Origin: Actinospica robiniae DSM 44927
Lineage (GTDB): Bacteria; Actinomycetota; Actinomycetes; Streptomycetales; Catenulisporaceae
DNA: 64,000 bases
Direction: 5' to 3'
NCBI RefSeq assembly: GCF_000504285.1
Contig: NZ_KI632511.1
Coordinates: forward strand, 2,043,372 to 2,107,371
The notes under the pieces are model-generated. The model did not search any database. It saw nothing but the letters and a program-made list of their open reading frames with translations, and was not told the origin of the DNA. The position numbers and the translations under genes are program-made. Positions 1 to 64,000 of this stretch are shown here, piece after piece; the first letter of the stretch is position 1; every line of letters starts with the position of its first letter.

Positions 1-1
1 G

Positions 2-769
2 CTGGTCGAGTGGCTCACCCGGCACGCGGCCGAGTGCCGCGAGCAGGCCGAGCGCTGGCTGGTGCGCTCCCTGCCCGTGCCGGCCGCACTGATCACGCGG
101 ATCTGGCCGGACGAGGCCTGGCAGACGGTGCTCAAGGACCTGGTCGTCGTACCCGTCCTCGACGACGGAGCGGAGAGCGCGGCCGGAATCGGCGCCTGGG
201 ACACGGCCCGGGCCGGCTTCCTGCGGGCTGCGGACGCTCGCGGACTCGGCGTCGTCGACCTCGACGGCGAGAGCGTGCGCATCACCGCCGAGCGGATCGC
301 GATCCCGCATCCGGTGCTGCTGGCGGACCTGGCGGATCTGCGCGAGTTCGCCGTCGAGCTGAATCTGCGTCAGTCCGTGGACCAGCTCTTCCGCGAGACC
401 TGGATCCGGCCCGCAGGCATCGAGGCCCAGGCCGTGCAGTTCGAGGAGTACGCGCGCGGGCGGTATCCCGAGCTCAGGCAGCTGGCTCAGCGGGCCCTGG
501 CCTTCGGCTACCAGGTGCGCGGCGGCTATGCGGTCTGCCGCGTGCACGAGGCCGGCGTCGGCATCGAGGCGCGCGTGTGGGTCGGGGCCGAAGATCCCTA
601 TTCCCAAACCGAGACAGGCGCCTTGGAGTTCGCGGACGGCGCCGGGCGCCGGCTTCGGTTGGTGGAGGTCGGACCGGTGGCCTGGTCCGAGGGTGTGCGT
701 CTGGCCGCCGCGCTCTACGCCGGCCGGACCGTCCAGGAGTCGAACGCCGGCTCGGAGGCCGGGCAATGA
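2..769 (+). CDS. DUF4132-like protein of a MoxR/yeh-type locus, 5' end outside window
   Basis: Only the last 255 residues are present; the frame is open to the left edge, so the true start lies outside. A GTG at 62 exists, but coding continues upstream of it. The segment resembles the C-terminal part of DUF4132 proteins (E. coli YehI/MolR type): an FRETWIRP-like motif, then an EEYARGRYPELRQLA helix and a beta-rich tail. Its molecular function is not known to me. It ends in a 4-base ATGA overlap (766-769) with the next gene, which indicates translational coupling. The MoxR ATPase, VWA and SWIM genes downstream are the usual neighbours of this family. Family assignment is inference from motif and context. 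Confidence 0.6.
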   Translation: MVEWLTRHAAECREQAERWLVRSLPVPAALITRIWPDEAWQTVLKDLVVVPVLDDGAESAAGIGAWDTARAGFLRAADARGLGVVDLDGESVRITAERIAIPHPVLLADLADLREFAVELNLRQSVDQLFRETWIRPAGIEAQAVQFEEYARGRYPELRQLAQRALAFGYQVRGGYAVCRVHEAGVGIEARVWVGAEDPYSQTETGALEFADGAGRRLRLVEVGPVAWSEGVRLAAALYAGRTVQESNAGSEAGQ

Positions 770-3700
770 GCAACGAGATCACCGAGGCCCTGCTCGAAGC
801 CGGCGCGGTCACTCCGGCCGGCACCCCGCTCGGCGAGCGGAGAGACGCCCTCACCGCGCGCGCCTATCAGCACCGTGCCCTCGACGGCCGGACGGTGGTG
901 CGGCTGACGCCGGCCAAGCTCGGCCCGGCCGAGGACCTGACGATGAACTTCCTCGGGTTCGACGAGCCGATCGAGAGCACCGAGGTGGGCGTCGTGCGCC
1001 AACAGGCCCTGGGCTTCCCGGCCTGGGCGCTCGTGCACGACCCGGCCAACGGCCACCACGCGCTGGCGCTGGTCAAGGACATCGAGAAGCTCTCCCGGCG
1101 GGCCAAGTCCAAGCCGGGCAACGCGAAGGACGGCTTCGACGCGCTCGCCCGCACGCTCGAGGTCGCGGTGCCGCACTTCCTGCCGACCTTCTACGAGCAG
1201 GCCGCGCGCGCGTTCCTCGCCGTGGAGAACGCCACGTATGCGTCCTCGTACTTCACCCGGGCGCGCGAGGCCGAGAAGGCCTACGGGCTCGCCGTCGACG
1301 AGGACGCCCAGGCCGCGTCGTTCCTGGAGTTCGCGCTCGCCGGCGCGCTCAGCGCCAAGTCGCTCACGGCCTATGCCAAGGCCCTGGCGGAGCGCTGCAC
1401 GCCGCAGGAGGCGTACGCCCGGTTCAAGCGGATCTGCATCGAGCGGGTGGCCGGTGGCCTGCCGCCGTACACGGCGATGCCGAAGGATCTCAAGAGGCTG
1501 GCCAAGGCGGCGAAGCTGGACACGGCCGTGGAGGACGCCGCCGTGGCCGCGGAGCTGCTGCCGCTCGCCGCGACGGGCAAGGCGGCCTCGGGCTTCTGGA
1601 CGACCTACAAGCCGATCCTCGTGGCCGCGGGCAAGGCGGACCCGCAGGTGCGTGGTCTGATGCTGGCCCTGCTGCCGACGATGGGCAGCGAACTGGCGCA
1701 CGTCGCCGACCACATCTGGCTCGGCATCCTCGAGGAGAGCGGCGCCACGGCCGGCCTGACCGAGCCGGTGGCGCAGCTCGCGTCCGACGAACTGCCCGCC
1801 GACGGCGCGGCCGGCTGGCTCAACCGCTTCGTCCGGCATGCCAACCGGTCCAACCACTGGCGCCACTACCGCAGCACGACGGACTCCGTCCGCGGGCTCA
1901 TTCCCCTGGTCGGGCGGATGGCGGCTCGGCTGCAGGCCGAGAACGCCGAGCTGGTCCTGTGCGAGTGGGAGCGCGCCGACATCGACCTGATCGATCTGTG
2001 TCTCTCGCTCGGGCTGCGGGTATCCGACCCGGCGAAGCCGTTCGACTTCGCGCTGACCGAATGGCTCCAGCGCGACCAGGTCCGCGACCTCGCGGCGTTC
2101 GCCGCGGACGCGCGGTTCCGGCCCCGCGTCCACCAGGCCCTCGTGCAGCTCACCTACGAGCCCGTGGATCAGAACACGACGACCGACACTCCCCTGTTCA
2201 AGCTGGCGCCGAAGGTGGTCGCCGCCGAGGGCCTGCGCAGCGTGCTGAAGGACGTCCTCGACTCGTTCGCCGAGAAGACCGTCGCGGCCGGGCTCGCGGA
2301 CCTCGACCGCTACACCGGCCTGTGGCTGCACATCGGAGCGAGCGAACTGCAGGCGGTGAACCCGGACGCGTTCCAGCGCGTCCTCGACCTCGATGTCGCG
2401 CCCTACCTCGGGCACGCGCTCAGGGCCGGCATCTTCGACGAGTACGGCTGGCCGGCGCTCGAGCAGGCCTGCGCGAAGCTCACGCCGGAGAAGCGGGACA
2501 AGCGACCCCAATGGACGCTCGTATCGCAGTGGCCTTACCTGATCGTGCGGGAGGGGCGCGAAGTCGCCGTGGTCGGCCACGAGGGCATCGTGCTCGAACA
2601 CCGGCTGCAGTTGCCCGGCCAGAACGACAACCGGTACGAGCACGTGCACTTCGTCGACGGCCAGCTCCTGGTCAGCTGGTTCAACTGGCGCAACAGCGGC
2701 GGGTACTGGAGCGGCGATCCCGCGCTCGTCTTCACCGACCAGATCCCGCCCTTCGTCGGACGCGCGGAGGATTCGCTGCCGTTGCCCGGTGGCGGCCGCT
2801 CGTTCGGCGGCCGGCCGCTGACGGCCGGCTCGACCTCGTGGACGACCGGCGGCATGCTCGCTTCGGACGGCGAGCGCTTCTGGATCTACGCGCAGATGGA
2901 CCCGACCGCCCAGCAGCGCCCGATTCCGCACACCTGGCACGAATTCGAGCCGACCGCGGGCAGGCGCGGCGCGGTGAGCCTGCCGAAGTTCTTCGAACAG
3001 GGCGAGAGCGGGGGGTCCACCCTGCTCGCCGACCAGTGCTGGCTCGTTCCGGCTCCGGCCGGTCTGGAGCACGGCCCGCTTGGCGTCGCCGACGGTCTGC
3101 TCGGTGCCAGGCTGCGCAAGCAGGCTGACGGCACCGTTCTGTGCACGCGCATCGACGGCCGCGAGGTCGTGATCCCGCGATCTCAGTACGCGTGGTCGAA
3201 CGCGCCGGTGTACGGGCTGCTCGACACACCCGGCAAGCCCGCCGCGCAGGCGGTGTTCAACGACGAGACGTTCCACCTCGTAGCCGATGGCAGCCGCCGG
3301 ACCGCGAGGTTCGCGTTCGGCAACCAGCGCCCCGCGTACGCGCGGGGCACGTCGGTGATCCCGCCGTTCCGGTACTGGAGCCTGCTGAGCGTGCGCGACG
3401 AGGCAGGCTCCGCCGCGCTGCGCGAGATGCCGGACGCGCTGGCCGCGGCCTTGCTGCAGGCCGGTGTCGCCGACGTCGACGCCGACCGCGAAGCAGTCCT
3501 CTTAACAGTCTTCGCAGCCGTCTCCGAGTACCTGCCGCAGGTGACGCACAAGCGGCTGCGCGTGGGCATCGCCGGGTACGTCGATGTCGCAGCGGCCTGT
3601 GTCAGGCGGATCGAGAAGCTCAGGGTCAGGCTCGCGGTCGGAGACCCGAAGCCGATGCCGCGCGGTCCGCAGGTCCCCTGGGACAGCAGCTTCTTCCGCA

Positions 3701-5631
3701 TCCGCAACGGCGTCGTGAACGGGCTGAGCTCGCAGATGAGCGCCCCGCAGCGGTGGGACGTGCTGGCGGCGGTGCGGGACCTGGGCCGTGCGCTCATCGC
3801 AGAGCCCTGGGACGAGGAGACACGGAAGCTCGCCGGGAGCCACCAGCAGATGTGGAACGAGCTGACCGAAGTGCTGCTTCGCCTACCCGCGCTCGCGCTG
3901 CGCGCCGTCTCGCCGGCGTTCGACGACGAGGCCCGCGCGGCCATGCTCACCGTGCTCGCGGAGATCGACGCGAGCGGGCTCGCCGCGCCCGAAGCCGCAG
4001 TGCGCCGGGTCGAGCTGACGCCGGAGGATGCGAAGGCGGCCTGGCCCGCGTATGGGCACGGCTTCGATACCGCCCACGGCCGGGTGCTCCTGCTCGGCGT
4101 GTACCAGTCCCGCACCGGCGTGAAGATCCAGCGGGCCTTCGAGTTCAGCCGAGACGGGCGGTTCGAGGCGGTGCCGGGCTGGAAGATCCTCGAGGAGGAG
4201 CGATCCGACCCCTGGGCCCGGCAGGCCGCGCTCGGCCGCTTCGTGGAGCTGGCCCGGGAGCGCGGGCCGGTCATGCCGGACCCGGCGGCGGCCGAGCGCC
4301 TGAGCGAGATGACCGGTCTCAGCCTGCTGCGCGCGAAGAACGTGCTCACCGGACTGCCGACCCTCGCCCTCGACAACTACGAGAAGTTCTCCGCCGAACT
4401 GCTCACCCTGCTCGGCACCAAGCAGACCGAGCTGCTCGCCGCCGGCCGCCGGTTCGAATCGCACCGGCTGCACCCGGTTACGGTCGGCCGTCTGCTCAGC
4501 ACGCTGATGCCGCCGACGCCCGAGGCGCTGTGGACCTCCGGCCCGCTGGCGGAGGCCGTCGGCGAAGTCTGGGTCAAGTATTTCGGCCGGCTCGAGCCGC
4601 TGCCCGAGTGGCTGCGCGAGCTCGCGGCGAAGGAGTCCGGCCCGTCGCTGGTCCAGGGACTGCTGAGCCTCAACCTGAAGGCCGCCTTCAGCGCCGAGGA
4701 CACCCCGGGCAGCAGCGCGCTCGCGGAAGCGCTCGGCGCACTGATCTGGCTGGCGTACGCGCTGCCGGTCGGCGATCCGCTGCGCGCCCGGCTTCCGCAG
4801 GCCCTTGACCTGCTGCGGCAGCACGTCGCCGGGCCGGACTACTCCGTCGTGGTCGCCGGGATGAGTAAGCAGGACGTGCCCCCGCTGATGAACCTCCTCG
4901 GGCTCGAACTGGTCGAGACGAACGGCAAGCTGACCGCCGGGCCGCTGCTCTTGAGCGACCATAACAGCTGGTGGTCGCAGATCCGGCTGCGGCCGAGCCT
5001 GCTGCGCGGACCGGACGACCCGGTGCTGCGCTACTTCGCCGAGCCCACGCCAAATCAGGAGCCTGACGCCGTCGCGCTGTCGATGATCCTGGGCAAGGAG
5101 CTCGACCGCCTGCTGGCCGCAGGCACCGACGCGCCCGGCACCGCCGTCGAGCCCGGGAGGAGCACGCCCTATGCGGCGCAGGACCCGACCGGCTCCGTGC
5201 CGGACCTCGTCGCCGAAGTCGCCGCCCGGTATGCGATCAGCGAGGACGCCGCCGCGCTCTATCTCATGGTCCTGGCGCTGCCCGACCCCACGGACCGCAA
5301 CCAGGCTCGGTGGCTCGGATGGAAGCCCGCCCGGCTCAAGGCCGCGCGCACTGAACTGGCCGCCACCGACCTCGTCATCGATGGCGCCCGCCCGCGGGCG
5401 GCCCGCACGCTGTTCCTCCCCGGTCCGTGGTATGCCCTCAGCTCGCCGCACCTCCCGCTGGAGAGCTGGAAGTGCGCGCCCCTCGGCGTCAGCGACGAGG
5501 GCCGGGTCCAGTTCGGCCGGGCGCTGCCGCGTATTCCGGTAGCCGAGCTGTACCGCGCCGCCTGGCAGCGGATCCTCGACGGGGACGCCCCCCGGTACGA
5601 GGAGCTCGCCTCTCCGCGCGGCCGCCGGTGA
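766..5631 (+). CDS. Giant uncharacterized protein of MoxR/yeh-type locus (1621 aa)
   Basis: The start is the ATG at 766, overlapping the previous stop as ATGA; the frame is open further upstream, but that translation is arginine-rich and lies over the real upstream gene. The product is a soluble 1621-aa protein with no signal peptide or transmembrane segment. The N-terminal third is helical and alanine-rich, the middle (about 600-900) is Trp/Tyr-rich and beta-like, and the C-terminal third is helical again, ending in a small winged-helix-looking segment. I recognise no catalytic motif. Related large proteins accompany MoxR ATPases in actinomycete versions of this locus, so a role as substrate, scaffold or DNA-binding partner of the ATPase is possible. 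That role is inference from position only. Confidence 0.85.
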   Translation: MSNEITEALLEAGAVTPAGTPLGERRDALTARAYQHRALDGRTVVRLTPAKLGPAEDLTMNFLGFDEPIESTEVGVVRQQALGFPAWALVHDPANGHHALALVKDIEKLSRRAKSKPGNAKDGFDALARTLEVAVPHFLPTFYEQAARAFLAVENATYASSYFTRAREAEKAYGLAVDEDAQAASFLEFALAGALSAKSLTAYAKALAERCTPQEAYARFKRICIERVAGGLPPYTAMPKDLKRLAKAAKLDTAVEDAAVAAELLPLAATGKAASGFWTTYKPILVAAGKADPQVRGLMLALLPTMGSELAHVADHIWLGILEESGATAGLTEPVAQLASDELPADGAAGWLNRFVRHANRSNHWRHYRSTTDSVRGLIPLVGRMAARLQAENAELVLCEWERADIDLIDLCLSLGLRVSDPAKPFDFALTEWLQRDQVRDLAAFAADARFRPRVHQALVQLTYEPVDQNTTTDTPLFKLAPKVVAAEGLRSVLKDVLDSFAEKTVAAGLADLDRYTGLWLHIGASELQAVNPDAFQRVLDLDVAPYLGHALRAGIFDEYGWPALEQACAKLTPEKRDKRPQWTLVSQWPYLIVREGREVAVVGHEGIVLEHRLQLPGQNDNRYEHVHFVDGQLLVSWFNWRNSGGYWSGDPALVFTDQIPPFVGRAEDSLPLPGGGRSFGGRPLTAGSTSWTTGGMLASDGERFWIYAQMDPTAQQRPIPHTWHEFEPTAGRRGAVSLPKFFEQGESGGSTLLADQCWLVPAPAGLEHGPLGVADGLLGARLRKQADGTVLCTRIDGREVVIPRSQYAWSNAPVYGLLDTPGKPAAQAVFNDETFHLVADGSRRTARFAFGNQRPAYARGTSVIPPFRYWSLLSVRDEAGSAALREMPDALAAALLQAGVADVDADREAVLLTVFAAVSEYLPQVTHKRLRVGIAGYVDVAAACVRRIEKLRVRLAVGDPKPMPRGPQVPWDSSFFRIRNGVVNGLSSQMSAPQRWDVLAAVRDLGRALIAEPWDEETRKLAGSHQQMWNELTEVLLRLPALALRAVSPAFDDEARAAMLTVLAEIDASGLAAPEAAVRRVELTPEDAKAAWPAYGHGFDTAHGRVLLLGVYQSRTGVKIQRAFEFSRDGRFEAVPGWKILEEERSDPWARQAALGRFVELARERGPVMPDPAAAERLSEMTGLSLLRAKNVLTGLPTLALDNYEKFSAELLTLLGTKQTELLAAGRRFESHRLHPVTVGRLLSTLMPPTPEALWTSGPLAEAVGEVWVKYFGRLEPLPEWLRELAAKESGPSLVQGLLSLNLKAAFSAEDTPGSSALAEALGALIWLAYALPVGDPLRARLPQALDLLRQHVAGPDYSVVVAGMSKQDVPPLMNLLGLELVETNGKLTAGPLLLSDHNSWWSQIRLRPSLLRGPDDPVLRYFAEPTPNQEPDAVALSMILGKELDRLLAAGTDAPGTAVEPGRSTPYAAQDPTGSVPDLVAEVAARYAISEDAAALYLMVLALPDPTDRNQARWLGWKPARLKAARTELAATDLVIDGARPRAARTLFLPGPWYALSSPHLPLESWKCAPLGVSDEGRVQFGRALPRIPVAELYRAAWQRILDGDAPRYEELASPRGRR

Positions 5632-5679
5632 CCGACCTCGACCCCCTTTCCGTCCGATCCGCTCTCCTGGAAAGCGACC

Positions 5680-6870
5680 ATGACCACTGACACGACCGCA
5701 CCTGCCCGCCAGGTCGAACCCGCCGAGCACGTGTGGGCCGCAGAGCTCGACTTCCTCGCCGCCTACGATGCAGGTCCCCGCCCGACCGGCTGGCGGCTGA
5801 CCCCGCGCGCCGTGGTCACCTTCATCTGCGGCAGCGACGGCGAGGCGCTCGCGCACCCGTCCGCGGCGAAGGGCGCCGGCAAGTCCGCCGGTGCGAGCGC
5901 GACGCCCGCGGAGCTCGTCATCGCCCGCAAGTTCGTCGGCGACCGGGATCTGGTCGAGCGCTGCGTCGTCACCCTCGCCGGCGAGCGCGGCCTGCTGCTC
6001 GTGGGCGAGCCGGGCACCGCGAAGTCGATGCTCTCCGAGCTGCTCTCCGCAGCGGTCAGCGGCGATTCCACCCGGGTGGTCCAGGGCACCGCGGGCAGCA
6101 CCGAGGAGCAGCTCAAGTACGGCTGGAACTATGCGCTGCTGCTCGCCCAGGGCCCGAGCGAGCAGGCGCTGGTGCCCTCACCGGTGATGGCCGCGATGCG
6201 CGCGGGCGCCGTGGCCCGGGTGGAGGAGATCACCCGCTGCCTGCCCGAGGTCCAGGACGCGCTCGTCTCGGTCCTGTCCGACCGCCGCATATCCGTACCC
6301 GAACTGTCCGGCGAGCGCGACGGCGCGGTCTATGCCGCCCCGGGCTTCACCGTGATCGCCACGGCGAACCTGCGCGACCGCGGCGTGTCCGAGATGTCCG
6401 CGGCGCTCAAGCGGCGCTTCAACTTCGAGACCATCGGCCCGATCGGCTCGCTGGCAGCCGAAGTCAGTCTGGTGCGCGACCAGGCCAAGGCCGCGCTGGC
6501 GCGGGTCGACGCGCCGTACGCCGTGGACGACGCGGTGCTCGAAGTGCTCGTCACCGCCTTCCGCGATCTGCGCAACGGCCGCAGCGTCGAGGGCTGGGAC
6601 GTGGAGCGCCCGTCCACGGTCATGTCCACCGCCGAGGCGGTGAGCGTCACCACCTCCCTCGCCCTGTCCGTCGCGTACTTCCCCGGCGGACGCGACCCGC
6701 TCGATCTGGTCCCCGGCCACCTGATCGGCGTGGTGCGCAAGGACGACCCCGCCGACGCCGACCGTCTGCTGGCCTACTGGGACGGTGCCGTGCGCAAGCG
6801 CGCGCAGGAGGACGCGGCGGCGAAGTCGTGGCGGCGGCTGTGGGAGCTGCGCGATGTCCTCGGTGGCTGA
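5680..6870 (+). CDS. MoxR-family AAA+ ATPase (YehL-like)
   Basis: A 396-aa AAA+ ATPase. Walker A is GEPGTAKS (residues 109-116), with Ala in place of the usual Gly before the lysine. The Walker B region reads AVARVEE (177-183), with Glu in place of the usual Asp. A sensor-1 segment (VIATANLRDRG) and an arginine-finger-like LKRRFNFE follow. The length fits the YehL subfamily of MoxR ATPases, thought to act as chaperone-like remodellers with VWA partners. The gene lies 48 bases after the 1621-aa gene and overlaps the DUF5682-VWA gene by 17 bases. Substrate and complex are unknown; association with the downstream VWA protein is inferred from gene order. Confidence 0.9.
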   Translation: MTTDTTAPARQVEPAEHVWAAELDFLAAYDAGPRPTGWRLTPRAVVTFICGSDGEALAHPSAAKGAGKSAGASATPAELVIARKFVGDRDLVERCVVTLAGERGLLLVGEPGTAKSMLSELLSAAVSGDSTRVVQGTAGSTEEQLKYGWNYALLLAQGPSEQALVPSPVMAAMRAGAVARVEEITRCLPEVQDALVSVLSDRRISVPELSGERDGAVYAAPGFTVIATANLRDRGVSEMSAALKRRFNFETIGPIGSLAAEVSLVRDQAKAALARVDAPYAVDDAVLEVLVTAFRDLRNGRSVEGWDVERPSTVMSTAEAVSVTTSLALSVAYFPGGRDPLDLVPGHLIGVVRKDDPADADRLLAYWDGAVRKRAQEDAAAKSWRRLWELRDVLGG

Positions 6871-9800
6871 CACGCGGGTCGCGACAGCGGCCGATCCCGC
6901 CGTCGCGCTCGAAACCCTTGCCGCGTCGCGGGATCCCTACTTCATCGGCGTCCGGCATCACTCGCCGGCACTGGCGGCGGCGGTGCCCGCGCTGTTGGAC
7001 GAGTTCCAGCCCGAGGTGCTGCTGATCGAGTTGCCGGCCGAGGCAGCTCCCTGGCTCGGCCACCTCGCCGACCCGGAGACGTATGCGCCGATCGCTCTGG
7101 CCGGTGCGGCTGGCGAGGGCGGAGAGGTGGCGTTCTACCCGTTCGCCGACTTCTCGCCGGAACTGGCCGCGGTGCGCTGGGCGCAGGCACACGGCGTGCC
7201 CGTGCTCCCCTGTGACGCACCGCTCGGCCTGATAGCCGGCTCGCTGCCTGGTGAGGCGGCCGGACTCTCCGAGAATGACGCGCCGAGGCCTGGTTATCAC
7301 GAGGCGCTGCGCGCGGCCCGCTCCGGGCGCGCCTCCGACGATCTGTGGGACCGTCAGGTCGAGGCGCGTGCTCCCGGCAACAGCCCCGAGCAGGTGCGGC
7401 GGGCCGCGCTGGCGGTGGGTTGGGCGCTGCGTGAAGACGCGCCGCAGGTCGCGCTGCGAGATCTGGCCCGCGAGGCGTGGATGCGCGCTGTGCTGCGCAG
7501 CGTCGAGGGCCGCCGTGCCGCGATGCTGCTCGGGGCGTTCCATATTCCGGCCATGATCGCCGGAAGTGCTGAATCCGACGCGGATGCAGCCGCGGCCGCG
7601 GTCGCCGCCGAGTACTCCGACGAGCTCGTCGCCACGAAGACCAAGGACGTGGCGGCTGAGGCGATGTCCCTCGTCCCGTACACCTTCAAGCTGCTGGACG
7701 AGCGGTCCGGCTACCCCTCGGGAATCCGCGACCCTGCCTGGCAGCAGTCCGTCTTCGAGGCGGCGGGCGATCCGGGCCGCGTTGACGCGGCGGCGGCGTC
7801 GCATCTGGTCGAGTTCTGCCGGGCCCTGCGCGAGGGAGGGCATCCGGCCGGGCCTGGCGAGGCCCAGCAGGCCCTGCGGTTCGCGCTGGATCTGGCCAGC
7901 CTGCGCGGGCTGGCCGCCCCGGCACGCGGGGAGATCGTCGAGGCCGCGCAGGCGGTACTCGGGCACGGCGACTCGCTCGGGCGTGGTCAGGCGCTGGCCA
8001 AGGCGCTGGAGACCGCGCTCGTCGGGGACCGGCACGGGCGGCTCGCGCCGGGTACTCCGTTGTCCGGGCTGCGTGCCTCGGTCGAGACTCTGCTGCGCGA
8101 GCTGCGGCTGCCGGGGCCGCGCCAGGCCGGTCGCGAACTGCGGCTCGACCCGTTGCGCTCGCCGCTCGACCGGCGGCGCGAGATCGCGTTGCGGCGCCTG
8201 GCGGCATGCCAGGTCCCTTACGCGCAACAGCGGGAGCTGGTCGCGCCGGGCGGCCTGCCCGCGCTGACCACGGCGTGGCAGGCGCAGTGGACGCCCTCCG
8301 TCGAGGCCCAACTCAATATCCTGACCGCGCGCGGGCTGACTTTGGCCCAGGCCGCGGAGAACACGCTGCGGCTGCAACTGCGCGCGCAGCGCGAAGCCGG
8401 CGGCCCGAGCGTGGGTGAGACCTTGGCGGGTCTGCTCGCCGCGGCCGAGTGCGGGGTCCCGGCCGTGCTCGCGGAGCGAGTGCACGACCTGATCCACGTG
8501 GTCATCCCGACCGCATCGCTCGCCGAGTTGATCAGCGCCGCCCAGCTCGCCGACCGCATCAACACCGGCCACGTTCCGGGCACGCCGATCGCCACGCGTT
8601 CAGGCGGCGACGCAGCCCAGCAGTCCGGGCCGATCCCGGCGGACATCGGGGAGCTGATCGACGCTGCGGCGCTTCGTCACCTCGACGGGATGTGCGGCAG
8701 CCAGGATCTCGCGGACGCAAAGGCGCTGACCGCGTTCACGCTACGCGGCGTCGAGAGTGGCAGCGCACTGCGAGCCGTCCGTGCGCTCAAGCGGCTGGAG
8801 CACGAGGGTGCGCCGATGATCTCGGGTGCGGCCGGGGCCTGCCTCGTGCTGACTGGCGCGACCGCGCCGAACGCCCTGGGCGTGCGACTCGTCGGCTGGA
8901 TCGACACGGCCACGCACCGCTCCGCACGCTCGGCGCTGCGTGAGCGACTCAGGGGCCTGCTGGCCGCTGCGGAACCCCTGCTCGACCTCGGCCCGGCGTT
9001 GCTTGAGCCATTGGTGGCGCGGGTGAACTCGTTGCCGGACAAGGAGTTCCTGGATCGGCTGCCCGCACTGCGCGGCGGGTTCAGCCGCGTCGACGAGTCC
9101 GGACGTGACAGGGTTCTGCGGGCCGTGGAGGAACTGCTCGGCGGCGGTGCCGACCTGTCCGGCGGCCGCGCGATGGCCGGTGAGGTCACGCCGGAGGATC
9201 TGGCAGACGCCGCCGCGGCGGACCTGGCGGGCCGCAATGCCCTGCTGGCTACCGGAATCCCGTTCGCGCAGGCCGTGACGGCGGCCGGTCCGTCGATGAC
9301 CCCTGATGTCGACGCCGCTTTCGCCGTCGCCGTCGACGCACAGCTCGAATCGTCACAGGCGTCAGCGCCGGCGTTGCTCAGTCCGGGCGATCGGTGGCGG
9401 CTGGTGCTCGCCCGCCGGGAGAGCGAGTGCTCCGGTGCGGCCCGCCGGTACGGCATCGCGCTCGACGAGCTCTACGGACACGGCAACAGCGGAAGGTCGG
9501 GCCGGCGCGGCGGTTCCGCGTCGTCCGGCGGAGGGCGGGAGGCCGCCTTCCCGAATGTGCGCGAATGGGCGAAGGAGCTCGAAGCCCTGTTCGGCAAGGG
9601 AATCCGCGAGGAGGTGCTGTCCGCGGCCGTCGCCTCCGGGCATCTCGAGGCCGCCCTCCTGCTCGACCCCGCGACCGTCACCCCGAGCGTGGAACTGCTG
9701 CGCAACGTTCTCTCCATGGCCGGCGGCCTCCCGGAGAACTCGCTGGCCCGGCTGCGGCCGCTGGTCAAGCGGCTCGTCGACGAGCTCACCCGGCAGCTGG

Positions 9801-10480
9801 CCAACCGCCTGCGTCCGGCGCTGCACGGCCTGACCAGTCCCCGGCCCAGCGCTCGGCCGACCAACCGGCTCGACTTCGACCGTACCGTGCGGGCCAACCT
9901 CGCCTCGGCGCGGCGCGAGCCGGACGGCCGGGTGACGCTGCTGCCGGAGCGGCCGGTGTTCCGCTCGCGGGTGCGCAAGAGCGCCGAGTGGGACCTGATC
10001 CTGGTCGTCGACGTGTCCGGCTCGATGGAGTCGTCGGTGATCTGGTCCGCGCTGACCGCGTCGGTCTTCGCCGGCATCAGCACGCTGCGAACACACTTCC
10101 TGGCCTTCTCCACCGAGGTGGTCGACTTCACCGACCGGGTGAGCGATCCGCTGAGCCTGCTGCTGGAAGTGCGGGTCGGCGGCGGTACGCATATCGCGGC
10201 CGGGCTCGCCCATGCCAGAAGCCTGATGACAGTCCCCTCACGCACGCTGATCGTGACGATCAGCGACTTCGAGGAGGGCTACCCGGTCGGCGGCCTGCTC
10301 GCCGAGGTGCGCAAGCTCGCCGAGTCCGGGGCGACGCTGCTCGGCTGCGCCAGCCTGGACGACGAGGGCGCGCCGCGCTACAGCGTGCCGATCGCCCAAG
10401 CCGTGGTGGCTGCCGGCATGCCCGTGGCAGCGTTGAGTCCGCTGGAGCTGGCCGCGTGGGTGGGAGAGAGGATCAGATGA
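6854..10480 (+). CDS. DUF5682-VWA fusion protein (YehM-YehP-like)
   Basis: Start ATG 6854 lies inside the end of the ATPase gene. The 1208-aa product joins two modules that E. coli encodes as separate genes (yehM, yehP). The N-terminal DUF5682-type region begins with YFIGVRHHSPA and has LLIELPAEA, as expected for the family. The C-terminal VWA domain (about 1045-1208) has an intact MIDAS: DVSGS (D1053-S1057), the GGGTH threonine and the ISDFEE aspartate. A Gly/Arg/Ser-rich linker sits near residues 880-890. VWA domains are the usual partners of MoxR ATPases. It ends with an ATGA overlap with the SWIM gene (10477-10480). An assembly artefact joining two genes is unlikely, because the frame runs through without a break. 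Confidence 0.88.
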   Translation: MSSVADTRVATAADPAVALETLAASRDPYFIGVRHHSPALAAAVPALLDEFQPEVLLIELPAEAAPWLGHLADPETYAPIALAGAAGEGGEVAFYPFADFSPELAAVRWAQAHGVPVLPCDAPLGLIAGSLPGEAAGLSENDAPRPGYHEALRAARSGRASDDLWDRQVEARAPGNSPEQVRRAALAVGWALREDAPQVALRDLAREAWMRAVLRSVEGRRAAMLLGAFHIPAMIAGSAESDADAAAAAVAAEYSDELVATKTKDVAAEAMSLVPYTFKLLDERSGYPSGIRDPAWQQSVFEAAGDPGRVDAAAASHLVEFCRALREGGHPAGPGEAQQALRFALDLASLRGLAAPARGEIVEAAQAVLGHGDSLGRGQALAKALETALVGDRHGRLAPGTPLSGLRASVETLLRELRLPGPRQAGRELRLDPLRSPLDRRREIALRRLAACQVPYAQQRELVAPGGLPALTTAWQAQWTPSVEAQLNILTARGLTLAQAAENTLRLQLRAQREAGGPSVGETLAGLLAAAECGVPAVLAERVHDLIHVVIPTASLAELISAAQLADRINTGHVPGTPIATRSGGDAAQQSGPIPADIGELIDAAALRHLDGMCGSQDLADAKALTAFTLRGVESGSALRAVRALKRLEHEGAPMISGAAGACLVLTGATAPNALGVRLVGWIDTATHRSARSALRERLRGLLAAAEPLLDLGPALLEPLVARVNSLPDKEFLDRLPALRGGFSRVDESGRDRVLRAVEELLGGGADLSGGRAMAGEVTPEDLADAAAADLAGRNALLATGIPFAQAVTAAGPSMTPDVDAAFAVAVDAQLESSQASAPALLSPGDRWRLVLARRESECSGAARRYGIALDELYGHGNSGRSGRRGGSASSGGGREAAFPNVREWAKELEALFGKGIREEVLSAAVASGHLEAALLLDPATVTPSVELLRNVLSMAGGLPENSLARLRPLVKRLVDELTRQLANRLRPALHGLTSPRPSARPTNRLDFDRTVRANLASARREPDGRVTLLPERPVFRSRVRKSAEWDLILVVDVSGSMESSVIWSALTASVFAGISTLRTHFLAFSTEVVDFTDRVSDPLSLLLEVRVGGGTHIAAGLAHARSLMTVPSRTLIVTISDFEEGYPVGGLLAEVRKLAESGATLLGCASLDDEGAPRYSVPIAQAVVAAGMPVAALSPLELAAWVGERIR

Positions 10481-12381
10481 CGGAGAAGGAAGCAGCCATG
10501 CCCCGTATTCAGGGCCCGGCCTTGGCGGAGATCCTCGAGGCGCTCGCGCCGCGGCTGCACAAACGTCTCGATGCCGCGCTCGAGCGGGCGCGCGGGTGGC
10601 CGCTCGAGGAGCAGCCGCACAGCACGGCCGACGTTGCGGAAGCCGCAAACGGCAACACCGTGACGTTCCGCGTCGACGAGGAGACGTCGGTCACCCTCCG
10701 CCTGACCGACGGGGTCGTCGTGAAGGCGCAGGACGTCTCGTGCGACTGCCTGCTCGCACCCGCATGCCTTCACCGCGCGGCCGCCGCAGCGGTCCTGCCT
10801 TTGGATGAGGGGACTGCGACCGGGTCGAAGTCCGACGCGGCGCGGACCGAGGACGATCGCACCGAACTCGCCGCCTCCGAAGCGCCGGGTACACCGCTCA
10901 CGGCGCGCGAGCGCGCCGCGGCGACCGCCCTTTGGGAAAGCGCGACTGCCGTGCTCGTGGCGGGCCTCGTCGGAGCGAACCTCTTCACCGAGGCGGCACT
11001 CGCCCGCGCGACGCACGACGCCCGCGCGGTCGGACTGCACCGCGCGGCATCGCTGGGCACGCGTGTCGGCACCGACCTGCGCGCCGCCCGCGAACGCCGC
11101 CCCGAGCACCGCCTCGAGCAACTCGCGTCCGATCTGCGCGACCTGCTGAGCGTCACGTACCAGCTCACGCACGCCACGGAACCGCCGGCGCTCTCCGAAC
11201 TACGAGGGCAGGCCCGCCGCAGCTATCGCGAACACGGCGGCATGCGCCTGCACGGCCTGTTCACGGAGGCGATCGTCTCCGGCACCGGACACGCGGGCGT
11301 GGTCGGCCACCTCGTCGACGAGCAGGGAGTCATCTGGAGCACAGCCACGATCGCGCCCGGCGGCCCCGAACTGGTCCGCTCCAGCTATGACAGTTCCCTC
11401 AAACTCGGCGGCACCACGCTCACGCACCGCGAACTCGGCCGCTCAGGCATGCTGCTCAGTGGCGGGGCGAGCTCGGAGGACCGCCGGCTGAGCGGCGGCG
11501 CCGCGACCAAGGCCGTGCGGACCGAGAGCGCGGGTTGGGCGACTCCGGCGATATCCGGGCTCTTCGACCGCCCGGTAGCGGACCAGTTGGCGCGTGCGCT
11601 GCGGGCCGATCGCGACGACGAGAGCTTCGGCGCTGGCGACGACCTGGTCTTCCTGCGCGCCCACGTCCTCGGCCAGGACGAGACGGGCCTCATCCTCGTC
11701 CTCGACACGCGCGACGCCGAGGACGCCGCGGCGGCCGAACCGAGCGCCACGGCAGGCGCCGTCGCCGAGGCACTTACCGTGATCCACTGCCTCCTGCCCG
11801 GGGACTCACCGACCACGCGCCACAACCTCGCGCGTCTCGCCGCCGTCAAACCGAGCCTGAAGCTGATCGCGCGTCCGGACCGCACCCGGCCGGGCACGGT
11901 CCGGGGCCTGGCGATCAACTTGGAGGGAGAGCTGATCAACCTCGGCCTCGACCGCATCCCGGTGCCCAAGGAGGAGCTGCGGATCGAGAAGGACGATGCC
12001 GACGCCGCACAGACCGACGCTCCGGTGAATCAGAGCGATGGAGCGCCGCTCACCCCGCTCATCCCCGCCGACCCGACAGCCCTGCACGTGGTGCAGCACC
12101 GCGTCGAGCAGTCCGTCGCCGCCGGACGAGCCGTCACCCGCACGGCACTGCTCGACAGAGACTGCGCCCGCCTCGACAGTGACGCGCTGCACACGGCCGC
12201 AGCGCTCCTGCGCGACCTCGCGGTGAAGGCCGAGCCGGCGTTCGACGAGTTCCAACGCCCGATCGACTCCGCCCAGCGCCCCCGCGACGGCTACCCGCTC
12301 GCCTGGCTCGCCGCCGCCGTCTACGCCCACGCGGCCACGCAGGAGCGGACGGTGAGCCGCTGGCTGCGAGTGCTGGCGTGA
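10477..12381 (+). CDS. SWIM zinc-finger protein (YehQ-like)
   Basis: Start ATG 10477 overlaps the upstream stop by four bases. The 634-aa product has one SWIM zinc finger, C89-x-C91-x5-C97-x-H99 (CDCLLAPACLH), after a short helical N-terminus and a beta hairpin typical of SWIM domains. The rest is helical and alanine-rich with no recognised catalytic motif. SWIM motifs bind DNA or protein, and a SWIM protein is the usual last gene of MoxR-VWA loci of this type. Five consecutive genes with 4-17 base overlaps or short gaps argue for one polycistronic message and a shared complex. The function of that complex is not established by the sequence. Confidence 0.88.
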   Translation: MTEKEAAMPRIQGPALAEILEALAPRLHKRLDAALERARGWPLEEQPHSTADVAEAANGNTVTFRVDEETSVTLRLTDGVVVKAQDVSCDCLLAPACLHRAAAAAVLPLDEGTATGSKSDAARTEDDRTELAASEAPGTPLTARERAAATALWESATAVLVAGLVGANLFTEAALARATHDARAVGLHRAASLGTRVGTDLRAARERRPEHRLEQLASDLRDLLSVTYQLTHATEPPALSELRGQARRSYREHGGMRLHGLFTEAIVSGTGHAGVVGHLVDEQGVIWSTATIAPGGPELVRSSYDSSLKLGGTTLTHRELGRSGMLLSGGASSEDRRLSGGAATKAVRTESAGWATPAISGLFDRPVADQLARALRADRDDESFGAGDDLVFLRAHVLGQDETGLILVLDTRDAEDAAAAEPSATAGAVAEALTVIHCLLPGDSPTTRHNLARLAAVKPSLKLIARPDRTRPGTVRGLAINLEGELINLGLDRIPVPKEELRIEKDDADAAQTDAPVNQSDGAPLTPLIPADPTALHVVQHRVEQSVAAGRAVTRTALLDRDCARLDSDALHTAAALLRDLAVKAEPAFDEFQRPIDSAQRPRDGYPLAWLAAAVYAHAATQERTVSRWLRVLA

Positions 12382-12425
12382 ATTCGGTTGGTGGGTAGAG
12401 GGGTGCTGCCATAGCGTACGAGGCC

Positions 12426-13346
12426 ATGGCGACAATGAAACCGTCTGTTGTGCCTGCTGACGTCTTGGCCGAGATCAATCGCGACCACGGGACCAGCTAT
12501 GAGCTAGCGGGTGCGCTCAGCGGCGGTTTCCAGGGCGGTGCGTGGCAGATCGTCGGGCCAGACGGCAGCAGGGCCGTTCTCAAATCGAACGAAACGCACG
12601 GTTCCTGGCACCGCGTCGTCCTCGCCGCGCAGTCCAAAGTCGCTGATGCGAGGCGGCACGGCTATCCAACGCCGGCCTGGTTGGCGGCCGGGCTCACGAC
12701 GCAAGGATTCGCCTACCACATTCAGGAGTTCGTACCCGGGCGCCCCGCCGAGCGCGTGACCGAGCCGCTGGCCCTGCAGATGGTCGAGGTTCTGGAAGGC
12801 TGCGCGGCTGGGCATCGCCCGGACCAGTACGGTGACCCGCGCTCGGACTGGTCGCAATTCGTCTTGGGCGAGATGACCCGCGCCGCGGACTCGTTGCCGT
12901 CACGGGTCGCAGCACTCGGCCCCGACGAGGCGGCCGTGGCCGAGCGCGTGCTCGCCTTCCTGAATCGAGTCGGACCCGTGCGACTGCCTGCCGACGACCT
13001 CGTACACGGTGACCTCAACCTGGGCAACGTGCTCACCGATGCCGACGGCAGGCTGGTCGGCATCGTGGATATCGAAGCCCTGGGCGCGGGAAGCCGCGCT
13101 ATCGACTACGCGTCCTTATGGCACAGCGGCGCGGACGTTGCAGACCCCGGTGACAGCGCAGGACTGAATCTGGTGCGCGCGGCCGGGGAACGCTCGGCCG
13201 GGCCGGCGGGGTTCGCCTTGTGCGCGCTGTGGAACGCCCTGGAGTACATCAGGTTCGGCGCCGACCTGCACGGCGCCGTCGGCAGCGCCCGCGCGGTCGC
13301 GGCGGCTCATCGGCGCTTGGACCTGCTCGCGGCCCCGTCACACTGA
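12426..13346 (+). CDS. Aminoglycoside phosphotransferase-family kinase
   Basis: A 306-aa protein with the APH/choline-kinase fold. The Brenner motif is LVHGDLNLGNVL (catalytic Asp and Mg-binding Asn), followed by a DFG-like IVDIEALG. An N-terminal segment with LSGGFQGGAWQI corresponds to the nucleotide-binding loop, and SRAVLKS supplies the likely lysine. The substrate cannot be told from sequence; a small-molecule or antibiotic kinase is possible. It starts 45 bases after the SWIM gene with no clear ribosome-binding site and is followed by the inverted arm of the mobile unit, so it could be the last gene of the operon or an independent gene. Confidence 0.85.
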   Translation: MATMKPSVVPADVLAEINRDHGTSYELAGALSGGFQGGAWQIVGPDGSRAVLKSNETHGSWHRVVLAAQSKVADARRHGYPTPAWLAAGLTTQGFAYHIQEFVPGRPAERVTEPLALQMVEVLEGCAAGHRPDQYGDPRSDWSQFVLGEMTRAADSLPSRVAALGPDEAAVAERVLAFLNRVGPVRLPADDLVHGDLNLGNVLTDADGRLVGIVDIEALGAGSRAIDYASLWHSGADVADPGDSAGLNLVRAAGERSAGPAGFALCALWNALEYIRFGADLHGAVGSARAVAAAHRRLDLLAAPSH

Positions 13347-13610
13347 CATGGATTGATGGTCGGCTGAGTGATCGTCGTGGTGGGGGCGGGCGCTTCGCGT
13401 CGCCCGGTTTCTTCTGTCCACCCGCCCACCCGTTGCGTTGGCGGGGTGGGCTGGGGTTTCAAGATCTCGCCTCCGGCGCGGGCCCTTCCCTCGGAGAGAG
13501 ATGCCGGGGTTTGTGGGGTACTGGCGTTGGCGGGGCGGGCTGGGGTTCGGGATGGTGAGGTTGCGGGGGTGTGCTCTCTCCTCGGTCGGTTCCCGGAGGC
13601 AATCAGGAAC

Positions 13611-13683
13611 CTGCCGGGAGGTCAAGCGGCGGTGGTTTCCGCTGATGCTGGATCTTGCATCGCGCCGCTTGACCTCCCGGCAG
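13611..13683. repeat. 21-bp perfect hairpin at centre of left arm
   Basis: Arms 13611-13631 and 13663-13683 are exact reverse complements with a 31-base loop. The same stem with a same-sized loop occurs at 18923-18995 in the opposite arm. It is too long and GC-rich, and lacks a T-run, to be called a simple terminator. It may instead be a recognition structure for element movement. Confidence 0.8.
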
Positions 13684-13688
13684 AACCC
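13679..13688. repeat. Target-site duplication, left copy, of IS4-family element
   Basis: GGCAGAACCC here is repeated directly at 15480-15489. The uninterrupted target is present in the opposite arm near 18917-18926 on the other strand, where GGCAGAACCC is followed directly by TGAT, as in the right flank. Confidence 0.85.
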
Positions 13689-15479
13689 CAATGCCGCGTA
13701 GTTAAGGGTTCTGGTGGTCTGTCAAGGGCTGTTTCTTGATCGTGTAGGTGCCGGGGGCTGTTTTGGTCAGGAGTCCTTGGTGGGCCCAGCGGTTGATTCT
13801 GACGCCCAGGTTGTTGGTGTGTTTTCGGCCGCTGATACCGAGGGCGGCGGCGATCTCGGGGATGCGTCGGGGCTGGTAGGGGGTCTGTCGGAGGAGGTTC
13901 AGGACGTGGTTTTTCTCGGGTGCTCGGCCGGGTTGGCCGGGTTGGCCGGGGGGTGGGGCGGGTGGCGGGGTGATGGTGGGCGGGTGGATCGTGAGGGTGA
14001 TGCCGGTGATCGTGGTGCTGTGGGTGGGTCTGGTGGGGTCTTTGTAGGTGTAGCGCTGGCCGGGGGATTTGAGTTTGCGGGTGCTGTGGCGGGGGCGGCG
14101 GGCGGGGTTGGGGTGGGCCAGGACGGCGTGGCCGATGGGCCCGGGCCGGTCGGTGGGGTTGCCGAGGTCGGCGAGGATGGTGTGGGTGCGGGCGGTGTGC
14201 AGGGCGAGGGTGAAGGACATCCGGTCGGGGTCGGTGCCGGGGATTGTTTCGGCTGCTTCGCACATGAGGGTGCGTAGGGCCTGGTAGACGGTGAGGATGC
14301 CCCACATCTCCTGGGCCAGGCCCGCGGGGTCGCGTGAGCGTAGGACGCGTCCGTCGAGCAGGGTGTGGCGGATGGCGAGGAACGCGGTCTCGGTCTCCCA
14401 GCGTTCGTGGTAGAGGGCGAGGAGTGTGGGTGCGGGGTCGGACCGGTGTTCGAGCAGGGTGGTGATCAGCCGGTAGGTGCCGGTGTGGGTGGAGCCGTCG
14501 GTGGCGGTGACGGTGACCTCGGCTTCGATCACCCGCATCCTGAGTGTGCCGATCAGGGTGAGGTAGGAGCCGTCGGGTAGGTGTGCGAGCACGGGCGGGC
14601 GGCGGTTGGCGGTGGCGCGCACGAGCAGGTGTGCCCCGGTGCCGGCGGCTTTGGCCAGGAAACCGGCGGCGTCGAAGCCGCGGTCGGCCAGTAGCAGCAT
14701 GCTCGCGTCGAGGTGGGCAAGGAGTTTCTCGGCGTAGGCGATCTCCCCGGTGCCACTCGGTCCGAACACCGCTGCGGCCAGTGCGCGGGTGCCGGTCTCG
14801 GCCAGGGTCATGAGCATCAGCATCGGGTAGCCGGCGTGTCCGTGGCGTACCGGTGCGCGGCCGTAGACGGCCCGGTTGTCCGGGGTGTCGGGGATCTTGG
14901 TGGAGGAGCAGCCGTCGAACGCGACCGTGCGCCACCTGCGGTAGCGCGTTCCGGGGGTGTGTGGTTGCGCGATCGGGCCGGCGAGCACGTCGAAGAGCGC
15001 TTTGACCGGTTCCGGCCCGATCCGCCGGCGTGCGTCGCGCAACGCCTTCTCCGAGACCGCCGGTGCCCTCAGTCCCGCGCTCAGCACGGAGAACACCCCG
15101 GATATCGGGGCCTTCTCGAACAGCGCCATCGCCAGCACGAGGTAGAGCGCGACGCGTGAGGGCAGCCGGCGCACTCGCCGCTCGGTGCGGCCGGTCTCGG
15201 CGAGTACCGCGTCGACCAGCTCGAACGGGATCACCTGTGTCAAAGGACCGAGATGGCCCGCGGCGAAGGAACCACAGGCGCGCGTGATGGCGCGGGTGAG
15301 AGCGGGCATGGCAGACTTGGCAGGCAACGAGACCTCTGATTTCCCGGGCAGTCCTGGCAGACCGCACCGGTGTATCAGAGGTCTCGTCCCGTTCGCGCGT
15401 CCACCACCCCGACCAAGACCGACATGCCCTGAAAAGCACCACTTGACAGGGCCGGGAAACCCTTAACTACGCGGCATTG
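13689..15479 (-). mobile_element. IS4-family insertion sequence, 1791 bp
   Basis: The element is bounded by perfect 22-bp terminal inverted repeats (13689-13710 and 15458-15479, outer bases CAATGCCGCG) with weaker similarity inward (shared TTGACAG). It is flanked by a 10-bp direct duplication, GGCAGAACCC. It encodes one transposase on the minus strand whose stop codon lies inside the left terminal repeat. The insertion split the left arm of the DUF222-HNH unit at the base of the 21-bp hairpin, so it is younger than the arm. Intact ends, duplication and open frame suggest a recent and possibly active copy. Confidence 0.9.
13702..15327 (-). CDS. IS4-family transposase with C-terminal extension
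   Basis: A 541-aa DDE transposase. Residues about 25-110 match the IS4 N-terminal domain (LTQVIPFELVDAVLAETG). The catalytic core has D138 (TVAFDG), D214 (LLLADRGFD) and E312 in the Y-x2-R-x3-E signature (YHERWETE). Residues about 425-460 are a Pro/Thr-rich linker, and about 465-530 look like a winged helix (IPEIAAALGISGRKHTNNL), longer than typical IS4 proteins. The TTG start at 15327 is preceded by AGAGG at suitable spacing; ATG 15309 is an alternative six codons in. No frame interruption is seen. Confidence 0.9.
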   Translation of the reverse strand: MPAKSAMPALTRAITRACGSFAAGHLGPLTQVIPFELVDAVLAETGRTERRVRRLPSRVALYLVLAMALFEKAPISGVFSVLSAGLRAPAVSEKALRDARRRIGPEPVKALFDVLAGPIAQPHTPGTRYRRWRTVAFDGCSSTKIPDTPDNRAVYGRAPVRHGHAGYPMLMLMTLAETGTRALAAAVFGPSGTGEIAYAEKLLAHLDASMLLLADRGFDAAGFLAKAAGTGAHLLVRATANRRPPVLAHLPDGSYLTLIGTLRMRVIEAEVTVTATDGSTHTGTYRLITTLLEHRSDPAPTLLALYHERWETETAFLAIRHTLLDGRVLRSRDPAGLAQEMWGILTVYQALRTLMCEAAETIPGTDPDRMSFTLALHTARTHTILADLGNPTDRPGPIGHAVLAHPNPARRPRHSTRKLKSPGQRYTYKDPTRPTHSTTITGITLTIHPPTITPPPAPPPGQPGQPGRAPEKNHVLNLLRQTPYQPRRIPEIAAALGISGRKHTNNLGVRINRWAHQGLLTKTAPGTYTIKKQPLTDHQNP

Positions 15480-15489
15480 GGCAGAACCC
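15480..15489. repeat. Target-site duplication, right copy, of IS4-family element
   Basis: GGCAGAACCC, identical to 13679-13688. It is followed by TGATCGGGC, which continues the interrupted arm. Confidence 0.85.
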
Positions 15490-15729
15490 TGATCGGGCTT
15501 CGCCTGCCCGACCGAGGAGAGAGCCCACCCCCTGGGGAGTGGTGCGAGCTGCGCTCGGGCCCGGGTCCCGGCCGGTGGCCCGGTCGCGCTCGGTGCGGAA
15601 GAATCCTGCACCGCCCTGACCCGACCGACGCTCCTCTTCGGCTGCCTGGTTCGGTCAGCGTGTGGAGTGGTGTCCGGTGGTTCGGCTGTGCTCGATACAG
15701 GATGTCGCATCGCGTAGATTCCTGTATCG
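15490..15729. repeat. Left inverted arm, inner part, of DUF222-HNH mobile unit
   Basis: This stretch is the reverse complement of about 18705-18918, near-identical over the first 140 bases (including CCGACCGAGGAGAGAGCCC) and more diverged towards the gene. Its inner end carries a 10-bp hairpin, CGATACAGGA (15693-15702) with TCCTGTATCG (15720-15729). No open frame here is credible; apparent frames are read on both arms and are arginine/proline-rich. From 15730 to the gene start I see a CCCGGGA/TCCCGGG inverted repeat and a TAGAAT box at 15854, with no convincing complete promoter. Confidence 0.75.
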
Positions 15730-16619
15730 CCGGTTCCGACACCGCTCCCATCTCCTACTTCAACGCCCGGGAGCATCCGCGAGTTCCCGGGAATATCCCT
15801 GATTCTTTTACCACGCAAGGGTCGTATACACGTCTTTTGTCAGTGGCGGCCTCTAGAATAGAAGTGTTCGGGGATGTCGGGGCTGGGGTGGGAGGGTGTC
15901 GTGGACGGGGTGGCAGTGGAGATCGCGTCGATGTCCCGCGCGGTGCGGGAGGTGCTCGAGCGTGCACGGGCGGGTGGGGATGATGCGGGGCGGGTTGACG
16001 CGGTGCGTGAGGCGATCGTGGAGGTGGGCCGGGCGGCGCAGGCGCTGCACGGGATGCTGCTGACGCTGGTCGGCGAAGGCGACCGACTCGGTATCGCGCG
16101 TGGGGGTGTGGGTCCGTGGCTGGCGACGGTGCTGGATGTGACCGAGGGCCGGGCCCGCGCGCTCGCACACGACGCCCGGCTGCTGGCCCGGCTGCCGGGA
16201 GTGGAGGCGCAGTTGTGCTCCGGGATGATCGGGCCTGATTCCGCGCGGGCACTGGCGCGCACGGTCAAAGCGGTGCGGGCGACGGGCCTGGATCCCGCGG
16301 TGGAGGCCGCGAAGACGCTCGAGGTGACCCGGGAGCGCGGTGCGCGCGCCGGGCTGGAACGGGTACGGGTGCTGGAGGAGCAGGTCGCGCCCGGCTCGAT
16401 CGAGGCGCGTCACGCGCGGGAACGCGAACGCTCCTTCGCCCGGTTCGCGACGTGCGGAGAGGGTCAGATGCACCGGTGTGAGATCCTGCTCGACCCGGTG
16501 CGCGGCGCCGTTTTCCAGGCGGCGGTCGATCTGCAGGTCGCCGAGATGATCCGGACCCGGCAGTTCGACGGCGGAGAAATCGTACCGGAGGACGTGCGCA
16601 GCACCGAGCAGATGAACGC

Positions 16620-16627
16620 GGAAGCGG
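16620..16627. repeat. 8-bp target duplication, left copy, of IS256-family element
   Basis: GGAAGCGG here is repeated at 18145-18152. Removing one copy with the element restores the DUF222-HNH reading frame. Confidence 0.85.
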
Positions 16628-18144
16628 GAGCGTGTCTAATGGAGTGTGTAAGCGGGTGACCTGTTGAGCAGCAGGTGGTAGTGCCTGGCTGCTAGAAATG
16701 GTGACACGCTGTGAGTGGCAAGAAGATGGACCAGGTGCTGTCGGTGGAGGCCGAGGAGCATCTGGTGGAGGAGCTCGAGCAGGTCGAGGGTGCCCGTCGG
16801 GTCGCTGCGATCCTGGCTCCGGAGGCGATCGACTCTCTGCTGGCCGAGGCCGAGAAGGCCGGGGGCGGGGCGCAGGAGCTGCTGGCTGCGATCACCAAGG
16901 CGGTGCTCGAGCGGGCGCTGCAGGTGGAGATGGCGGATCACCTCGGCTACGAGAAGGGGGATCCGGCCGGGGTCGGCTCGCCCAACTCGCGCAACGGCTC
17001 CTACCCCAAGACCGTGGTCACCGCGTCCGGGCCGGTGCGCCTGCAGGTCCCGCGTGATCGGGCCGGCTCGTTCGAGCCGCGGATCGTGCCCAAGCGCACC
17101 AAGAGGCTCGGGCAGGTCGACGAGATGATCCTCTCGCTCTACGCCCGGGGGATGTCCACCCGCGACATCCGCGACCACCTCGCCGAGGTCTACGGCGCCG
17201 AGATCTCCCCCGCGCTGGTCTCCAACGTGACCGAGGTGGTGCGCGAGGAGATCGCCGAATGGCAGAACCGCGCGCTCGACGCGGTGTATCCGATCCTTTA
17301 CATCGACGCGATCGTGGTGAAGGTCCGCGAGTCCGGCAGCGTCGTGAACAAGGCCGCGCACCTGGTGATCGGCGTGGACACCGACGGGTACAAGCAGGTG
17401 CTCGGCATCTGGATCGAACAGAAGGAGGGCTCCCGGTTCTGGCTCAACGTCCTGACCTCCCTGCGCAACAGAGGCCTGAAAGACGCCCTCGTCGTGTGCT
17501 GCGACGGGCTGAGCGGGCTGCCCGAGGCGATCGGGCACGTATGGCCCGAGGCGATCGTGCAGACCTGCGTGGTCCACTTGATCCGCACCTCGATGCGGTA
17601 TGTCGCCTACGCCGACCGCAAGAAGATCGCCGCCGCGCTGCGCCCGATCTACACCGCCGCGAACGCCTCGGCCGCCGAGGCCGCGCTCGAAGCGCTGCGC
17701 GGCACGTTCGCCCGCAGCGCACCCGGGGTGATCTCCGCATGGGAGCGGTCCTGGGAGACGTTCATACCGTTTCTCGACTTCCCCCTCGAGCTGCGACGGG
17801 TCATCTACACGACCAACGCCATCGAGTCGATGAACTTCCAGCTCCGCAAAATCAGCAAGACCCGCGGGCACTTTCCCGACGACGACGCCGCGATCAAACT
17901 GCTCTACCTCGGCATCCGCCGCATCGAGGGCCGCCACATCGACGGCGAGGGCCGCCACGTGCCGGCCGGACAGCTACGCGGCACCGGAACCTACGGCTGG
18001 AAGCGGGCCCTGAACGACTTCGCGATCCGCTTCCCCGGCAAACTCCCGGTCTGACCAGCAAAACCGTCACCGACGGCAACCGCCGACGGAGACCCGAAGA
18101 AGGAAGAACCGTCCCCAAACTTACACACTCCAATTGACAAGCCC
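16628..18144 (+). mobile_element. IS256-family insertion sequence, 1517 bp
   Basis: Terminal inverted repeats of about 25 bp with four mismatches share TGGAGTGTGTAAG (left copy 16640-16652, right copy 18120-18132). The element is flanked by 8-bp duplications, the usual size for the IS256 family. It carries a single transposase gene in the same direction as the interrupted DUF222-HNH gene. Ends, duplication and frame are intact, suggesting a recent insertion. Confidence 0.9.
16711..18054 (+). CDS. IS256-family (mutator-type) transposase
   Basis: A 447-aa protein of normal family length. The DDE residues are visible: D199 (LYIDAIVV), D265 (VVCCDGLSG) and E372 (TTNAIESMN). The N-terminal LERALQVEMADHLGY segment is typical of the transposase_mut family. 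Start GTG 16711 gives the longest frame inside the element; ATG 16726 is an alternative five codons later. No frameshift or stop interrupts it, so it could be functional and could act on this and related copies. Confidence 0.93.
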   Translation: MSGKKMDQVLSVEAEEHLVEELEQVEGARRVAAILAPEAIDSLLAEAEKAGGGAQELLAAITKAVLERALQVEMADHLGYEKGDPAGVGSPNSRNGSYPKTVVTASGPVRLQVPRDRAGSFEPRIVPKRTKRLGQVDEMILSLYARGMSTRDIRDHLAEVYGAEISPALVSNVTEVVREEIAEWQNRALDAVYPILYIDAIVVKVRESGSVVNKAAHLVIGVDTDGYKQVLGIWIEQKEGSRFWLNVLTSLRNRGLKDALVVCCDGLSGLPEAIGHVWPEAIVQTCVVHLIRTSMRYVAYADRKKIAAALRPIYTAANASAAEAALEALRGTFARSAPGVISAWERSWETFIPFLDFPLELRRVIYTTNAIESMNFQLRKISKTRGHFPDDDAAIKLLYLGIRRIEGRHIDGEGRHVPAGQLRGTGTYGWKRALNDFAIRFPGKLPV

Positions 18145-18152
18145 GGAAGCGG
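18145..18152. repeat. 8-bp target duplication, right copy, of IS256-family element
   Basis: GGAAGCGG, identical to 16620-16627. The sequence following it continues the interrupted gene. Confidence 0.85.
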
Positions 18153-18700
18153 TCACCCGGCTCGCGCAAGTCTTCCTCGATGCCCCGCCCGAGCAGCGCC
18201 ACGCCCACTTCTCCCTGCCCGCGCTCGCCGTCACCATTCAAGACCCGACCACACCCGCGGCGGCCGTGAAGAAGCCTGCCGGACACGCGGCGGCCGTGAA
18301 GGACCCTTCCGCGTATGTGGCGGGCATGAAGGATCCTGCCGTGCACACCGAGATCCCTGCCGGCTGTGCGCGCACGGTATTCGGGGCGCTGGTTCCGGCC
18401 GGGCGCCTGCCCAGGCGCGGTGATCCGCGGCGCCATGAGCTGGTGACTGACGGGTGTACGGGTACCTTCGACGGGGTCGCGCTGGACCATGACCCGCGGG
18501 CGCGTCTGGCCTCGCCCGCGCAGCGCGGGTTTCTCGCGTGGCGTGACCGGTACTGCACCTACCCGGGCTGTAACCGCCCCCTCACATTCGCCCTGCACGC
18601 CCACCACATCGTCCCGTTCGCGCAGGGCGGAGGGACGAGAGTGGGAAACCTCCGGCTGTATTGCGCGAAGCATCACACCACCGTCCACCAGGAGCGGTGA

Positions 18701-19247
18701 TGCATGATCCTGTATCGGCCGCGGCCGGGCCGCCGGACACTGATCCGCACGGCTCCCGGACCACGCAGTCGAAGAGAAGCGGCCGCATACGAGCGGTGCA
18801 GGATTCTTCCGGATCGAGCACGGCCAGGCCACGGGCCGGGACCCGGGCCCGAGCGCAGCTCGCACCGGACCTCAGGGGGTGGGCTCTCTCCTCGGTCGGG
18901 CAGGCGAAGCCCCATCAGGGTTCTGCCGGGAGGTCAAGCGGCGCCCTGCAAAATCGAGCATCAACCCAAGCCACCGCCGCTTGACCTCCCGGCAGGTCCC
19001 TGATTGCCTCCGGGGACCGACCGAGGAGAGAGCACACACCCGCAACCCCACCACCCCCAACCCCAGCCCGCCCCACCAACGCCAGCAGCCACACGAGCCC
19101 GGCACTCTCTCCGAGGAAGGGCCTGCCAGCGGCGATTTTCGTCTTGAAACCCCAGCCCACCCCGCCAACGCAACGGGTGGGCAGGGTGGGCAAACGAAAC
19201 CGTGGGCGAAGCGAAGCACCCGCCCCCACCCGACGAGCACTCAGCCG
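18701..19247. repeat. Right inverted arm of DUF222-HNH mobile unit
   Basis: An uninterrupted arm of about 547 bp, inverted relative to 13362-13688 plus 15490-15729. It is internally palindromic: GGGCTCTCTCCTCGGTCGG (18881-18899) is mirrored by CCGACCGAGGAGAGAGCAC (19017-19035), with the 21-bp hairpin (18923-18943 and 18975-18995, 31-base loop) between. It shows the empty IS4 target. No gene is supported within it. The 100 bases after it, up to the next gene at 19351, show nothing recognisable. Confidence 0.85.
18923..18995. repeat. 21-bp perfect hairpin at centre of right arm
   Basis: Arms 18923-18943 and 18975-18995 are exact reverse complements, and the 31-base loop has the same length as in the left arm. 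Preservation of stem and loop length in two otherwise diverged arms suggests function. Confidence 0.8.
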
Positions 19248-19350
19248 TATCTACCACCTTTAACACAGACGGATGACGTGTCGCAGTGCAATGATGCATA
19301 CACCGAGCTTGAGCTGCGTTAGCGACTTTTGGTCTTTGCGGGCCGCGGAC

Positions 19351-20151
19351 CTACTGCCCAGGCGCGACGTAACGTGCGTTGCGATCCACGGTCAGGTAGA
19401 TCGAGTTCGCCACCGGCCTGTGCATCTCCTCCGCGATGTGCCCGATAAGCCCCGCGCAGCGGGCCAGCAGCACCGTCGCCCGCAGCAGTTCCGCGGGCAG
19501 GCCCAGGTCCGCCAGGGCGGCGCCGCTCACTCCGGCCCCGTTGAGCGGCAGATGCTTGCCGAGCACCGTCTGGTGCACGCGGCCGATCGCCTCGAAGAGG
19601 GCGAGATGCGGGCCGAAGTGTCCTTCGTCGCGGGCGATTCCGATCAGCCGCGGCGTGCGGGGGTCTCCGGTCTTGTGCACGGGGTGTCCGAGTCCTGGCA
19701 CGAACCGTCCCGCATCCCGGCAGCGGGTGACGGCGCGCAGGGCGATCGCGTCCCACGCCGCGGCGTCGTCGATCTCGGGCAGAGCACCGTCCACTTCGGC
19801 GGCTTCGGCCAGCGCCTCGCCGAGGAACCGGCCGGCGTCCTCGGTGACGCCGAGGAATCGGGAGCCGCCGCCGAGCAGGCCCGCCGCGACTGCGCCCTGG
19901 ATCGCGTCGGGCGCGCTGAGGTAGGTCAGGCGGGCGGCGATGGCCGTCGGGGTGAAGCCGTGATCGGCCAGGCCGATGAGCACCGCCTCGAAGACGCGTG
20001 CCTCGCCGGAGGTCGGCCGGCGCTGCGTCAGGAGCCAGAAGGCGAGCTCGCCGAACGAGACCTTGCCCATCAGATCGTGCGCGAGGTCCTGGCCCAGCAG
20101 ACTGATGCTCTCGGCGTCCGAGGTGCCGAGGGATGTCGGGAACGAGGTCAC
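19351..20151 (-). CDS. Citryl-CoA lyase-like / citrate synthase-fold protein
   Basis: A 266-aa protein of the citrate synthase superfamily, shorter than true citrate synthases (about 430 aa) and close in size to citryl-CoA lyases. Visible family motifs are FVPGLGHPVHKTGDPR and the C-terminal HIAEEMHRPVAN. Start GTG 20151 overlaps the stop of the upstream CoA-transferase gene (GTGA, 20148-20151), so the two are translationally coupled. The predicted reaction is C-C cleavage of a CoA-activated hydroxytricarboxylate such as citryl-CoA to acetyl-CoA and an oxoacid. Coupling to a CaiB transferase and a ring-cleavage dioxygenase suggests a role in an aromatic ring-cleavage pathway. The exact substrate is unknown. 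Confidence 0.8.
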   Translation of the reverse strand: MTSFPTSLGTSDAESISLLGQDLAHDLMGKVSFGELAFWLLTQRRPTSGEARVFEAVLIGLADHGFTPTAIAARLTYLSAPDAIQGAVAAGLLGGGSRFLGVTEDAGRFLGEALAEAAEVDGALPEIDDAAAWDAIALRAVTRCRDAGRFVPGLGHPVHKTGDPRTPRLIGIARDEGHFGPHLALFEAIGRVHQTVLGKHLPLNGAGVSGAALADLGLPAELLRATVLLARCAGLIGHIAEEMHRPVANSIYLTVDRNARYVAPGQ

Positions 20152-21377
20152 GACCGCTCCTTTTCCTTGTCCTGAGTCGGGAAGCCCAGCCATGCGCGGA
20201 TCTCGTCGCCGTGCTCGCCCAACCCCGGCGGAGCACTCGCGTATCTGGCGGGTGTGGCCGAGAGCGAGATCGGGTTGCGCACCGTCGGCACGTCGCCGGC
20301 GAGGACGACCGGCTCGAGGCCGAGTTCCTCCGCGAGTTCCACCCCGCCGCGCACGTCGTTGATGGGGCCGCACGGCACACCCGCGGCCGTGAGCGCCCGG
20401 AACCAATCCTGCGCGGAGCGCGTAGCGAGCCGCTCGAGGATCAGGGGGCGAAGCTGCTCGCGATTGTCGTTGCGCCGGCCTACGGTGGCGAACCGCTCGT
20501 CGTCCGCGAGTTCCGGCAGGTCGAGTGCGGCGACGAGCTTGCGGAACTGCCCGTCGTTGCCTGCCGCGATGATCAGCGACCCGTCTCCCGTCGGCATCGG
20601 CTCATACGGGAACAGGCTCAGGTGGGCGTTGCCCATCCGCTGCGGCACGACCCCGCCGGCGACGTATGCGGAAGTCTGGTTCACCAGCGCCGAGAGCGCG
20701 GTGGAGAGCAGGTTGGTTTCCACGTGCTGGCCGAGCCCGGTACGCGAGCGGTGGTGCAGGGCCGCGAGGATGCCGATGGCCGAGTGCAGCCCTGTCATGA
20801 CGTCGAAGACGGAGATGCCCGCGCGGAACGGCTCTCCGTCCGGCGAACCGGTCAGGCTCATCAGCCCGGACATGCCCTGCACCAGCAGGTCGTAGCCGGG
20901 CAGCGAGGCCCCTCCCGCCGTTCCGAAACCGCTGATGGAGCAGTAGATGGAACCCGGGTTGAGGGCGCTGACAGCGGTGTAGTCGAGCCCGAATCGGTCC
21001 AGGCCGCCGGGCTTGAAGTTGTGGATGAACACGTCCGCGCGCGCGGCGAGTTCCCGCGCGACCGGCAGATCGGTGTCGGAAGCGAGATCCAGCACGATCG
21101 AGCGCTTGTTGCGGTTGACGGACAGGTAGTAGGTCCCGGTGTCGCCTCGCTTCGGCGGCACCCAGTGCCGGGTGTCGTCGCCGGAGGGACCCTCCACCTT
21201 GATCACGTCCGCACCGAGGTCCGCGAGAAGCATCGTCGCGTAGGGGCCGGCGAGCACGCGGGAGAAGTCTGCGATCAGGATGCCGGACAGCGGCCCGGAC
21301 AGCGGCCTGGACGATGGCCCTGACGCCGGATCAGCAGCGTCCTCCAGCTCATGGGCCTGACCCTCTGAAGACTCCAC
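20148..21377 (-). CDS. CaiB/BaiF family CoA-transferase
   Basis: A 409-aa class III CoA-transferase. Motifs: DFSRVLAGPYATMLLADLGADVIKVE near the N-terminus, the VLDLAS block, and the catalytic Asp region around PGYDLLVQGMSGLM. Start GTG 21377 is preceded by AGGAGG. The first 30 residues contain a short PLSGPLSG repeat outside the conserved fold. It forms a two-gene unit with the citryl-CoA lyase-like gene. The palindrome CGGACAACTGTCCG (21407-21420) lies just upstream and is a probable IclR operator. The expected role is moving CoA from a donor to a carboxylic acid before cleavage; the acid is unknown. Confidence 0.9.
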   Translation of the reverse strand: MESSEGQAHELEDAADPASGPSSRPLSGPLSGILIADFSRVLAGPYATMLLADLGADVIKVEGPSGDDTRHWVPPKRGDTGTYYLSVNRNKRSIVLDLASDTDLPVARELAARADVFIHNFKPGGLDRFGLDYTAVSALNPGSIYCSISGFGTAGGASLPGYDLLVQGMSGLMSLTGSPDGEPFRAGISVFDVMTGLHSAIGILAALHHRSRTGLGQHVETNLLSTALSALVNQTSAYVAGGVVPQRMGNAHLSLFPYEPMPTGDGSLIIAAGNDGQFRKLVAALDLPELADDERFATVGRRNDNREQLRPLILERLATRSAQDWFRALTAAGVPCGPINDVRGGVELAEELGLEPVVLAGDVPTVRNPISLSATPARYASAPPGLGEHGDEIRAWLGFPTQDKEKERS

Positions 21378-21406
21378 CGGTCCTCCTCACGATGCTGACC
21401 GCCATA

Positions 21407-21420
21407 CGGACAACTGTCCG
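21407..21420. promoter_or_regulatory. Probable IclR operator upstream of CoA-transferase gene
   Basis: CGGACAACTGTCCG is a 14-bp inverted repeat (CGGACA-AC-TGTCCG) with an extra half-site, TTGTCCGC, about six bases further. It differs by one base from the core of the palindrome at 22431-22446 in front of the dioxygenase gene. Two matching sites either side of an iclR gene point to it as the common regulator. Confidence 0.7.
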
Positions 21421-21487
21421 AACTCTTGTCCGCCGCCGTCCCGTTGTCAAGGCCGCGCCGGCCCGCGCGCCCGTCCGAGCGCCGCGT

Positions 21488-22318
21488 TCAGGACAGCTCG
21501 ACCTGAGGGCGGGAACGCCACATCGCCCACTCCGCCGACACCTCGCCGGCGGTGTGCAACAGCTTCGGCAGATACTCCTCGGTCAGTCGCTCGACGCTCG
21601 TCTCGGCAGCGTGGACGGTGACGTTCATCGCCGCCCTGACCACGCCGTCGCCGTCGCGCACGGGGACTGCGACGGAGCGCACGCCGGGGGCCAGTTCCTC
21701 GTCGGCCAGAGCCCAGCCCCGCGCCCGCACCCCGCGGAGTTCGGCCTCGATCTCAGCCCGGTCCGCCTCCCAGGTCCGGTCGCGTCCACCGCCCCGGCCC
21801 GAGGCCGGCGGCAGCCCGGACCGGCTCGGTTCGGCGAGCGTCGCGGCCAGTTCGCCCGGGCCGAGCGCGGCCAGCAGCACCTTGCCCTGCGAGGTGCGCA
21901 GCGCTGGGAAGCGCGTGCCGATCTGCACGCGGAGAGCGATGATCTTCGGCACCGACACCCGCGCGACGTACACGATGTCCGAGCCGTCGAGCTGACTCAT
22001 CGACGAGGACTCGCCGGTCTTGCGGACGAGGTCTTCGAGGTGCGGCCGGGCGATCTCCCAGAGGCCTTGGGAGCTCACGTAGGCCATGCCCAGCCGGAGC
22101 ACCCGCGGGGTGAGCCGGAAACCGCCCGCCTCCGCCCGGACGTAGCCGAGTTCCTCGAGGGTGAGCAGCAGGCGGCGCGCGGTGGGGCGGGCGAGCCCGG
22201 TGGCGGCGGCCACCTCGGTGAGCGACATCAGCGGGCTGCGCTCGTCGAAACAGGCCAGCACGTCGAGGCCGCGGGCGAGCGCCTCGACGAAATCAGGGCC
22301 GGTGCCTCGTCGGGTCAT
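21488..22318 (-). CDS. IclR-family transcriptional regulator
   Basis: A 276-aa regulator with an N-terminal winged helix (MSLTEVAAATGLARPTARRL, about 30-50) and an IclR effector-binding domain. The RTSQGKVLLA and LDGSDIVYVAR motifs resemble PcaR/PobR-type regulators of aromatic catabolism. It lies between the CoA-transferase/lyase pair (same strand) and the divergent dioxygenase operon. Two palindromes with a CGGACAA-TGTCCG core, one in front of each operon, are its likely targets. An aromatic or ring-cleavage product is the expected effector, by family analogy. Confidence 0.92.
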   Translation of the reverse strand: MTRRGTGPDFVEALARGLDVLACFDERSPLMSLTEVAAATGLARPTARRLLLTLEELGYVRAEAGGFRLTPRVLRLGMAYVSSQGLWEIARPHLEDLVRKTGESSSMSQLDGSDIVYVARVSVPKIIALRVQIGTRFPALRTSQGKVLLAALGPGELAATLAEPSRSGLPPASGRGGGRDRTWEADRAEIEAELRGVRARGWALADEELAPGVRSVAVPVRDGDGVVRAAMNVTVHAAETSVERLTEEYLPKLLHTAGEVSAEWAMWRSRPQVELS

Positions 22319-22384
22319 CGGGTCCTCACGCAGCTTTCTGGTCGAAGGATCGGGGCCGGGGCGGCCGGGCGGGGGGCCAGCCTA

Positions 22385-22413
22385 TTGACAGCATGCCGCC
22401 ACCGGAGCAAGGT
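22385..22413 (+). promoter_or_regulatory. Candidate promoter for dioxygenase operon
   Basis: A consensus -35 TTGACA (22385-22390) is followed after 17 bases by CAAGGT (22408-22413), a weak -10 that keeps only A2 and T6. The 16-bp palindrome at 22431-22446 would then lie just downstream of the transcription start, a position suited to repression. Confidence 0.4.
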
Positions 22414-22430
22414 TCCGATAGCGCCGTCAC

Positions 22431-22446
22431 GCGGACAATTGTCCGC
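22431..22446. promoter_or_regulatory. Probable IclR operator upstream of dioxygenase operon
   Basis: GCGGACAATTGTCCGC is a perfect 16-bp palindrome between the divergent iclR and ligB genes. It shares the CGGACAA-TGTCCG core with 21407-21420. Confidence 0.75.
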
Positions 22447-22477
22447 CATCTTCGGCGGGAAGGAGGACACCAGTTCC

Positions 22478-23338
22478 GTGGCGAAGCTCGTGGCGATCCT
22501 GGCCACCACCCACCACCCGTTCTACTACCGCACCAGCCGTCTGCCGCCCGAGCAGGCGCCGCCGTTCGCGGCGGAGTGGGTGCGCAAGGTCGCCGCCTAC
22601 CGCGAGACCCTCGCCCGGATGCGCCCGGACGTCCTGGTGATGGTCGGCTCCGACCACTTCCACCAGCTCTGGCTGGACAACATGCCGCAGTTCCTCGTCG
22701 GCAAGGCGCCCTTCTACGACGCCAACTACTACAACGAGGAACGCGAGTTCGGCCTGCCGCGCCTGCTGCTCACCGGGCATGAAGAGCTCTCCACGCACAT
22801 CCTGCGCGCCGGGCTCGACGCCGGGTTCGACCTCGCGTTCTCCAACGAGCTGCGCGTGGACCACTCGATCACCTGCCCGATCCTGACCGTCCGGCCGGAC
22901 AACGACCTTCCGGTGGTCCCGATCTACACCAACATCTTCGCGCCGCCGCTGCCCCGCCCGGAACGCTTCGTCGCCCTCGGCCGCACCCTGCGCGCGGTGA
23001 TCGAGTCCTGGCCGAGCGAGCTGCGGGTGGCCGTGATCGGCACCGGCCACCTCTCCCTCGAGCTCGGCGGCCCCCGGCAGTTCGGGCCGCACGGCCCCGA
23101 CCCCGAGTTCGACGCGCGCGCCGTGGAGTGGATCGCCAACGGCGACATCGACGGCTGCCTCGCCAACGTCACGCTCGACAGCCTGCACGCCCCGGGCAAC
23201 GCCACGCACGGATTCATGGACTTCATGCTCATGATGGGCGTGGCCGGATACGCGAAGGCCGACTACGCCGACAACCTCGACCTCTTCCACACCATGGAGG
23301 CCTACTTCACCTGGTACCCGAACGGAGCCGACGCGTGA
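22478..23338 (+). CDS. Extradiol ring-cleavage dioxygenase, LigB-type large subunit
   Basis: A 286-aa class III extradiol dioxygenase. Family residues are visible: H12 in TTHHPF, the SDHFHQ histidines (60, 62) that bind Fe(II), and the catalytic-histidine motif GTGHLS. Start GTG 22478 follows AAGGAGG at 22460-22466; the frame is open further upstream, but that region holds the operator and the antisense iclR gene. GTGA overlap (23335-23338) couples it to the LigA-type gene. The pair should open a catechol-type ring next to the hydroxyls, as LigAB does with protocatechuate. The actual substrate (protocatechuate, gallate or another) is not determined. Confidence 0.9.
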   Translation: MAKLVAILATTHHPFYYRTSRLPPEQAPPFAAEWVRKVAAYRETLARMRPDVLVMVGSDHFHQLWLDNMPQFLVGKAPFYDANYYNEEREFGLPRLLLTGHEELSTHILRAGLDAGFDLAFSNELRVDHSITCPILTVRPDNDLPVVPIYTNIFAPPLPRPERFVALGRTLRAVIESWPSELRVAVIGTGHLSLELGGPRQFGPHGPDPEFDARAVEWIANGDIDGCLANVTLDSLHAPGNATHGFMDFMLMMGVAGYAKADYADNLDLFHTMEAYFTWYPNGADA

Positions 23339-23697
23339 GCAAGTACCTGGTCGACAAATTCCTCTACACGATCGACCGCGATCCCGAACTCGTCGAGCGC
23401 TACCGCGAGGACCCGGCCGGCACCCTCGAGTGGTGGGAGCGGGACGAAGCCGGGCGCATCCTCAACTGCCCGACCGGCGAGGCGAGCACCTGGCTGTCGT
23501 TCACCGACGTCGAGCGCACGGCTCTGGCCGCTCACGACCACGTCGCCCTCTTCGGGCTCGGCGCGCACCCCTTCCTCACCCTCACGCTCTGGATCGCGAT
23601 GTTCGAACGCGACTTCACCGAGCCGCTCGGGATGCAGCTGGACTACGCCGCGAAGCTCGCCCACCTCGGGCTGCCCTACCCCGACATCAGTACATGA
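23335..23697 (+). CDS. LigA-type small subunit of extradiol dioxygenase
   Basis: A 120-aa protein matching the small-subunit family of protocatechuate 4,5-dioxygenase: a short helical protein with MSKYLVDKFLYTIDRD, then LSFTDVERTALAAHD and LFGLGAHPFL. Start GTG overlaps the stop of the large-subunit gene. It is expected to form a heteromer with the LigB-like protein and cap its active site. It is 22 bases from the amidohydrolase gene. Confidence 0.87.
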   Translation: MSKYLVDKFLYTIDRDPELVERYREDPAGTLEWWERDEAGRILNCPTGEASTWLSFTDVERTALAAHDHVALFGLGAHPFLTLTLWIAMFERDFTEPLGMQLDYAAKLAHLGLPYPDIST

Positions 23698-23719
23698 ATA
23701 CCGGACTGTGAGGCGCACG

Positions 23720-25186
23720 ATGACCGACTCCACCCCTCTCCCCGACTTCGCCCCCGGCCGCCCGATCGTCTTTCGCAACGCGACCATCCTGACCATGGAC
23801 CGAGCCGGGCTGATCGAAGGCGGCGACCTCCTCGTCCTCGGCGACCGGATAGCCGAGATCGGGCACGGCCTGGTCGTACCCGACGGCACAGCCGAGATCG
23901 ACGCCGGCGGCGGCATCCTCATGCCGGGAATGGTCGACACACACCGGCACATGTGGCAGACGGCCCTGCGCGGACTCGGCGCGGACTGGACCCTCAGCCA
24001 GTACTTCGTGTTCTACTACCTGACCTGGGGAAAGATCTTCCGCCCCGAAGACATCCACGCGGGCAACGCGCTATCCGCCCTCGAAGCCGTCGATTCCGGT
24101 GTGACCACCACGCTCGACTGGTCGCACGGCCTGCAGACGATCGACCACGGCGAAGCGGCCGTCGACGCCCTCAAATCCGCGCCCGGACGCTACGTGCTCG
24201 CCTACGGCAACCTGCTCGGCGCGCCCTGGGAATGGAGCAACAGCAAGGACTTCCGCGCGTTCGTCGCACGCACGGCCGGCGCCCGAGACGACAGGTTCGG
24301 CCTCCAGCTCGCCTTCGACGTCACCGCTGACCCCGCCTTCCCGGAGAAGGGCGCCTTCGAAGCGGCACGCGAACTCGGCCTGCGTGTAACCACCCACGCG
24401 GGCGTCTGGGGTGCGACGAACGACACGAGCATCCAGCTGATGTGGGACCACGGCTTCATGACCCCGGACGTCACCTACGTCCACGCCGCGACCCTGACCG
24501 ACGACTCCTACCAGCGCATCGCCGCATCGGGCGGCACCGTCTCCGTCTCGACCGAGAGCGAGCAGAGCGCCGGCCAGGGCTACCCGCCCACCTGGCAGCT
24601 GCGCAAGCACGGCATCCCCGTCTCGCTGTCCATGGACACGAGCGTGTGGTGGAGCGCCGACCTGTTCTCCGCGATGCGCGCCACCCTCTCCGCGGACCGC
24701 TCCCGCGAGCACCTCGAAGCCCACGCGAAGGGCGAGACCGTCGTCCACAACCTGCTGCGAGCCGAGGAAGTCGCCCACTGGGCGACCATCGGCGGTGCCC
24801 GGGCCCTCGGCCTCGACGCGGAGATCGGCAGCCTCGTCGCGGGCAAGAAGGCCGACATCGTCCTGATCAAGAACGACCACTCCCCCGCGCTCTACCCCCT
24901 GCTCCACCCGTACGGCACGCTCGTCTTCCAGGCCGGGCGCGGCGATGTCCACACCGTCCTCGTCGACGGACAGCCCGTCAAATACGCACACCGGCTGTTG
25001 AACTCGAAGCTCGAAGCAGCAAAGGCCGAAGTCGCCCGCACCGTGGAGCACGCCCGCTCGACCATGGGCGAGGAGGCGTGGCGCGAGAGCGTGACGCCGC
25101 AGCTCCCGGACGCGGAACGCATTCCGAATCCCTACACCTACACGGACTTCGACGGCGGCGACGCGCGGCACCAAGCCCAGTCCTAG
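23720..25186 (+). CDS. Amidohydrolase, TRZ/ATZ deaminase-like
   Basis: A 488-aa metal-dependent hydrolase of the TRZ/ATZ (chlorohydrolase/8-oxoguanine deaminase) group. Metal ligands: H75 and H77 in MVDTHRHMW, then VTTHAGVWG, YVHAATLT and the Asp of SMDTSVWWS. The C-terminal GKKADIVLI returns to the urease-type beta-sandwich. Start ATG 23720 is chosen because GAGG lies six bases upstream; GTG 23708 is an alternative. As third gene of the dioxygenase operon it may convert an amino- or halo-substituted aromatic into a dioxygenase substrate, or hydrolyse a ring-cleavage product. The choice is open. Confidence 0.88.
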   Translation: MTDSTPLPDFAPGRPIVFRNATILTMDRAGLIEGGDLLVLGDRIAEIGHGLVVPDGTAEIDAGGGILMPGMVDTHRHMWQTALRGLGADWTLSQYFVFYYLTWGKIFRPEDIHAGNALSALEAVDSGVTTTLDWSHGLQTIDHGEAAVDALKSAPGRYVLAYGNLLGAPWEWSNSKDFRAFVARTAGARDDRFGLQLAFDVTADPAFPEKGAFEAARELGLRVTTHAGVWGATNDTSIQLMWDHGFMTPDVTYVHAATLTDDSYQRIAASGGTVSVSTESEQSAGQGYPPTWQLRKHGIPVSLSMDTSVWWSADLFSAMRATLSADRSREHLEAHAKGETVVHNLLRAEEVAHWATIGGARALGLDAEIGSLVAGKKADIVLIKNDHSPALYPLLHPYGTLVFQAGRGDVHTVLVDGQPVKYAHRLLNSKLEAAKAEVARTVEHARSTMGEEAWRESVTPQLPDAERIPNPYTYTDFDGGDARHQAQS

Positions 25187-25347
25187 GCTGCGGCGGCCAG
25201 ACGCAGACGGAACCGGTCGGCGCTCGTTTCCCCGGGCCCTGATTTTCCGCGACAGAGGCCTGACGTCCGGGCTTCGCAGGCGTCAGAATGGTCGTGTCGG
25301 TGACGCAGGCTGCGCACAGCGGCCGGCAACTGCGGAGGGCGGCGGGG

Positions 25348-26310
25348 ATGAACGCGGGCAGCGAGAACGACGGAGGCTTGATCGACTTCGGCGGAGCTGA
25401 GGCACCCGGCCTCGGCTCCCTCGATGTCGCGTGGGACCACGGCGTACGCGGCAAGCGCGCGCCAGCCCAGGAGCGGATCCAGGTGCACCGCTACAACGAG
25501 CACACGGTGATTCTGCGGCAGAGCAGGTCCGTCAAGCGCGAGGCGCCCTTCATGTTCTTGCTCTTCGGCAATGAGCGCGCCGTGTTGCTCGACACCGGCG
25601 CGACCGCCGAGACGGAGCTCTTCCCGCTGTGTGCCCACGTGGACCGTCTCATCGAGGAGTGGCTCGAGCACCATCCGCGCGAAGGGTACGAGCTCGTCGT
25701 CGCGCACACCCACGACCACGGCGACCACGTGGCAGGGGACGTGCAGTTCGCCGATCGGCCGCATACGCGCGTGGTCGCCCACGAAGTCGAGGCCGTGCGT
25801 ACGCATTTCGGCTTCAGCCAGGCGTGGCCCGCGGAGACCGTGGCCTATGATCTCGGCGGCCGTGTCCTCGACGTCATGGGCTCGCCCGGCCACCACGCCA
25901 CCGCGATCACCTTCTACGACCGGTGGACGGGCATCCTGTTCACCGGCGACACCGTCCTGCCCGGCCGGCTCTACGCCTTCGACTTCGCCGCGTTCCGTGC
26001 CAGCCTGGACCGGATGGTCGCGTTCACGCAGACCCACCCGGTCACCCACGTCCTAGGCTGCCACGTCGAGATGACCAACCGGCCGCGCCGCGACTATCCC
26101 CTCGGCACGACCTACCAGCCCGACGAGCGGGCCCCGCAGATGACGGTCGCGCAACTCATCGCGGTCCGCGACGCGGCCGATGCCGTGGCCGGGCGCCGCG
26201 GCGTCCACGCGTTCGACGACTTCATCATCTACAACGAGCCGAGCCCGCTGGTGTTGCTCCGACTGATCGCCCGCGGACTGCTCGCGAAGGCAGGCCTCAG
26301 CCGCGCCTAG
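25348..26310 (+). CDS. Metallo-beta-lactamase-fold hydrolase
   Basis: A 320-aa protein with the zinc motif HTHDHGDH (120-127), further ligands in SPGHHATA, LFTGDTVLP and LGCHVEM, and a C-terminal segment ending in a hydrophobic/basic helix. Start ATG 25348 has GGAGG eight bases upstream; a GTG at 25288 would add 20 poorly structured residues. No signal peptide is seen. It is separated from the amidohydrolase by 161 bases with only a weak CTGACG/CGTCAG inverted repeat, so membership of that operon is uncertain. The substrate is unknown. Confidence 0.87.
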   Translation: MNAGSENDGGLIDFGGAEAPGLGSLDVAWDHGVRGKRAPAQERIQVHRYNEHTVILRQSRSVKREAPFMFLLFGNERAVLLDTGATAETELFPLCAHVDRLIEEWLEHHPREGYELVVAHTHDHGDHVAGDVQFADRPHTRVVAHEVEAVRTHFGFSQAWPAETVAYDLGGRVLDVMGSPGHHATAITFYDRWTGILFTGDTVLPGRLYAFDFAAFRASLDRMVAFTQTHPVTHVLGCHVEMTNRPRRDYPLGTTYQPDERAPQMTVAQLIAVRDAADAVAGRRGVHAFDDFIIYNEPSPLVLLRLIARGLLAKAGLSRA

Positions 26311-26329
26311 GCCGGGCTAGGTTGGCTAC

Positions 26330-27874
26330 ATGACCTTGCTGCGGCATTCCGCGAGTCCCCGGACAGCGCTCCCCCGACCGGTGATCGGCATAGCCGGCCT
26401 GGGGATCGAGTCCTCGACCTTCTCCCCCGCTCGTACGTCGGCCGCGGCCTTTCACCCGCAGCGCGGCGACGAGATCTTGGGCCGGTACCCGTTCCTGGCC
26501 GAGGGAACACCGTTGCGCGAGGCCTGCGAGTGGCACGGCGCGCTGCTGGGCAAGGCGCTGCCGGGCGGAATGGTCACCTCCGAGGCGTTCGCGGAGCTGT
26601 CGGACGAGCTTATTCAGCGGCTCGCCGATCTGCCGCCGCTGGACGGTCTCTGGTACGACATCCACGGCGCGATGACGGTGGAAGGGATCGACGACGCGGA
26701 GGTCGTCCTGCTCGAACGGATCCGCGCCGCAGTCGGCCCGGACGTGGTCGTCTCGACATCGATGGACCTGCACGGCAACGTCTCGCGCGAGCTCGTGCAA
26801 GGCAGTGATCTGATCACCTGCTACCGGATGGCTCCCCACGAGGACTATCTGGAGACGAAGGAGCGCGCACTGTGCAATCTCGTCAGCCTGCTGACCACCG
26901 GAGCACCGTTGCCCGTCAAGGCCTGGATTCCGGTGCCTGTGCTGCTGGCCGGCGAGCAGACCTCGACCCGCATCGAGCCCGCGCGCGGTCTGTATGCCGC
27001 CGTTCCCGAGGTCGAAAGCATGCCGGGGGTGACCGATGCCGCGATCTGGGTGGGTTACGCATGGGCCGACGAGCCGCGCAATCAAGCCGCGGTCGTCGTC
27101 ACCGGAGAGGACGAGGCGGCGGTCGTGGCAGGCGCGGAACGGCTGGCCCGTGCATTCTGGGATGCCCGCCGCGGCTTCGCCTTCGTCGCGCCCACGGGGA
27201 CGCTCGACGCGTGCCTGGACGAGGCGCTCACCTCGAGCGCACGCCCGTTCTTCGTGAGCGACAGCGGCGACAATCCGACGGCAGGCGGAGCGGGCGACGT
27301 CACCTGGGGGCTCGCGCGCATCCTGGAGCGGCCCGAACTCAAGTCGCCCGACGGCCCGGTCCTGATTTATGCGTCGGTCCCCGGGCCGGAGGCGGTCGAC
27401 GCGGCGGTGGCGGCCGGGTTGGGCGCGACCCTGACGGTCACCGCCGGCGCTGCGGTGGACGACCGCCACGAGGGCCCGGTCACGATGACCGGCGTGGTCC
27501 ACGCAGTGCGGCACGGCGACCGCGATGCCGAAACCGAGGTCGTCCTGCATGTCGGCAGCGTCTACGTGATCCTGACGCGCCGTCGCAAGCCGTACCACCT
27601 CGAGCACGACTTCACCGGCCTCGACCTCGCCCCGCGTTCGGCGGACGTGGTGGTCGTGAAGATCGGCTACCTCGAACCCGAGCTCTACGCCATGGCCGCG
27701 GATTGGCGCCTGGCGCTCACACCGGGCGGCGTTGATCAGGACCTCGTACGTCTGGGCCATCAGCGTATCCGGCGACCCATGTTCCCCTTCGATCCCGACA
27801 TGCCGGACCCGGATCTGAGCGCGCGTGTCGTCGGCTCGAAATCGAAGGCCCGAGGACGTTCCGCGGCCTTATGA
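26330..27874 (+). CDS. M81-family metallopeptidase, MlrC-like
   Basis: A 514-aa protein of the MlrC (microcystin LR-degradation C) family. Motifs: GLGIESSTFSP at the N-terminus, WYDIHGAM and MDLHGN (metal histidines), APHEDY, and SDSGDNPTAGGAGD (D311 onwards), which marks the second half. The C-terminal GHQRIRRPMFPFD is also typical. The natural substrate of most such proteins is unknown; some act on peptides or cyclic amides. It ends in an ATGA overlap with the next gene, suggesting co-translation. Confidence 0.9.
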   Translation: MTLLRHSASPRTALPRPVIGIAGLGIESSTFSPARTSAAAFHPQRGDEILGRYPFLAEGTPLREACEWHGALLGKALPGGMVTSEAFAELSDELIQRLADLPPLDGLWYDIHGAMTVEGIDDAEVVLLERIRAAVGPDVVVSTSMDLHGNVSRELVQGSDLITCYRMAPHEDYLETKERALCNLVSLLTTGAPLPVKAWIPVPVLLAGEQTSTRIEPARGLYAAVPEVESMPGVTDAAIWVGYAWADEPRNQAAVVVTGEDEAAVVAGAERLARAFWDARRGFAFVAPTGTLDACLDEALTSSARPFFVSDSGDNPTAGGAGDVTWGLARILERPELKSPDGPVLIYASVPGPEAVDAAVAAGLGATLTVTAGAAVDDRHEGPVTMTGVVHAVRHGDRDAETEVVLHVGSVYVILTRRRKPYHLEHDFTGLDLAPRSADVVVVKIGYLEPELYAMAADWRLALTPGGVDQDLVRLGHQRIRRPMFPFDPDMPDPDLSARVVGSKSKARGRSAAL

Positions 27875-28575
27875 TCTCGGCCATGACTGACCGCAAGTGG
27901 TTCATACCCGACCCGGAAGAATCGGCGGACATGACGGCGCAAGAGCTGGCTTTCGCCGCCGCGCTCTCCGAAGCGACCGCGGGACTGGTGACTCCCGGCG
28001 TTTCCGACCTGTTGATCCCGGCCGCGGAGGGGGACCACGGAGACGACACGTTGGTCGCATCCCTCAGCTTTTCGGATCGGGACACCGGCAAGAAGTACGG
28101 GGTCGGCCTCATCGACTTCGGTGTTCACTTCTGCGCAGGGTCCGTGAAGGGCGGCCGGCTCCACAACCAGCTGTACTCGCTCACCGGCGCGACGCCGAGC
28201 CTCGCTCTTGAGGCGTCGGGAACCATCGACGAACTCGCGGACCAGACGGCGCGATGGTTCGATGCCGTTCTGCGTCGGCCCATCGTGCTCTACGTCTGGC
28301 TGAACGACGGCTACGCCTACGCGGCGCGCTACGCGTTCGCAGACACGTCGGAGACATTGGCCCAGCTCTACAACCGGGGCATCGCGCCGAAGGGCCAGTA
28401 CGAGCAGGTGATCGCTGCCGGCCACGTCCACGGAAGGGGTTGGCTCCAGACCGCCGGTCTCCCGACGCCCGACGTGTATGTGCCCATCCGTGGAGACCTG
28501 GCGGCTGCGCGGGTACCGGCCGCGGTCGTCCGCGCGGAGCAGCGCGGTCCCATCGACGGCTCCTGGTACGAGTGA
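27871..28575 (+). CDS. Hypothetical protein coupled to MlrC-like gene
   Basis: A 234-aa soluble protein I do not recognise. The start ATG 27871 overlaps the upstream stop by four bases; ATG 27883 is an alternative. It has no signal peptide or transmembrane helix. A central Tyr/Trp-rich stretch (VLYVWLNDGYAYAARYAF) looks like the core of an alpha/beta domain. The tight overlap suggests it works with the M81 protein or shares its regulation. Confidence 0.75.
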   Translation: MISAMTDRKWFIPDPEESADMTAQELAFAAALSEATAGLVTPGVSDLLIPAAEGDHGDDTLVASLSFSDRDTGKKYGVGLIDFGVHFCAGSVKGGRLHNQLYSLTGATPSLALEASGTIDELADQTARWFDAVLRRPIVLYVWLNDGYAYAARYAFADTSETLAQLYNRGIAPKGQYEQVIAAGHVHGRGWLQTAGLPTPDVYVPIRGDLAAARVPAAVVRAEQRGPIDGSWYE

Positions 28576-28708
28576 CCCCTTCTGGGCGGTGAATGGCGGC
28601 TCATACGCCGTCCGGGGGTCGTTGGCGAGGCCGCGATGCGTGTTTTGATGCCGCGTGCTGATGATCGTGCATGCTCGAGGAGACCGGTCGTGAGACAGGA
28701 GATACGGC

Positions 28709-30115
28709 ATGAGCACCGACTTCACCCGTTCCGATGCGACGGAGCTGGCCGAGCTGATCCGGACGGGAAAGGCGTCGTCCGTTGAGGTGGTGCAAGCGCA
28801 CCTCGACCGCATCGAGGCTGTGAACCCGAAGCTCAATGCCATCGTCACCGTCGTCGACAGTGCGTTGACGGCCGCGAAGGCTGCCGACGAGGAACTGGCG
28901 GCCGGCGGTGCGGTGGGGCCGCTGCACGGAGTGCCTTTCACCGTGAAGGACTCGTTCGACACGGCTGGAGTGCTCACCCAGCGCGGGTCGCCCATCTTCG
29001 CGGGACGCATCCCGGACACCGACGCGACGGCCGTGGCGCGGATGAAGAGCGCCGGCGGGATCGTCCTGGCGAAGACCAACCTTCCGGAGTTCTCTTACTG
29101 GGTCGAGTCCGACAACCTTCTGACCGGCAGGACGAACAACCCCTGGGACCTCGATCGCTCACCCGGCGGTTCGAGCGGCGGCGAGTCGGCGTCGATCGCG
29201 GCCGGGATGTCGCCCCTCGGACTCGCCAGCGACCTGTCCATCTCAGTACGCGGCCCGGCAGCCGACACCGGCGTCGTGTCCTTCAAGCCGACGCACGGGC
29301 GCATCCCGATGACAGGCGTCTGGCCTCGGGCACCCCGCCGCAACTGGCATGTCGGCCCCATGGCCCGCAGCATCCGCGACCTGGCACTGGCCTATTCTCT
29401 GCTGGCCGGGCCCGACGGCGCCGACGGCTTCTCCACCGTCCCGCGGGAGTTCGACACGGGCCTGGGCGCATCCCCCGACCGGCCGGTGCGCGTCGGCTGG
29501 CTTGTCGACTCGGGACTCGGCCCGACCGACGCGGAGGTCGCGGCGACCGTTCAGGCAGCTGCCGAGGCCCTGCAGACGGCTGGAATGCAGGTCGACGCCG
29601 CGGACATCCCCGCTTTCGAGCGCGACAACCCCCTCGAGATCTGGACCAAGCTGAACGTCATGGAGGTCAAGCCGGCCTTCCAAGAGGTGACCGACGGACA
29701 CGAAGACCAGATGTTCACCTACTCCAAGTTCCTGGCCGGCATGCCGGACACGTCGATGGCGGACTTCCTCGACGCCGAACAGGGGATCGAGCGGCTCCGG
29801 GACGGATTCGCAGAGTTCTTCAGCGAGTTCGACGTCCTACTGCTCCCGGTGACCACGATCCCGGCACACGGCCACCAGCTCGGCGAATTCACTCTGGGCG
29901 GCCAGACGGTCAGCCCCTTCCACGTGAGCTCGACGACCGTCCCGTTCAACCTGACGGGGCACCCGGCCCTTTCCATGCGGTTCGGCACGAGCAGCGACGG
30001 CATGCCCATCGGCGTGCAACTGGCGGCCAACCTGTATGCGGAGTCGACGATCCTGCACGTCGCCTCGCTGCTCGAGTCGCTCAGCCTGGTCCGCGACCAG
30101 CGCCCCGCCATCTGA
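28709..30115 (+). CDS. Amidase-signature family hydrolase
   Basis: A 468-aa amidase-signature enzyme with the Ser-cisSer-Lys triad: K80 (FTVKDS), S155 in GGSSGGE, and nucleophile S179. The usual GGS before the nucleophile reads SIS here (SDLSISVRGPA), a change in the oxyanion-hole loop. The ribosome-binding site CAGGAGA lies before ATG 28709. It hydrolyses an amide; the substrate is unknown. It is transcribed alone, with 133 bases upstream that contain no clear promoter. Confidence 0.9.
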   Translation: MSTDFTRSDATELAELIRTGKASSVEVVQAHLDRIEAVNPKLNAIVTVVDSALTAAKAADEELAAGGAVGPLHGVPFTVKDSFDTAGVLTQRGSPIFAGRIPDTDATAVARMKSAGGIVLAKTNLPEFSYWVESDNLLTGRTNNPWDLDRSPGGSSGGESASIAAGMSPLGLASDLSISVRGPAADTGVVSFKPTHGRIPMTGVWPRAPRRNWHVGPMARSIRDLALAYSLLAGPDGADGFSTVPREFDTGLGASPDRPVRVGWLVDSGLGPTDAEVAATVQAAAEALQTAGMQVDAADIPAFERDNPLEIWTKLNVMEVKPAFQEVTDGHEDQMFTYSKFLAGMPDTSMADFLDAEQGIERLRDGFAEFFSEFDVLLLPVTTIPAHGHQLGEFTLGGQTVSPFHVSSTTVPFNLTGHPALSMRFGTSSDGMPIGVQLAANLYAESTILHVASLLESLSLVRDQRPAI

Positions 30116-30127
30116 CGGGCGGTCTCT

Positions 30128-30622
30128 TCAGAGCCCCGTCGGCGAGTCTCGCGCGATGCGTACCCTGACGTGCTCGAGTGGGACGCCGACGGCGACCACG
30201 AACACGGCACCGCCATCGAACAACGTGTACGCGGCCGAACAGCCGAAGTCCTGCGTCACTTCGGCAGCCGTGGCGTCGGGCACGAGCCCGCGGGCAGGCG
30301 ACCAGGCATCGTCGGCATCCCGAAGTCGCTCCATCGCGCGGGCGATCTGCGTCGGGCCCGCCGGTCGGCCGGCGGTCGGAAGGAAGGTGCCGCCGATCGC
30401 GAGGTGCACGGCACGGTACCGGGCGTCGGCCCGATCGAAGACCCGACTCGTCGTGCACACCAGCGCACGGGCCGGTCCGCTTTCCCAGGCCAGCAAGACG
30501 TCTTCGGCAGGATCGCCGACACGACCGTCCCAGTGCACGAACCAGCGCCGCCCGGCACCATCATCCGGAGTCTCGGACGCGAATTCGTACAGAGGGAAGG
30601 AAGGCGCGACATAGCGGTTCAC
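30128..30622 (-). CDS. Hypothetical protein, 164 aa
   Basis: A small soluble protein, convergent with the amidase gene and only 12 bases from it. It has a Trp-rich N-terminal half (RRWFVHWDGRVGD) and a C-terminal beta-like part. I recognise no domain. Codon use fits the genome and the frame is long enough to be convincing. Start ATG 30622. Confidence 0.65.
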   Translation of the reverse strand: MNRYVAPSFPLYEFASETPDDGAGRRWFVHWDGRVGDPAEDVLLAWESGPARALVCTTSRVFDRADARYRAVHLAIGGTFLPTAGRPAGPTQIARAMERLRDADDAWSPARGLVPDATAAEVTQDFGCSAAYTLFDGGAVFVVAVGVPLEHVRVRIARDSPTGL

Positions 30623-30723
30623 GAGGCGAGTGTATGGATCCGGCTCTCCACCCCGAATCCGGGAGAATCCCTACTCAGGCCACTACGGGTTTCCATCCAG
30701 GCGCTCGTCAGCCTGGTTGCGCA

Positions 30724-32124
<1,401 letters not shown>

Positions 32125-32217
32125 AGCTCGACTTTACGGACGAGGCCACCGCCAGGAGATCAAGACCCGGCCCGCCTGCTCCAACCGGGTGGGACTCACG
32201 CGTGGAGATCCGCGCCA

Positions 32218-32236
32218 TCACCTGCCAGACTGGTGA
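32218..32236. promoter_or_regulatory. Candidate CGNR-regulator operator at its own start codon
   Basis: TCACCTGCCAGACTGGTGA has TCACC/GGTGA arms and sits one base before the GTG start codon at 32238. It matches 33801-33819 at 16 of 19 positions. A protein bound here would block initiation of the regulator gene, so autoregulation is likely. Confidence 0.6.
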
Positions 32237-32237
32237 C

Positions 32238-32786
32238 GTGAACCCGGCTCATGTCTTCATCTGCGGAAACCTGGCCCTGGACTTCGCCGCCACCCTCCGG
32301 GGACGTCGTTCGACCCGGTCCGAGACGCTCGCGACCCCGGCCCGGCTCGACGCCTGGTACTTGGAGTCCACGCTCGTGGACGCGCTCTACCCCAGCGGTC
32401 CGCCTGACCTAGTCCAGGCCAAGGCGGCGCGAGAAGCCATATACGAGCTGGTCACCGCCCGGTTGCGGAAGACGGACTACGACCCCGAGGCGCTCGAGGT
32501 CGTGAACCGGACGGTGCGCCGGCCCGCCGCCGTACCGCAGCTGACCGTGTCCGGCCGCCGCACCGAGGCGACGCCTGCCGAAGCTCTCTCCTCGCTCGCG
32601 CGCACGGCCGTCGAGCTTCTGAGCGGGCCGGACACGGCCCTGCTCAAGGAATGCGACAACCCCGAGTGCACCACCGTGTACCTGGACCGATCCCGCGGGG
32701 GCCGGCGGCAGTGGTGCAGCATGGATCCCTGCGGAAACAAGATCAAGGCCGCGGCGTACCGCGCACGCAAGAAGGCCCGGGATTAG
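32238..32786 (+). CDS. CGNR zinc-finger/ABATE-domain transcriptional regulator
   Basis: A 182-aa protein. The N-terminal ABATE-like region begins VFICGNLALDF, and the C-terminal CGNR zinc finger has C139, C144, C160 and C165 with CGN at 165-167, followed by a basic helix (KIKAAAYRARKKARD) likely to contact DNA. Start GTG 32238 puts ICGNLALDF at the position usual for the family; a GTG at 32202 would read through the palindrome. The palindrome directly before the start is repeated at the msrA-side promoter, so it probably controls itself and that operon. Confidence 0.85.
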   Translation: MNPAHVFICGNLALDFAATLRGRRSTRSETLATPARLDAWYLESTLVDALYPSGPPDLVQAKAAREAIYELVTARLRKTDYDPEALEVVNRTVRRPAAVPQLTVSGRRTEATPAEALSSLARTAVELLSGPDTALLKECDNPECTTVYLDRSRGGRRQWCSMDPCGNKIKAAAYRARKKARD

Positions 32787-32820
32787 CACCCGGCGTCCGC
32801 CAGGACGATCGTGCAACGCA

Positions 32821-32865
32821 GCCCACCCGCACCGTCGTCCGCTGAGCGCGTCGATGCGGGTGGGC
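32821..32865. terminator. Hairpin between convergent CGNR regulator and msrA
   Basis: A perfect 11-bp stem (GCCCACCCGCA at 32821-32831 with its complement at 32855-32865) around a 23-base loop, midway between two genes ending at 32786 and 32886. It probably acts as a bidirectional terminator; there is no T-run on either side. Confidence 0.6.
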
Positions 32866-32885
32866 GTGGTGATCCGAGCGGAGCC

Positions 32886-33395
32886 TCAGCCGGCGGTCGC
32901 CCGGCGCGGCAGCTTCCAGTTCGGCCGCGGGTAGTGGCAGGTGTAGCCGGCGGGGTAGCGCTCCAGGTAGTCCTGGTGCTCCGGCTCGGCCTCCCAGAAG
33001 TCGCCCGCCTTCGTCACCTCGGTGACGACCTTGCCGGGCCACAGGCCGGAGGCCTCCACGTCCGCGATGGTGTCCTCGGCGACGCGCTTCTGCTCGTCGT
33101 CCAGGTAGAAGATCGCGGAACGGTAGCTGGAGCCGACGTCGCCGCCCTGGCGGTCCTTGGTGGTGGGGTCGTGGATCTGGAAGAAGAACTCCAGCAGCGC
33201 GCGGTAGTCCGTCTGCTCCGGGTCCCAGACGATCTCGACGGCCTCGGCGTGGTTGCCGTGCCGGCGATAGGTCGCGTTCGGCGTGTCACCGCCGGAGTAG
33301 CCGACCCTGGTGGAGACGACGCCGGGCTGGCGGCGGATGAGGTCCTGCATGCCCCAGAAACAGCCCCCGGCGAGAATCGCCTTCTCGGTAGCCAT
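32886..33395 (-). CDS. msrA: Peptide methionine (S)-S-oxide reductase MsrA
   Basis: A 169-aa MsrA. The catalytic motif is GGCFWG with nucleophile C12, followed by GYSGG and [12 protein letters not shown], with a C-terminal Cys in [10 protein letters not shown] as a possible resolving residue. It reduces methionine-S-sulfoxide in proteins and free methionine. It lies 80 bases downstream of the 66-aa gene on the same strand and probably shares the promoter at 33783-33811, placing it under the CGNR-type operator. MsrB is encoded separately at 50614. Confidence 0.95.
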
Positions 33396-33475
33396 TTTCT
33401 TAAGCCCTCCTCGGAGAGTTGGAAGAGATCAGGGTCCGGCTTGTTCCGGCTCGAACTGCGCCCTGGAACGGCCGG

Positions 33476-33676
33476 TCAGAAGGCCAGGTCCAGCGCGACA
33501 CACGAGTGGAAAAGCCACGCGCGCTCGGCGTTGTACTCGTCGCCGGCCCGGCTCCTCGAGCCGACCGGGTGCTCCTCGACCAGAGCCGAGAACGGGACCG
33601 GCTCGGGCAGTGTGCCGAACCGTTCCCGACGCGCCTGCGCGGCGGTGTCCACGGTGAAGGTGTCATCAGCTGCCAT
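33476..33676 (-). CDS. Small protein (66 aa) upstream of msrA
   Basis: Start ATG 33676 is set by a strong ribosome-binding site, GGAGGAGAACC. Upstream in-frame codons extend to 33904 but run through the promoter and operator, so the long version is rejected. The product is a short soluble protein with two parts: an acidic TFTVDTAAQARRERFG start and an AERAWLFHSCVALDLAF tail that ends in a hydrophobic patch with one Cys. I recognise no family. As first gene after the operator it may be the main target of the CGNR regulator and may act in oxidative stress with MsrA. Confidence 0.7.
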   Translation of the reverse strand: MAADDTFTVDTAAQARRERFGTLPEPVPFSALVEEHPVGSRSRAGDEYNAERAWLFHSCVALDLAF

Positions 33677-33782
33677 GGTTCTCCTCCATTCCTCGGAGTG
33701 CATCACGCTGCAGGTCACAGGGGGGTCGTCCGGCCCTGTAGTCCCCTGCCCCGCGTCCCCCCGTCCCACCCCCGGGTCGCTT

Positions 33783-33811
33783 ACTATGGCAGGACCTCCG
33801 TCACCTGTCAA
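33783..33811 (-). promoter_or_regulatory. Promoter of the 66-aa/msrA operon
   Basis: On the minus strand TTGACA (complement of 33806-33811) is followed after exactly 17 bases by CATAGT (complement of 33783-33788). This is a good vegetative-type promoter with a predicted start near 33776 and a leader of about 100 bases. The -35 box lies inside the palindrome at 33800-33820. Confidence 0.65.
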
Positions 33812-33820
33812 ACCGGTGAC
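33800..33820. promoter_or_regulatory. Candidate CGNR-regulator operator over -35 box
   Basis: A palindrome with GTCACC/GGTGAC arms and core TCACCTGTCAAACCGGTGA (33801-33819), covering the -35 box of the msrA-side promoter. Binding would block RNA polymerase, so repression is expected. It matches the site at 32218-32236 at 16 of 19 positions. Confidence 0.65.
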
Positions 33821-33930
33821 GCGACTATTCCTTCGGCCACCCAAGCCATGAGGAGAGCTCAGCGAGACCGCCTCCCGGCGGGAGCCGCCACGCCACCCCT
33901 CCACTATTTCGAAAGTCTAATATCAAGCCA

Positions 33931-34689
33931 ATGTTTAACAAGGCGCCCGGGGCCCGGCCCCACTCTCTGTTCTCCTTCGGCACACTGCTGGAGGAGAACG
34001 TGCAAGTCACGCTTTTCGGTCACGCGGTACCCGGCGCCGAGGCATCTCTCGCCGGCTACGCGACCAGGCCGCTGGTCATCACCGACGCGGCCGTCATCGC
34101 GACCAGCGGCAGCCAGGTCCATCTGACGCTCAAGCGCGAACTCGGCAGCGTCGTCACGGGCGGCGTGCTTCGCCTCAGCGATGAAGAGCTTGCCGCTGCC
34201 GACGCCTACGAGGTCGACGACTACGCCCGCCGCCGCGTGCTGCTTTCCTCCGGGGAGAGCGCCTGGGCCTACCTCGACGCGGAGCCGCTGCGTTCGGCAT
34301 CGCGTGTCCTGATCGCCGGCGGCGGCGAGTACGGACGACTGGCGGCGGAGCGCATCACCAAAGACGAGGCCCACCATCGGCTTTTCAACGCGGCCGTCCC
34401 CGGCAATACCCTGACCGAGATCACAGCGCAGATCCCTGAGTTGCTGCCGCGCCACCGTCCTGACACAGTCGTCTTCGCAGCGGGAATCGACGGCAACGAC
34501 GACTGGCCTGCAACGATCGCGGCGGATCTCGCCAGACTCGCCGAGATCGTGCTGCGAGGCAACGGCCGCCTCGTCATCGCCGGACCCACGGCGGTGGACG
34601 ACGAGCGCATCGCCGAGACACAGGTCCCGGCCCTGCGAGACGCGCTGAGTACCTGGTGTATCGAGAACCACGTGGATTACCTGGCCTGA
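33931..34689 (+). CDS. Gamma-glutamylcyclotransferase-like/SGNH-like fusion protein
   Basis: A 252-aa protein with two parts. Residues about 11-118 resemble the AIG2/GGCT fold: FSFGTLLE in place of the YGTL loop, and E94 in DAYEVDDY at the position of the catalytic glutamate. Residues about 120-252 look like an SGNH-type alpha/beta domain with NAAVPGNTL (block II) and FAAGIDGND (block III). However, the expected GDS serine loop reads IAGGGEYG, and the protein ends before a clear D-x-x-H. The second half is therefore probably non-catalytic or modified. Start ATG 33931 lacks an obvious ribosome-binding site. Its role is unknown. Confidence 0.7.
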   Translation: MFNKAPGARPHSLFSFGTLLEENVQVTLFGHAVPGAEASLAGYATRPLVITDAAVIATSGSQVHLTLKRELGSVVTGGVLRLSDEELAAADAYEVDDYARRRVLLSSGESAWAYLDAEPLRSASRVLIAGGGEYGRLAAERITKDEAHHRLFNAAVPGNTLTEITAQIPELLPRHRPDTVVFAAGIDGNDDWPATIAADLARLAEIVLRGNGRLVIAGPTAVDDERIAETQVPALRDALSTWCIENHVDYLA

Positions 34690-34704
34690 GCGGCCCGGAC
34701 ACGC

Positions 34705-35652
34705 TCATCCGAAGGTGAAGGCGTAGGCCTCGGCACCAGGCTCGGGAAAGATGATCTCCACGGTCCGCTCACTGATTTTGCCGTCCTGGCGGATGAGTTG
34801 GTAGAGCCGGCCGCCTGCCAGCAGTCCGTTGCCGTCCTCGTCGACGTCCACGCCGTGGGAGCCGGCCGGAGGTTCTCCGTCCAGGAGCACCTGGAACGGG
34901 ATCGGTTCGGCGCCTGTCCGATTGAGGACGAGGTTCACGTCGCGCGCGTGGAAGCGGAAAGCGAGGACGCTGTCTGGCCCGTACGGCATGACGCACTCGC
35001 TCCCGACAGTCCAATCGCCCGACAACGCCCAACTGTTGCCCGGCCGGTGCTTGGGCAGCTCGTACGTCTGCCTCCGATCGAAGGCGACGTCACCGGGTGA
35101 GGCGGACTGGCCACCGCGCGCGTAGCCGAGGTAGGTCTCGGGCGTCTTGAGGTTGCGCCGGTCCGCATCCGCCTCGATGCCGAGTGCTTTGACGGGTGCT
35201 GGGGCGGCGCTCACACCCAGGAGACTCTGGAGCGTCTGCTCCGACTCCTCATAACTTCCTTCGCCGAAGTGCTCGTCGCGGATGACGCCGTTCCGGTCGA
35301 TGAAGTACAGCGCGGGCCAGTAGCTGTTGGCGAACGCATCCCACACCGCATAGTCGTTGTCGACGGCGATCGGGTAGTCGATGCCACGATCCGCGGCCGC
35401 CTGGCGCACCAGACCGGCGTCGTGCTCGAAGGAAAACTCCGGTGTGTGCACCGCCACCACGACCAGGCCGGCGGCGCGGTATGCCTGTGCCCAGGCGCGC
35501 ACATGCGGCTGGGTGCGCAGCCAGTTGATGCACGTCAGCGTCCAGAAATTCACGAGTACCACATTGCCCCGCAGGTCAGCAGGGTCGAGAGGCTCGGAGT
35601 TAAGCCACTGAGTCGCCCCGTCGAGGCGTGGCATGTGCACGTCGCGGGTCAC
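34705..35652 (-). CDS. Thioredoxin-like (DipZ C-terminal type) protein
   Basis: A 315-aa protein with an N-terminal TlpA/thioredoxin fold (LVNFWTLTCINWLRTQPHV, then VVVAVHTPEFSFE and WPALYFIDRNG) and a C-terminal beta-rich domain of about 140 residues (from ETYLGYARG), as in the soluble part of DipZ. The CxxC position reads C-I-N-W, so only one active-site cysteine remains. A classical disulfide exchange is unlikely, and a peroxidase or mixed-disulfide role is possible. No signal peptide or transmembrane helix is seen. GTG 35652 overlaps the stop of the PRC-barrel gene (35649-35652), so the two are coupled. Confidence 0.85.
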   Translation of the reverse strand: MTRDVHMPRLDGATQWLNSEPLDPADLRGNVVLVNFWTLTCINWLRTQPHVRAWAQAYRAAGLVVVAVHTPEFSFEHDAGLVRQAAADRGIDYPIAVDNDYAVWDAFANSYWPALYFIDRNGVIRDEHFGEGSYEESEQTLQSLLGVSAAPAPVKALGIEADADRRNLKTPETYLGYARGGQSASPGDVAFDRRQTYELPKHRPGNSWALSGDWTVGSECVMPYGPDSVLAFRFHARDVNLVLNRTGAEPIPFQVLLDGEPPAGSHGVDVDEDGNGLLAGGRLYQLIRQDGKISERTVEIIFPEPGAEAYAFTFG

Positions 35653-36263
35653 GAGATTTTCCCTTCGTGGCCCTCCCCGGGTGTGTCCGCCAGTTCGCGC
35701 ACGAGGTCTTTGGTCAGGTCGAGTCGGATCCCGTCGCCGAATCTCGTCACGGATCTGGCCGACACGGCGATCCGGGCGCGGTGCCAGAAGTGGCCCGTGC
35801 CGAGCAGGAGGTCGGTCAGCCGCTGGCCGCCTTCGAGATCGACGGCGATCCCCTGCAGACGCCCGACCGCGCCATCGATGGCGTAGATGACCTCGCCTCG
35901 ATGAAGCGCGACGCCTCCCCCGGGAATCCGGTCGCGGGTCGAGGTCAGGTTCCCGTACCCCGTGTCCTGCTCGATGCCTTCTACGCCAGGTCTGCGCAGG
36001 TCGTGTGGCATAGACCCCTCCGCGATCTCCTGGGTGGTCTCGAATTGCCCGAGCTCGGCCGTCGTACAGCGAAGCATGATGTCCTCGCCCACCGAAGCCA
36101 CCTGGTCCGCGGGCACGAGCCGGCCGGGCGCCAGATCGGACGCCGTGACGGCCAGGTAGGTGACCCTGCGGGTGGCAGGGTCCACGACGAGCCAACGAAG
36201 GCGTCCGAAGAATCCGTCGGTGCAGGCCACGTCGGTACCGATGATCAGCTGTGTCTCACCCAT
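35649..36263 (-). CDS. PRC-barrel domain protein
   Basis: A 204-aa protein with a PRC-barrel at residues about 5-70 (LIIGTDVACTDGFFGRLRWLVVDP, then VTYLAVT) and a second, less clear barrel at about 118-190. PRC-barrels occur in RNA-processing and photosynthetic proteins and in many uncharacterised stress proteins. Start ATG 36263. It lies 46 bases after the FUSC gene and overlaps the thioredoxin-like gene, so the three may be one operon. Confidence 0.82.
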   Translation of the reverse strand: MGETQLIIGTDVACTDGFFGRLRWLVVDPATRRVTYLAVTASDLAPGRLVPADQVASVGEDIMLRCTTAELGQFETTQEIAEGSMPHDLRRPGVEGIEQDTGYGNLTSTRDRIPGGGVALHRGEVIYAIDGAVGRLQGIAVDLEGGQRLTDLLLGTGHFWHRARIAVSARSVTRFGDGIRLDLTKDLVRELADTPGEGHEGKIS

Positions 36264-36309
36264 GCCCGTGTCGTCCTTTTCCGTGTGGAGGACTTCGGTT
36301 CATTTTCGA

Positions 36310-38658
36310 TCAGGCGGAGGCCGACTGCGCGGCGGCCTTGAGCCGACGGGGGTCTCCGCCGCGATGCGAGCTCCGTACCGTGAAGATCTTCTCGACCGGC
36401 CCGGCCACGCCCTGTTCGAGGTGACGGGCGGTATCGATGTGTTCCGCGGTCCAGATCATGCGCACCGCCGCGGCGGCTCCGCGCTCGCGCCCTTCGTCGA
36501 TGTCCCGGCCGAGGGCTGCGACCAGACGGGTGCCCGCGGAGCGGTCCACGGCGGCGGGCTGCGGCGGGTCTTGGCCTCCGAGCAGCGCTTCGGCCGCTTG
36601 TGCGAACCAGGCGCTCATCCGGTCGCCCGCTCCGCGCAATTCGTGCCGCGCCTGCGCACGGTCGCCCGAGGCTCCGCGACCGACAGTGCTCCACAGGTCC
36701 AGTACCGCGTCCGCCGTCAGCTGCAGCACGACGGCAGCGTTGATCACGGTCGTGGCGTCTGCCAGCGAGAGGTGCTTCGTGCCGCGTTCGGCCAGGTAGT
36801 TGCGGAATGCGTCGTCCAGGCGTCTGGATGCCGCCGTCGCGCGACGTGCCTCGTCGGTCGGCTCGGCTGCGACTACATGGACGCTGTCGCAGCGGCTCAC
36901 CCCGTAGTCCACGGCCTTGTCGAGATACCGAGCGCTGTCGGACAGCGCCTCCGACAGGCACCGGTCCAAGGCTCGCGCAGCTCCGCGTGGCCAGAACAGC
37001 ACGCCGACCGCCAGGCTGACGACGCAACCGATGGCGACGTCTTCGACCCGCACGATCCCGATCTGCCAGCCGGCGGGCGCGATGATGTTGTAGAGGATGA
37101 GGACCGTCGCGGTGAACCCGGCCTGACCTGCGGCGAAGGAGATTGTGGCCGGTGCTATCCCGCCGAAGAAGACGGCCACCGGGAGCAGTACCCACAGGGC
37201 GGGCATCTGCGTGCCCACGAAGTAGACCAGCACTCCGCCGATGATGATGCCGGCCGTGGTGCCGATGATGCCGCGCAGCGCATTCTGCCCCGTGGTCAGC
37301 GCGTTCGAACGTAGTACGGCCAACGAGCCGAGCAGCACCCAGAAGGCGTGCTGCACGCCGGAGAACTCCACCACCAGCACGCCCACGGCGAGCGCTGCGG
37401 CGCCGCGCAGGCTGTTGTGCAGCCAGACCGAGTGGACTTCGGCGTGCGCCGCCGCGCCCTGCCGCGCGAACACGATCGACGAGCCCACAGCCTCCGGGCG
37501 ATTGCGCCCCAGGACCAGCTGCCAGGTGGTGCGGGTGAGATTCGCGACGACGAGGTCGACCGACGTGCCGATCGCCCTGACGGAGGTCGCCAGTTCTTGC
37601 GCCCGGAAGCTCGGCATGAGGCTCCCGACGAAGTCGGCGGCGCGCTCTCCGGGACCTGCCCCACCCCGGGCGGCTGCCACGGCGGCGGAATGATGGTGAG
37701 GTAGCGTGTCGGTGGTCGACTGCTCCATGCCGGCGCGCTCGTGGTGCAGGTGGTCGAGGGCGGCATGCAGCCCGGCGGCCGCGCCCGCGCCCTTTTGCAG
37801 GACGTCCGCGGCCTTCTCGAGCACCTCGGCAGCCGCCAGTTTCACACGGGCGACGGGCTCATCGGTCAGCCCGTGCTCGGGCTCGAACGGCATCCGGTCC
37901 AGGATCGACCCCAGCCAGATCACCTTGTCGACCAGACCCGCCAGGATGCGCGCGGACGCGGTCAGGCCGGTGGGCCGGTAGGGCGTGCGGAAGAACGCGG
38001 TGCGCAGCGCCTCGACGGCCTCGTCCGCCTCCGCTGCGGCCGTCTGCCGCGCTTCCAGACTCCGCGGGTGGTAGCCGCTGCTCACGCAGCCGGCCTCCGC
38101 ACGCAGCCGGCGGGCGAAGAGGCGACAGGCCGTGGCCGTCAGCCCGCGCACCGGCTCCTTCGTCGGGGCGGGCCACAACAGGGCGATCGCGAGGATCGAG
38201 GCACCCCCGGCCAGAAGCCAGCCGAGAACCCGGTCGGATACCGCGCTCGGCGACCCGGGCAACGTGACGGCGAGCACGAAACTGAGCAGCAGCGCATTGC
38301 TCGCCGAGGCCAGGGGCGAGCTGATCACTCCGGAGAAGAGCACCCCGAACGCGACGACGAAGGTCATCGGCACCGCGATCCAGCTGTGCTGGGAGCCGAG
38401 CGTGCCCACGCACACCAGCACGGCACCGGTGAGCACCAGTGCGGTCTGCGAGGCCAGTCGCTCGCGCATCGGTCCGTTGAAGTCCGCGAACAGCAGGGTG
38501 GCGAACCCGCCGAACGCGGCGAAGGTCGCCAGGATCGGGTTGCCGATCACGACCTCGGCCAGCGCGAACACGCCCGGCATCACGACCGCGGCCCTTCCTG
38601 CCCGCCGCAGCGCGATGAAGCCGTGATCGTGCCGTCGTAGCCAGTCCAACAGCTTCAT
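36310..38658 (-). CDS. FUSC-family membrane protein
   Basis: A 782-aa integral membrane protein with two groups of hydrophobic helices (about 20-170 and 420-560), each followed by a helical cytoplasmic region, as in FUSC/aromatic-acid-exporter-like proteins. The FWVLLGSLAVLRSNA segment and the following GTTAGIIIGG helix are typical of the second half. Start ATG 38658 (MKLLDWLRRHD) is preferred because the family begins close to the first helix; a longer frame to 38769 runs over the terminator hairpin of the upstream gene. It may export organic acids or toxic anions; the substrate is unknown. Confidence 0.87.
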   Translation of the reverse strand: MKLLDWLRRHDHGFIALRRAGRAAVVMPGVFALAEVVIGNPILATFAAFGGFATLLFADFNGPMRERLASQTALVLTGAVLVCVGTLGSQHSWIAVPMTFVVAFGVLFSGVISSPLASASNALLLSFVLAVTLPGSPSAVSDRVLGWLLAGGASILAIALLWPAPTKEPVRGLTATACRLFARRLRAEAGCVSSGYHPRSLEARQTAAAEADEAVEALRTAFFRTPYRPTGLTASARILAGLVDKVIWLGSILDRMPFEPEHGLTDEPVARVKLAAAEVLEKAADVLQKGAGAAAGLHAALDHLHHERAGMEQSTTDTLPHHHSAAVAAARGGAGPGERAADFVGSLMPSFRAQELATSVRAIGTSVDLVVANLTRTTWQLVLGRNRPEAVGSSIVFARQGAAAHAEVHSVWLHNSLRGAAALAVGVLVVEFSGVQHAFWVLLGSLAVLRSNALTTGQNALRGIIGTTAGIIIGGVLVYFVGTQMPALWVLLPVAVFFGGIAPATISFAAGQAGFTATVLILYNIIAPAGWQIGIVRVEDVAIGCVVSLAVGVLFWPRGAARALDRCLSEALSDSARYLDKAVDYGVSRCDSVHVVAAEPTDEARRATAASRRLDDAFRNYLAERGTKHLSLADATTVINAAVVLQLTADAVLDLWSTVGRGASGDRAQARHELRGAGDRMSAWFAQAAEALLGGQDPPQPAAVDRSAGTRLVAALGRDIDEGRERGAAAAVRMIWTAEHIDTARHLEQGVAGPVEKIFTVRSSHRGGDPRRLKAAAQSASA

Positions 38659-38760
38659 CGCAGCTCTGGCCCTCCCGTTCGAGTGGCCGGGCGAGCAGAA
38701 TGACGCCCTCTGTCTACTCTGCCATTCATTTCCTGGTGTTCGGATGCCAAACGCGCGCGG

Positions 38761-38792
38761 CGGGCTCACGTCGGCGCGCGAACGTGAGCCCG
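38761..38792. terminator. Hairpin downstream of first epoxide hydrolase gene
   Basis: A perfect 11-bp stem (CGGGCTCACGT and its complement) with a 10-base loop, 24 bases past the stop of the minus-strand epoxide hydrolase gene. It is a probable terminator separating it from the FUSC gene. Confidence 0.65.
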
Positions 38793-38815
38793 GCCGGCGT
38801 GGGCGTGCGCGGGCG

Positions 38816-40012
38816 TTAGCGCAGCGAGCGGAAGCCGATGCGCAATTCGTTCACGAACAGCTCCGGCTGCTCCCAGGCGGCGAAGTGCCCGCCCTCGGGG
38901 AGCTGGTTGTAGTGGATCAGGTTCGGGTACGCCTGCTCCGTCCAGCTCTTGGGGGCCTGGTAAAGCTCGTCGGGGAAGACGCTGACGGCGACCGGCAGCT
39001 TCACGCCGTTGATCCCGAAGAAGGACGCCGTGTTCTCGGCGTACAGGCGGGCCGCGGAGATCGCCGTGTTGGTCAGCCAGAACAGCGTGATGTTGTCGAG
39101 CACGTCGTCCCGGGTCAGGCCCTCGGTGTGCCCGGCGAAGGCCCGGGTTATCTGGGCGAGGCTGGCCGCGTCGTGGTCGAGCATGAAGGCCGCCAGGCCG
39201 ACCGGCGAGTCCACGAGGCCGGTCAGCGACTGCGGGCGCGAGGCCATCATGTAGGCGTAGTAGACGTGCCGGTACACGTAGTCCAGCTGGCCGATCGCGG
39301 TCTTCTCCTCGTCGGAGAGCGACAGGCCCTCGGGCAACGCGTTCCCGGCGATGAGCGCGGCGTCGATGTCGGCGGGAATCACCTTGGGCATGTTGGTGTG
39401 GATGCCGATCAGGCCCTCGGGCTCCTGGGCGCCCATGAGGTCGGTGACGATGGCGCCCCAGTCGCCGCCCTGGGCGACGTACCGGTCGTAGCCGAGGCGC
39501 TGCATCAGCTCGCCCCAGGCGCGGGCGATGCGCTCGGGGCCCCAGCCCTGCTCGGCCGGCTTGCCCGAGAACCCGTAGCCGGGCATGGAGGGGATCACCA
39601 CGTGGAAGGCGTCTTCGGCGCTGCCGCCGTGGGCGGTGGGGTCGGTGAGCGGCTCGATGATCTTCAGCTGCTCGACGACCGAGCCGGGCCAGCCGTGCGT
39701 GACGATGACCGGCAGGGCGTTCTCGTGCTTCGAGCGCACGTGGATGAAGTGGATGTCCAGGCCGTCGATCTCGGTGATGAAGTTGGGCAGGGCCTTCAGC
39801 TTGGCTTCGACCTTGCGCCAGTCGTACTCGGACGCCCGGTAGCGGGCGAGCTCCTTCATCGTCTTCAACTGCGTGCCCTGCGACTGGTCCGGGACGGTCT
39901 CCTGCTCGGGCCACCGCGCCGCCTCGATACGCGCGCGCAGATCCTCGAGCTCGGCGTCGGAGAAATCGAAGGTGAACGGGCGGATCGCCGGCACTCCAGG
40001 GGTGGAAGACAT
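38816..40012 (-). CDS. Epoxide hydrolase with EHN domain (first copy)
   Basis: A 398-aa alpha/beta hydrolase with the N-terminal epoxide hydrolase domain (about 8-115). The oxyanion motif is HGWPGS (106-111), nucleophile D184 lies in GGDWGA, and catalytic H376 in GGHFAAW. Start ATG 40012 follows AAGGAAA; the frame is open further but with unconserved sequence. It hydrolyses an epoxide to a vicinal diol, cytosolic by absence of a signal peptide. It is very similar along its length to the second copy at 49049-50260. It lies downstream of a LAL regulator gene on the same strand. Confidence 0.9.
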   Translation of the reverse strand: MSSTPGVPAIRPFTFDFSDAELEDLRARIEAARWPEQETVPDQSQGTQLKTMKELARYRASEYDWRKVEAKLKALPNFITEIDGLDIHFIHVRSKHENALPVIVTHGWPGSVVEQLKIIEPLTDPTAHGGSAEDAFHVVIPSMPGYGFSGKPAEQGWGPERIARAWGELMQRLGYDRYVAQGGDWGAIVTDLMGAQEPEGLIGIHTNMPKVIPADIDAALIAGNALPEGLSLSDEEKTAIGQLDYVYRHVYYAYMMASRPQSLTGLVDSPVGLAAFMLDHDAASLAQITRAFAGHTEGLTRDDVLDNITLFWLTNTAISAARLYAENTASFFGINGVKLPVAVSVFPDELYQAPKSWTEQAYPNLIHYNQLPEGGHFAAWEQPELFVNELRIGFRSLR

Positions 40013-40162
40013 GATGTTCGTTTCCTTACTTGTGGTACTCGGATCGTCGGGAACTCGTTCGCCCGACACCTCAATACTGCGGAATTCGTCGGCCGAGCGT
40101 TATCCGTCATGCGACTTCGATTCCGGCAGGTAGAGGGCCGATCGTCTAGGTAGCGGCATAGG

Positions 40163-42952
40163 TCAGATCCCCTCGAGAGCCTCGCTGAGCATCGCCCGCG
40201 AGGAGATGCCGAGTTTCGGGAAGAGCTGATAGAGGTGGGCTCCCACGGTCCGGTGGGAGACGAAGAGCCTCTCAGCGATCTGCTTGTTCGTCAGGCCGGA
40301 AGCAGCCAGCCTGGCTATCTCCAACTCCTGTGCGGTCAGCGTTTGCGCGTCCAGTTCCCCGGCGGCAGGGCGCTTGTTCGCACCCGCAGCACGCAGTTCC
40401 TGTCCAGCGCGTTCCGCCCACGGCCGGGCTCCCAGCCGTTCGAACGCGGCTAGCGCGGCACGTAGTGGCTCCCGGGATCGCGCCGTCGCCCTCGAGCGCC
40501 TCAGCCTCTCGCCGAGAAGCAGCTGCACCCGCGCGTAGTCGAAAGGCCAGCGATCCGCACCGGGGATGTTCAACGCATTCTCGAAGAGCCGCACGGCCTC
40601 GGCGTCGTCGGTTTCACACAAAGCCACGGACGCCCCGACCAGCAGCGCCAGCCGCGGCGAGAGGGCGGCGACGTCGGCTTCGGCCATCGCCCGCACGTGT
40701 TGTGCTGCTTCTTCCGGCCGGCCGGTCCGGACCGCGGCCTCGACCAGGTCCAGCATCACCCACAGGGCATGCGGCACGTGTGAGGCCAGCACGCCGGCCG
40801 GGCTGATGGCGTTCGCGTGCCTGTAGGCCTCGGAGAAGTCGCCCTGTCCGAGGGCCGAGAGCGTGGCCGCGTGCTGCGCGTAGTGCACGGCTCCATGCAC
40901 GCCTCGGAGCGTGGCCCATCGCGTGATCCGGTCGACCGCCGCCTTGCCGTCGGCTTCGTCGCCGCGGGCAGCGGCGACCATGGCGCGAATGTACTGGTAG
41001 TACCAGGCGAAGAACGTGTAACCGTGGTCCTCGCAGAGTCGAATGCCTTCATCAGCCAACTGCTGCGCTTCGTCCCACGCGCCGACGAGGAAGTCGTCCA
41101 GGGACAGGTGCATCAGCCCGGCCAGATGCCGCCGGACGGGACCGCCCTCACGACCGTGCCGGACCACCCGCCACGCCGCCTCGCGAACCTCGCCCAGCCG
41201 ATCGAGATAGAGCGCCGCCGTGCCGGTGCGCGCGATCTCGGCCGGGTCGGTCTCGTAGGGCAGTTCCGCCAGGAGCCGATCGAGTTCTTCCCGGGCCGCA
41301 TGGCCGCTTCGGGCCGGGTCCGAGAACGTCTTCGCCGCTGCCGACAGACGCGGCGGGACTTCCGGCACGAGGCGTGCCAGTGCCGCGTAGAAGGGTGTCC
41401 ACAGTTCCGACCGGCCACCGTAGAAGCAGACCAGGAGGAGGAGATGCAGCGCGTCGATCAGCGCCTTGTCCTGCGCGTCATGGCCGTGCGGGGCGTTCTC
41501 GATCGCAGAGGTCAGCAATCGATGCGCGGTGGCGAGGTCGCCATCTCCGTTGAGCACGAGCACGGCGGCCGCCGCGGCGGAGTGCAGCGAGAGCCGCTGC
41601 GCCGGATCCGCCTCTCGCGCGTCGTCGAGAAGCGTTCGCGCGCTGCCGAGCGAGCCTGCGGATTCGGCGCCGATATAAGCGGCCTGCGCCAGTCGGCGGC
41701 CACGGTCGGGCCGGTGCGGGCTCAGGGCGGCGGAGCGGGCCAGTGTCCGTACGCCTTCCGAGTCGTCTCCGCGTTCCAGGGCCAGGTGCGCGGCTTGCTC
41801 GAGCCGGGCCGCCACGCGCTCCTCCGGCTCCAGGGATGACTCGCCGAGGTGCCAGGCCTGGCGCTCGGGCCGGTCGACCAAGGCGCGAGCGAGCGCGCCG
41901 TGGGCCGCGCGCCGCTCACTACTCGCCATGGCTTCGACGACGGCGGAGCGAACCAGCGGGTGACGGAACTCAAGCCGACGGGTGGATTCGTCGACGTACA
42001 CCAGGTGAGCCCGCTCCGCGGGCGCAAGATCGTCCATGGTGGCGCCGGCGGCGGCGTGGCGCAGGGCCTCTTGGAGGAGGCCGAGGTCACCGGTCCGCTC
42101 CAACGCCGCAAGCAGCAGAAGACGCCGCGTAGGCAGGGGCAGGCCGGCCACCCGGGCGCCGAACAGCTCCTCCAGCCGCCGACTCAGCGGCAGCATGGCG
42201 GGCAGATCCTCCCGCGCGGCACGCTGTGCCGCCCGCAATGCGCCGGGCAGCTCCAGCAAGGCGAGCGGATTGCCCTGTGCGGCGGCGAGCACGCGACGCC
42301 GGACGCCGGGAGCGAGGTCCGGGAACCGGGCGTTGACCAGGCGCTTCGCCGCGTCCTCGGCCAACGGTTGCAGCTGGTACTCGGGCAGTCGGAAGCTCTC
42401 GAGCACCGTTCGAGACTCCGGCCGTCCCGCGGCCAGCAGACTCACGCCGCCGCCGGCCGCGCGGCGAGCCACGAAGGCCAGTACGCCGGCACTGGGTCCG
42501 TCTATCCGGGCAAGGTCGTCGACGACGACGAGCACCGGCCGATCGGCGGCCGCCTTCCGGAGCAGCGCGAGCGCGGCGTTGGAGACGACCAGCCTTTCCG
42601 GCGTCGGCCCGCTGGTGAAGCCCAGCGCGAGGCGGAGGGCGCTGTGGTACGGCTGGTCGAGGGCGTCGATCGTCTCCTGCAGCGGGAAGAGCAGCTGGTT
42701 GAGCCCCGAGTAGTCGAAATCGGCGTCGGACGCGGTCCCGAGGGCGCGCAGCACCCGGGCCCCGGACGCTGACGCGGCCTCGCCGACGGCGTCGAGGACG
42801 GCCGACTTCCCCACTCCGGCCTCGCCCGACACCAGGAGGGCTCCGCCTCCCGTGCCGAGGTTCAGCAGGTCGTGAACCCGCTGAAGATCTCCGCTCCGAC
42901 CGATCAGGGCGTTCGTCCCGGCCTGCTCGAGAAAGACTTCACCACTCATCAT
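40163..42952 (-). CDS. LuxR-family LAL-type regulator (first)
   Basis: A regulator of about 929 aa. The N-terminal AAA/STAND ATPase has Walker A SGEAGVGKS and Walker B-like VLVVVDDLA, then a long TPR-like helical middle, and a C-terminal LuxR helix-turn-helix (LTAQELEIARLAASGLTNKQIAERLFVS). Several starts are possible (GTG 42958, ATG 42952, ATG 42949); the middle one is given. LAL proteins are large ATP-dependent activators of catabolic or secondary-metabolic genes. It is divergent from a second LAL gene 153 bases away, in which a CCCCGGGG/CCCCGGGG hairpin lies. Confidence 0.88.
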   Translation of the reverse strand: MMSGEVFLEQAGTNALIGRSGDLQRVHDLLNLGTGGGALLVSGEAGVGKSAVLDAVGEAASASGARVLRALGTASDADFDYSGLNQLLFPLQETIDALDQPYHSALRLALGFTSGPTPERLVVSNAALALLRKAAADRPVLVVVDDLARIDGPSAGVLAFVARRAAGGGVSLLAAGRPESRTVLESFRLPEYQLQPLAEDAAKRLVNARFPDLAPGVRRRVLAAAQGNPLALLELPGALRAAQRAAREDLPAMLPLSRRLEELFGARVAGLPLPTRRLLLLAALERTGDLGLLQEALRHAAAGATMDDLAPAERAHLVYVDESTRRLEFRHPLVRSAVVEAMASSERRAAHGALARALVDRPERQAWHLGESSLEPEERVAARLEQAAHLALERGDDSEGVRTLARSAALSPHRPDRGRRLAQAAYIGAESAGSLGSARTLLDDAREADPAQRLSLHSAAAAAVLVLNGDGDLATAHRLLTSAIENAPHGHDAQDKALIDALHLLLLVCFYGGRSELWTPFYAALARLVPEVPPRLSAAAKTFSDPARSGHAAREELDRLLAELPYETDPAEIARTGTAALYLDRLGEVREAAWRVVRHGREGGPVRRHLAGLMHLSLDDFLVGAWDEAQQLADEGIRLCEDHGYTFFAWYYQYIRAMVAAARGDEADGKAAVDRITRWATLRGVHGAVHYAQHAATLSALGQGDFSEAYRHANAISPAGVLASHVPHALWVMLDLVEAAVRTGRPEEAAQHVRAMAEADVAALSPRLALLVGASVALCETDDAEAVRLFENALNIPGADRWPFDYARVQLLLGERLRRSRATARSREPLRAALAAFERLGARPWAERAGQELRAAGANKRPAAGELDAQTLTAQELEIARLAASGLTNKQIAERLFVSHRTVGAHLYQLFPKLGISSRAMLSEALEGI

Positions 42953-43105
42953 GCGCACCCGTCCGACGACCCCCGCTCCGCTGACGCGTCCACCCTGTCC
43001 CAGACGCTCGGCCGTCGCCCCGGGGGAAACCCCGGGGTATCGGTCAGCCCCGTGGTCGGCCGGGACGACCCGGCTTCAGGGCCCGAACCGTAATAGTGTG
43101 GATGG

Positions 43106-45874
43106 ATGGGCGTGGGCGCCATCGGCTCTCCGACGGAACTGCTGGGGCGCGGCCGAGAGCGGGCCGCGCTGGACCGGACTCTGGCCACCGCCCAGGCGGG
43201 TAGCAGCGCCGTCCTGGTCCTGCGCGGTGAGCCGGGCATCGGCAAGACCGCGCTGCTCGACTACGCGGCCGACCGGGCCGCCGGAATGCGCACCATCCAG
43301 GTCACAGGCATCGAGTCGGAGATGGAGCTGCCGTTCGCCGGCCTCCATCAGTTGTGCGCGCCCTTCCTGGACCGGCTCCAGCACTTGCCCTCGCCGCAGC
43401 ACGACGCGCTCCGCGTCGCGTTCGGGCTGCAGCAGGGCGAAGCCCCGCAGCGGTTCCTGGTCGGCCTGGCCGCGCTCAGTCTGCTGGCCGATGCCGCCGA
43501 CGCTCAGCCCCTGCTCTGCCTCGTCGACGATGCCCAGTGGCTCGACGAGGGTTCCGCGCAGCTCCTGGCATTCGTCGCCCGGCGGTTGATGGCCGAGCCG
43601 ATGGCCCTGATCTTCGGCGTCCGGCAGCCCGACGGCCTCAGTGAGCTGGCCGGACTGCCGGAGCTGGTCGTCGAAGGGCTGAACGAGCCCGAGGCTCGTG
43701 CGCTCCTGCTGTCGACGGTGAACACGCCGCTCGATCCGCAGGTGCGGGACAGGATCGTCGCCGAATCCCGCGGCAACCCGATGGCGCTGCTGCATCTGCC
43801 ACGCGCCCCCGGAGAGCTCGCCGGCGGATTCCGGCTTCCCGACGGTCGTGAATTGGCGAGGCGCATCCAAAGCGCATTCGACCGCGAACTGGCATCGCTT
43901 CCGCAGGGAAGCCGGCAGCTTCTGACGACGGCCGCGGCCGACCCGACGGGAGACGCGTCGCTCCTGTGGCGTGCAGCCGGACTTCAGGAGATCGCAGCGA
44001 ACGCCGCGGTACCGGCCGAGGTCACCGGGCTCGTCGAGTTCGGGACGACGGTACGGTTCCGTCACCCGTTGACTCGCTCCACGGTCTACGAGAGCGCGAA
44101 CGTGCCGCAGCGCCGCGCGGCACACCGGGCGTTGGCAGACGCCACAGATCCACGCACCGATCCCGATCGCAGGGCATGGCACCGCGCCTGCGCTGCAAGT
44201 GGGCCCGACGAAGACGTCGCCGTCGCGCTGGAGCACTCCGCTGACCGCGCTCGCAGCAGAGGCGGAGCAGCCGCCACGGCCCTGTTCCTTCGCCGGGCCG
44301 CCGAGCTGACGCCTGATCCGATACGCCGCGTCACCCGCGCCCTGGCCGCCGCCCAAGCGCACATCGACGCCGGACAGGCCGAGGGGGCCCGCAGCATGCT
44401 GACAATGGCGGAGATCGGCCCGCTCGACGAATTACTGCGAGCACGGCTCGAGCGGCTGCGGGCCAGAGAGATCTTCACTCGCCTTCGCGGCGGGGAGGCA
44501 CCCGGGCAGTTGCTCCGCTCCGCACGCCGGCTTGCGCCGCTCGATGCAGCTCTCGCTCGCGACACGCTGCTGGAATCGCTTGGAGCTGCGATATTCGCCG
44601 GACGCCTCAGCAAAGGCCCCGGACAACAGGAAGTGGCCGAGGAGGCCCGCGCCGGACCGTCACCGCCGACGCCGCCACGAGCAGTCGACGTCCTGCTGGA
44701 CGGCGTCGCGAGCCGGATCGTCGACGGCAGCGCCAACGCCGTCGACAAGCTCAGGAATGCCTTGCCCAGCATTGGGAACGAGCAGACCGATCGGGACGTC
44801 GACGGGCTGCGGCTGGCATTCCACGTGCTGCCCGAACCCATCGCCCCGGAACTCTGGGACGACGACGCATGGCAGCATCTTGCGACCTCCGCGGTCGAGA
44901 CCGCCCGCGCGACGGGGACGCTCGCCACCCTTCCGATGGCGCTGACCTACCGGGCGTATCTCCACGTCCAGGGCGGCCGATTCGACACTGCTGCCGCGCT
45001 GATCGACGAGGCCACTTCGATCTCGCAGGCCGTGGGCGGCGCTCCGATGATGTACACCTCGCTGGTGCTCAGCGCCTGGCGAGCGGAAGAACCTCAGGCA
45101 TCAGACCTCATCGAAACCACTATCGAAGAGGTATGCGAACGTGGCGAAGGCCGCTCGCTCGGGCTCGCCCATTACGCGAACTCCCTGCTGTACAACGGCC
45201 TGGGCCGTTATGACGCTGCGTTGGCTGCCGCGATGCGCGCATGCGAGTACGAGGATCTGGGCTTCTTCGGTTGGGCGCTGACCGAGCTGATCGAGGCCGC
45301 GACCCGCAGCGGCCGACGGGCAGACGCCGAAGCCGCGCTGGAAAAGCTCGTCGAGCGCACCCGCGCCGGCGCGACCGCGTGGGCCATCGGCACGGAGTCG
45401 TGCTCGCGCGCGCTGCTGAGCGACGGCGGAGAGGCCGACGCGCTCTTCCGCTCGGCCATCGAGCACCTCGGCCGCTGCCGGATCGCCGTCCAACTCGCCC
45501 GCGCCCGTCTCCTCTACGGGGAGTGGCTGCGGCGCGAGAACCGCCGCCAGGAAAGCCGCGCCCAGCTGAAGGCGGCCCACGAGGCGTTCATCCGGTTCGG
45601 CGCGCAGGGATTCGCCGAGCGCGCCCGGATGGAACTGCTGGCGACGGGAGAGTCCGTGCGCAAGAGGACGGCCGGCACCGACGTCACCCGCCTCACCGGC
45701 CAGGAGACCCAGATCGCCCGGCTGGCGAGGGCCGGCCACACCAATCAGGAGATCGCGGCCCGGCTGTTCATCAGCCCCCGCACGGTGGAATGGCACCTCG
45801 GCAACGTCTTCGCCAAACTCGGGGTCAGTTCACGGAGGCAGCTCCGGCTGAAGTCCGCGACGCCGAACGAGTGA
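43106..45874 (+). CDS. LuxR-family LAL-type regulator (second)
   Basis: A 922-aa regulator with an N-terminal ATPase (Walker A RGEPGIGKT, Walker B LLCLVDDAQWLD), helical repeats, and a C-terminal LuxR helix-turn-helix (LTGQETQIARLARAGHTNQEIAARLFIS). Start ATG 43106 follows the TAATAGT stretch; no strong ribosome-binding site. It lies 155 bases before the enoyl-CoA hydratase gene pair and is a likely activator of the surrounding epoxide hydrolase/hydratase block, by context only. Confidence 0.9.
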   Translation: MGVGAIGSPTELLGRGRERAALDRTLATAQAGSSAVLVLRGEPGIGKTALLDYAADRAAGMRTIQVTGIESEMELPFAGLHQLCAPFLDRLQHLPSPQHDALRVAFGLQQGEAPQRFLVGLAALSLLADAADAQPLLCLVDDAQWLDEGSAQLLAFVARRLMAEPMALIFGVRQPDGLSELAGLPELVVEGLNEPEARALLLSTVNTPLDPQVRDRIVAESRGNPMALLHLPRAPGELAGGFRLPDGRELARRIQSAFDRELASLPQGSRQLLTTAAADPTGDASLLWRAAGLQEIAANAAVPAEVTGLVEFGTTVRFRHPLTRSTVYESANVPQRRAAHRALADATDPRTDPDRRAWHRACAASGPDEDVAVALEHSADRARSRGGAAATALFLRRAAELTPDPIRRVTRALAAAQAHIDAGQAEGARSMLTMAEIGPLDELLRARLERLRAREIFTRLRGGEAPGQLLRSARRLAPLDAALARDTLLESLGAAIFAGRLSKGPGQQEVAEEARAGPSPPTPPRAVDVLLDGVASRIVDGSANAVDKLRNALPSIGNEQTDRDVDGLRLAFHVLPEPIAPELWDDDAWQHLATSAVETARATGTLATLPMALTYRAYLHVQGGRFDTAAALIDEATSISQAVGGAPMMYTSLVLSAWRAEEPQASDLIETTIEEVCERGEGRSLGLAHYANSLLYNGLGRYDAALAAAMRACEYEDLGFFGWALTELIEAATRSGRRADAEAALEKLVERTRAGATAWAIGTESCSRALLSDGGEADALFRSAIEHLGRCRIAVQLARARLLYGEWLRRENRRQESRAQLKAAHEAFIRFGAQGFAERARMELLATGESVRKRTAGTDVTRLTGQETQIARLARAGHTNQEIAARLFISPRTVEWHLGNVFAKLGVSSRRQLRLKSATPNE

Positions 45875-46029
45875 CACGAGACGTCCCGACAGCCCAGCAC
45901 GCTTCCACTCGGATTGCCGCGGCATGCAGCCCGGCTTACGTTCGTTGCGCAGGGCCCGGGCCGGTGACACCGTCGAGGAGACGGCGCACCGGCGCAGCTG
46001 TGACAACGCCTTTTCCACTGGAGAACCCC

Positions 46030-46890
46030 ATGGCCAAGAAGGGCCCGGTCGTCGCGGTCGAAGAGATCACCCCGGCCTACTGGCGGGCGACCTTCCAGAA
46101 CCCTCCGATCAACCTGCTCGATCCGGAGGTCTACGCGCAACTGCGGCTCTTACTCGACCGGATGGAGAGCGACGACAAGCTGCGCGTCGTCGTCTTCGAC
46201 AGCGCCGACCCGGACTACTACATCTCGCATCTGGACGTACCCCGGCTGCCCGAGGTGCCGGACATCCCGGGTGCGGCCGACCTCGCCGAGGACTGGCCCC
46301 GCTTCGTCACCCGGCTCTCCCACGCGAACGCCCTGAGCATCGCCTCGGTGCGTGGGCGGACGCGCGGAATCGGCAACGAGTTCGCGCTCGCCTGCGACCT
46401 CCGGTTCGCCAGCCGCGAGAAGGCGCTCTTCTCCCAGGCGGAGGTCGGCTTCGCGCTGGTGCCCGGTGGAGGCGGGTGCGACTGGCTCCCGCGCCTGGTC
46501 GGCCGGTCACGGGCACTGGAGATCATGGTGGGCGGGGAGGACTTCGACGCGGACACCGCGGCCCTCTACGGCTGGATCAACCGCTCGATTCCCGATGCCG
46601 ACCTCGACCGCCACGTCGACGCGTTCGCCCGTCGGGTGGCCGGCTTCGACGGCGAGGCGCTGGCGACCGCGAAGCGGTTGGTGAACGAGCGCGTGCCGCC
46701 GCCGACCATGGGAGAGCTGCTCCAGTCGTTCTCGACGATCGCCGCCCTCGTCGGCAAGCCGGCGGCGCAGACCCGGATGAAGAAGGCGGTCGAGCACGGC
46801 TGGGGCAAGGCCACCGAGTGGGAGCTCAACCACCCGGCCACCCTGGGAGGCATCACCGAGGAACTCGCCGAAGGGGCGTCAGCGGGCTGA
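46030..46890 (+). CDS. Enoyl-CoA hydratase/isomerase family protein (first)
   Basis: A 286-aa crotonase-fold protein. The oxyanion-hole segment includes RGRTRGIGNEFALACDLRF and the substrate-pocket segment EVGFALVPGGGG. Start ATG 46030 has GGAGAA a few bases upstream; the frame is open further back but overlaps the LAL gene. It is a paralogue of the next gene, sharing RGR-RGIGNEF and FDAD blocks. The family acts on CoA thioesters, but some members work on other substrates. Confidence 0.87.
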   Translation: MAKKGPVVAVEEITPAYWRATFQNPPINLLDPEVYAQLRLLLDRMESDDKLRVVVFDSADPDYYISHLDVPRLPEVPDIPGAADLAEDWPRFVTRLSHANALSIASVRGRTRGIGNEFALACDLRFASREKALFSQAEVGFALVPGGGGCDWLPRLVGRSRALEIMVGGEDFDADTAALYGWINRSIPDADLDRHVDAFARRVAGFDGEALATAKRLVNERVPPPTMGELLQSFSTIAALVGKPAAQTRMKKAVEHGWGKATEWELNHPATLGGITEELAEGASAG

Positions 46891-46939
46891 GACCGCCTAT
46901 CTCGAACACTGCTCGGGGATCGAATGAAGGGAACAAGCC

Positions 46940-47791
46940 ATGACGCCTGCCGGCGACTCCGCGTCACTGACAGACAGCACCGCCGTCCGGGTCTCGCTGG
47001 CGGCGCCCGGCTTCCTGCGCGCCGTCATCGACAACCCCCCGATCAACCTCTTCGACCCGGCGGTCTTCGCTGGTCTCAACCTGCTGCGACGCTATGCCGA
47101 CGAGCCGGCCAACGCGGTCAAGGTGGTGGTCTTCGAGTCCGCCAACCCGGAGTTCTACTTCGCCCACCTGGACCTGGCGAAGGCCACCGACGTCCCAGAT
47201 GTTCCCGGGGCCCAGAGCATCGTGCAGGGCTGGCCGAACTTCAGCCGATGGCTGACGAACTCACCGGTCGTCACCATCGCCAAGATCCGCGGACGCGCCC
47301 GCGGCATCGGCAACGAGTTCGTCTGCGCCTGCGACATGCGCTTCGCCGCCGCGGAGAACGCGCGGCTGTGCCAGATCGAGATCGGGTTCGGACTCGTGCC
47401 GGGCGGCGGCGGACTGGAGTGGCTGCCCCGGCACATCGGGCGCGGCCGCGCCCTCGAGGCCGTGCTCAGCGCGGACGACTTCGACGCCGACATCGCCGAG
47501 CGCTACGGCTGGGTGAACCGCTCGCTGCCCGACGCCGAGCTGGACGATCACGTCGACCGCCTCGCCCGCCGCATCGCCACCTTCGACGCCACGGCTCTGG
47601 CCACCGCGAAAGAACTCATCGGCGCTGGTCAGCCCACTCCGACCGAGAACGAGCTGGCCGAGAGCTTCGGCGCCATCCGTGCGCTGCGGCGGGGCGAGCC
47701 GGCACAACGTCTGGCGGGCTCGCTGCGTGAGCGGGCGGGCGGATCTCTAGCGGCCGCGGAACTCGACCTGCCGCAGCTGTACGGGCACTGA
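46940..47791 (+). CDS. Enoyl-CoA hydratase/isomerase family protein (second)
   Basis: A 283-aa crotonase-fold protein following its paralogue by 49 bases, with AAGGGAA before the start. It has IRGRARGIGNEFVCACDMRF and EIGFGLVPGGGG as expected for the oxyanion hole and pocket. Tandem duplication followed by divergence is the simplest explanation. The two could form a heteromer or act in successive steps. Confidence 0.87.
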   Translation: MTPAGDSASLTDSTAVRVSLAAPGFLRAVIDNPPINLFDPAVFAGLNLLRRYADEPANAVKVVVFESANPEFYFAHLDLAKATDVPDVPGAQSIVQGWPNFSRWLTNSPVVTIAKIRGRARGIGNEFVCACDMRFAAAENARLCQIEIGFGLVPGGGGLEWLPRHIGRGRALEAVLSADDFDADIAERYGWVNRSLPDAELDDHVDRLARRIATFDATALATAKELIGAGQPTPTENELAESFGAIRALRRGEPAQRLAGSLRERAGGSLAAAELDLPQLYGH

Positions 47792-47839
47792 TCCCGGTCT
47801 GCGCAGCTCGCAGAGGCAAAGCCCAGAAAAGGAGTCGTC

Positions 47840-48289
47840 ATGACGCCCGACGAACTGCGAAGCGCCCTTGTCGGCGCCTGGCGCCTCGTCTCCTTCAAGG
47901 CCACCGCCCTCGACACCGGGGATGTCGTCGAGCCCTTCGGCGCGCGGGCGCGGGGAATCCTCATCTACACCGCCGACGCTCAGATGTCCGCCCAGATCAT
48001 GCGACCGGACCGGCCTGAGTTCCGGCAGCCGAGGCTCGAGGAGGGAGAGCCCGATGAACTGGTCGCGGCCGCCACGGGCTACATGGCCTACGGCGGTACC
48101 TGGGACGTCTCCGAAGGCAACCGCGTGACTCACAAAGTGACGCTCAGCCTGTTTCCGAACTGGGTCGGCGCCACCCTGGCCCGGATCGCCGAATGGGACG
48201 GCGAACTGCTCAACCTCGTCCTGCCCGAACCCGCCTTCATCTGGGGCGCGCGTCGCAGCGGCGTCCTCACCTGGGAGCGCCCCTCCTGA
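47840..48289 (+). CDS. Lipocalin-like domain protein
   Basis: A 149-aa single-domain protein matching the lipocalin-like family found in bacterial operons: LVGAWRLVSFKA at the start, GILIYTADAQMSAQI, then YGGTWDVSEGNRVTHKV. Preceded by AAAAGGAG. It is the third gene of the hydratase operon and converges on the SDR gene with only six bases between stops. It may bind the hydrophobic substrate or product of the neighbouring enzymes; no catalytic residues are evident. Confidence 0.82.
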   Translation: MTPDELRSALVGAWRLVSFKATALDTGDVVEPFGARARGILIYTADAQMSAQIMRPDRPEFRQPRLEEGEPDELVAAATGYMAYGGTWDVSEGNRVTHKVTLSLFPNWVGATLARIAEWDGELLNLVLPEPAFIWGARRSGVLTWERPS

Positions 48290-48295
48290 TCGGGT

Positions 48296-48967
48296 TCACG
48301 CCAGGGAGGCCTTGATCCGGCGAGCGGGCTCGTCGGCCAGTACCTCGGTCCGGCCCTCGACGATCGCCTGCATCGTCTCCTCCACCACCACCTGCGGCGT
48401 GATCTTCGGCCCCTCGAACTGCTTGCTCAGATCAGTGTCCACGAAGCCCGCGTGCACGCCGACCACGAGAGTGCCCTGGTCGCGCAGGCCCTCCCGGAAC
48501 GAATTGGTCAACGACCACTGGGCGGCCTTCGAGCCCGCATAGCCGGGGAACCGCGGCCGGCCGACCCAAGAGGCGACCGAAAGCATGTTGACCAGCGCTC
48601 CACCGCCGTTACGAGCGAGTACCGGGGCGAAGTTGCGGGCCACCAGCCACGTGCCGAAGTAGTTCACGTCCATCGCCTCGCGGGCCGCGTCGAAGTCCCC
48701 CTCCAGCAAGTGCGTCCCGTACCCGCCGACACCGGCGTTGTTGACCAGAATCGCGACATCGTGGGCGAGCTCCGCGGCCTCGGCCGCTTCGACCGGGTCG
48801 GTGACGTTCAGCCGCACCGGGACCACGTCAGGGTCCTGCACGCTTTCCGGATCACGGACCGCCGCGTACACCTTGGCCGCACCGTGGTCCAGCAGCCCCC
48901 GCGTGAACGCCTTGCCGATGCCCCGGTTGGCGCCGGTCACCAGAGCGGACTTTCCCTTGATATCCAC
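48296..48967 (-). CDS. SDR-family oxidoreductase
   Basis: A 223-aa classical short-chain dehydrogenase. TGANRGIG (11-18) is the nucleotide-binding loop, NNAG is conserved, a Ser in MLSVASW and YAGSKAA (catalytic Tyr-Lys) are present. NADP preference is likely from the basic residue after the glycine loop but is uncertain. It is downstream of the second epoxide hydrolase gene on the same strand, separated by the hairpin at 48996-49042. Confidence 0.9.
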   Translation of the reverse strand: MDIKGKSALVTGANRGIGKAFTRGLLDHGAAKVYAAVRDPESVQDPDVVPVRLNVTDPVEAAEAAELAHDVAILVNNAGVGGYGTHLLEGDFDAAREAMDVNYFGTWLVARNFAPVLARNGGGALVNMLSVASWVGRPRFPGYAGSKAAQWSLTNSFREGLRDQGTLVVGVHAGFVDTDLSKQFEGPKITPQVVVEETMQAIVEGRTEVLADEPARRIKASLA

Positions 48968-48995
48968 CGCGAATCTCCTTACGCGAACAAGGAAC

Positions 48996-49042
48996 CGGGG
49001 TGGGAGGCACGCCGCCGGGTCGACGACCTGCCTCCCACCCCG
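48996..49042. terminator. Hairpin downstream of second epoxide hydrolase gene
   Basis: A perfect 13-bp stem (CGGGGTGGGAGGC at 48996-49008 and its complement at 49030-49042) with a 21-base loop, seven bases beyond the stop of the minus-strand gene. It is a probable terminator. Confidence 0.65.
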
Positions 49043-49048
49043 CTCCGG

Positions 49049-50260
49049 CTACCGCAAGGACTTCAGCCCCGCGCGTACCTCGGAGGCGAACAGTTCCGGC
49101 TCCTGCCAAGCCGCGAAGTGCCCGCCCCGATCCACCTCGTTGAAGTAGACGAGCTTCGGGTAAGCCTTCTCCGCCCAGCTGCGCGGCGCCTCGTAGAGGT
49201 CCTTCGGGAAGACGCTCACGGCCGCGGGGACCTTCACACCCTTGGCATCGAAGAACCCGAGCTTGTTCTCCCAGTACAGCCGGCCGGAGGAGACGCCCGT
49301 GTTCGTCAGCCAGTAGTAGGTGATGTTGTCGAGGACCTCGTCAGGGGTCAGGTTGCCGACCGGCCTGCCGCGCACGCCCTCGGCGATATCCTCGTAGCTG
49401 GCGTAGTCGTGGTTCAACATCCAGCCGGCCAGCCCGATCGGCGAGTCGTTGAGCCCGTACAGCGTCTGCGGCTGCGTCGCCATCTCCACCGCGTACCCCA
49501 CGCCCACGGTGTAGAGGACCATCATCTGGTCCCAGGCCTTCTGCTCCTCGGCCGATAAGCCGTCCGGCGCCGGGCCGCCGGTGACGAAGTTGATCTGCGC
49601 CGCCACGTCCGCGGGCAGCACCCCAGGCATGTTGGAGTGGATGCCCAGCAGCCCCGGCGCGGGCTCGACACCCATCAGATCGGTGACGATCGCGCCCCAG
49701 TCGCCGCCCTGAGCCACGTAGTTCTCGTAGCCGAGCCGCCGCATCAGCTCGCTCCATGCCCGGGCGATACGCTCAGGACCCCAGCCGGTCTCCCGCGGCA
49801 TGTCCGAGTACCCGTAGCCGGGCATAGACGGAATCACGACGTGGAACGCCTCGTCCTCGCTGCCGCCGTACGCAGTGGGGTTGACCAGCGGGTCGATCGC
49901 ACTCAGGAACTCGACGACGGAGCCGGGCCACCCGTGCGTCATGATGATCGGCAGGGCGTTCTCGTGCTGCGAGCGGATGTGCAGGAAGTGGATGTTCAGC
50001 CCGTCGATCTCGGTGATGTAGTTCGGCAGGGCACTGAGGCGCTGCTCCACCCGGCGCATGTCGTAGTCGTCGGCCCAGTACTGGGCGAGCTTCTTCAGCA
50101 CGTCCTGCTTCGGGCCCTGTGAGTGGTCGTCGACCAGCTCCGGATCCGGCCAACGCGTGGCCCTGATACGCGAGCGCAAGTCCTCGAGCTCGGACTCCGA
50201 AGCGGTCGGAACGGTGAACGGCCGGATCGCGGCCGAGGTGGACTTGGACGAAGCGGACAC
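49049..50260 (-). CDS. Epoxide hydrolase with EHN domain (second copy)
   Basis: A 403-aa alpha/beta hydrolase with the EHN domain, HGWPGS (109-114), nucleophile D187 (GGDWGA) and catalytic H381 (GGHFAAW). Start GTG 50260 is set by GGAGG five bases upstream; a longer frame to 50392 has no conserved sequence. It shares long blocks with the copy at 38816-40012 (for example VVIPSMPGYG). The two copies bound the LAL/hydratase block at either end, suggesting duplication within one catabolic island. The substrate is unknown. Confidence 0.9.
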   Translation of the reverse strand: MSASSKSTSAAIRPFTVPTASESELEDLRSRIRATRWPDPELVDDHSQGPKQDVLKKLAQYWADDYDMRRVEQRLSALPNYITEIDGLNIHFLHIRSQHENALPIIMTHGWPGSVVEFLSAIDPLVNPTAYGGSEDEAFHVVIPSMPGYGYSDMPRETGWGPERIARAWSELMRRLGYENYVAQGGDWGAIVTDLMGVEPAPGLLGIHSNMPGVLPADVAAQINFVTGGPAPDGLSAEEQKAWDQMMVLYTVGVGYAVEMATQPQTLYGLNDSPIGLAGWMLNHDYASYEDIAEGVRGRPVGNLTPDEVLDNITYYWLTNTGVSSGRLYWENKLGFFDAKGVKVPAAVSVFPKDLYEAPRSWAEKAYPKLVYFNEVDRGGHFAAWQEPELFASEVRAGLKSLR

Positions 50261-50613
50261 GGAAGCCTCCAACGTATTTCCACGGAGAAGATGCTGATCT
50301 CGAAAGCGGCGTGTCGCCACCGCTGTCCCGCCGGCCGGCGTCGCCGCCCTCCCCCTCGCGACGTGCTCCGTCAGACGCGCGAAACACTCCACCCCAGTCT
50401 TACTCCATTACGGGGATCGCACCACCGGGAAAATCGCGAAGTGTTTAGTTAGGCACAGCACCTATTCCGGCATGGCGACTCATGCAGTTACCTAGGCGAC
50501 CGCGGTCTCGCCTCGGCTTACTACAGTCATGCGACTGATGGCCGGAATGGCGTTTCGGGCCGTACCTTGGCTGGTGTCGTTCAAGCAGGAAACCAGCCTT
50601 AAAGGAGTATGCC
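50261..50613. other. Intergenic region between divergent epoxide hydrolase and msrB
   Basis: 353 bases without a gene. It holds the 5' leaders of both divergent genes, an ATTCCGGC/GCCGGAAT inverted repeat around 50463-50553, and the AAAGGAG site before msrB. I see no consensus promoter pair and no resemblance to the CGNR or IclR palindromes. Confidence 0.5.
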
Positions 50614-51015
50614 GTGGCGTACGATATCGAAAAGTCTGATGCCGAGTGGCACGCGGAGCTCACCCCCGCTGAGTACCGGGTTCTGCGCGGCGGCTCAGAC
50701 GAAGCACCGTTTACCGGAGAGTACGTCGACACCAAGGTGCAGGGCGTGTACTCGTGCCGAGCCTGTGGGGCCGAGGTCTTCACTTCTGCAGAGAAGTTCG
50801 ACTCCCGCTGCGGCTGGCCGTCATTCTACGACCCCAAGACCCTCGACTCAGTGCGGGTGGAGGCGTCCTTCGGGCTAGCTCCTGTCATTCGGTGTGCCAA
50901 ATGCGGCTCATATCTAGGAGAATTGTTCGAAGGCGAAGGGTTCACCACGCCCACCGACAAGCGCTACTGCATTAATAGCCTTTCGCTGCGTCTGAAGCCA
51001 GCAGATTCGGAATGA
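50614..51015 (+). CDS. msrB: Peptide methionine (R)-S-oxide reductase MsrB
   Basis: A 133-aa MsrB. Zinc ligands C48, C51, C94 and C97 (CRAC and CAKC) are intact, catalytic C119 lies in RYCINS, and C66 (RCGWPSF) is the likely resolving cysteine. It reduces methionine-R-sulfoxide and complements MsrA at 32886. Start GTG 50614 has AAAGGAG upstream. No operator like that of msrA is seen here, so the two genes are probably regulated separately. Confidence 0.95.
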   Translation: MAYDIEKSDAEWHAELTPAEYRVLRGGSDEAPFTGEYVDTKVQGVYSCRACGAEVFTSAEKFDSRCGWPSFYDPKTLDSVRVEASFGLAPVIRCAKCGSYLGELFEGEGFTTPTDKRYCINSLSLRLKPADSE

Positions 51016-51121
51016 CGTAGCGGGTTGAGCCCCGGATGGCGCATCCGCGCGGGCGGCAGAGCGGTACGCGTTCGATGGTGAAGACGCTTCGAAGTCATGG
51101 GCGGTCTTGCGAGGAGGACGA

Positions 51122-51880
51122 ATGACCAGGGCGAACACTTCCGCCGCGACCCGACATGAGCCTGAACTGCGCGGGCAGACCGTGGTACTGATCGGCGGGA
51201 GCGCGGGCATCGGCCTCGAAACGGCCCGCCGCGCACAGGCCGAGGGCGCCGAGGTCATCCTCACCGGCCGCAACCCGGACAGGCTCGAACAGGCCGCGAG
51301 GGAGCTCGGCGTGGATCGCACGGCGGCCTTCGACGCCACGGACGCGGCGGCGTTGCGCAAGTTCTTCGAGGGGTTGCCGGGGCCCATCGACCACGTGCTG
51401 GTCACGGCGGGCGGCCCGAGCTACGGCCCGCTGCTCGAGATGGACGCGGACCAGGTACGCGTGGCTCTGACCGACCACATGGTGCTCGGGCTCGAGGTCG
51501 CGCGCAACGCGGCGGACAAGATGCGACCGGGGGGCACGCTGCTGCTCATGAGCGGCACTGGAGGGCGCCGCGTTCAGCGCGGCGTCGGGATCATCTCCGC
51601 GGCCGCCGCCGCCTTTCCGCCTTTCGTCGCAGCGCTGGCGCTCGAAATCGCGCCGGTCCGCGTCAACCTCATCGCGGCCGGCTTCGTCGACACTCCGCTC
51701 TCGGCATCGCTGCTCAAGGACCAGCTCGACGAACGCCGCGAGGAGCTGCGCACCCACCTGCCGATCGGCCGGGTCGTCGGACCGGAGGATGTCGCCGCCC
51801 TCGCCGTGCACCTCATGGCCAACACCGCGCTGACCGGGGCGACCTACGACATCGACGGCGGACAGCAGTTCGCGTTCTGA
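51122..51880 (+). CDS. SDR-family protein lacking the Tyr-Lys pair
   Basis: A 252-aa short-chain dehydrogenase fold. The nucleotide loop is IGGSAGIG and LTGRNP suggests NADP binding. Where Y-x3-K should be, the sequence reads GIISAAAAAFPPFVAALALE, with neither Tyr nor Lys, while VRVNLIAAGFVDTPLSA and the C-terminal TYDIDGGQQF are conserved. The protein may bind a nucleotide without ordinary SDR catalysis, or use other residues. Start ATG 51122 follows GAGGAGG; the upstream GTG at 51107 is not preferred. Confidence 0.87.
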   Translation: MTRANTSAATRHEPELRGQTVVLIGGSAGIGLETARRAQAEGAEVILTGRNPDRLEQAARELGVDRTAAFDATDAAALRKFFEGLPGPIDHVLVTAGGPSYGPLLEMDADQVRVALTDHMVLGLEVARNAADKMRPGGTLLLMSGTGGRRVQRGVGIISAAAAAFPPFVAALALEIAPVRVNLIAAGFVDTPLSASLLKDQLDERREELRTHLPIGRVVGPEDVAALAVHLMANTALTGATYDIDGGQQFAF

Positions 51881-51911
51881 AGCCCGGCCGGCGCTTTGCG
51901 TCGGCCGGGCT
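51881..51911. terminator. Bidirectional terminator between SDR and GH59 genes
   Basis: A 14-bp stem (AGCCCGGCCGGCGC with a complement carrying one G-T pair) and a TTT loop, placed exactly between two convergent stops (51880 and 51927). Confidence 0.8.
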
Positions 51912-51926
51912 CAGTCACGGCCGAGA

Positions 51927-54719
51927 TCAGACCGAGGGCAGCGCCCACTGCTGGTTGGTGCCGTCGTTGCAGTCCCAGATCTCCAGCTGCGTGCCTGCGG
52001 TACTGCTGAAGCCCGGGTCATCCAGGCACTTGCCGGACTGCGGGTTGCGCAACTCCCCGTCGGACTGCGGCTGCCAGATCTGCGCGCCGGTGGCATTGCA
52101 CGTGTAGAGCGCGACGAGGGTCCCGTCGGTGGTGGCACCGCCGGTCACGTCGAGGCACTTGCCGTTGTTCACCAGGGTGTCGCCGGTGGTCAGCTCCCAC
52201 TGCTGGCTGGTGCCGGCATCACAGTTCCAGATCTCGATCTTGTTGCCGTCGGCGGTGCTGTTGTCGGCGTCGTCCAGGCACATCCCGTTGGTCGCCACGG
52301 TGATCGGGCCGGCGATCGGCGGCATGTTCCACTTCTGATTCGCGCCGCCGTTGCAGTCCCAGATCTCCAGCTGAGTGCCCGCGGTCGTGCTCGAAGCCGG
52401 GTCGTCGAGGCACTTGCCGGACTGCGGATTCACCAGCGTGCCGTTGACGACGTTCCACTGCTGATTCGCGCCGCCGTTGCAGCTCCACAGGTCGACCAGC
52501 GTGCCGTCGGCCGTCGAGGTGTTACCGACGACGTCGAGGCAGCTGCCGTTGTTCACCAACGTGCCGTTCGAGTACTGCCACACCTGCGCGGCGGTGCCGT
52601 TGCACGTGTAGATGTCGACCTTGTTGCCGTTGGCGTTGCTGTTATTGGCGTCGTCGAGGCACAGTCCGGCGAGGCCCGAAGTGATCGGGCCGGCCGTGTA
52701 GGTGCCGATCCCGCCGGTTCCGGGAGTGATGTCGAGGTTGTCGAACTGGTCGGTCTGGTAGCCGACGACGCCGATGCCGGCCTGGCCGGAGGTGTAGGTG
52801 GTGTCGGTGGCCGAGCCGACGGCCTTGCCGTCGACCGTGGCGCTGATGGTCGAGCCCTGCATCGTCAGGGAGACGGTGTGCCAGGTGCCGGTGCCGAGCG
52901 CGGTGGCGGTACCGGAGGTCAGGGCGGTGATCTTGCCGCTGGTATCGCTTCGGTCGATCGACCACGCGCCGGTGTTGGAGACGCGTAGCAGGTAGGCGGC
53001 CTGATCCGACTGTGGCCTGTCTTGGATGTCGGCGCGGCCGAAGACTTCGGCGGTGCCGGCTTGTTCGAGGTCGACGTCCGTGCTGACGGTGTAGTTGGAC
53101 CAGGACGTGTCGCCGATCAACGCGAAGGCGTCGGAGTCGTTCTGCCATTCGATCGGCTTGATCGGAGTCGTCTGCTGCACGCACTGCCCGGTGCGGCCGT
53201 TGGCGCACGGCTCGACCTGGTACGCGCCCTGCATGGTCTCGAGGTACTTCGGCTCACTGCCGGTGGCGTCGGCCTCGTAGGTGTCGGAATAGGGCAGGGT
53301 GAGGGCCGCGGCGGCGGGGCTGGTCGCGGTGCCCTTGGCCTGACCCGTGGTCGTCGTCAGGGTATAGATGTACCCGGGCTGGACGGTGAGGGAGTACGAG
53401 CCGTTCGAAGGGGTGAGGTCCTGGGTGTGGATCAGCGAGGTGGACGGACTCGGCGCGTTGACGGCGGTGGCCCACACGTGCACGGTGCCGGTGGACAGCC
53501 CGCCGGAGACGTTGAGGGTGACGCTCTGGGCAGTAGTCGCGGTGGTGGTCTCGATGATCGTGGAGTAGTCGCTGCCGTTGGTCGACTTGAGCGAGACGTA
53601 GCTGCCGTTCTGCTCGTTGCCGCCGAGGTAGCCGGAGCCGGAGTCGAGGAACTGCCAGCCGGGCTGGGTGAACTGGGTGACCTGGGCGGTGGCCCAGGTG
53701 GACTCCCCGACGCTGTAGTTGCCGGACCACGGCTGGCTGGCGGTCATCATGCCGTCGGTCGGGTACGGCAGGTTCGGGGTGAGCGCGGCGATCAGCGGCC
53801 AGTTGATGTACGCCGTCATCTCCGCGTCCGTATACCCGCGAGTGATCGAGCGGATCAGCGCGGGGGCGCCGGAGTTCATGTCCTGCGACCCGTTTTCGCT
53901 GGCCCACAGGGGCTTTCCGGTGCTCTCGGCGGTGGCGTTGGCGGGACACGTGTCCGCGTTGCCGCCGTCACCGCCCTGGCAGGGGTAGTGCGTGCCGATG
54001 ATCTGCACGGCGTTGGCGAAGGCCGAATTGCTCGCCACGTCGTTGGCCACCGACCAGTCGCTGTCGGCGCCGACGATCTCGGTCGAGCCGTAGCCGGCGT
54101 TGTTGAGCGAGGTGCGCAGCTGCTCGTACCAGGAGACGTTGTAGCCGCGCTCGTTCCAGCCGCCGAGATAGTCGATCGTCAGGCCGTCCGCCTTGGCGCA
54201 TCCGAGCCAGGAGATCAGGTAGTTGATCATATCGGTGGACCAGAAGTTCCCCCCGCCGATCCAGCCCGGCGCGGCCCAGGCGAGACCGTAGAGCTTGATG
54301 TTCGAGTTGCGGGCCTTGGCCTGCTCCATCAGCCAGAACTCGTAGCCGGTGTTGCACTGGACGCTGCCCGCGGTGTGCTCGATCGACGGCTCCGCGCCGT
54401 CGGTGGAGTTGGCGTCCCCGCCGATCTCCACCTTCAGGATCTGCAGGTCCGCGCCGTAGTCGGGTTTGAACAGGTAGTCAAGGATCTGCGACTGCTGCGC
54501 GGCCGGATAGTCGATCAGGAGCCGCGAGTTCCCGCCGCCTCCGCTGATCGCGCCGATGCCGTCGAAAGTCCGCCCGGCACTCGCGCCGTTGACGGCGACG
54601 GTGGTGCCGGCGGCGGCATGCGCGGGCGCGGCGGCGAGGCCGTAAAGCAGGGAACTGAGGAGCGCGAGGACGGCGATCGCGGACCGCGAGACGAGCCGTC
54701 GCCGGTGAACTGAAGCCAT
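51927..54719 (-). CDS. Secreted GH59-type galactosidase with tandem ricin-type lectin domains
   Basis: A 930-aa secreted enzyme. The signal peptide (1 to about 35) ends in APAHA. The GH59 (galactocerebrosidase-type) barrel has the acid/base E190 in GGWNERG and nucleophile E275 in WASENGSQ; a beta-sandwich follows, then a concanavalin-like domain (about 510-680). Residues about 690-930 hold two ricin B-type lectin domains with repeated CLDDxxNS, QxW and NPQSGKCLDDP units. It should remove beta-galactosyl groups from a glycan or glycolipid to which the lectins anchor it. Start ATG 54719. It is divergent from the GH76 gene. Confidence 0.88.
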   Translation of the reverse strand: MASVHRRRLVSRSAIAVLALLSSLLYGLAAAPAHAAAGTTVAVNGASAGRTFDGIGAISGGGGNSRLLIDYPAAQQSQILDYLFKPDYGADLQILKVEIGGDANSTDGAEPSIEHTAGSVQCNTGYEFWLMEQAKARNSNIKLYGLAWAAPGWIGGGNFWSTDMINYLISWLGCAKADGLTIDYLGGWNERGYNVSWYEQLRTSLNNAGYGSTEIVGADSDWSVANDVASNSAFANAVQIIGTHYPCQGGDGGNADTCPANATAESTGKPLWASENGSQDMNSGAPALIRSITRGYTDAEMTAYINWPLIAALTPNLPYPTDGMMTASQPWSGNYSVGESTWATAQVTQFTQPGWQFLDSGSGYLGGNEQNGSYVSLKSTNGSDYSTIIETTTATTAQSVTLNVSGGLSTGTVHVWATAVNAPSPSTSLIHTQDLTPSNGSYSLTVQPGYIYTLTTTTGQAKGTATSPAAAALTLPYSDTYEADATGSEPKYLETMQGAYQVEPCANGRTGQCVQQTTPIKPIEWQNDSDAFALIGDTSWSNYTVSTDVDLEQAGTAEVFGRADIQDRPQSDQAAYLLRVSNTGAWSIDRSDTSGKITALTSGTATALGTGTWHTVSLTMQGSTISATVDGKAVGSATDTTYTSGQAGIGVVGYQTDQFDNLDITPGTGGIGTYTAGPITSGLAGLCLDDANNSNANGNKVDIYTCNGTAAQVWQYSNGTLVNNGSCLDVVGNTSTADGTLVDLWSCNGGANQQWNVVNGTLVNPQSGKCLDDPASSTTAGTQLEIWDCNGGANQKWNMPPIAGPITVATNGMCLDDADNSTADGNKIEIWNCDAGTSQQWELTTGDTLVNNGKCLDVTGGATTDGTLVALYTCNATGAQIWQPQSDGELRNPQSGKCLDDPGFSSTAGTQLEIWDCNDGTNQQWALPSV

Positions 54720-54829
54720 GGCTTGCTTCCTTCACGTGTCGAGCTGCTCAGCCCGGTACCCGACAGGGCGCGCCGACGCACCGGGCGTGGGTAGACCATG
54801 AGTGGGAGAAAATGTTCGAAGCTGTGGAG

Positions 54830-54858
54830 ATTGACGCAGCAAATGACAGCGTTGTCAA
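54830..54858 (-). promoter_or_regulatory. Candidate promoter for GH59 gene
   Basis: On the minus strand TTGACA (complement of 54853-54858) and GTCAAT (complement of 54830-54835) are spaced by 17 bases. The -35 overlaps the palindrome at 54844-54857, consistent with repression. Confidence 0.4.
54844..54857. promoter_or_regulatory. LacI-type operator candidate for GH59/GH76 pair
   Basis: TGACAGCGTTGTCA has perfect TGACA/TGTCA arms around a centre containing CG, like LacI/GalR-family operators of actinomycete sugar genes. No lacI-type gene lies in the window, so the regulator would be encoded elsewhere. Confidence 0.5.
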
Positions 54859-55037
54859 GAGTTTGTGCGTGTCTATCCGTGGCGTGCCACCCCGTGCCGC
54901 CCCCGCGTCGACCGGCACACGATCACTTACGTCGCTTTATGTTTGTTTTACTTGACGTGCCGTCAGACGCGATGTTCACTGAGGGCGAGCCGGTGAGGTT
55001 TAGACCATTACGCGCCGCCACCCAAAGGACCAAGAAG

Positions 55038-57065
55038 ATGTACTTACGCCGCCTGATAAGCGGAATCGGCGCCGCAGCACTGCTTTCGAGCCTGGCCGTC
55101 GTCGCATCCGCCGCACCGGCGCACGCGGCCTCCCCCGCCCTCGCCTCCTCCTCCGCCTCGGTCCGGCCCGACGCGAACACCACCGTCTGCAACGTCTACT
55201 GCGACGCCCGCGATCCGGCCCTCTCCCCCGGCGACCGGCTGGGTGCGACCGCCGGCGTGTGGAGCCGGGCCATCACCCTGCACTTCGACGATGCCGACGA
55301 CATGGCCTGGGCGAACCTCGCCAACGGCTCACCCACCGACGAAGTGTGGCTCGACCGGTCCTTCGACGGCGGGGCGACTTGGGCTTCGGGCAGCAAGCTC
55401 GGCGACACCACCGTCCCGACCGGCGACACCGGATGGCGGACCCTGATGTACAACGTCGACAACCCCTCCGCGCACGGCGTCGGCGCCATCCGCGCGTGCG
55501 GGAAAGCGGGCAACCGCACCGACATCGCCTGCACACCCTGGCTGCGCACCACCACACACGCCGGCAACGCGCAGGCCGCGTCGATCACGGCCCTGATGCA
55601 GTACTTCAACCCGGCCAGCGGCTCGTGGTCCGGCGGTCCGGGCTGGCAGGACGCCAACGCGCTGACCGACCTGATCGACTACATGCAGCTGACCGGCGAC
55701 TCCACCTACGAGTACGCGATCGGCTTGATCTACCAGGACAACGGCGGCGCGAGCTTCACCGACGCCTACATCGACGACACCGGATGGTGGGGCCTGGCCT
55801 GGCTGCGCGCGTACCAGTACACCGGAGACTCCGCGTACCTGCAGACCGCCGAGTACGACGCGAACTACATGGACCAGTACTGGGACACCGGCACGTGTGG
55901 CGGCGGCGTGTGGTGGTCGACCGCGAAGACGGCCAAGACCGCCATCGCCAACGAGCTCTTCCTCGAACTCAACGCCGCCCTGCACAACTCCATACCGAGT
56001 GACAGCACGTACCTCACCAGGGCACAGCAGGAATGGACCTGGTTCTCCGGGACCGGAATGATCAACTCGCAGAACCTCGTCAATGACGGACTCAACCTGT
56101 CCACCTGCAAGAACAACGGCGCCACCACGTTCACCTACAACCAGGGCGTCATCCTGGCCGGCCTGAGCCAGCTGAACCTCGCTGCGCCCAGCGCCTCGCT
56201 GCTCACCACCGCCAACGCGATCGCCACCGCCGCCACCGCTCATCTGACCAGCAGCGGCATCCTGGTCGACCCCTGCGAACCTAACGGCTGCGCCAACGAC
56301 GGCTACAGCTTCAAGGGCGTGTTCGTCCGCGACCTCGCCGAGTTCGCGCGCACCGCCAACACTTCCGCGTACAACCAGTTCCTCAATGCCCAGACATCGT
56401 CCGTGCTCGCCAAGGACACCGACGGCGACGGCCAGTCAGGCCTCCAGTGGGCCGGACCGCTCGACAATCTCAACTACCCCGACCAGCAGTCCGCCTCCGA
56501 CGCGTTCAATGCCGCCCTCGACCTGCCGACCTCGACCGGCGCGACCGGGACCATCAGCGGGTACGACGGCCTCTGCGTCGACGTCGCCGGCTCGAACACG
56601 GCCGACGGCACGAAGGTCGACGTCTACACCTGCAACGGCACCGGCGCACAGCAGTGGACCGCCGAGACCAACCAGACCCTGCAAGCCCTCGGCAAGTGCC
56701 TCGACGTCGCCTCCGGCGCATCCGCCGACGGCACCCTCGTCCAGCTCTACACCTGCAACAACACCGGCGCCCAGACCTGGCAGCGCCAAGCCGACGGCGC
56801 CTGGCTCAACCCCCAGTCCGGCAATGCCTCGACGACCCCGGCTACAGCACCACACCCGGCACCCAACTCGAGATCTGGGACTGCGACGCCGGCGCCAACC
56901 AGAACTGGACGCAGCCCTGACGCCGACATGGCGTCGCACCCCCGTCTACAGATGAAATCATGTGCTCATGAGCTACGACTTGGCCTGCTACGACCCGCAA
57001 GGCGAAACGCTGCGCCCGTAAGAACTCAGACGCGCCCGCCGTCAGCCCACTGCGTTACGCGATAA
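55038..57065 (+). CDS. Secreted GH76-type alpha-mannanase with lectin domain, probable 3' frameshift
   Basis: Start ATG 55038 opens a signal peptide (MYLRRLISGIG to APAHA, about 30 residues); AAAGGA lies upstream. The catalytic domain resembles GH76 endo-alpha-1,6-mannanases, with the Asp pair D246-D247 in YIDDTGWWG and Trp/Tyr-rich helices. A ricin-type lectin domain follows from about residue 500 (GLCVDVAGSN, GKCLDVASG). At about 56824 the expected GKCLDDPG reads GNASTT: one base (G) is missing. The reference frame resumes in the next frame as CLDDPGYSTTPGTQLE and stops at 56920, giving 627 residues when repaired. As read, translation runs on in the wrong frame to 57065, into the neighbouring gene. 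This is either a true mutation or a sequencing error. Confidence 0.8.
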   Translation: MYLRRLISGIGAAALLSSLAVVASAAPAHAASPALASSSASVRPDANTTVCNVYCDARDPALSPGDRLGATAGVWSRAITLHFDDADDMAWANLANGSPTDEVWLDRSFDGGATWASGSKLGDTTVPTGDTGWRTLMYNVDNPSAHGVGAIRACGKAGNRTDIACTPWLRTTTHAGNAQAASITALMQYFNPASGSWSGGPGWQDANALTDLIDYMQLTGDSTYEYAIGLIYQDNGGASFTDAYIDDTGWWGLAWLRAYQYTGDSAYLQTAEYDANYMDQYWDTGTCGGGVWWSTAKTAKTAIANELFLELNAALHNSIPSDSTYLTRAQQEWTWFSGTGMINSQNLVNDGLNLSTCKNNGATTFTYNQGVILAGLSQLNLAAPSASLLTTANAIATAATAHLTSSGILVDPCEPNGCANDGYSFKGVFVRDLAEFARTANTSAYNQFLNAQTSSVLAKDTDGDGQSGLQWAGPLDNLNYPDQQSASDAFNAALDLPTSTGATGTISGYDGLCVDVAGSNTADGTKVDVYTCNGTGAQQWTAETNQTLQALGKCLDVASGASADGTLVQLYTCNNTGAQTWQRQADGAWLNPQSGNASTTPATAPHPAPNSRSGTATPAPTRTGRSPDADMASHPRLQMKSCAHELRLGLLRPARRNAAPVRTQTRPPSAHCVTR

Positions 57066-57570
57066 CGCCAGGCGCGATGATCTCGGCGATTCGATGGGCG
57101 ACCTCGAGCGGGGTCAGGCCGTCGGTCTCGATGACGTGGTCGGCCGGGGTCGCCTGCGCGGAGGCGTATCGGCCCTGGTAGTACTCGTTGATGCCGGACC
57201 GTTCGGGATCCCCCTCGAAGCGCCGGGCCCACGTCTCGCGGCCGGCGTGCAGCTGGATCGACGCACGGGTCGCGGTCGGCGGCAGCAGCCCTTCGACGAG
57301 ACGATGCATCTCAGCGGACTGGAACACCCAGGTGATCATTAGGACGTCGACTCCGGCCTGCGCCGCATGATCTGCCACGGCACGGATATTCGCCTCCACC
57401 ATGGCGGTCGTCCGCTCGTCGACGCGCCACGGCTGGTGCAGCCAGAGGTAGTCGACATCGAGCCACTGAACGAGCTGCGGGCAGCGCACCGCCAGCCCCA
57501 TCAGGCGCCGAGCCGCGCTCGACTTGCCGACACCAGGCGCCCCACCCACCATCACGACATGCACCGGCAC
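57055..57570 (-). CDS. P-loop kinase-like protein
   Basis: A 171-aa protein with a Walker A loop GGAPGVGKSS (9-18), a DVDYLWLHQP acidic segment and a C-terminal adenylate-kinase-like helix pair. It is probably a small nucleoside, sugar or aminoglycoside-type kinase; the target is unknown. Start GTG 57570. Its 3' end overlaps the read-through tail of the frameshifted GH76 gene by 11 bases, which supports the view that the tail is not real coding sequence. Confidence 0.78.
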   Translation of the reverse strand: MPVHVVMVGGAPGVGKSSAARRLMGLAVRCPQLVQWLDVDYLWLHQPWRVDERTTAMVEANIRAVADHAAQAGVDVLMITWVFQSAEMHRLVEGLLPPTATRASIQLHAGRETWARRFEGDPERSGINEYYQGRYASAQATPADHVIETDGLTPLEVAHRIAEIIAPGVIA

Positions 57571-57662
57571 ACGCTAGGGGCTGCCTGACTTCCGGCACCA
57601 CCGATTTTCCGTTGTGCCGCAACGTACCTTTTCTCGAGCGTTGCCGGCGCGCTGCAACCGGC

Positions 57663-57680
57663 TTGGAGCCGGGTTGGAGC
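57663..57680 (+). promoter_or_regulatory. Direct TTGGAGC repeats with 11-bp period
   Basis: TTGGAGC at 57663-57669 and 57674-57680, start to start 11 bases, as expected for a SARP-type binding site near a promoter. The SARP gene at 58267 lies downstream beyond the lipoprotein remnant. No clear -10 box is seen. Confidence 0.3.
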
Positions 57681-57774
57681 GCTACTCGCGAGACTCGGTG
57701 TCAGGTCGGGTCGGGATGTGGAGGGGACCCCCCGCTCGGCCGAGTCCTCACACCACGTTCGGAAGAGCGATTCC

Positions 57775-58145
57775 ATGATCGGGAAGCCCATGTCACGATT
57801 GGTCCGGCGAGCGGCGAGCGCAGGCGGCGCCTTCGCGCTGGCCGCGGTTGCGGCTTGTTCTAGCGGGAGCGGCGCGTCTTCGACCTTCTCCGGCCCATCC
57901 GCTCAGGCCGAGCCGAGCCGGCCTTGCGTGCAGTGCTACGGCTTCAGCCTGCCGGACGTCGCCCGGCCGACGGCCGAACGAGCGGTTGCAGGGCTGGGTG
58001 CGATCAGACGACCGCGACGCCCGAAATCGCCTGGTCGGCCGCGGCCGAGCAAGCCGGGAATCAAGGTACTGCCGATCCGCAGACGGACCCGCGCCTCATC
58101 GCGGTCGTCCACGCTCGGTCACGCTGCATAGAGGCTGCGGGGTAG
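57775..58145 (+). pseudogene. Decayed lipoprotein gene
   Basis: ATG 57775 opens a lipoprotein signal (MIGKPMSRLVRRAAS, then lipobox LAAVAAC) followed by a Ser/Gly-rich spacer and QAEPSRPCVQCYGFSLPDV, which resembles a common actinomycete lipoprotein family. After about residue 70 the frame becomes Arg/Pro-rich. A credible continuation is found one frame over (CDQTTATPEIAWSAAAEQAG, ending at 58145), so at least one indel lies near 57960-57990. A short intact lipoprotein ending at 58131 cannot be excluded. Confidence 0.45.
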
Positions 58146-58266
58146 GACTTCGCGGGCCCGATCGACGCTACGGCGAGCGGTGGAGGCGGCATGACAGAGT
58201 TCGGCCGTGTTACGCTCGCGCCGGTTCCACCGTCGGGAGAGCAGCAACGCGGGGGCTTGGAGAACC

Positions 58267-61032
58267 ATGACCGTCCTCGAGTTCGGCATGCTCGGGCCTC
58301 TGCAAGTGGTGGAGGACGGCGCCGCACGGCGAGTGCCGACGGGCAAGCAGGGTACTGTCTTCGCCGCGTTGCTGCTGCGCGCGAATTCCGTGGTCTCCAT
58401 CGACGTTCTCGTCGAGACGCTCTGGCCGCACGGCTCCTCGGCCGGGGCCCGCAGCACCGTCCACTCGCACGTGCTTCGCTTGCGCCGCAGCCTGGGTGCG
58501 CATGCCGGCGAGCGGATTCACAGCAGCAGGGCCGGCTACCTGATCGAGGTCGCTCCCGGCGAACTCGACGTGGACCAGTTCGTGACGCTGACCGGCGACG
58601 CGGACACCGCGGCGGCCGAGCGGCGCTGGCTGCAGGCGAGCGCGCACTCCGAGTCCGCGCTCGGGCTGTGGCGGGGCGAGCCGATGGGTGAGCTGGAGGC
58701 CGAGGGCTGGCTCGCGCAGGAGGCGGCACGGCTCGTCGAACTGCGCAATCGAGCGATCGAACTGTGGGCCGAGACCGAGTTGCAGCTGGGCCGGCCTGAT
58801 CGGGTGATCGCCGTCCTGCAGACCCTGATCAGCGAAAATCCCCTGCGGGAACGGGGATACGCGCAGCTGATGCTCGCTCTGCACGCGACCGGGCGCACGG
58901 CTGAAGCGCTGGAGACCTTCCATCGAGTCAGAACACTGTTAGTCACTGAGCTCGGCGTCGAACCCGGCAGCCATCTCCGAGACGCCCACCAGACGGTGCT
59001 CACCACCGACTCGTACGCGCCGTCACCCGCTGTCAGGGCACCGACTCCGGCGCAGTTGCCCGCCCTGATCCCGGACTTCGTCGGACGCGCGCGCGAAGCG
59101 TCGGAGCTGGTGGATCTCCTGCGGCCTCGGGAAGATCGCGAGGCGGGCCTCGGCCGTTCGCCCTCGTCCGCGCGCATCGCCGTCATCTCCGGCCCGGGCG
59201 GCGTCGGGAAGAGCTCGCTCGCCCTCCTCGTCGGGCACGGGGCGATGCCCGGGTACGCAGGCGGCGCGCTGTACGCCGACCTGCGTGGCAGTTCGCCCTC
59301 CCCCGAGGAACCAGCCTCGGTGCTCACCTCGTTCCTGCACGCCTTGGGCGTCGAGGGCAGAGCCGTCCCCGACGATCTCGACGGACGTGCCGCGCTGCTG
59401 CGCTCCCTCACCGCCGCACGCGGCGTACTGATCCTCCTCGACGACGCCCGATCCAGCGCCCAAGTACGCCCCCTGCTGCCCGCGCCGGGCGGCGCGGCGC
59501 TGATCACCAGCCGATCACACCTGTCCGGCCTGGCCGGCGCACGGTGCATCGAGCTCGGCGAGCTGCCCTGGGAAGAAGCCATGGGTCTCTTGGCGGCGAT
59601 CGTGGGCACCGAGCGAGTCGAGCGCGAGCAGACGGCCGCCGAGGCGATCGTCGAGTCCTGCGGAAGGCTCCCGCTGGCCGTGCGTATCGCGGGCGCTCGC
59701 CTCGCCGCACGTCCGATGTGGCCGCTCTCCCACCTCGCGCAGCTGCTCGCAGACGATCGGCATCGGCTCGACGAGCTACACGTCGACGACGTCGGTGTCC
59801 GCGCCAGCCTTGAGCACAGCCTCGCCTGCCTCGACCCGGCGCAGGCGAACGCACTGCGTCTCCTATCGATCCCGGACGCGCCCGTCCTCGACCTCGGCAT
59901 GTCCGCGGCGATCCTCGGCCAGGACGAACGCACGGCGGGGCAGACCGTCGAGAAGCTGGTGGACGCCTGCCTGCTCTCGGCACCGAGACCGGACCGGTAC
60001 GCGTTCCATGATCTGACCCGGCTCTACGTGCGCGAAGTTGCCCAGGCCACTGATACCCGGCTGACGCGCGCCGAGGCGTTCTCGCGGGCACTGGACCTGC
60101 TGGATGCCAGGATTCAGGCCCACCTGCCGATCGCCCGCATTCGACAGGTGTTCGGCGCCGATGCCGCGACACCGCCGAACCGTCCGGTCCCTTCCCTGAC
60201 GCAGAGCCCGAACTGGGCGGTCGCACACCGCCTCGAGCTCCTCGCGTACGCGCTCCAGGCGGCTCTGGACCCTGATGTCCCCGCCGTGTGGGTCGCGCGG
60301 ATGTTCGAGCCCGTACTTCGCGCGTTCCTCGCCGCGGGACTGCGGTCGGAGGTGGACCGGTGCGGAAGGGCCATGCTGTCGGCGGCCCAGAGAGATCGGG
60401 ACGTGGAGGCCGAAGGCACCGCGCGCCGATTCGTCGGCTGGGCCGCGTTGTTCGACAACGACCTTCCGGCCGCGCGGTCGCAGTTCGAGCTCGCGGCGTT
60501 GCTGGGGACTGAGGCGGCCGACGAGCCTGGCCTCGCCGCGTGTGACCTGGCCTTCGGAATCCTGCATGCCCGGAACGGCGATTTCGGCCGGGCCGTCGAG
60601 CATCACCACCGTTCCTCCGACGCCTACGAAGGTCTGGGTCTGGCCGCCTGCGCCGCCGTCGCCTTCAACTACCTCGGCCAGCAATACTTCGCCGTCGGGC
60701 AACTCGATCGGGCCGTTGCGCATCTCAGCCGCGGACTCACGCTGGCCGAGGAGGGTGGCGACGGCCCGGTGGTCGCGATGGCGCTGTACATGCTCAGCGC
60801 CGCGAACTCCGCCCGCGGCTCGCACCAGGAAGCAATCGAGCTCGCGAACCGAGCGCTGGCGTTCGCCCGAGCCTGCGACGCGCGGTACAGCGAAGCGAGG
60901 GCGCTCGAACTCCTCGGCAAGGCATTGTCACGCGGCGGACGCGCCGAGGAGGGCGAGCGCTGCTTGACCGCTGCGTCAGCGCTCTTCGAGGATCTTCTGG
61001 GCGTGGCACCGGATGCGCGGGTGGCGGGATAG
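58267..61032 (+). CDS. AfsR/SARP-type transcriptional regulator with NB-ARC and TPR domains
   Basis: A 921-aa regulator. The N-terminal OmpR-like winged helix and BTAD domain (about 1-250, with LGPLQVVEDG, VHSHVLRLRRSLG and GRTAEALETFHRVR) define the SARP family. An NB-ARC ATPase follows with Walker A GPGGVGKSS (309-317) and LILLDDA, and the C-terminal third consists of TPR-like helical repeats. Start ATG 58267 has GGAGAA upstream. Such proteins activate secondary metabolite or developmental genes; none of those lie in this window, so the targets are presumably outside or elsewhere. Confidence 0.93.
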   Translation: MTVLEFGMLGPLQVVEDGAARRVPTGKQGTVFAALLLRANSVVSIDVLVETLWPHGSSAGARSTVHSHVLRLRRSLGAHAGERIHSSRAGYLIEVAPGELDVDQFVTLTGDADTAAAERRWLQASAHSESALGLWRGEPMGELEAEGWLAQEAARLVELRNRAIELWAETELQLGRPDRVIAVLQTLISENPLRERGYAQLMLALHATGRTAEALETFHRVRTLLVTELGVEPGSHLRDAHQTVLTTDSYAPSPAVRAPTPAQLPALIPDFVGRAREASELVDLLRPREDREAGLGRSPSSARIAVISGPGGVGKSSLALLVGHGAMPGYAGGALYADLRGSSPSPEEPASVLTSFLHALGVEGRAVPDDLDGRAALLRSLTAARGVLILLDDARSSAQVRPLLPAPGGAALITSRSHLSGLAGARCIELGELPWEEAMGLLAAIVGTERVEREQTAAEAIVESCGRLPLAVRIAGARLAARPMWPLSHLAQLLADDRHRLDELHVDDVGVRASLEHSLACLDPAQANALRLLSIPDAPVLDLGMSAAILGQDERTAGQTVEKLVDACLLSAPRPDRYAFHDLTRLYVREVAQATDTRLTRAEAFSRALDLLDARIQAHLPIARIRQVFGADAATPPNRPVPSLTQSPNWAVAHRLELLAYALQAALDPDVPAVWVARMFEPVLRAFLAAGLRSEVDRCGRAMLSAAQRDRDVEAEGTARRFVGWAALFDNDLPAARSQFELAALLGTEAADEPGLAACDLAFGILHARNGDFGRAVEHHHRSSDAYEGLGLAACAAVAFNYLGQQYFAVGQLDRAVAHLSRGLTLAEEGGDGPVVAMALYMLSAANSARGSHQEAIELANRALAFARACDARYSEARALELLGKALSRGGRAEEGERCLTAASALFEDLLGVAPDARVAG

Positions 61033-61063
61033 TCGGGCCAGAAGCCGCCGATGCGACGTGTGC

Positions 61064-63676
61064 TTATTTACGTTGATTGACACGCCGGGTCGGTTCGGCG
61101 GCGGTCGGGTCCTCGGGCCAGGGGTGGCGGGGGTAGCGCCCGCGTAGGTCGGCGCGGACGGCGCGGTAGCCGTCGCGCCAGAAGGAGGCCAGGTCGCTGG
61201 TGACGGCGGCGGGGCGCCCTGCGGGAGAGAGCAGGTGGATCGTCAGGGTGACTCGGCCGTCGGCCAGTTGCGGGGCTGCGTCCCAGCCGAAGAGCTCTTG
61301 GATTTTGACGGCGAGGACGGGGTGGTCGGCGGAGTAGTCGACGCGGATTCGGCTGCCACTGGGGACGGTGATGCGTTCGGGGGCGAGTTCGTCCAAGCGG
61401 CCCGCGGCGCCGCCGGCCCAGGGCAGCAGTCGGGCCAGGGCGGTCGCGGTGGGGATGCGTTCGAGGTCGGCGCGGCGGCGGGCGCGGGAGAGCTCGGGCT
61501 CCAGCCACTGGTCGGCCTCGGCCAGCAGGGCGTGGTCGTCGACCTCGGGCCAGGGCTGGCCGAGAGCGCGGTGGAGGAAAGCCAGGCGCTGACGCAGTGC
61601 GGTGGCCTCGGCAGACCAGGTGAGCAGTTCGCTGACGGTCTCGGCGGTCAGGCCTTCCAGCAGGGCGGCACGCAGACGGGCGGGGGCGGGGGCGGCGAGG
61701 GGCTTGGTGGTGAGCTCGATCGCGCCCAAGGTCTGCACCCTTCTTGCCGCGACATCGCCCCGGCGCGAGCCGGCCGGAGTGGCCCAGCGGACTTCCTCAC
61801 GGTCAGTCAGCAGGGGCGTGGCGCAACGCTTTGCGGTGGCCTCGTCCAGGACGGCGGCCAACTGGACCCGGGCGGCCGGGGACCCGGCCGGACGGTCGGC
61901 GACCGCGACGGCGATCCACTCCGCGCCGCTCAGGGCGGAGCCGGGCGCCGTGTCGGCAGCTGTGCCCGAGGCCATCAGGTAGGAGACGCGTGCGCCTAAT
62001 TCGGGCTTCGCCGAACCCGAACTCGCACCCGCAGACCCAGCCGCACCTGCGCGCGCCCGTGCGATGCGTTCGGGGAAGGCGAGCCCGACGATCAGACCGC
62101 CCGCCGCGGCTTCGCTGACTGCCGAGCGAGTGTTGCCCGCGGACTCGACGTGGCCCACCAGTCGGCGGACCTCGTCGCGCCAGCGTGCAGCGTACGGGTC
62201 GCGGCCGGCGGCGGCAGCGCGGTGGACAGCGGCCAGGTCGTCGCCCAGTGCACGCGGGGCCTCCTCGGACAACAGCGCCACCAGTTCGGCAGCCTGTCGG
62301 GATCCGACCTGCGGGGCACCGTCCAGCAGGGCTCGGCCGAGCCGCGGGTGCAGGCCGGTGCGAGCGATACCCACACCCCGCCCCGTGGCGCGGCCCTCGG
62401 CGTCGACCGCGCCCAAGGCGATCAGCACATCTCGGGCGGCGGCCATCGCGCCGTCCGGCGGGGCATCGGGAAGAGCGAGGCCGCGCGCGCCAGGCGCACC
62501 CCAGCAGGCGACCTGGAGCGCGAAGGACGTGAGGTCGGCCTGCATGATCTCGGGCGTCGGCATGGCTCTGGCCCGGGCGTCCTCGAATTCCGCCCAACAG
62601 CGGTAGACCACTCCGGGGGCCTCGCGTCCGGCGCGCCCCGCCCGCTGGCGTCCGGTGGCCAGTGACGCCCGGACGGTGACCAAGGTCGCCAGGCCGCGGG
62701 AGTGGTCGGTGCGCGGTTCCCTCGCCAGACCGCAGTCCACGACGCTGCGCACCCCCGGCACGGTCAGCGAGGACTCGGCGACGGAGGTGGAGAGCACCAC
62801 CCGCCGACGGGCACCGATGATCAGCGCCGCCTCCTGGACGGCGGAGGCGGCCCGCCCGTGCAACTGCAGCACATCCACCCTCTCACTCAGCCCGGCCAGC
62901 ATCCCGGCCACCCGAGCGATCTCACCCGCGCCGGGCAGGAAGCACAGCACGTCCCCGTCGCGTTCGCGCAGCGCGCGCTGCACGGTCGCGGCCACATGCT
63001 CCAGCAGCACCGGGTCCACGCGCAGCCCTTGCGGCGCACACACCGGCCGGGACGGCGGCGACCAGACCACCTCCACCGGGTGCTGGATGCCCGTGGCTTC
63101 CACGACGGGCGCGGGGACCTGGCCGTCTCCGCCCAGGAGTTGGGCCCAGGCGGCGGTGTCGGAGGTCGCCGAAGCGCAGAGCACGTGCAGGTCGGGGCGC
63201 AGGGTGGCCCGGACGTCGAGGAGGAAGGCAAGCGCGGTGTCGGCATCCAGGTGCCGTTCATGGCACTCGTCCAAGATGACGGTGTCGACGCCCGCCAGTT
63301 CCTGGTCGCGCTGTAGCCGTTGCAGCAACACGCCGGTGGTGACCACCTCGACCACCGTGCGCGGCCCGGCCTTGCGCTCGCCGCGCACCGTGAAGCCGAC
63401 CCGCTCCCCCACCGGTTCACCCAGCAGCCAGGCCATCCGCCGCGCCGCGGCCCGCGCCGCGAGCCGACGCGGCTCGGCCACCAGCACCCGGCGGGGCCCG
63501 GCCGTTCCCGCATCTGGGTCGGCCTCGGACACCAGGCCGGCCAAGGCCAGCGGAACCAGCGTCGTCTTCCCAGTTCCTGGCGGCGCGGCCAGCACAGCAG
63601 TCCCGCGCTGAACCAAGGCACGCCGGAGTTCGGGAACAGCGTCGCGGACGGGAAGGTCGAGCCAGGCCGGGTTCAC
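61064..63676 (-). CDS. hrpB: HrpB-type ATP-dependent helicase
   Basis: An 870-aa DExH helicase. Motif I is PPGTGKT (32-38), motif II DECH (136-139), and CASAT is motif III; the QRAGRAGRE of motif VI follows. The C-terminal part (about 450 onwards) has the HrpB-specific domain, ending with LSPAGRPAAVTSDLASFW. The length matches the family. The role of HrpB is poorly known; an RNA-related function is assumed by similarity to DEAH helicases. Start GTG 63676. The plus-strand gene at 63819 is divergent. Confidence 0.92.
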   Translation of the reverse strand: MNPAWLDLPVRDAVPELRRALVQRGTAVLAAPPGTGKTTLVPLALAGLVSEADPDAGTAGPRRVLVAEPRRLAARAAARRMAWLLGEPVGERVGFTVRGERKAGPRTVVEVVTTGVLLQRLQRDQELAGVDTVILDECHERHLDADTALAFLLDVRATLRPDLHVLCASATSDTAAWAQLLGGDGQVPAPVVEATGIQHPVEVVWSPPSRPVCAPQGLRVDPVLLEHVAATVQRALRERDGDVLCFLPGAGEIARVAGMLAGLSERVDVLQLHGRAASAVQEAALIIGARRRVVLSTSVAESSLTVPGVRSVVDCGLAREPRTDHSRGLATLVTVRASLATGRQRAGRAGREAPGVVYRCWAEFEDARARAMPTPEIMQADLTSFALQVACWGAPGARGLALPDAPPDGAMAAARDVLIALGAVDAEGRATGRGVGIARTGLHPRLGRALLDGAPQVGSRQAAELVALLSEEAPRALGDDLAAVHRAAAAGRDPYAARWRDEVRRLVGHVESAGNTRSAVSEAAAGGLIVGLAFPERIARARAGAAGSAGASSGSAKPELGARVSYLMASGTAADTAPGSALSGAEWIAVAVADRPAGSPAARVQLAAVLDEATAKRCATPLLTDREEVRWATPAGSRRGDVAARRVQTLGAIELTTKPLAAPAPARLRAALLEGLTAETVSELLTWSAEATALRQRLAFLHRALGQPWPEVDDHALLAEADQWLEPELSRARRRADLERIPTATALARLLPWAGGAAGRLDELAPERITVPSGSRIRVDYSADHPVLAVKIQELFGWDAAPQLADGRVTLTIHLLSPAGRPAAVTSDLASFWRDGYRAVRADLRGRYPRHPWPEDPTAAEPTRRVNQRK

Positions 63677-63818
63677 CCCGACAGTCTCGCTGATCTCGCG
63701 GCGCCGGCGTTACCGGACTCAGCGCTTTGAGGTCTCCGGCAGAGCGGGTTCCGGTCGTCGGTTCATCGCGGTCGGAAACCGCGTGGACATGGTCAGGGCA
63801 AGGCGGAACGATAGGCGC

Positions 63819-64000
63819 ATGACGCCCAGCAGCAAGCTGAACGGGAATCGGAGCGCGTGGGAGGCGGCGTCGGAGAAGCACGTCCGCGAATACCAGGAGC
63901 TGCTGGCCCGGGCCAGAAACGAGTGCTCCTTGTTCGCCCAGGAACTGGACCTGCTGCGCCCCATCCTGGCGCACTCACCAGAGGTCGTGCATCTGCAAAG
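63819..64000 (+). CDS. Probable SAM-dependent methyltransferase, 3' end outside window
   Basis: Only the first 60 codons are present, open to the right edge. The visible sequence (NRSAWEAASEKHVREYQELL, then ELDLLRPILAHSPEVVHLQ) resembles the N-terminal helix and first strand of class I methyltransferases of actinomycetes. The SAM-binding GxGxG would lie beyond the edge, so the call rests on similarity of this start alone. The ATG at 63819 has no strong ribosome-binding site. Confidence 0.5.
   Translation, partial: MTPSSKLNGNRSAWEAASEKHVREYQELLARARNECSLFAQELDLLRPILAHSPEVVHLQ

Follow-up and report, generated by a model that had tools for sequence, protein, structure and literature searches.

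A conserved 19-bp palindrome beside an ABATE/zf-CGNR regulator gene in Actinospica robiniae and its relatives points to a probable autoregulated damage-repair regulon

The window, a stretch of 64,000 nucleotides from Actinospica robiniae DSM 44927 taken here at its full length, carries the gene of an ABATE/zf-CGNR regulator (CGNR) and, on the opposite strand, msrA and the gene of a 66-residue protein (p66), together with two 19-bp palindromes named O1 and O2 (Table 1). The CGNR protein exceeded the Pfam cut-offs for both the ABATE domain (89.4 bits; cut-off 24.4) and the zinc finger (69.1 bits; cut-off 24), whose motif reads CGNK in the window; these were the only domains matched at E up to 0.001, a MarR domain being absent. 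The first-pass annotation had placed O1 in contact with the CGNR start codon. The longer open reading frame, of 194 aa, starts at 32202; since protein conservation begins at GTG 32238, O1 adjoins the start but ends one base before it, and does not lie within the reading frame. Membership of the neighboring reductase in the MsrA family was clear (167.6 bits against TIGR00401; cut-off 108.1), and its gene follows p66 on the same strand after a gap of 80 bp, lacking a palindrome of its own, with no terminator-like match between the two genes. In the divergent direction, O2 is also located upstream of a plus-strand gene (33931-34689) for a 252-aa protein with a gamma-glutamylcyclotransferase-like domain (over the cut-off) and a GDSL-like region (below it), for which tblastn found no relative in the seven named CGNR loci described below. 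Farther on, the minus-strand stretch 34705-36263 encodes a thioredoxin-fold protein (Redoxin/AhpC-like and Thioredoxin_10) and a second protein, whose PRC-barrel match is below the cut-off, and scanning with the window pattern gave no operator-like site there.

Table 1. Features of the CGNR locus, in positions of the window.
Feature	Positions	Strand	Basis or remark
Putative operator O1, TCACCTGCCAGACTGGTGA	32218..32236	+	ends 1 nt 5' of the CGNR start codon
Putative -10 box CAGACT inside O1	32226..32231	+	comparison of -10 hexamers and their spacing among loci
ABATE/zf-CGNR regulator, 182 aa from GTG 32238	32238..32786	+	PF07336 3.9e-25, PF11706 2.7e-19
msrA, peptide-methionine (S)-S-oxide reductase, 169 aa	32886..33395	-	PF01625 7.2e-57; TIGR00401
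p66, 66 aa, first gene behind O2	33476..33676	-	conserved family
Predicted p66-msrA promoter TTGACA-N17-CATAGT	33783..33811	-	sigma-70-like, 10/12 matches
Putative operator O2, TCACCTGTCAAACCGGTGA	33801..33819	-	spans TTGACA, the -35 box of the p66-msrA promoter

The two palindromes are identical at 16 of 19 positions, with three differences, which confirms both the coordinates and the match count first reported for them. Their arms form five perfect pairs (TCACC/GGTGA) and a G-C pair at positions 7/13 around an asymmetric center. When the window was scanned with a degenerate pattern at up to three mismatches, O1 and O2 were recovered as exact matches along with one match of three mismatches; three matches stand against 0.09 expected, none of 100 shuffles reached this number, and the agreement between O1 and O2 is beyond chance. 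Throughout the 9.92 Mb genome the pattern TCACCTGNNANACNGGTGA was found exactly at two places only, which are O1 and O2. Seventeen further rows with one or two mismatches, one of them being the reverse strand of O2, were taken as chance, the backward control having produced nine. Moreover, the TTGACA box with a 17-bp spacer and CATAGT, which the first-pass annotation had described under O2, was the sole sigma-70-like match in 32000-34800 (shuffle mean 0.1).

Conservation was followed in two samples. A scan of named genomes provided seven relatives (Streptomyces, Actinacidiphila, Embleya, and one record named Streptosporangium), with best segments 64-72% identical, and a profile search across the order (391 genomes, eight candidates scored per genome) identified a CGNR ortholog in 88 at E<=1e-50. 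A set of 107 loci was assembled from 99 profile matches (up to 7 kb on each side), the seven named loci, and the window, in which some species may appear twice; a close CGNR ortholog was absent from both other genomes of the window's genus. All seven named relatives present a TCACC-type palindrome just 5' of the CGNR start, with at most four mismatches to the window pattern. Indeed, the conservation in orthologous loci on which the first-pass annotation had staked its proposal was found, as the palindrome is kept at the CGNR start in 101 of the 107 loci (at least 14/19 matches to TCACCTGTCAGAATGGTGA). The six exceptions comprise L124, where p66 overlaps the CGNR start; L150, with a palindrome matching 13/19; L168, with two sites further upstream; L044 and L145, where the site is present and the start is misplaced because the genes match only in part; and L172, a partial match. 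In L124 (L124:6744-7001), p66 runs into the start codon of CGNR, which has no site at its start, and this overlap makes p66 and CGNR probably one unit. Among 76 close orthologs, the arm columns of the site carry 1.76-2 bits, against 0.06-0.71 in the columns 17-45 nt upstream, so close kinship by itself does not explain the conservation of the site; conservation also extends to the coding columns that follow.

The CGNR-start site contains a -10-like hexamer, most commonly CAAGAT, CAGAAT, CAGGAT, or CAAAAT, and in 93 of the 101 loci a TTG lies 17 or 18 nt upstream of this hexamer, O1 of the window being among the eight sites without this upstream TTG. Furthermore, a 14-bit site occurs 15-30 nt before the extrapolated start in 76 loci, at a distance of exactly 20 nt in 74 of them, as counted from the first T of the site to the CGNR start codon. 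The TTG, the -10 hexamer, and the fixed spacing are arranged as in a leaderless promoter whose -10 box falls inside the operator, and the CGNR promoter is probably leaderless, judging from the sequence. In this context, the putative operator is conserved within the predicted promoter of CGNR itself, where the CGNR protein would bind. That the conserved block is nothing else than a leaderless promoter and start region, without any operator, is highly improbable: the -10, the -35, and the start codon are conserved along with the block, as such a reading would predict, yet the palindrome also precedes p66 and enzyme genes, and both of its arms are conserved.

A symmetric weight matrix built solely from 61 distinct CGNR-start sites was used to look for targets. 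At 14 bits or more, it detected 315 sites in the 107 loci (CGNR-start sites included) against none in reversed sequences, and O2 is a 29.7-bit match to it. With the threshold lowered to 12 bits, 47 of 56 p66 genes had a site within the 300 nt that precede the p66 match, mostly 60-210 nt upstream from its beginning, compared with 79 of 3697 random regions drawn from these loci. Gene calls in the loci came from a simple codon model and were then clustered, and a gene was counted as a target when a site lay within 250 nt upstream. Only genes preceded by at least 250 nt of DNA were considered, a site shared by two divergent genes was credited to both, and three labels, Tat-type (judged from the N-terminus), ABC-F, and ALDH-like, were assigned by eye. 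An upstream site was present for 99/105 CGNR genes, a count that is high by construction as the matrix was made from these sites, and for 40/48 p66 genes, 29/34 alpha/beta hydrolase genes, 16/19 MsrP/SorA-like molybdoenzyme genes, and 11/13 Ohr genes. An unnamed 142-aa family was preceded by a site in 7/7 cases, partly by the same sites as CGNR because it adjoins the CGNR gene in five loci. Lower proportions were seen for genes of Bax-inhibitor-like (4/7), VOC (5/11), and tannase (7/16) proteins, and for MsrA near CGNR (5/8). When CGNR and p66 are set aside, 122 of 1195 genes had an upstream site, no site preceded any gene in at least 40 other clusters with four genes or more, and ABC-F, with a site in just 1/53, was rejected as a target. 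The Ohr protein scored 145 bits (TIGR03561 cut-off, 88.85), the hydrolase was over Pfam cut-offs, and the molybdoenzyme was over its Pfam cut-off and reached none of the NCBIfam cut-offs for MsrP or SorA. Among the functions of the targets are the repair of oxidized methionine (MsrA, perhaps MsrP-like) and of organic peroxides (Ohr).

The first-pass annotation had predicted an autoregulated repressor of a methionine-sulfoxide repair operon. The site at the CGNR start in 101/107 loci and the recurrence of MsrA support this prediction, which nevertheless proved too narrow, as p66, the hydrolase, the MsrP/SorA-like enzyme, and Ohr are preceded by a site more often than MsrA. From its upstream sequences, MsrA is a recurrent predicted target: to the five local genes with their own site are added L147, where MsrA follows a site-preceded Ohr gene much as it follows p66 in the window, and two genes (L269 and L273) recovered by the pattern search described below. 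The commonest partner of the switch is, in our best reading, p66 rather than msrA. It is in fact conceivable that p66 alone is controlled in the window and that the adjoining msrA is incidental, given that O2 precedes p66, that msrA lacks its own site, and that L039, the sole one of the seven named loci with msrA, has this gene near CGNR without a second site. We consider this unlikely, in view of the sites in front of other MsrA genes, of the common strand and missing terminator-like match in the window, and of the arrangements elsewhere, since p66 is followed by a same-strand MsrA in 2 of 49 cases and by Ohr in another 2 of 49.

Homologues of p66 are found in 56 of the 107 CGNR loci, window included, and nine of these 56 have no upstream site. 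Among the named loci, four of seven hold a p66 homologue, with the palindrome just upstream in L038, L042, and L043 and none in L041. On the genome level (15 candidates scored per genome), p66 was detected in 126 of 391 genomes, 81 with a CGNR ortholog and 45 without; the strong matches (E below 1e-23) are in 57 genomes, of which 55 have the ortholog, and 7 of the 88 ortholog genomes show no p66. The protein had no Pfam and no NCBIfam match, and its structure model is weak (mean pLDDT 64.6). Two forms of the C-terminus were noted, ...PEGSWxxxSCLALDLGL and ...NPDEWLVRTCL / WWLIRMGGI, after a common N-terminal part, and the C-terminal Cys is near-invariant in the main form. The commonest neighbors of 49 p66 genes were the hydrolase, CGNR, an aldehyde-dehydrogenase-like protein (labeled by eye), MsrA, Ohr, and ABC-F. 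A peptide (RiPP) precursor is one idea for p66; no RiPP tailoring enzyme was recognized among these recurrent neighbors.

Outside the CGNR loci, exact occurrences of TCACCNGYCARNNNGGTGA were sampled at ten places of genome G331 and in ten stretches of five other genomes (G290, G200, G111, G047, and G113), situated either about 9 kb to several Mb away from the CGNR gene or on a different contig. In the five genomes, such sites precede genes for p66, MsrA (L269, L273), the hydrolase and a second hydrolase, as well as MsrP-like, Ohr, and Bax-inhibitor-like proteins; some others have no called gene, fall within a gene, or precede an unrelated one. G331 contains 17 exact sites, at least six of the ten sampled being inside predicted genes; as none of these ten precedes a regulon family, a large regulon in this genome was rejected. 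G050 carries 13 exact copies of the operator pattern. Among the 88 genomes with a CGNR ortholog, 87 contain the exact pattern (312 sites), as do 117 of the 303 without (181 sites); the means are 3.5 and 0.6 sites per genome, respectively, and two or more sites are present in 77/88 versus 26/303 genomes. The backward control gave 11 matches across all 391 genomes, fewer than the 117 ortholog-less genomes with a site. Of the 26 ortholog-less genomes with two or more sites, 24 hold a more distant CGNR relative (E<=1e-22), and the two such relatives inspected (L250, L252) have a site at their start.

Beyond this branch, 15 diverged CGNR relatives from the same family of genomes (32-41% identity) were compared by their best matrix matches. 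GGAACC..GGTTCC palindromes are placed near the start in eight, a GAACCG-type palindrome in two, GTGAGT..ACTCAC-type palindromes in L033 and L035, the TCACC site in L023, and variants in L031 and L037. In L026-L030, L032, L034, and L036, the GGAACC..GGTTCC palindrome near the start is repeated, less perfectly, at a distance of 28 bp. Changed palindromes are expected if the linked protein reads the site, in a comparison that is small (n=15) and uncontrolled. Strong palindromes near the start of 74 other CGNR genes (five own-genome paralogs and 69 from a class-wide search) were not enriched, at 12/74 against 32/247 controls, and the operator is therefore claimed for this branch only. Placing the starts by regular expression, an unreliable procedure in which 21 of 89 loci were dropped for lack of a zinc-finger match and 23 more for lack of a start motif, likewise gave no palindrome enrichment among other CGNR genes.

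These data bear on whether a different regulator binds the palindrome, with the CGNR gene as merely one of its targets. Such a regulator could account for the sites in 117 of 303 genomes without a close ortholog and for the intragenic sites of G331, and binding by CGNR is itself something that we infer. It is nonetheless improbable, given that the CGNR gene is the constant neighbor of the site (in gene calls whose sites also made the matrix), that site number tracks the presence of the ortholog, that CGNR and p66 are the only gene clusters shared by more than 35 of the 107 loci, which were themselves chosen by CGNR, and that the palindromes have changed in diverged relatives. The predicted binder would act as a dimer, for which the palindromic form of the site is indirect support; the single-chain structure model of CGNR is of low confidence (mean pLDDT 55.1). 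The four zinc-finger cysteines are present in 102/102 aligned CGNR proteins, and Cys9 is invariant in 76/76 close orthologs and kept in 14 of 26 more distant members, which makes Cys9 and the zinc-finger cysteines candidate sensor residues.

Taken as a whole, we favor, with a probability of about 0.75, the reading that CGNR is an autoregulated repressor of a conserved oxidant/electrophile damage-repair regulon, acting on its own and on the p66-msrA promoters. The ABATE/zinc-finger protein would bind the 19-bp TCACC-N9-GGTGA palindrome as a dimer, repressing its own, probably leaderless, promoter through a site that holds the -10 box and the p66-msrA promoter through O2, which covers the -35 box. 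The circuit of the window would then be a local copy of a regulon comprising MsrA, Ohr, the MsrP/SorA-like enzyme, the alpha/beta hydrolase, VOC and Bax-inhibitor-like proteins, and p66, and an oxidant or a reactive electrophile may release CGNR, perhaps via Cys9 or the zinc-binding cysteines. The sense of regulation is unreadable from sequence, and neighboring sites, which are 39-42 bp apart, or about four helical turns, in 43 of 62 pairs within 120 bp, could serve either sense. An activator or dual regulator on these sites is distinctly unlikely even so, because activators rarely cover -10 or -35 boxes, and the sites cover the -10 box of CGNR or, in the window, the -35 box of p66.

The two matching palindromes hence mark an apparent conserved control circuit in Streptomyces and relatives, and the repressor reading yields a testable operator, a target list leading to methionine-sulfoxide and hydroperoxide repair, and a candidate sensing cysteine. 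It also brings into view a small protein of an uncharacterized family, p66, which follows the CGNR regulator across genomes. CGNR zinc fingers are common in the class (66 of 98 genomes sampled), and the proposal of an operator and regulon concerns a little-studied family. More tentatively, and at slightly less than even odds, the ABATE/zf-CGNR proteins of this branch may represent a new class of thiol/zinc sensors of oxidants or electrophiles, working as autoregulated repressors on the TCACC-N9-GGTGA operator via leaderless promoters, with p66 as a new small stress protein and core output.

Among known systems, OhrR-type proteins of the MarR family are autoregulated organic-hydroperoxide repressors with ohr among their targets and a reactive cysteine. 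The proposed CGNR circuit resembles them in autoregulated repression, the ohr target, and a reactive cysteine as candidate sensor, and differs in the ABATE/zf-CGNR family, the TCACC-N9-GGTGA operator, and the wider targets. HypT, RclR, and YedV/YedW-type systems respond to HOCl or to the oxidation of methionine; CGNR would have in common with them that a dedicated oxidant-responsive regulator governs methionine-sulfoxide repair, while the regulator families differ. RsrA of Streptomyces is an anti-sigma factor with a zinc-cysteine redox switch, and CGNR, as a predicted DNA binder, may share with it the use of a zinc-cysteine site as a redox switch in an actinomycete. The first-pass annotation knew of no established operator for CGNR proteins, and our literature search, beyond whose reach most subscription journals lie, agrees with it, having retrieved no operator, regulon, or signal for any CGNR protein. 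The ABATE/CGNR prototype, Jann_2411 (PDB 3h0n), was described as dimeric, with a proposed role in stress-induced transcription regulation (PMC2954205), and the main text of that paper makes no mention of an operator or palindrome. A PDB sequence search aligned its zinc finger with the window protein (E 4.4e-8), and the two-domain ABATE/CGNR family is common to both, to which the operator, the autoregulated promoter, and the target set are proposed here as additions. An autoregulated stress repressor is familiar as a kind, and what is new is the protein family, the operator, the promoter layout, and p66.
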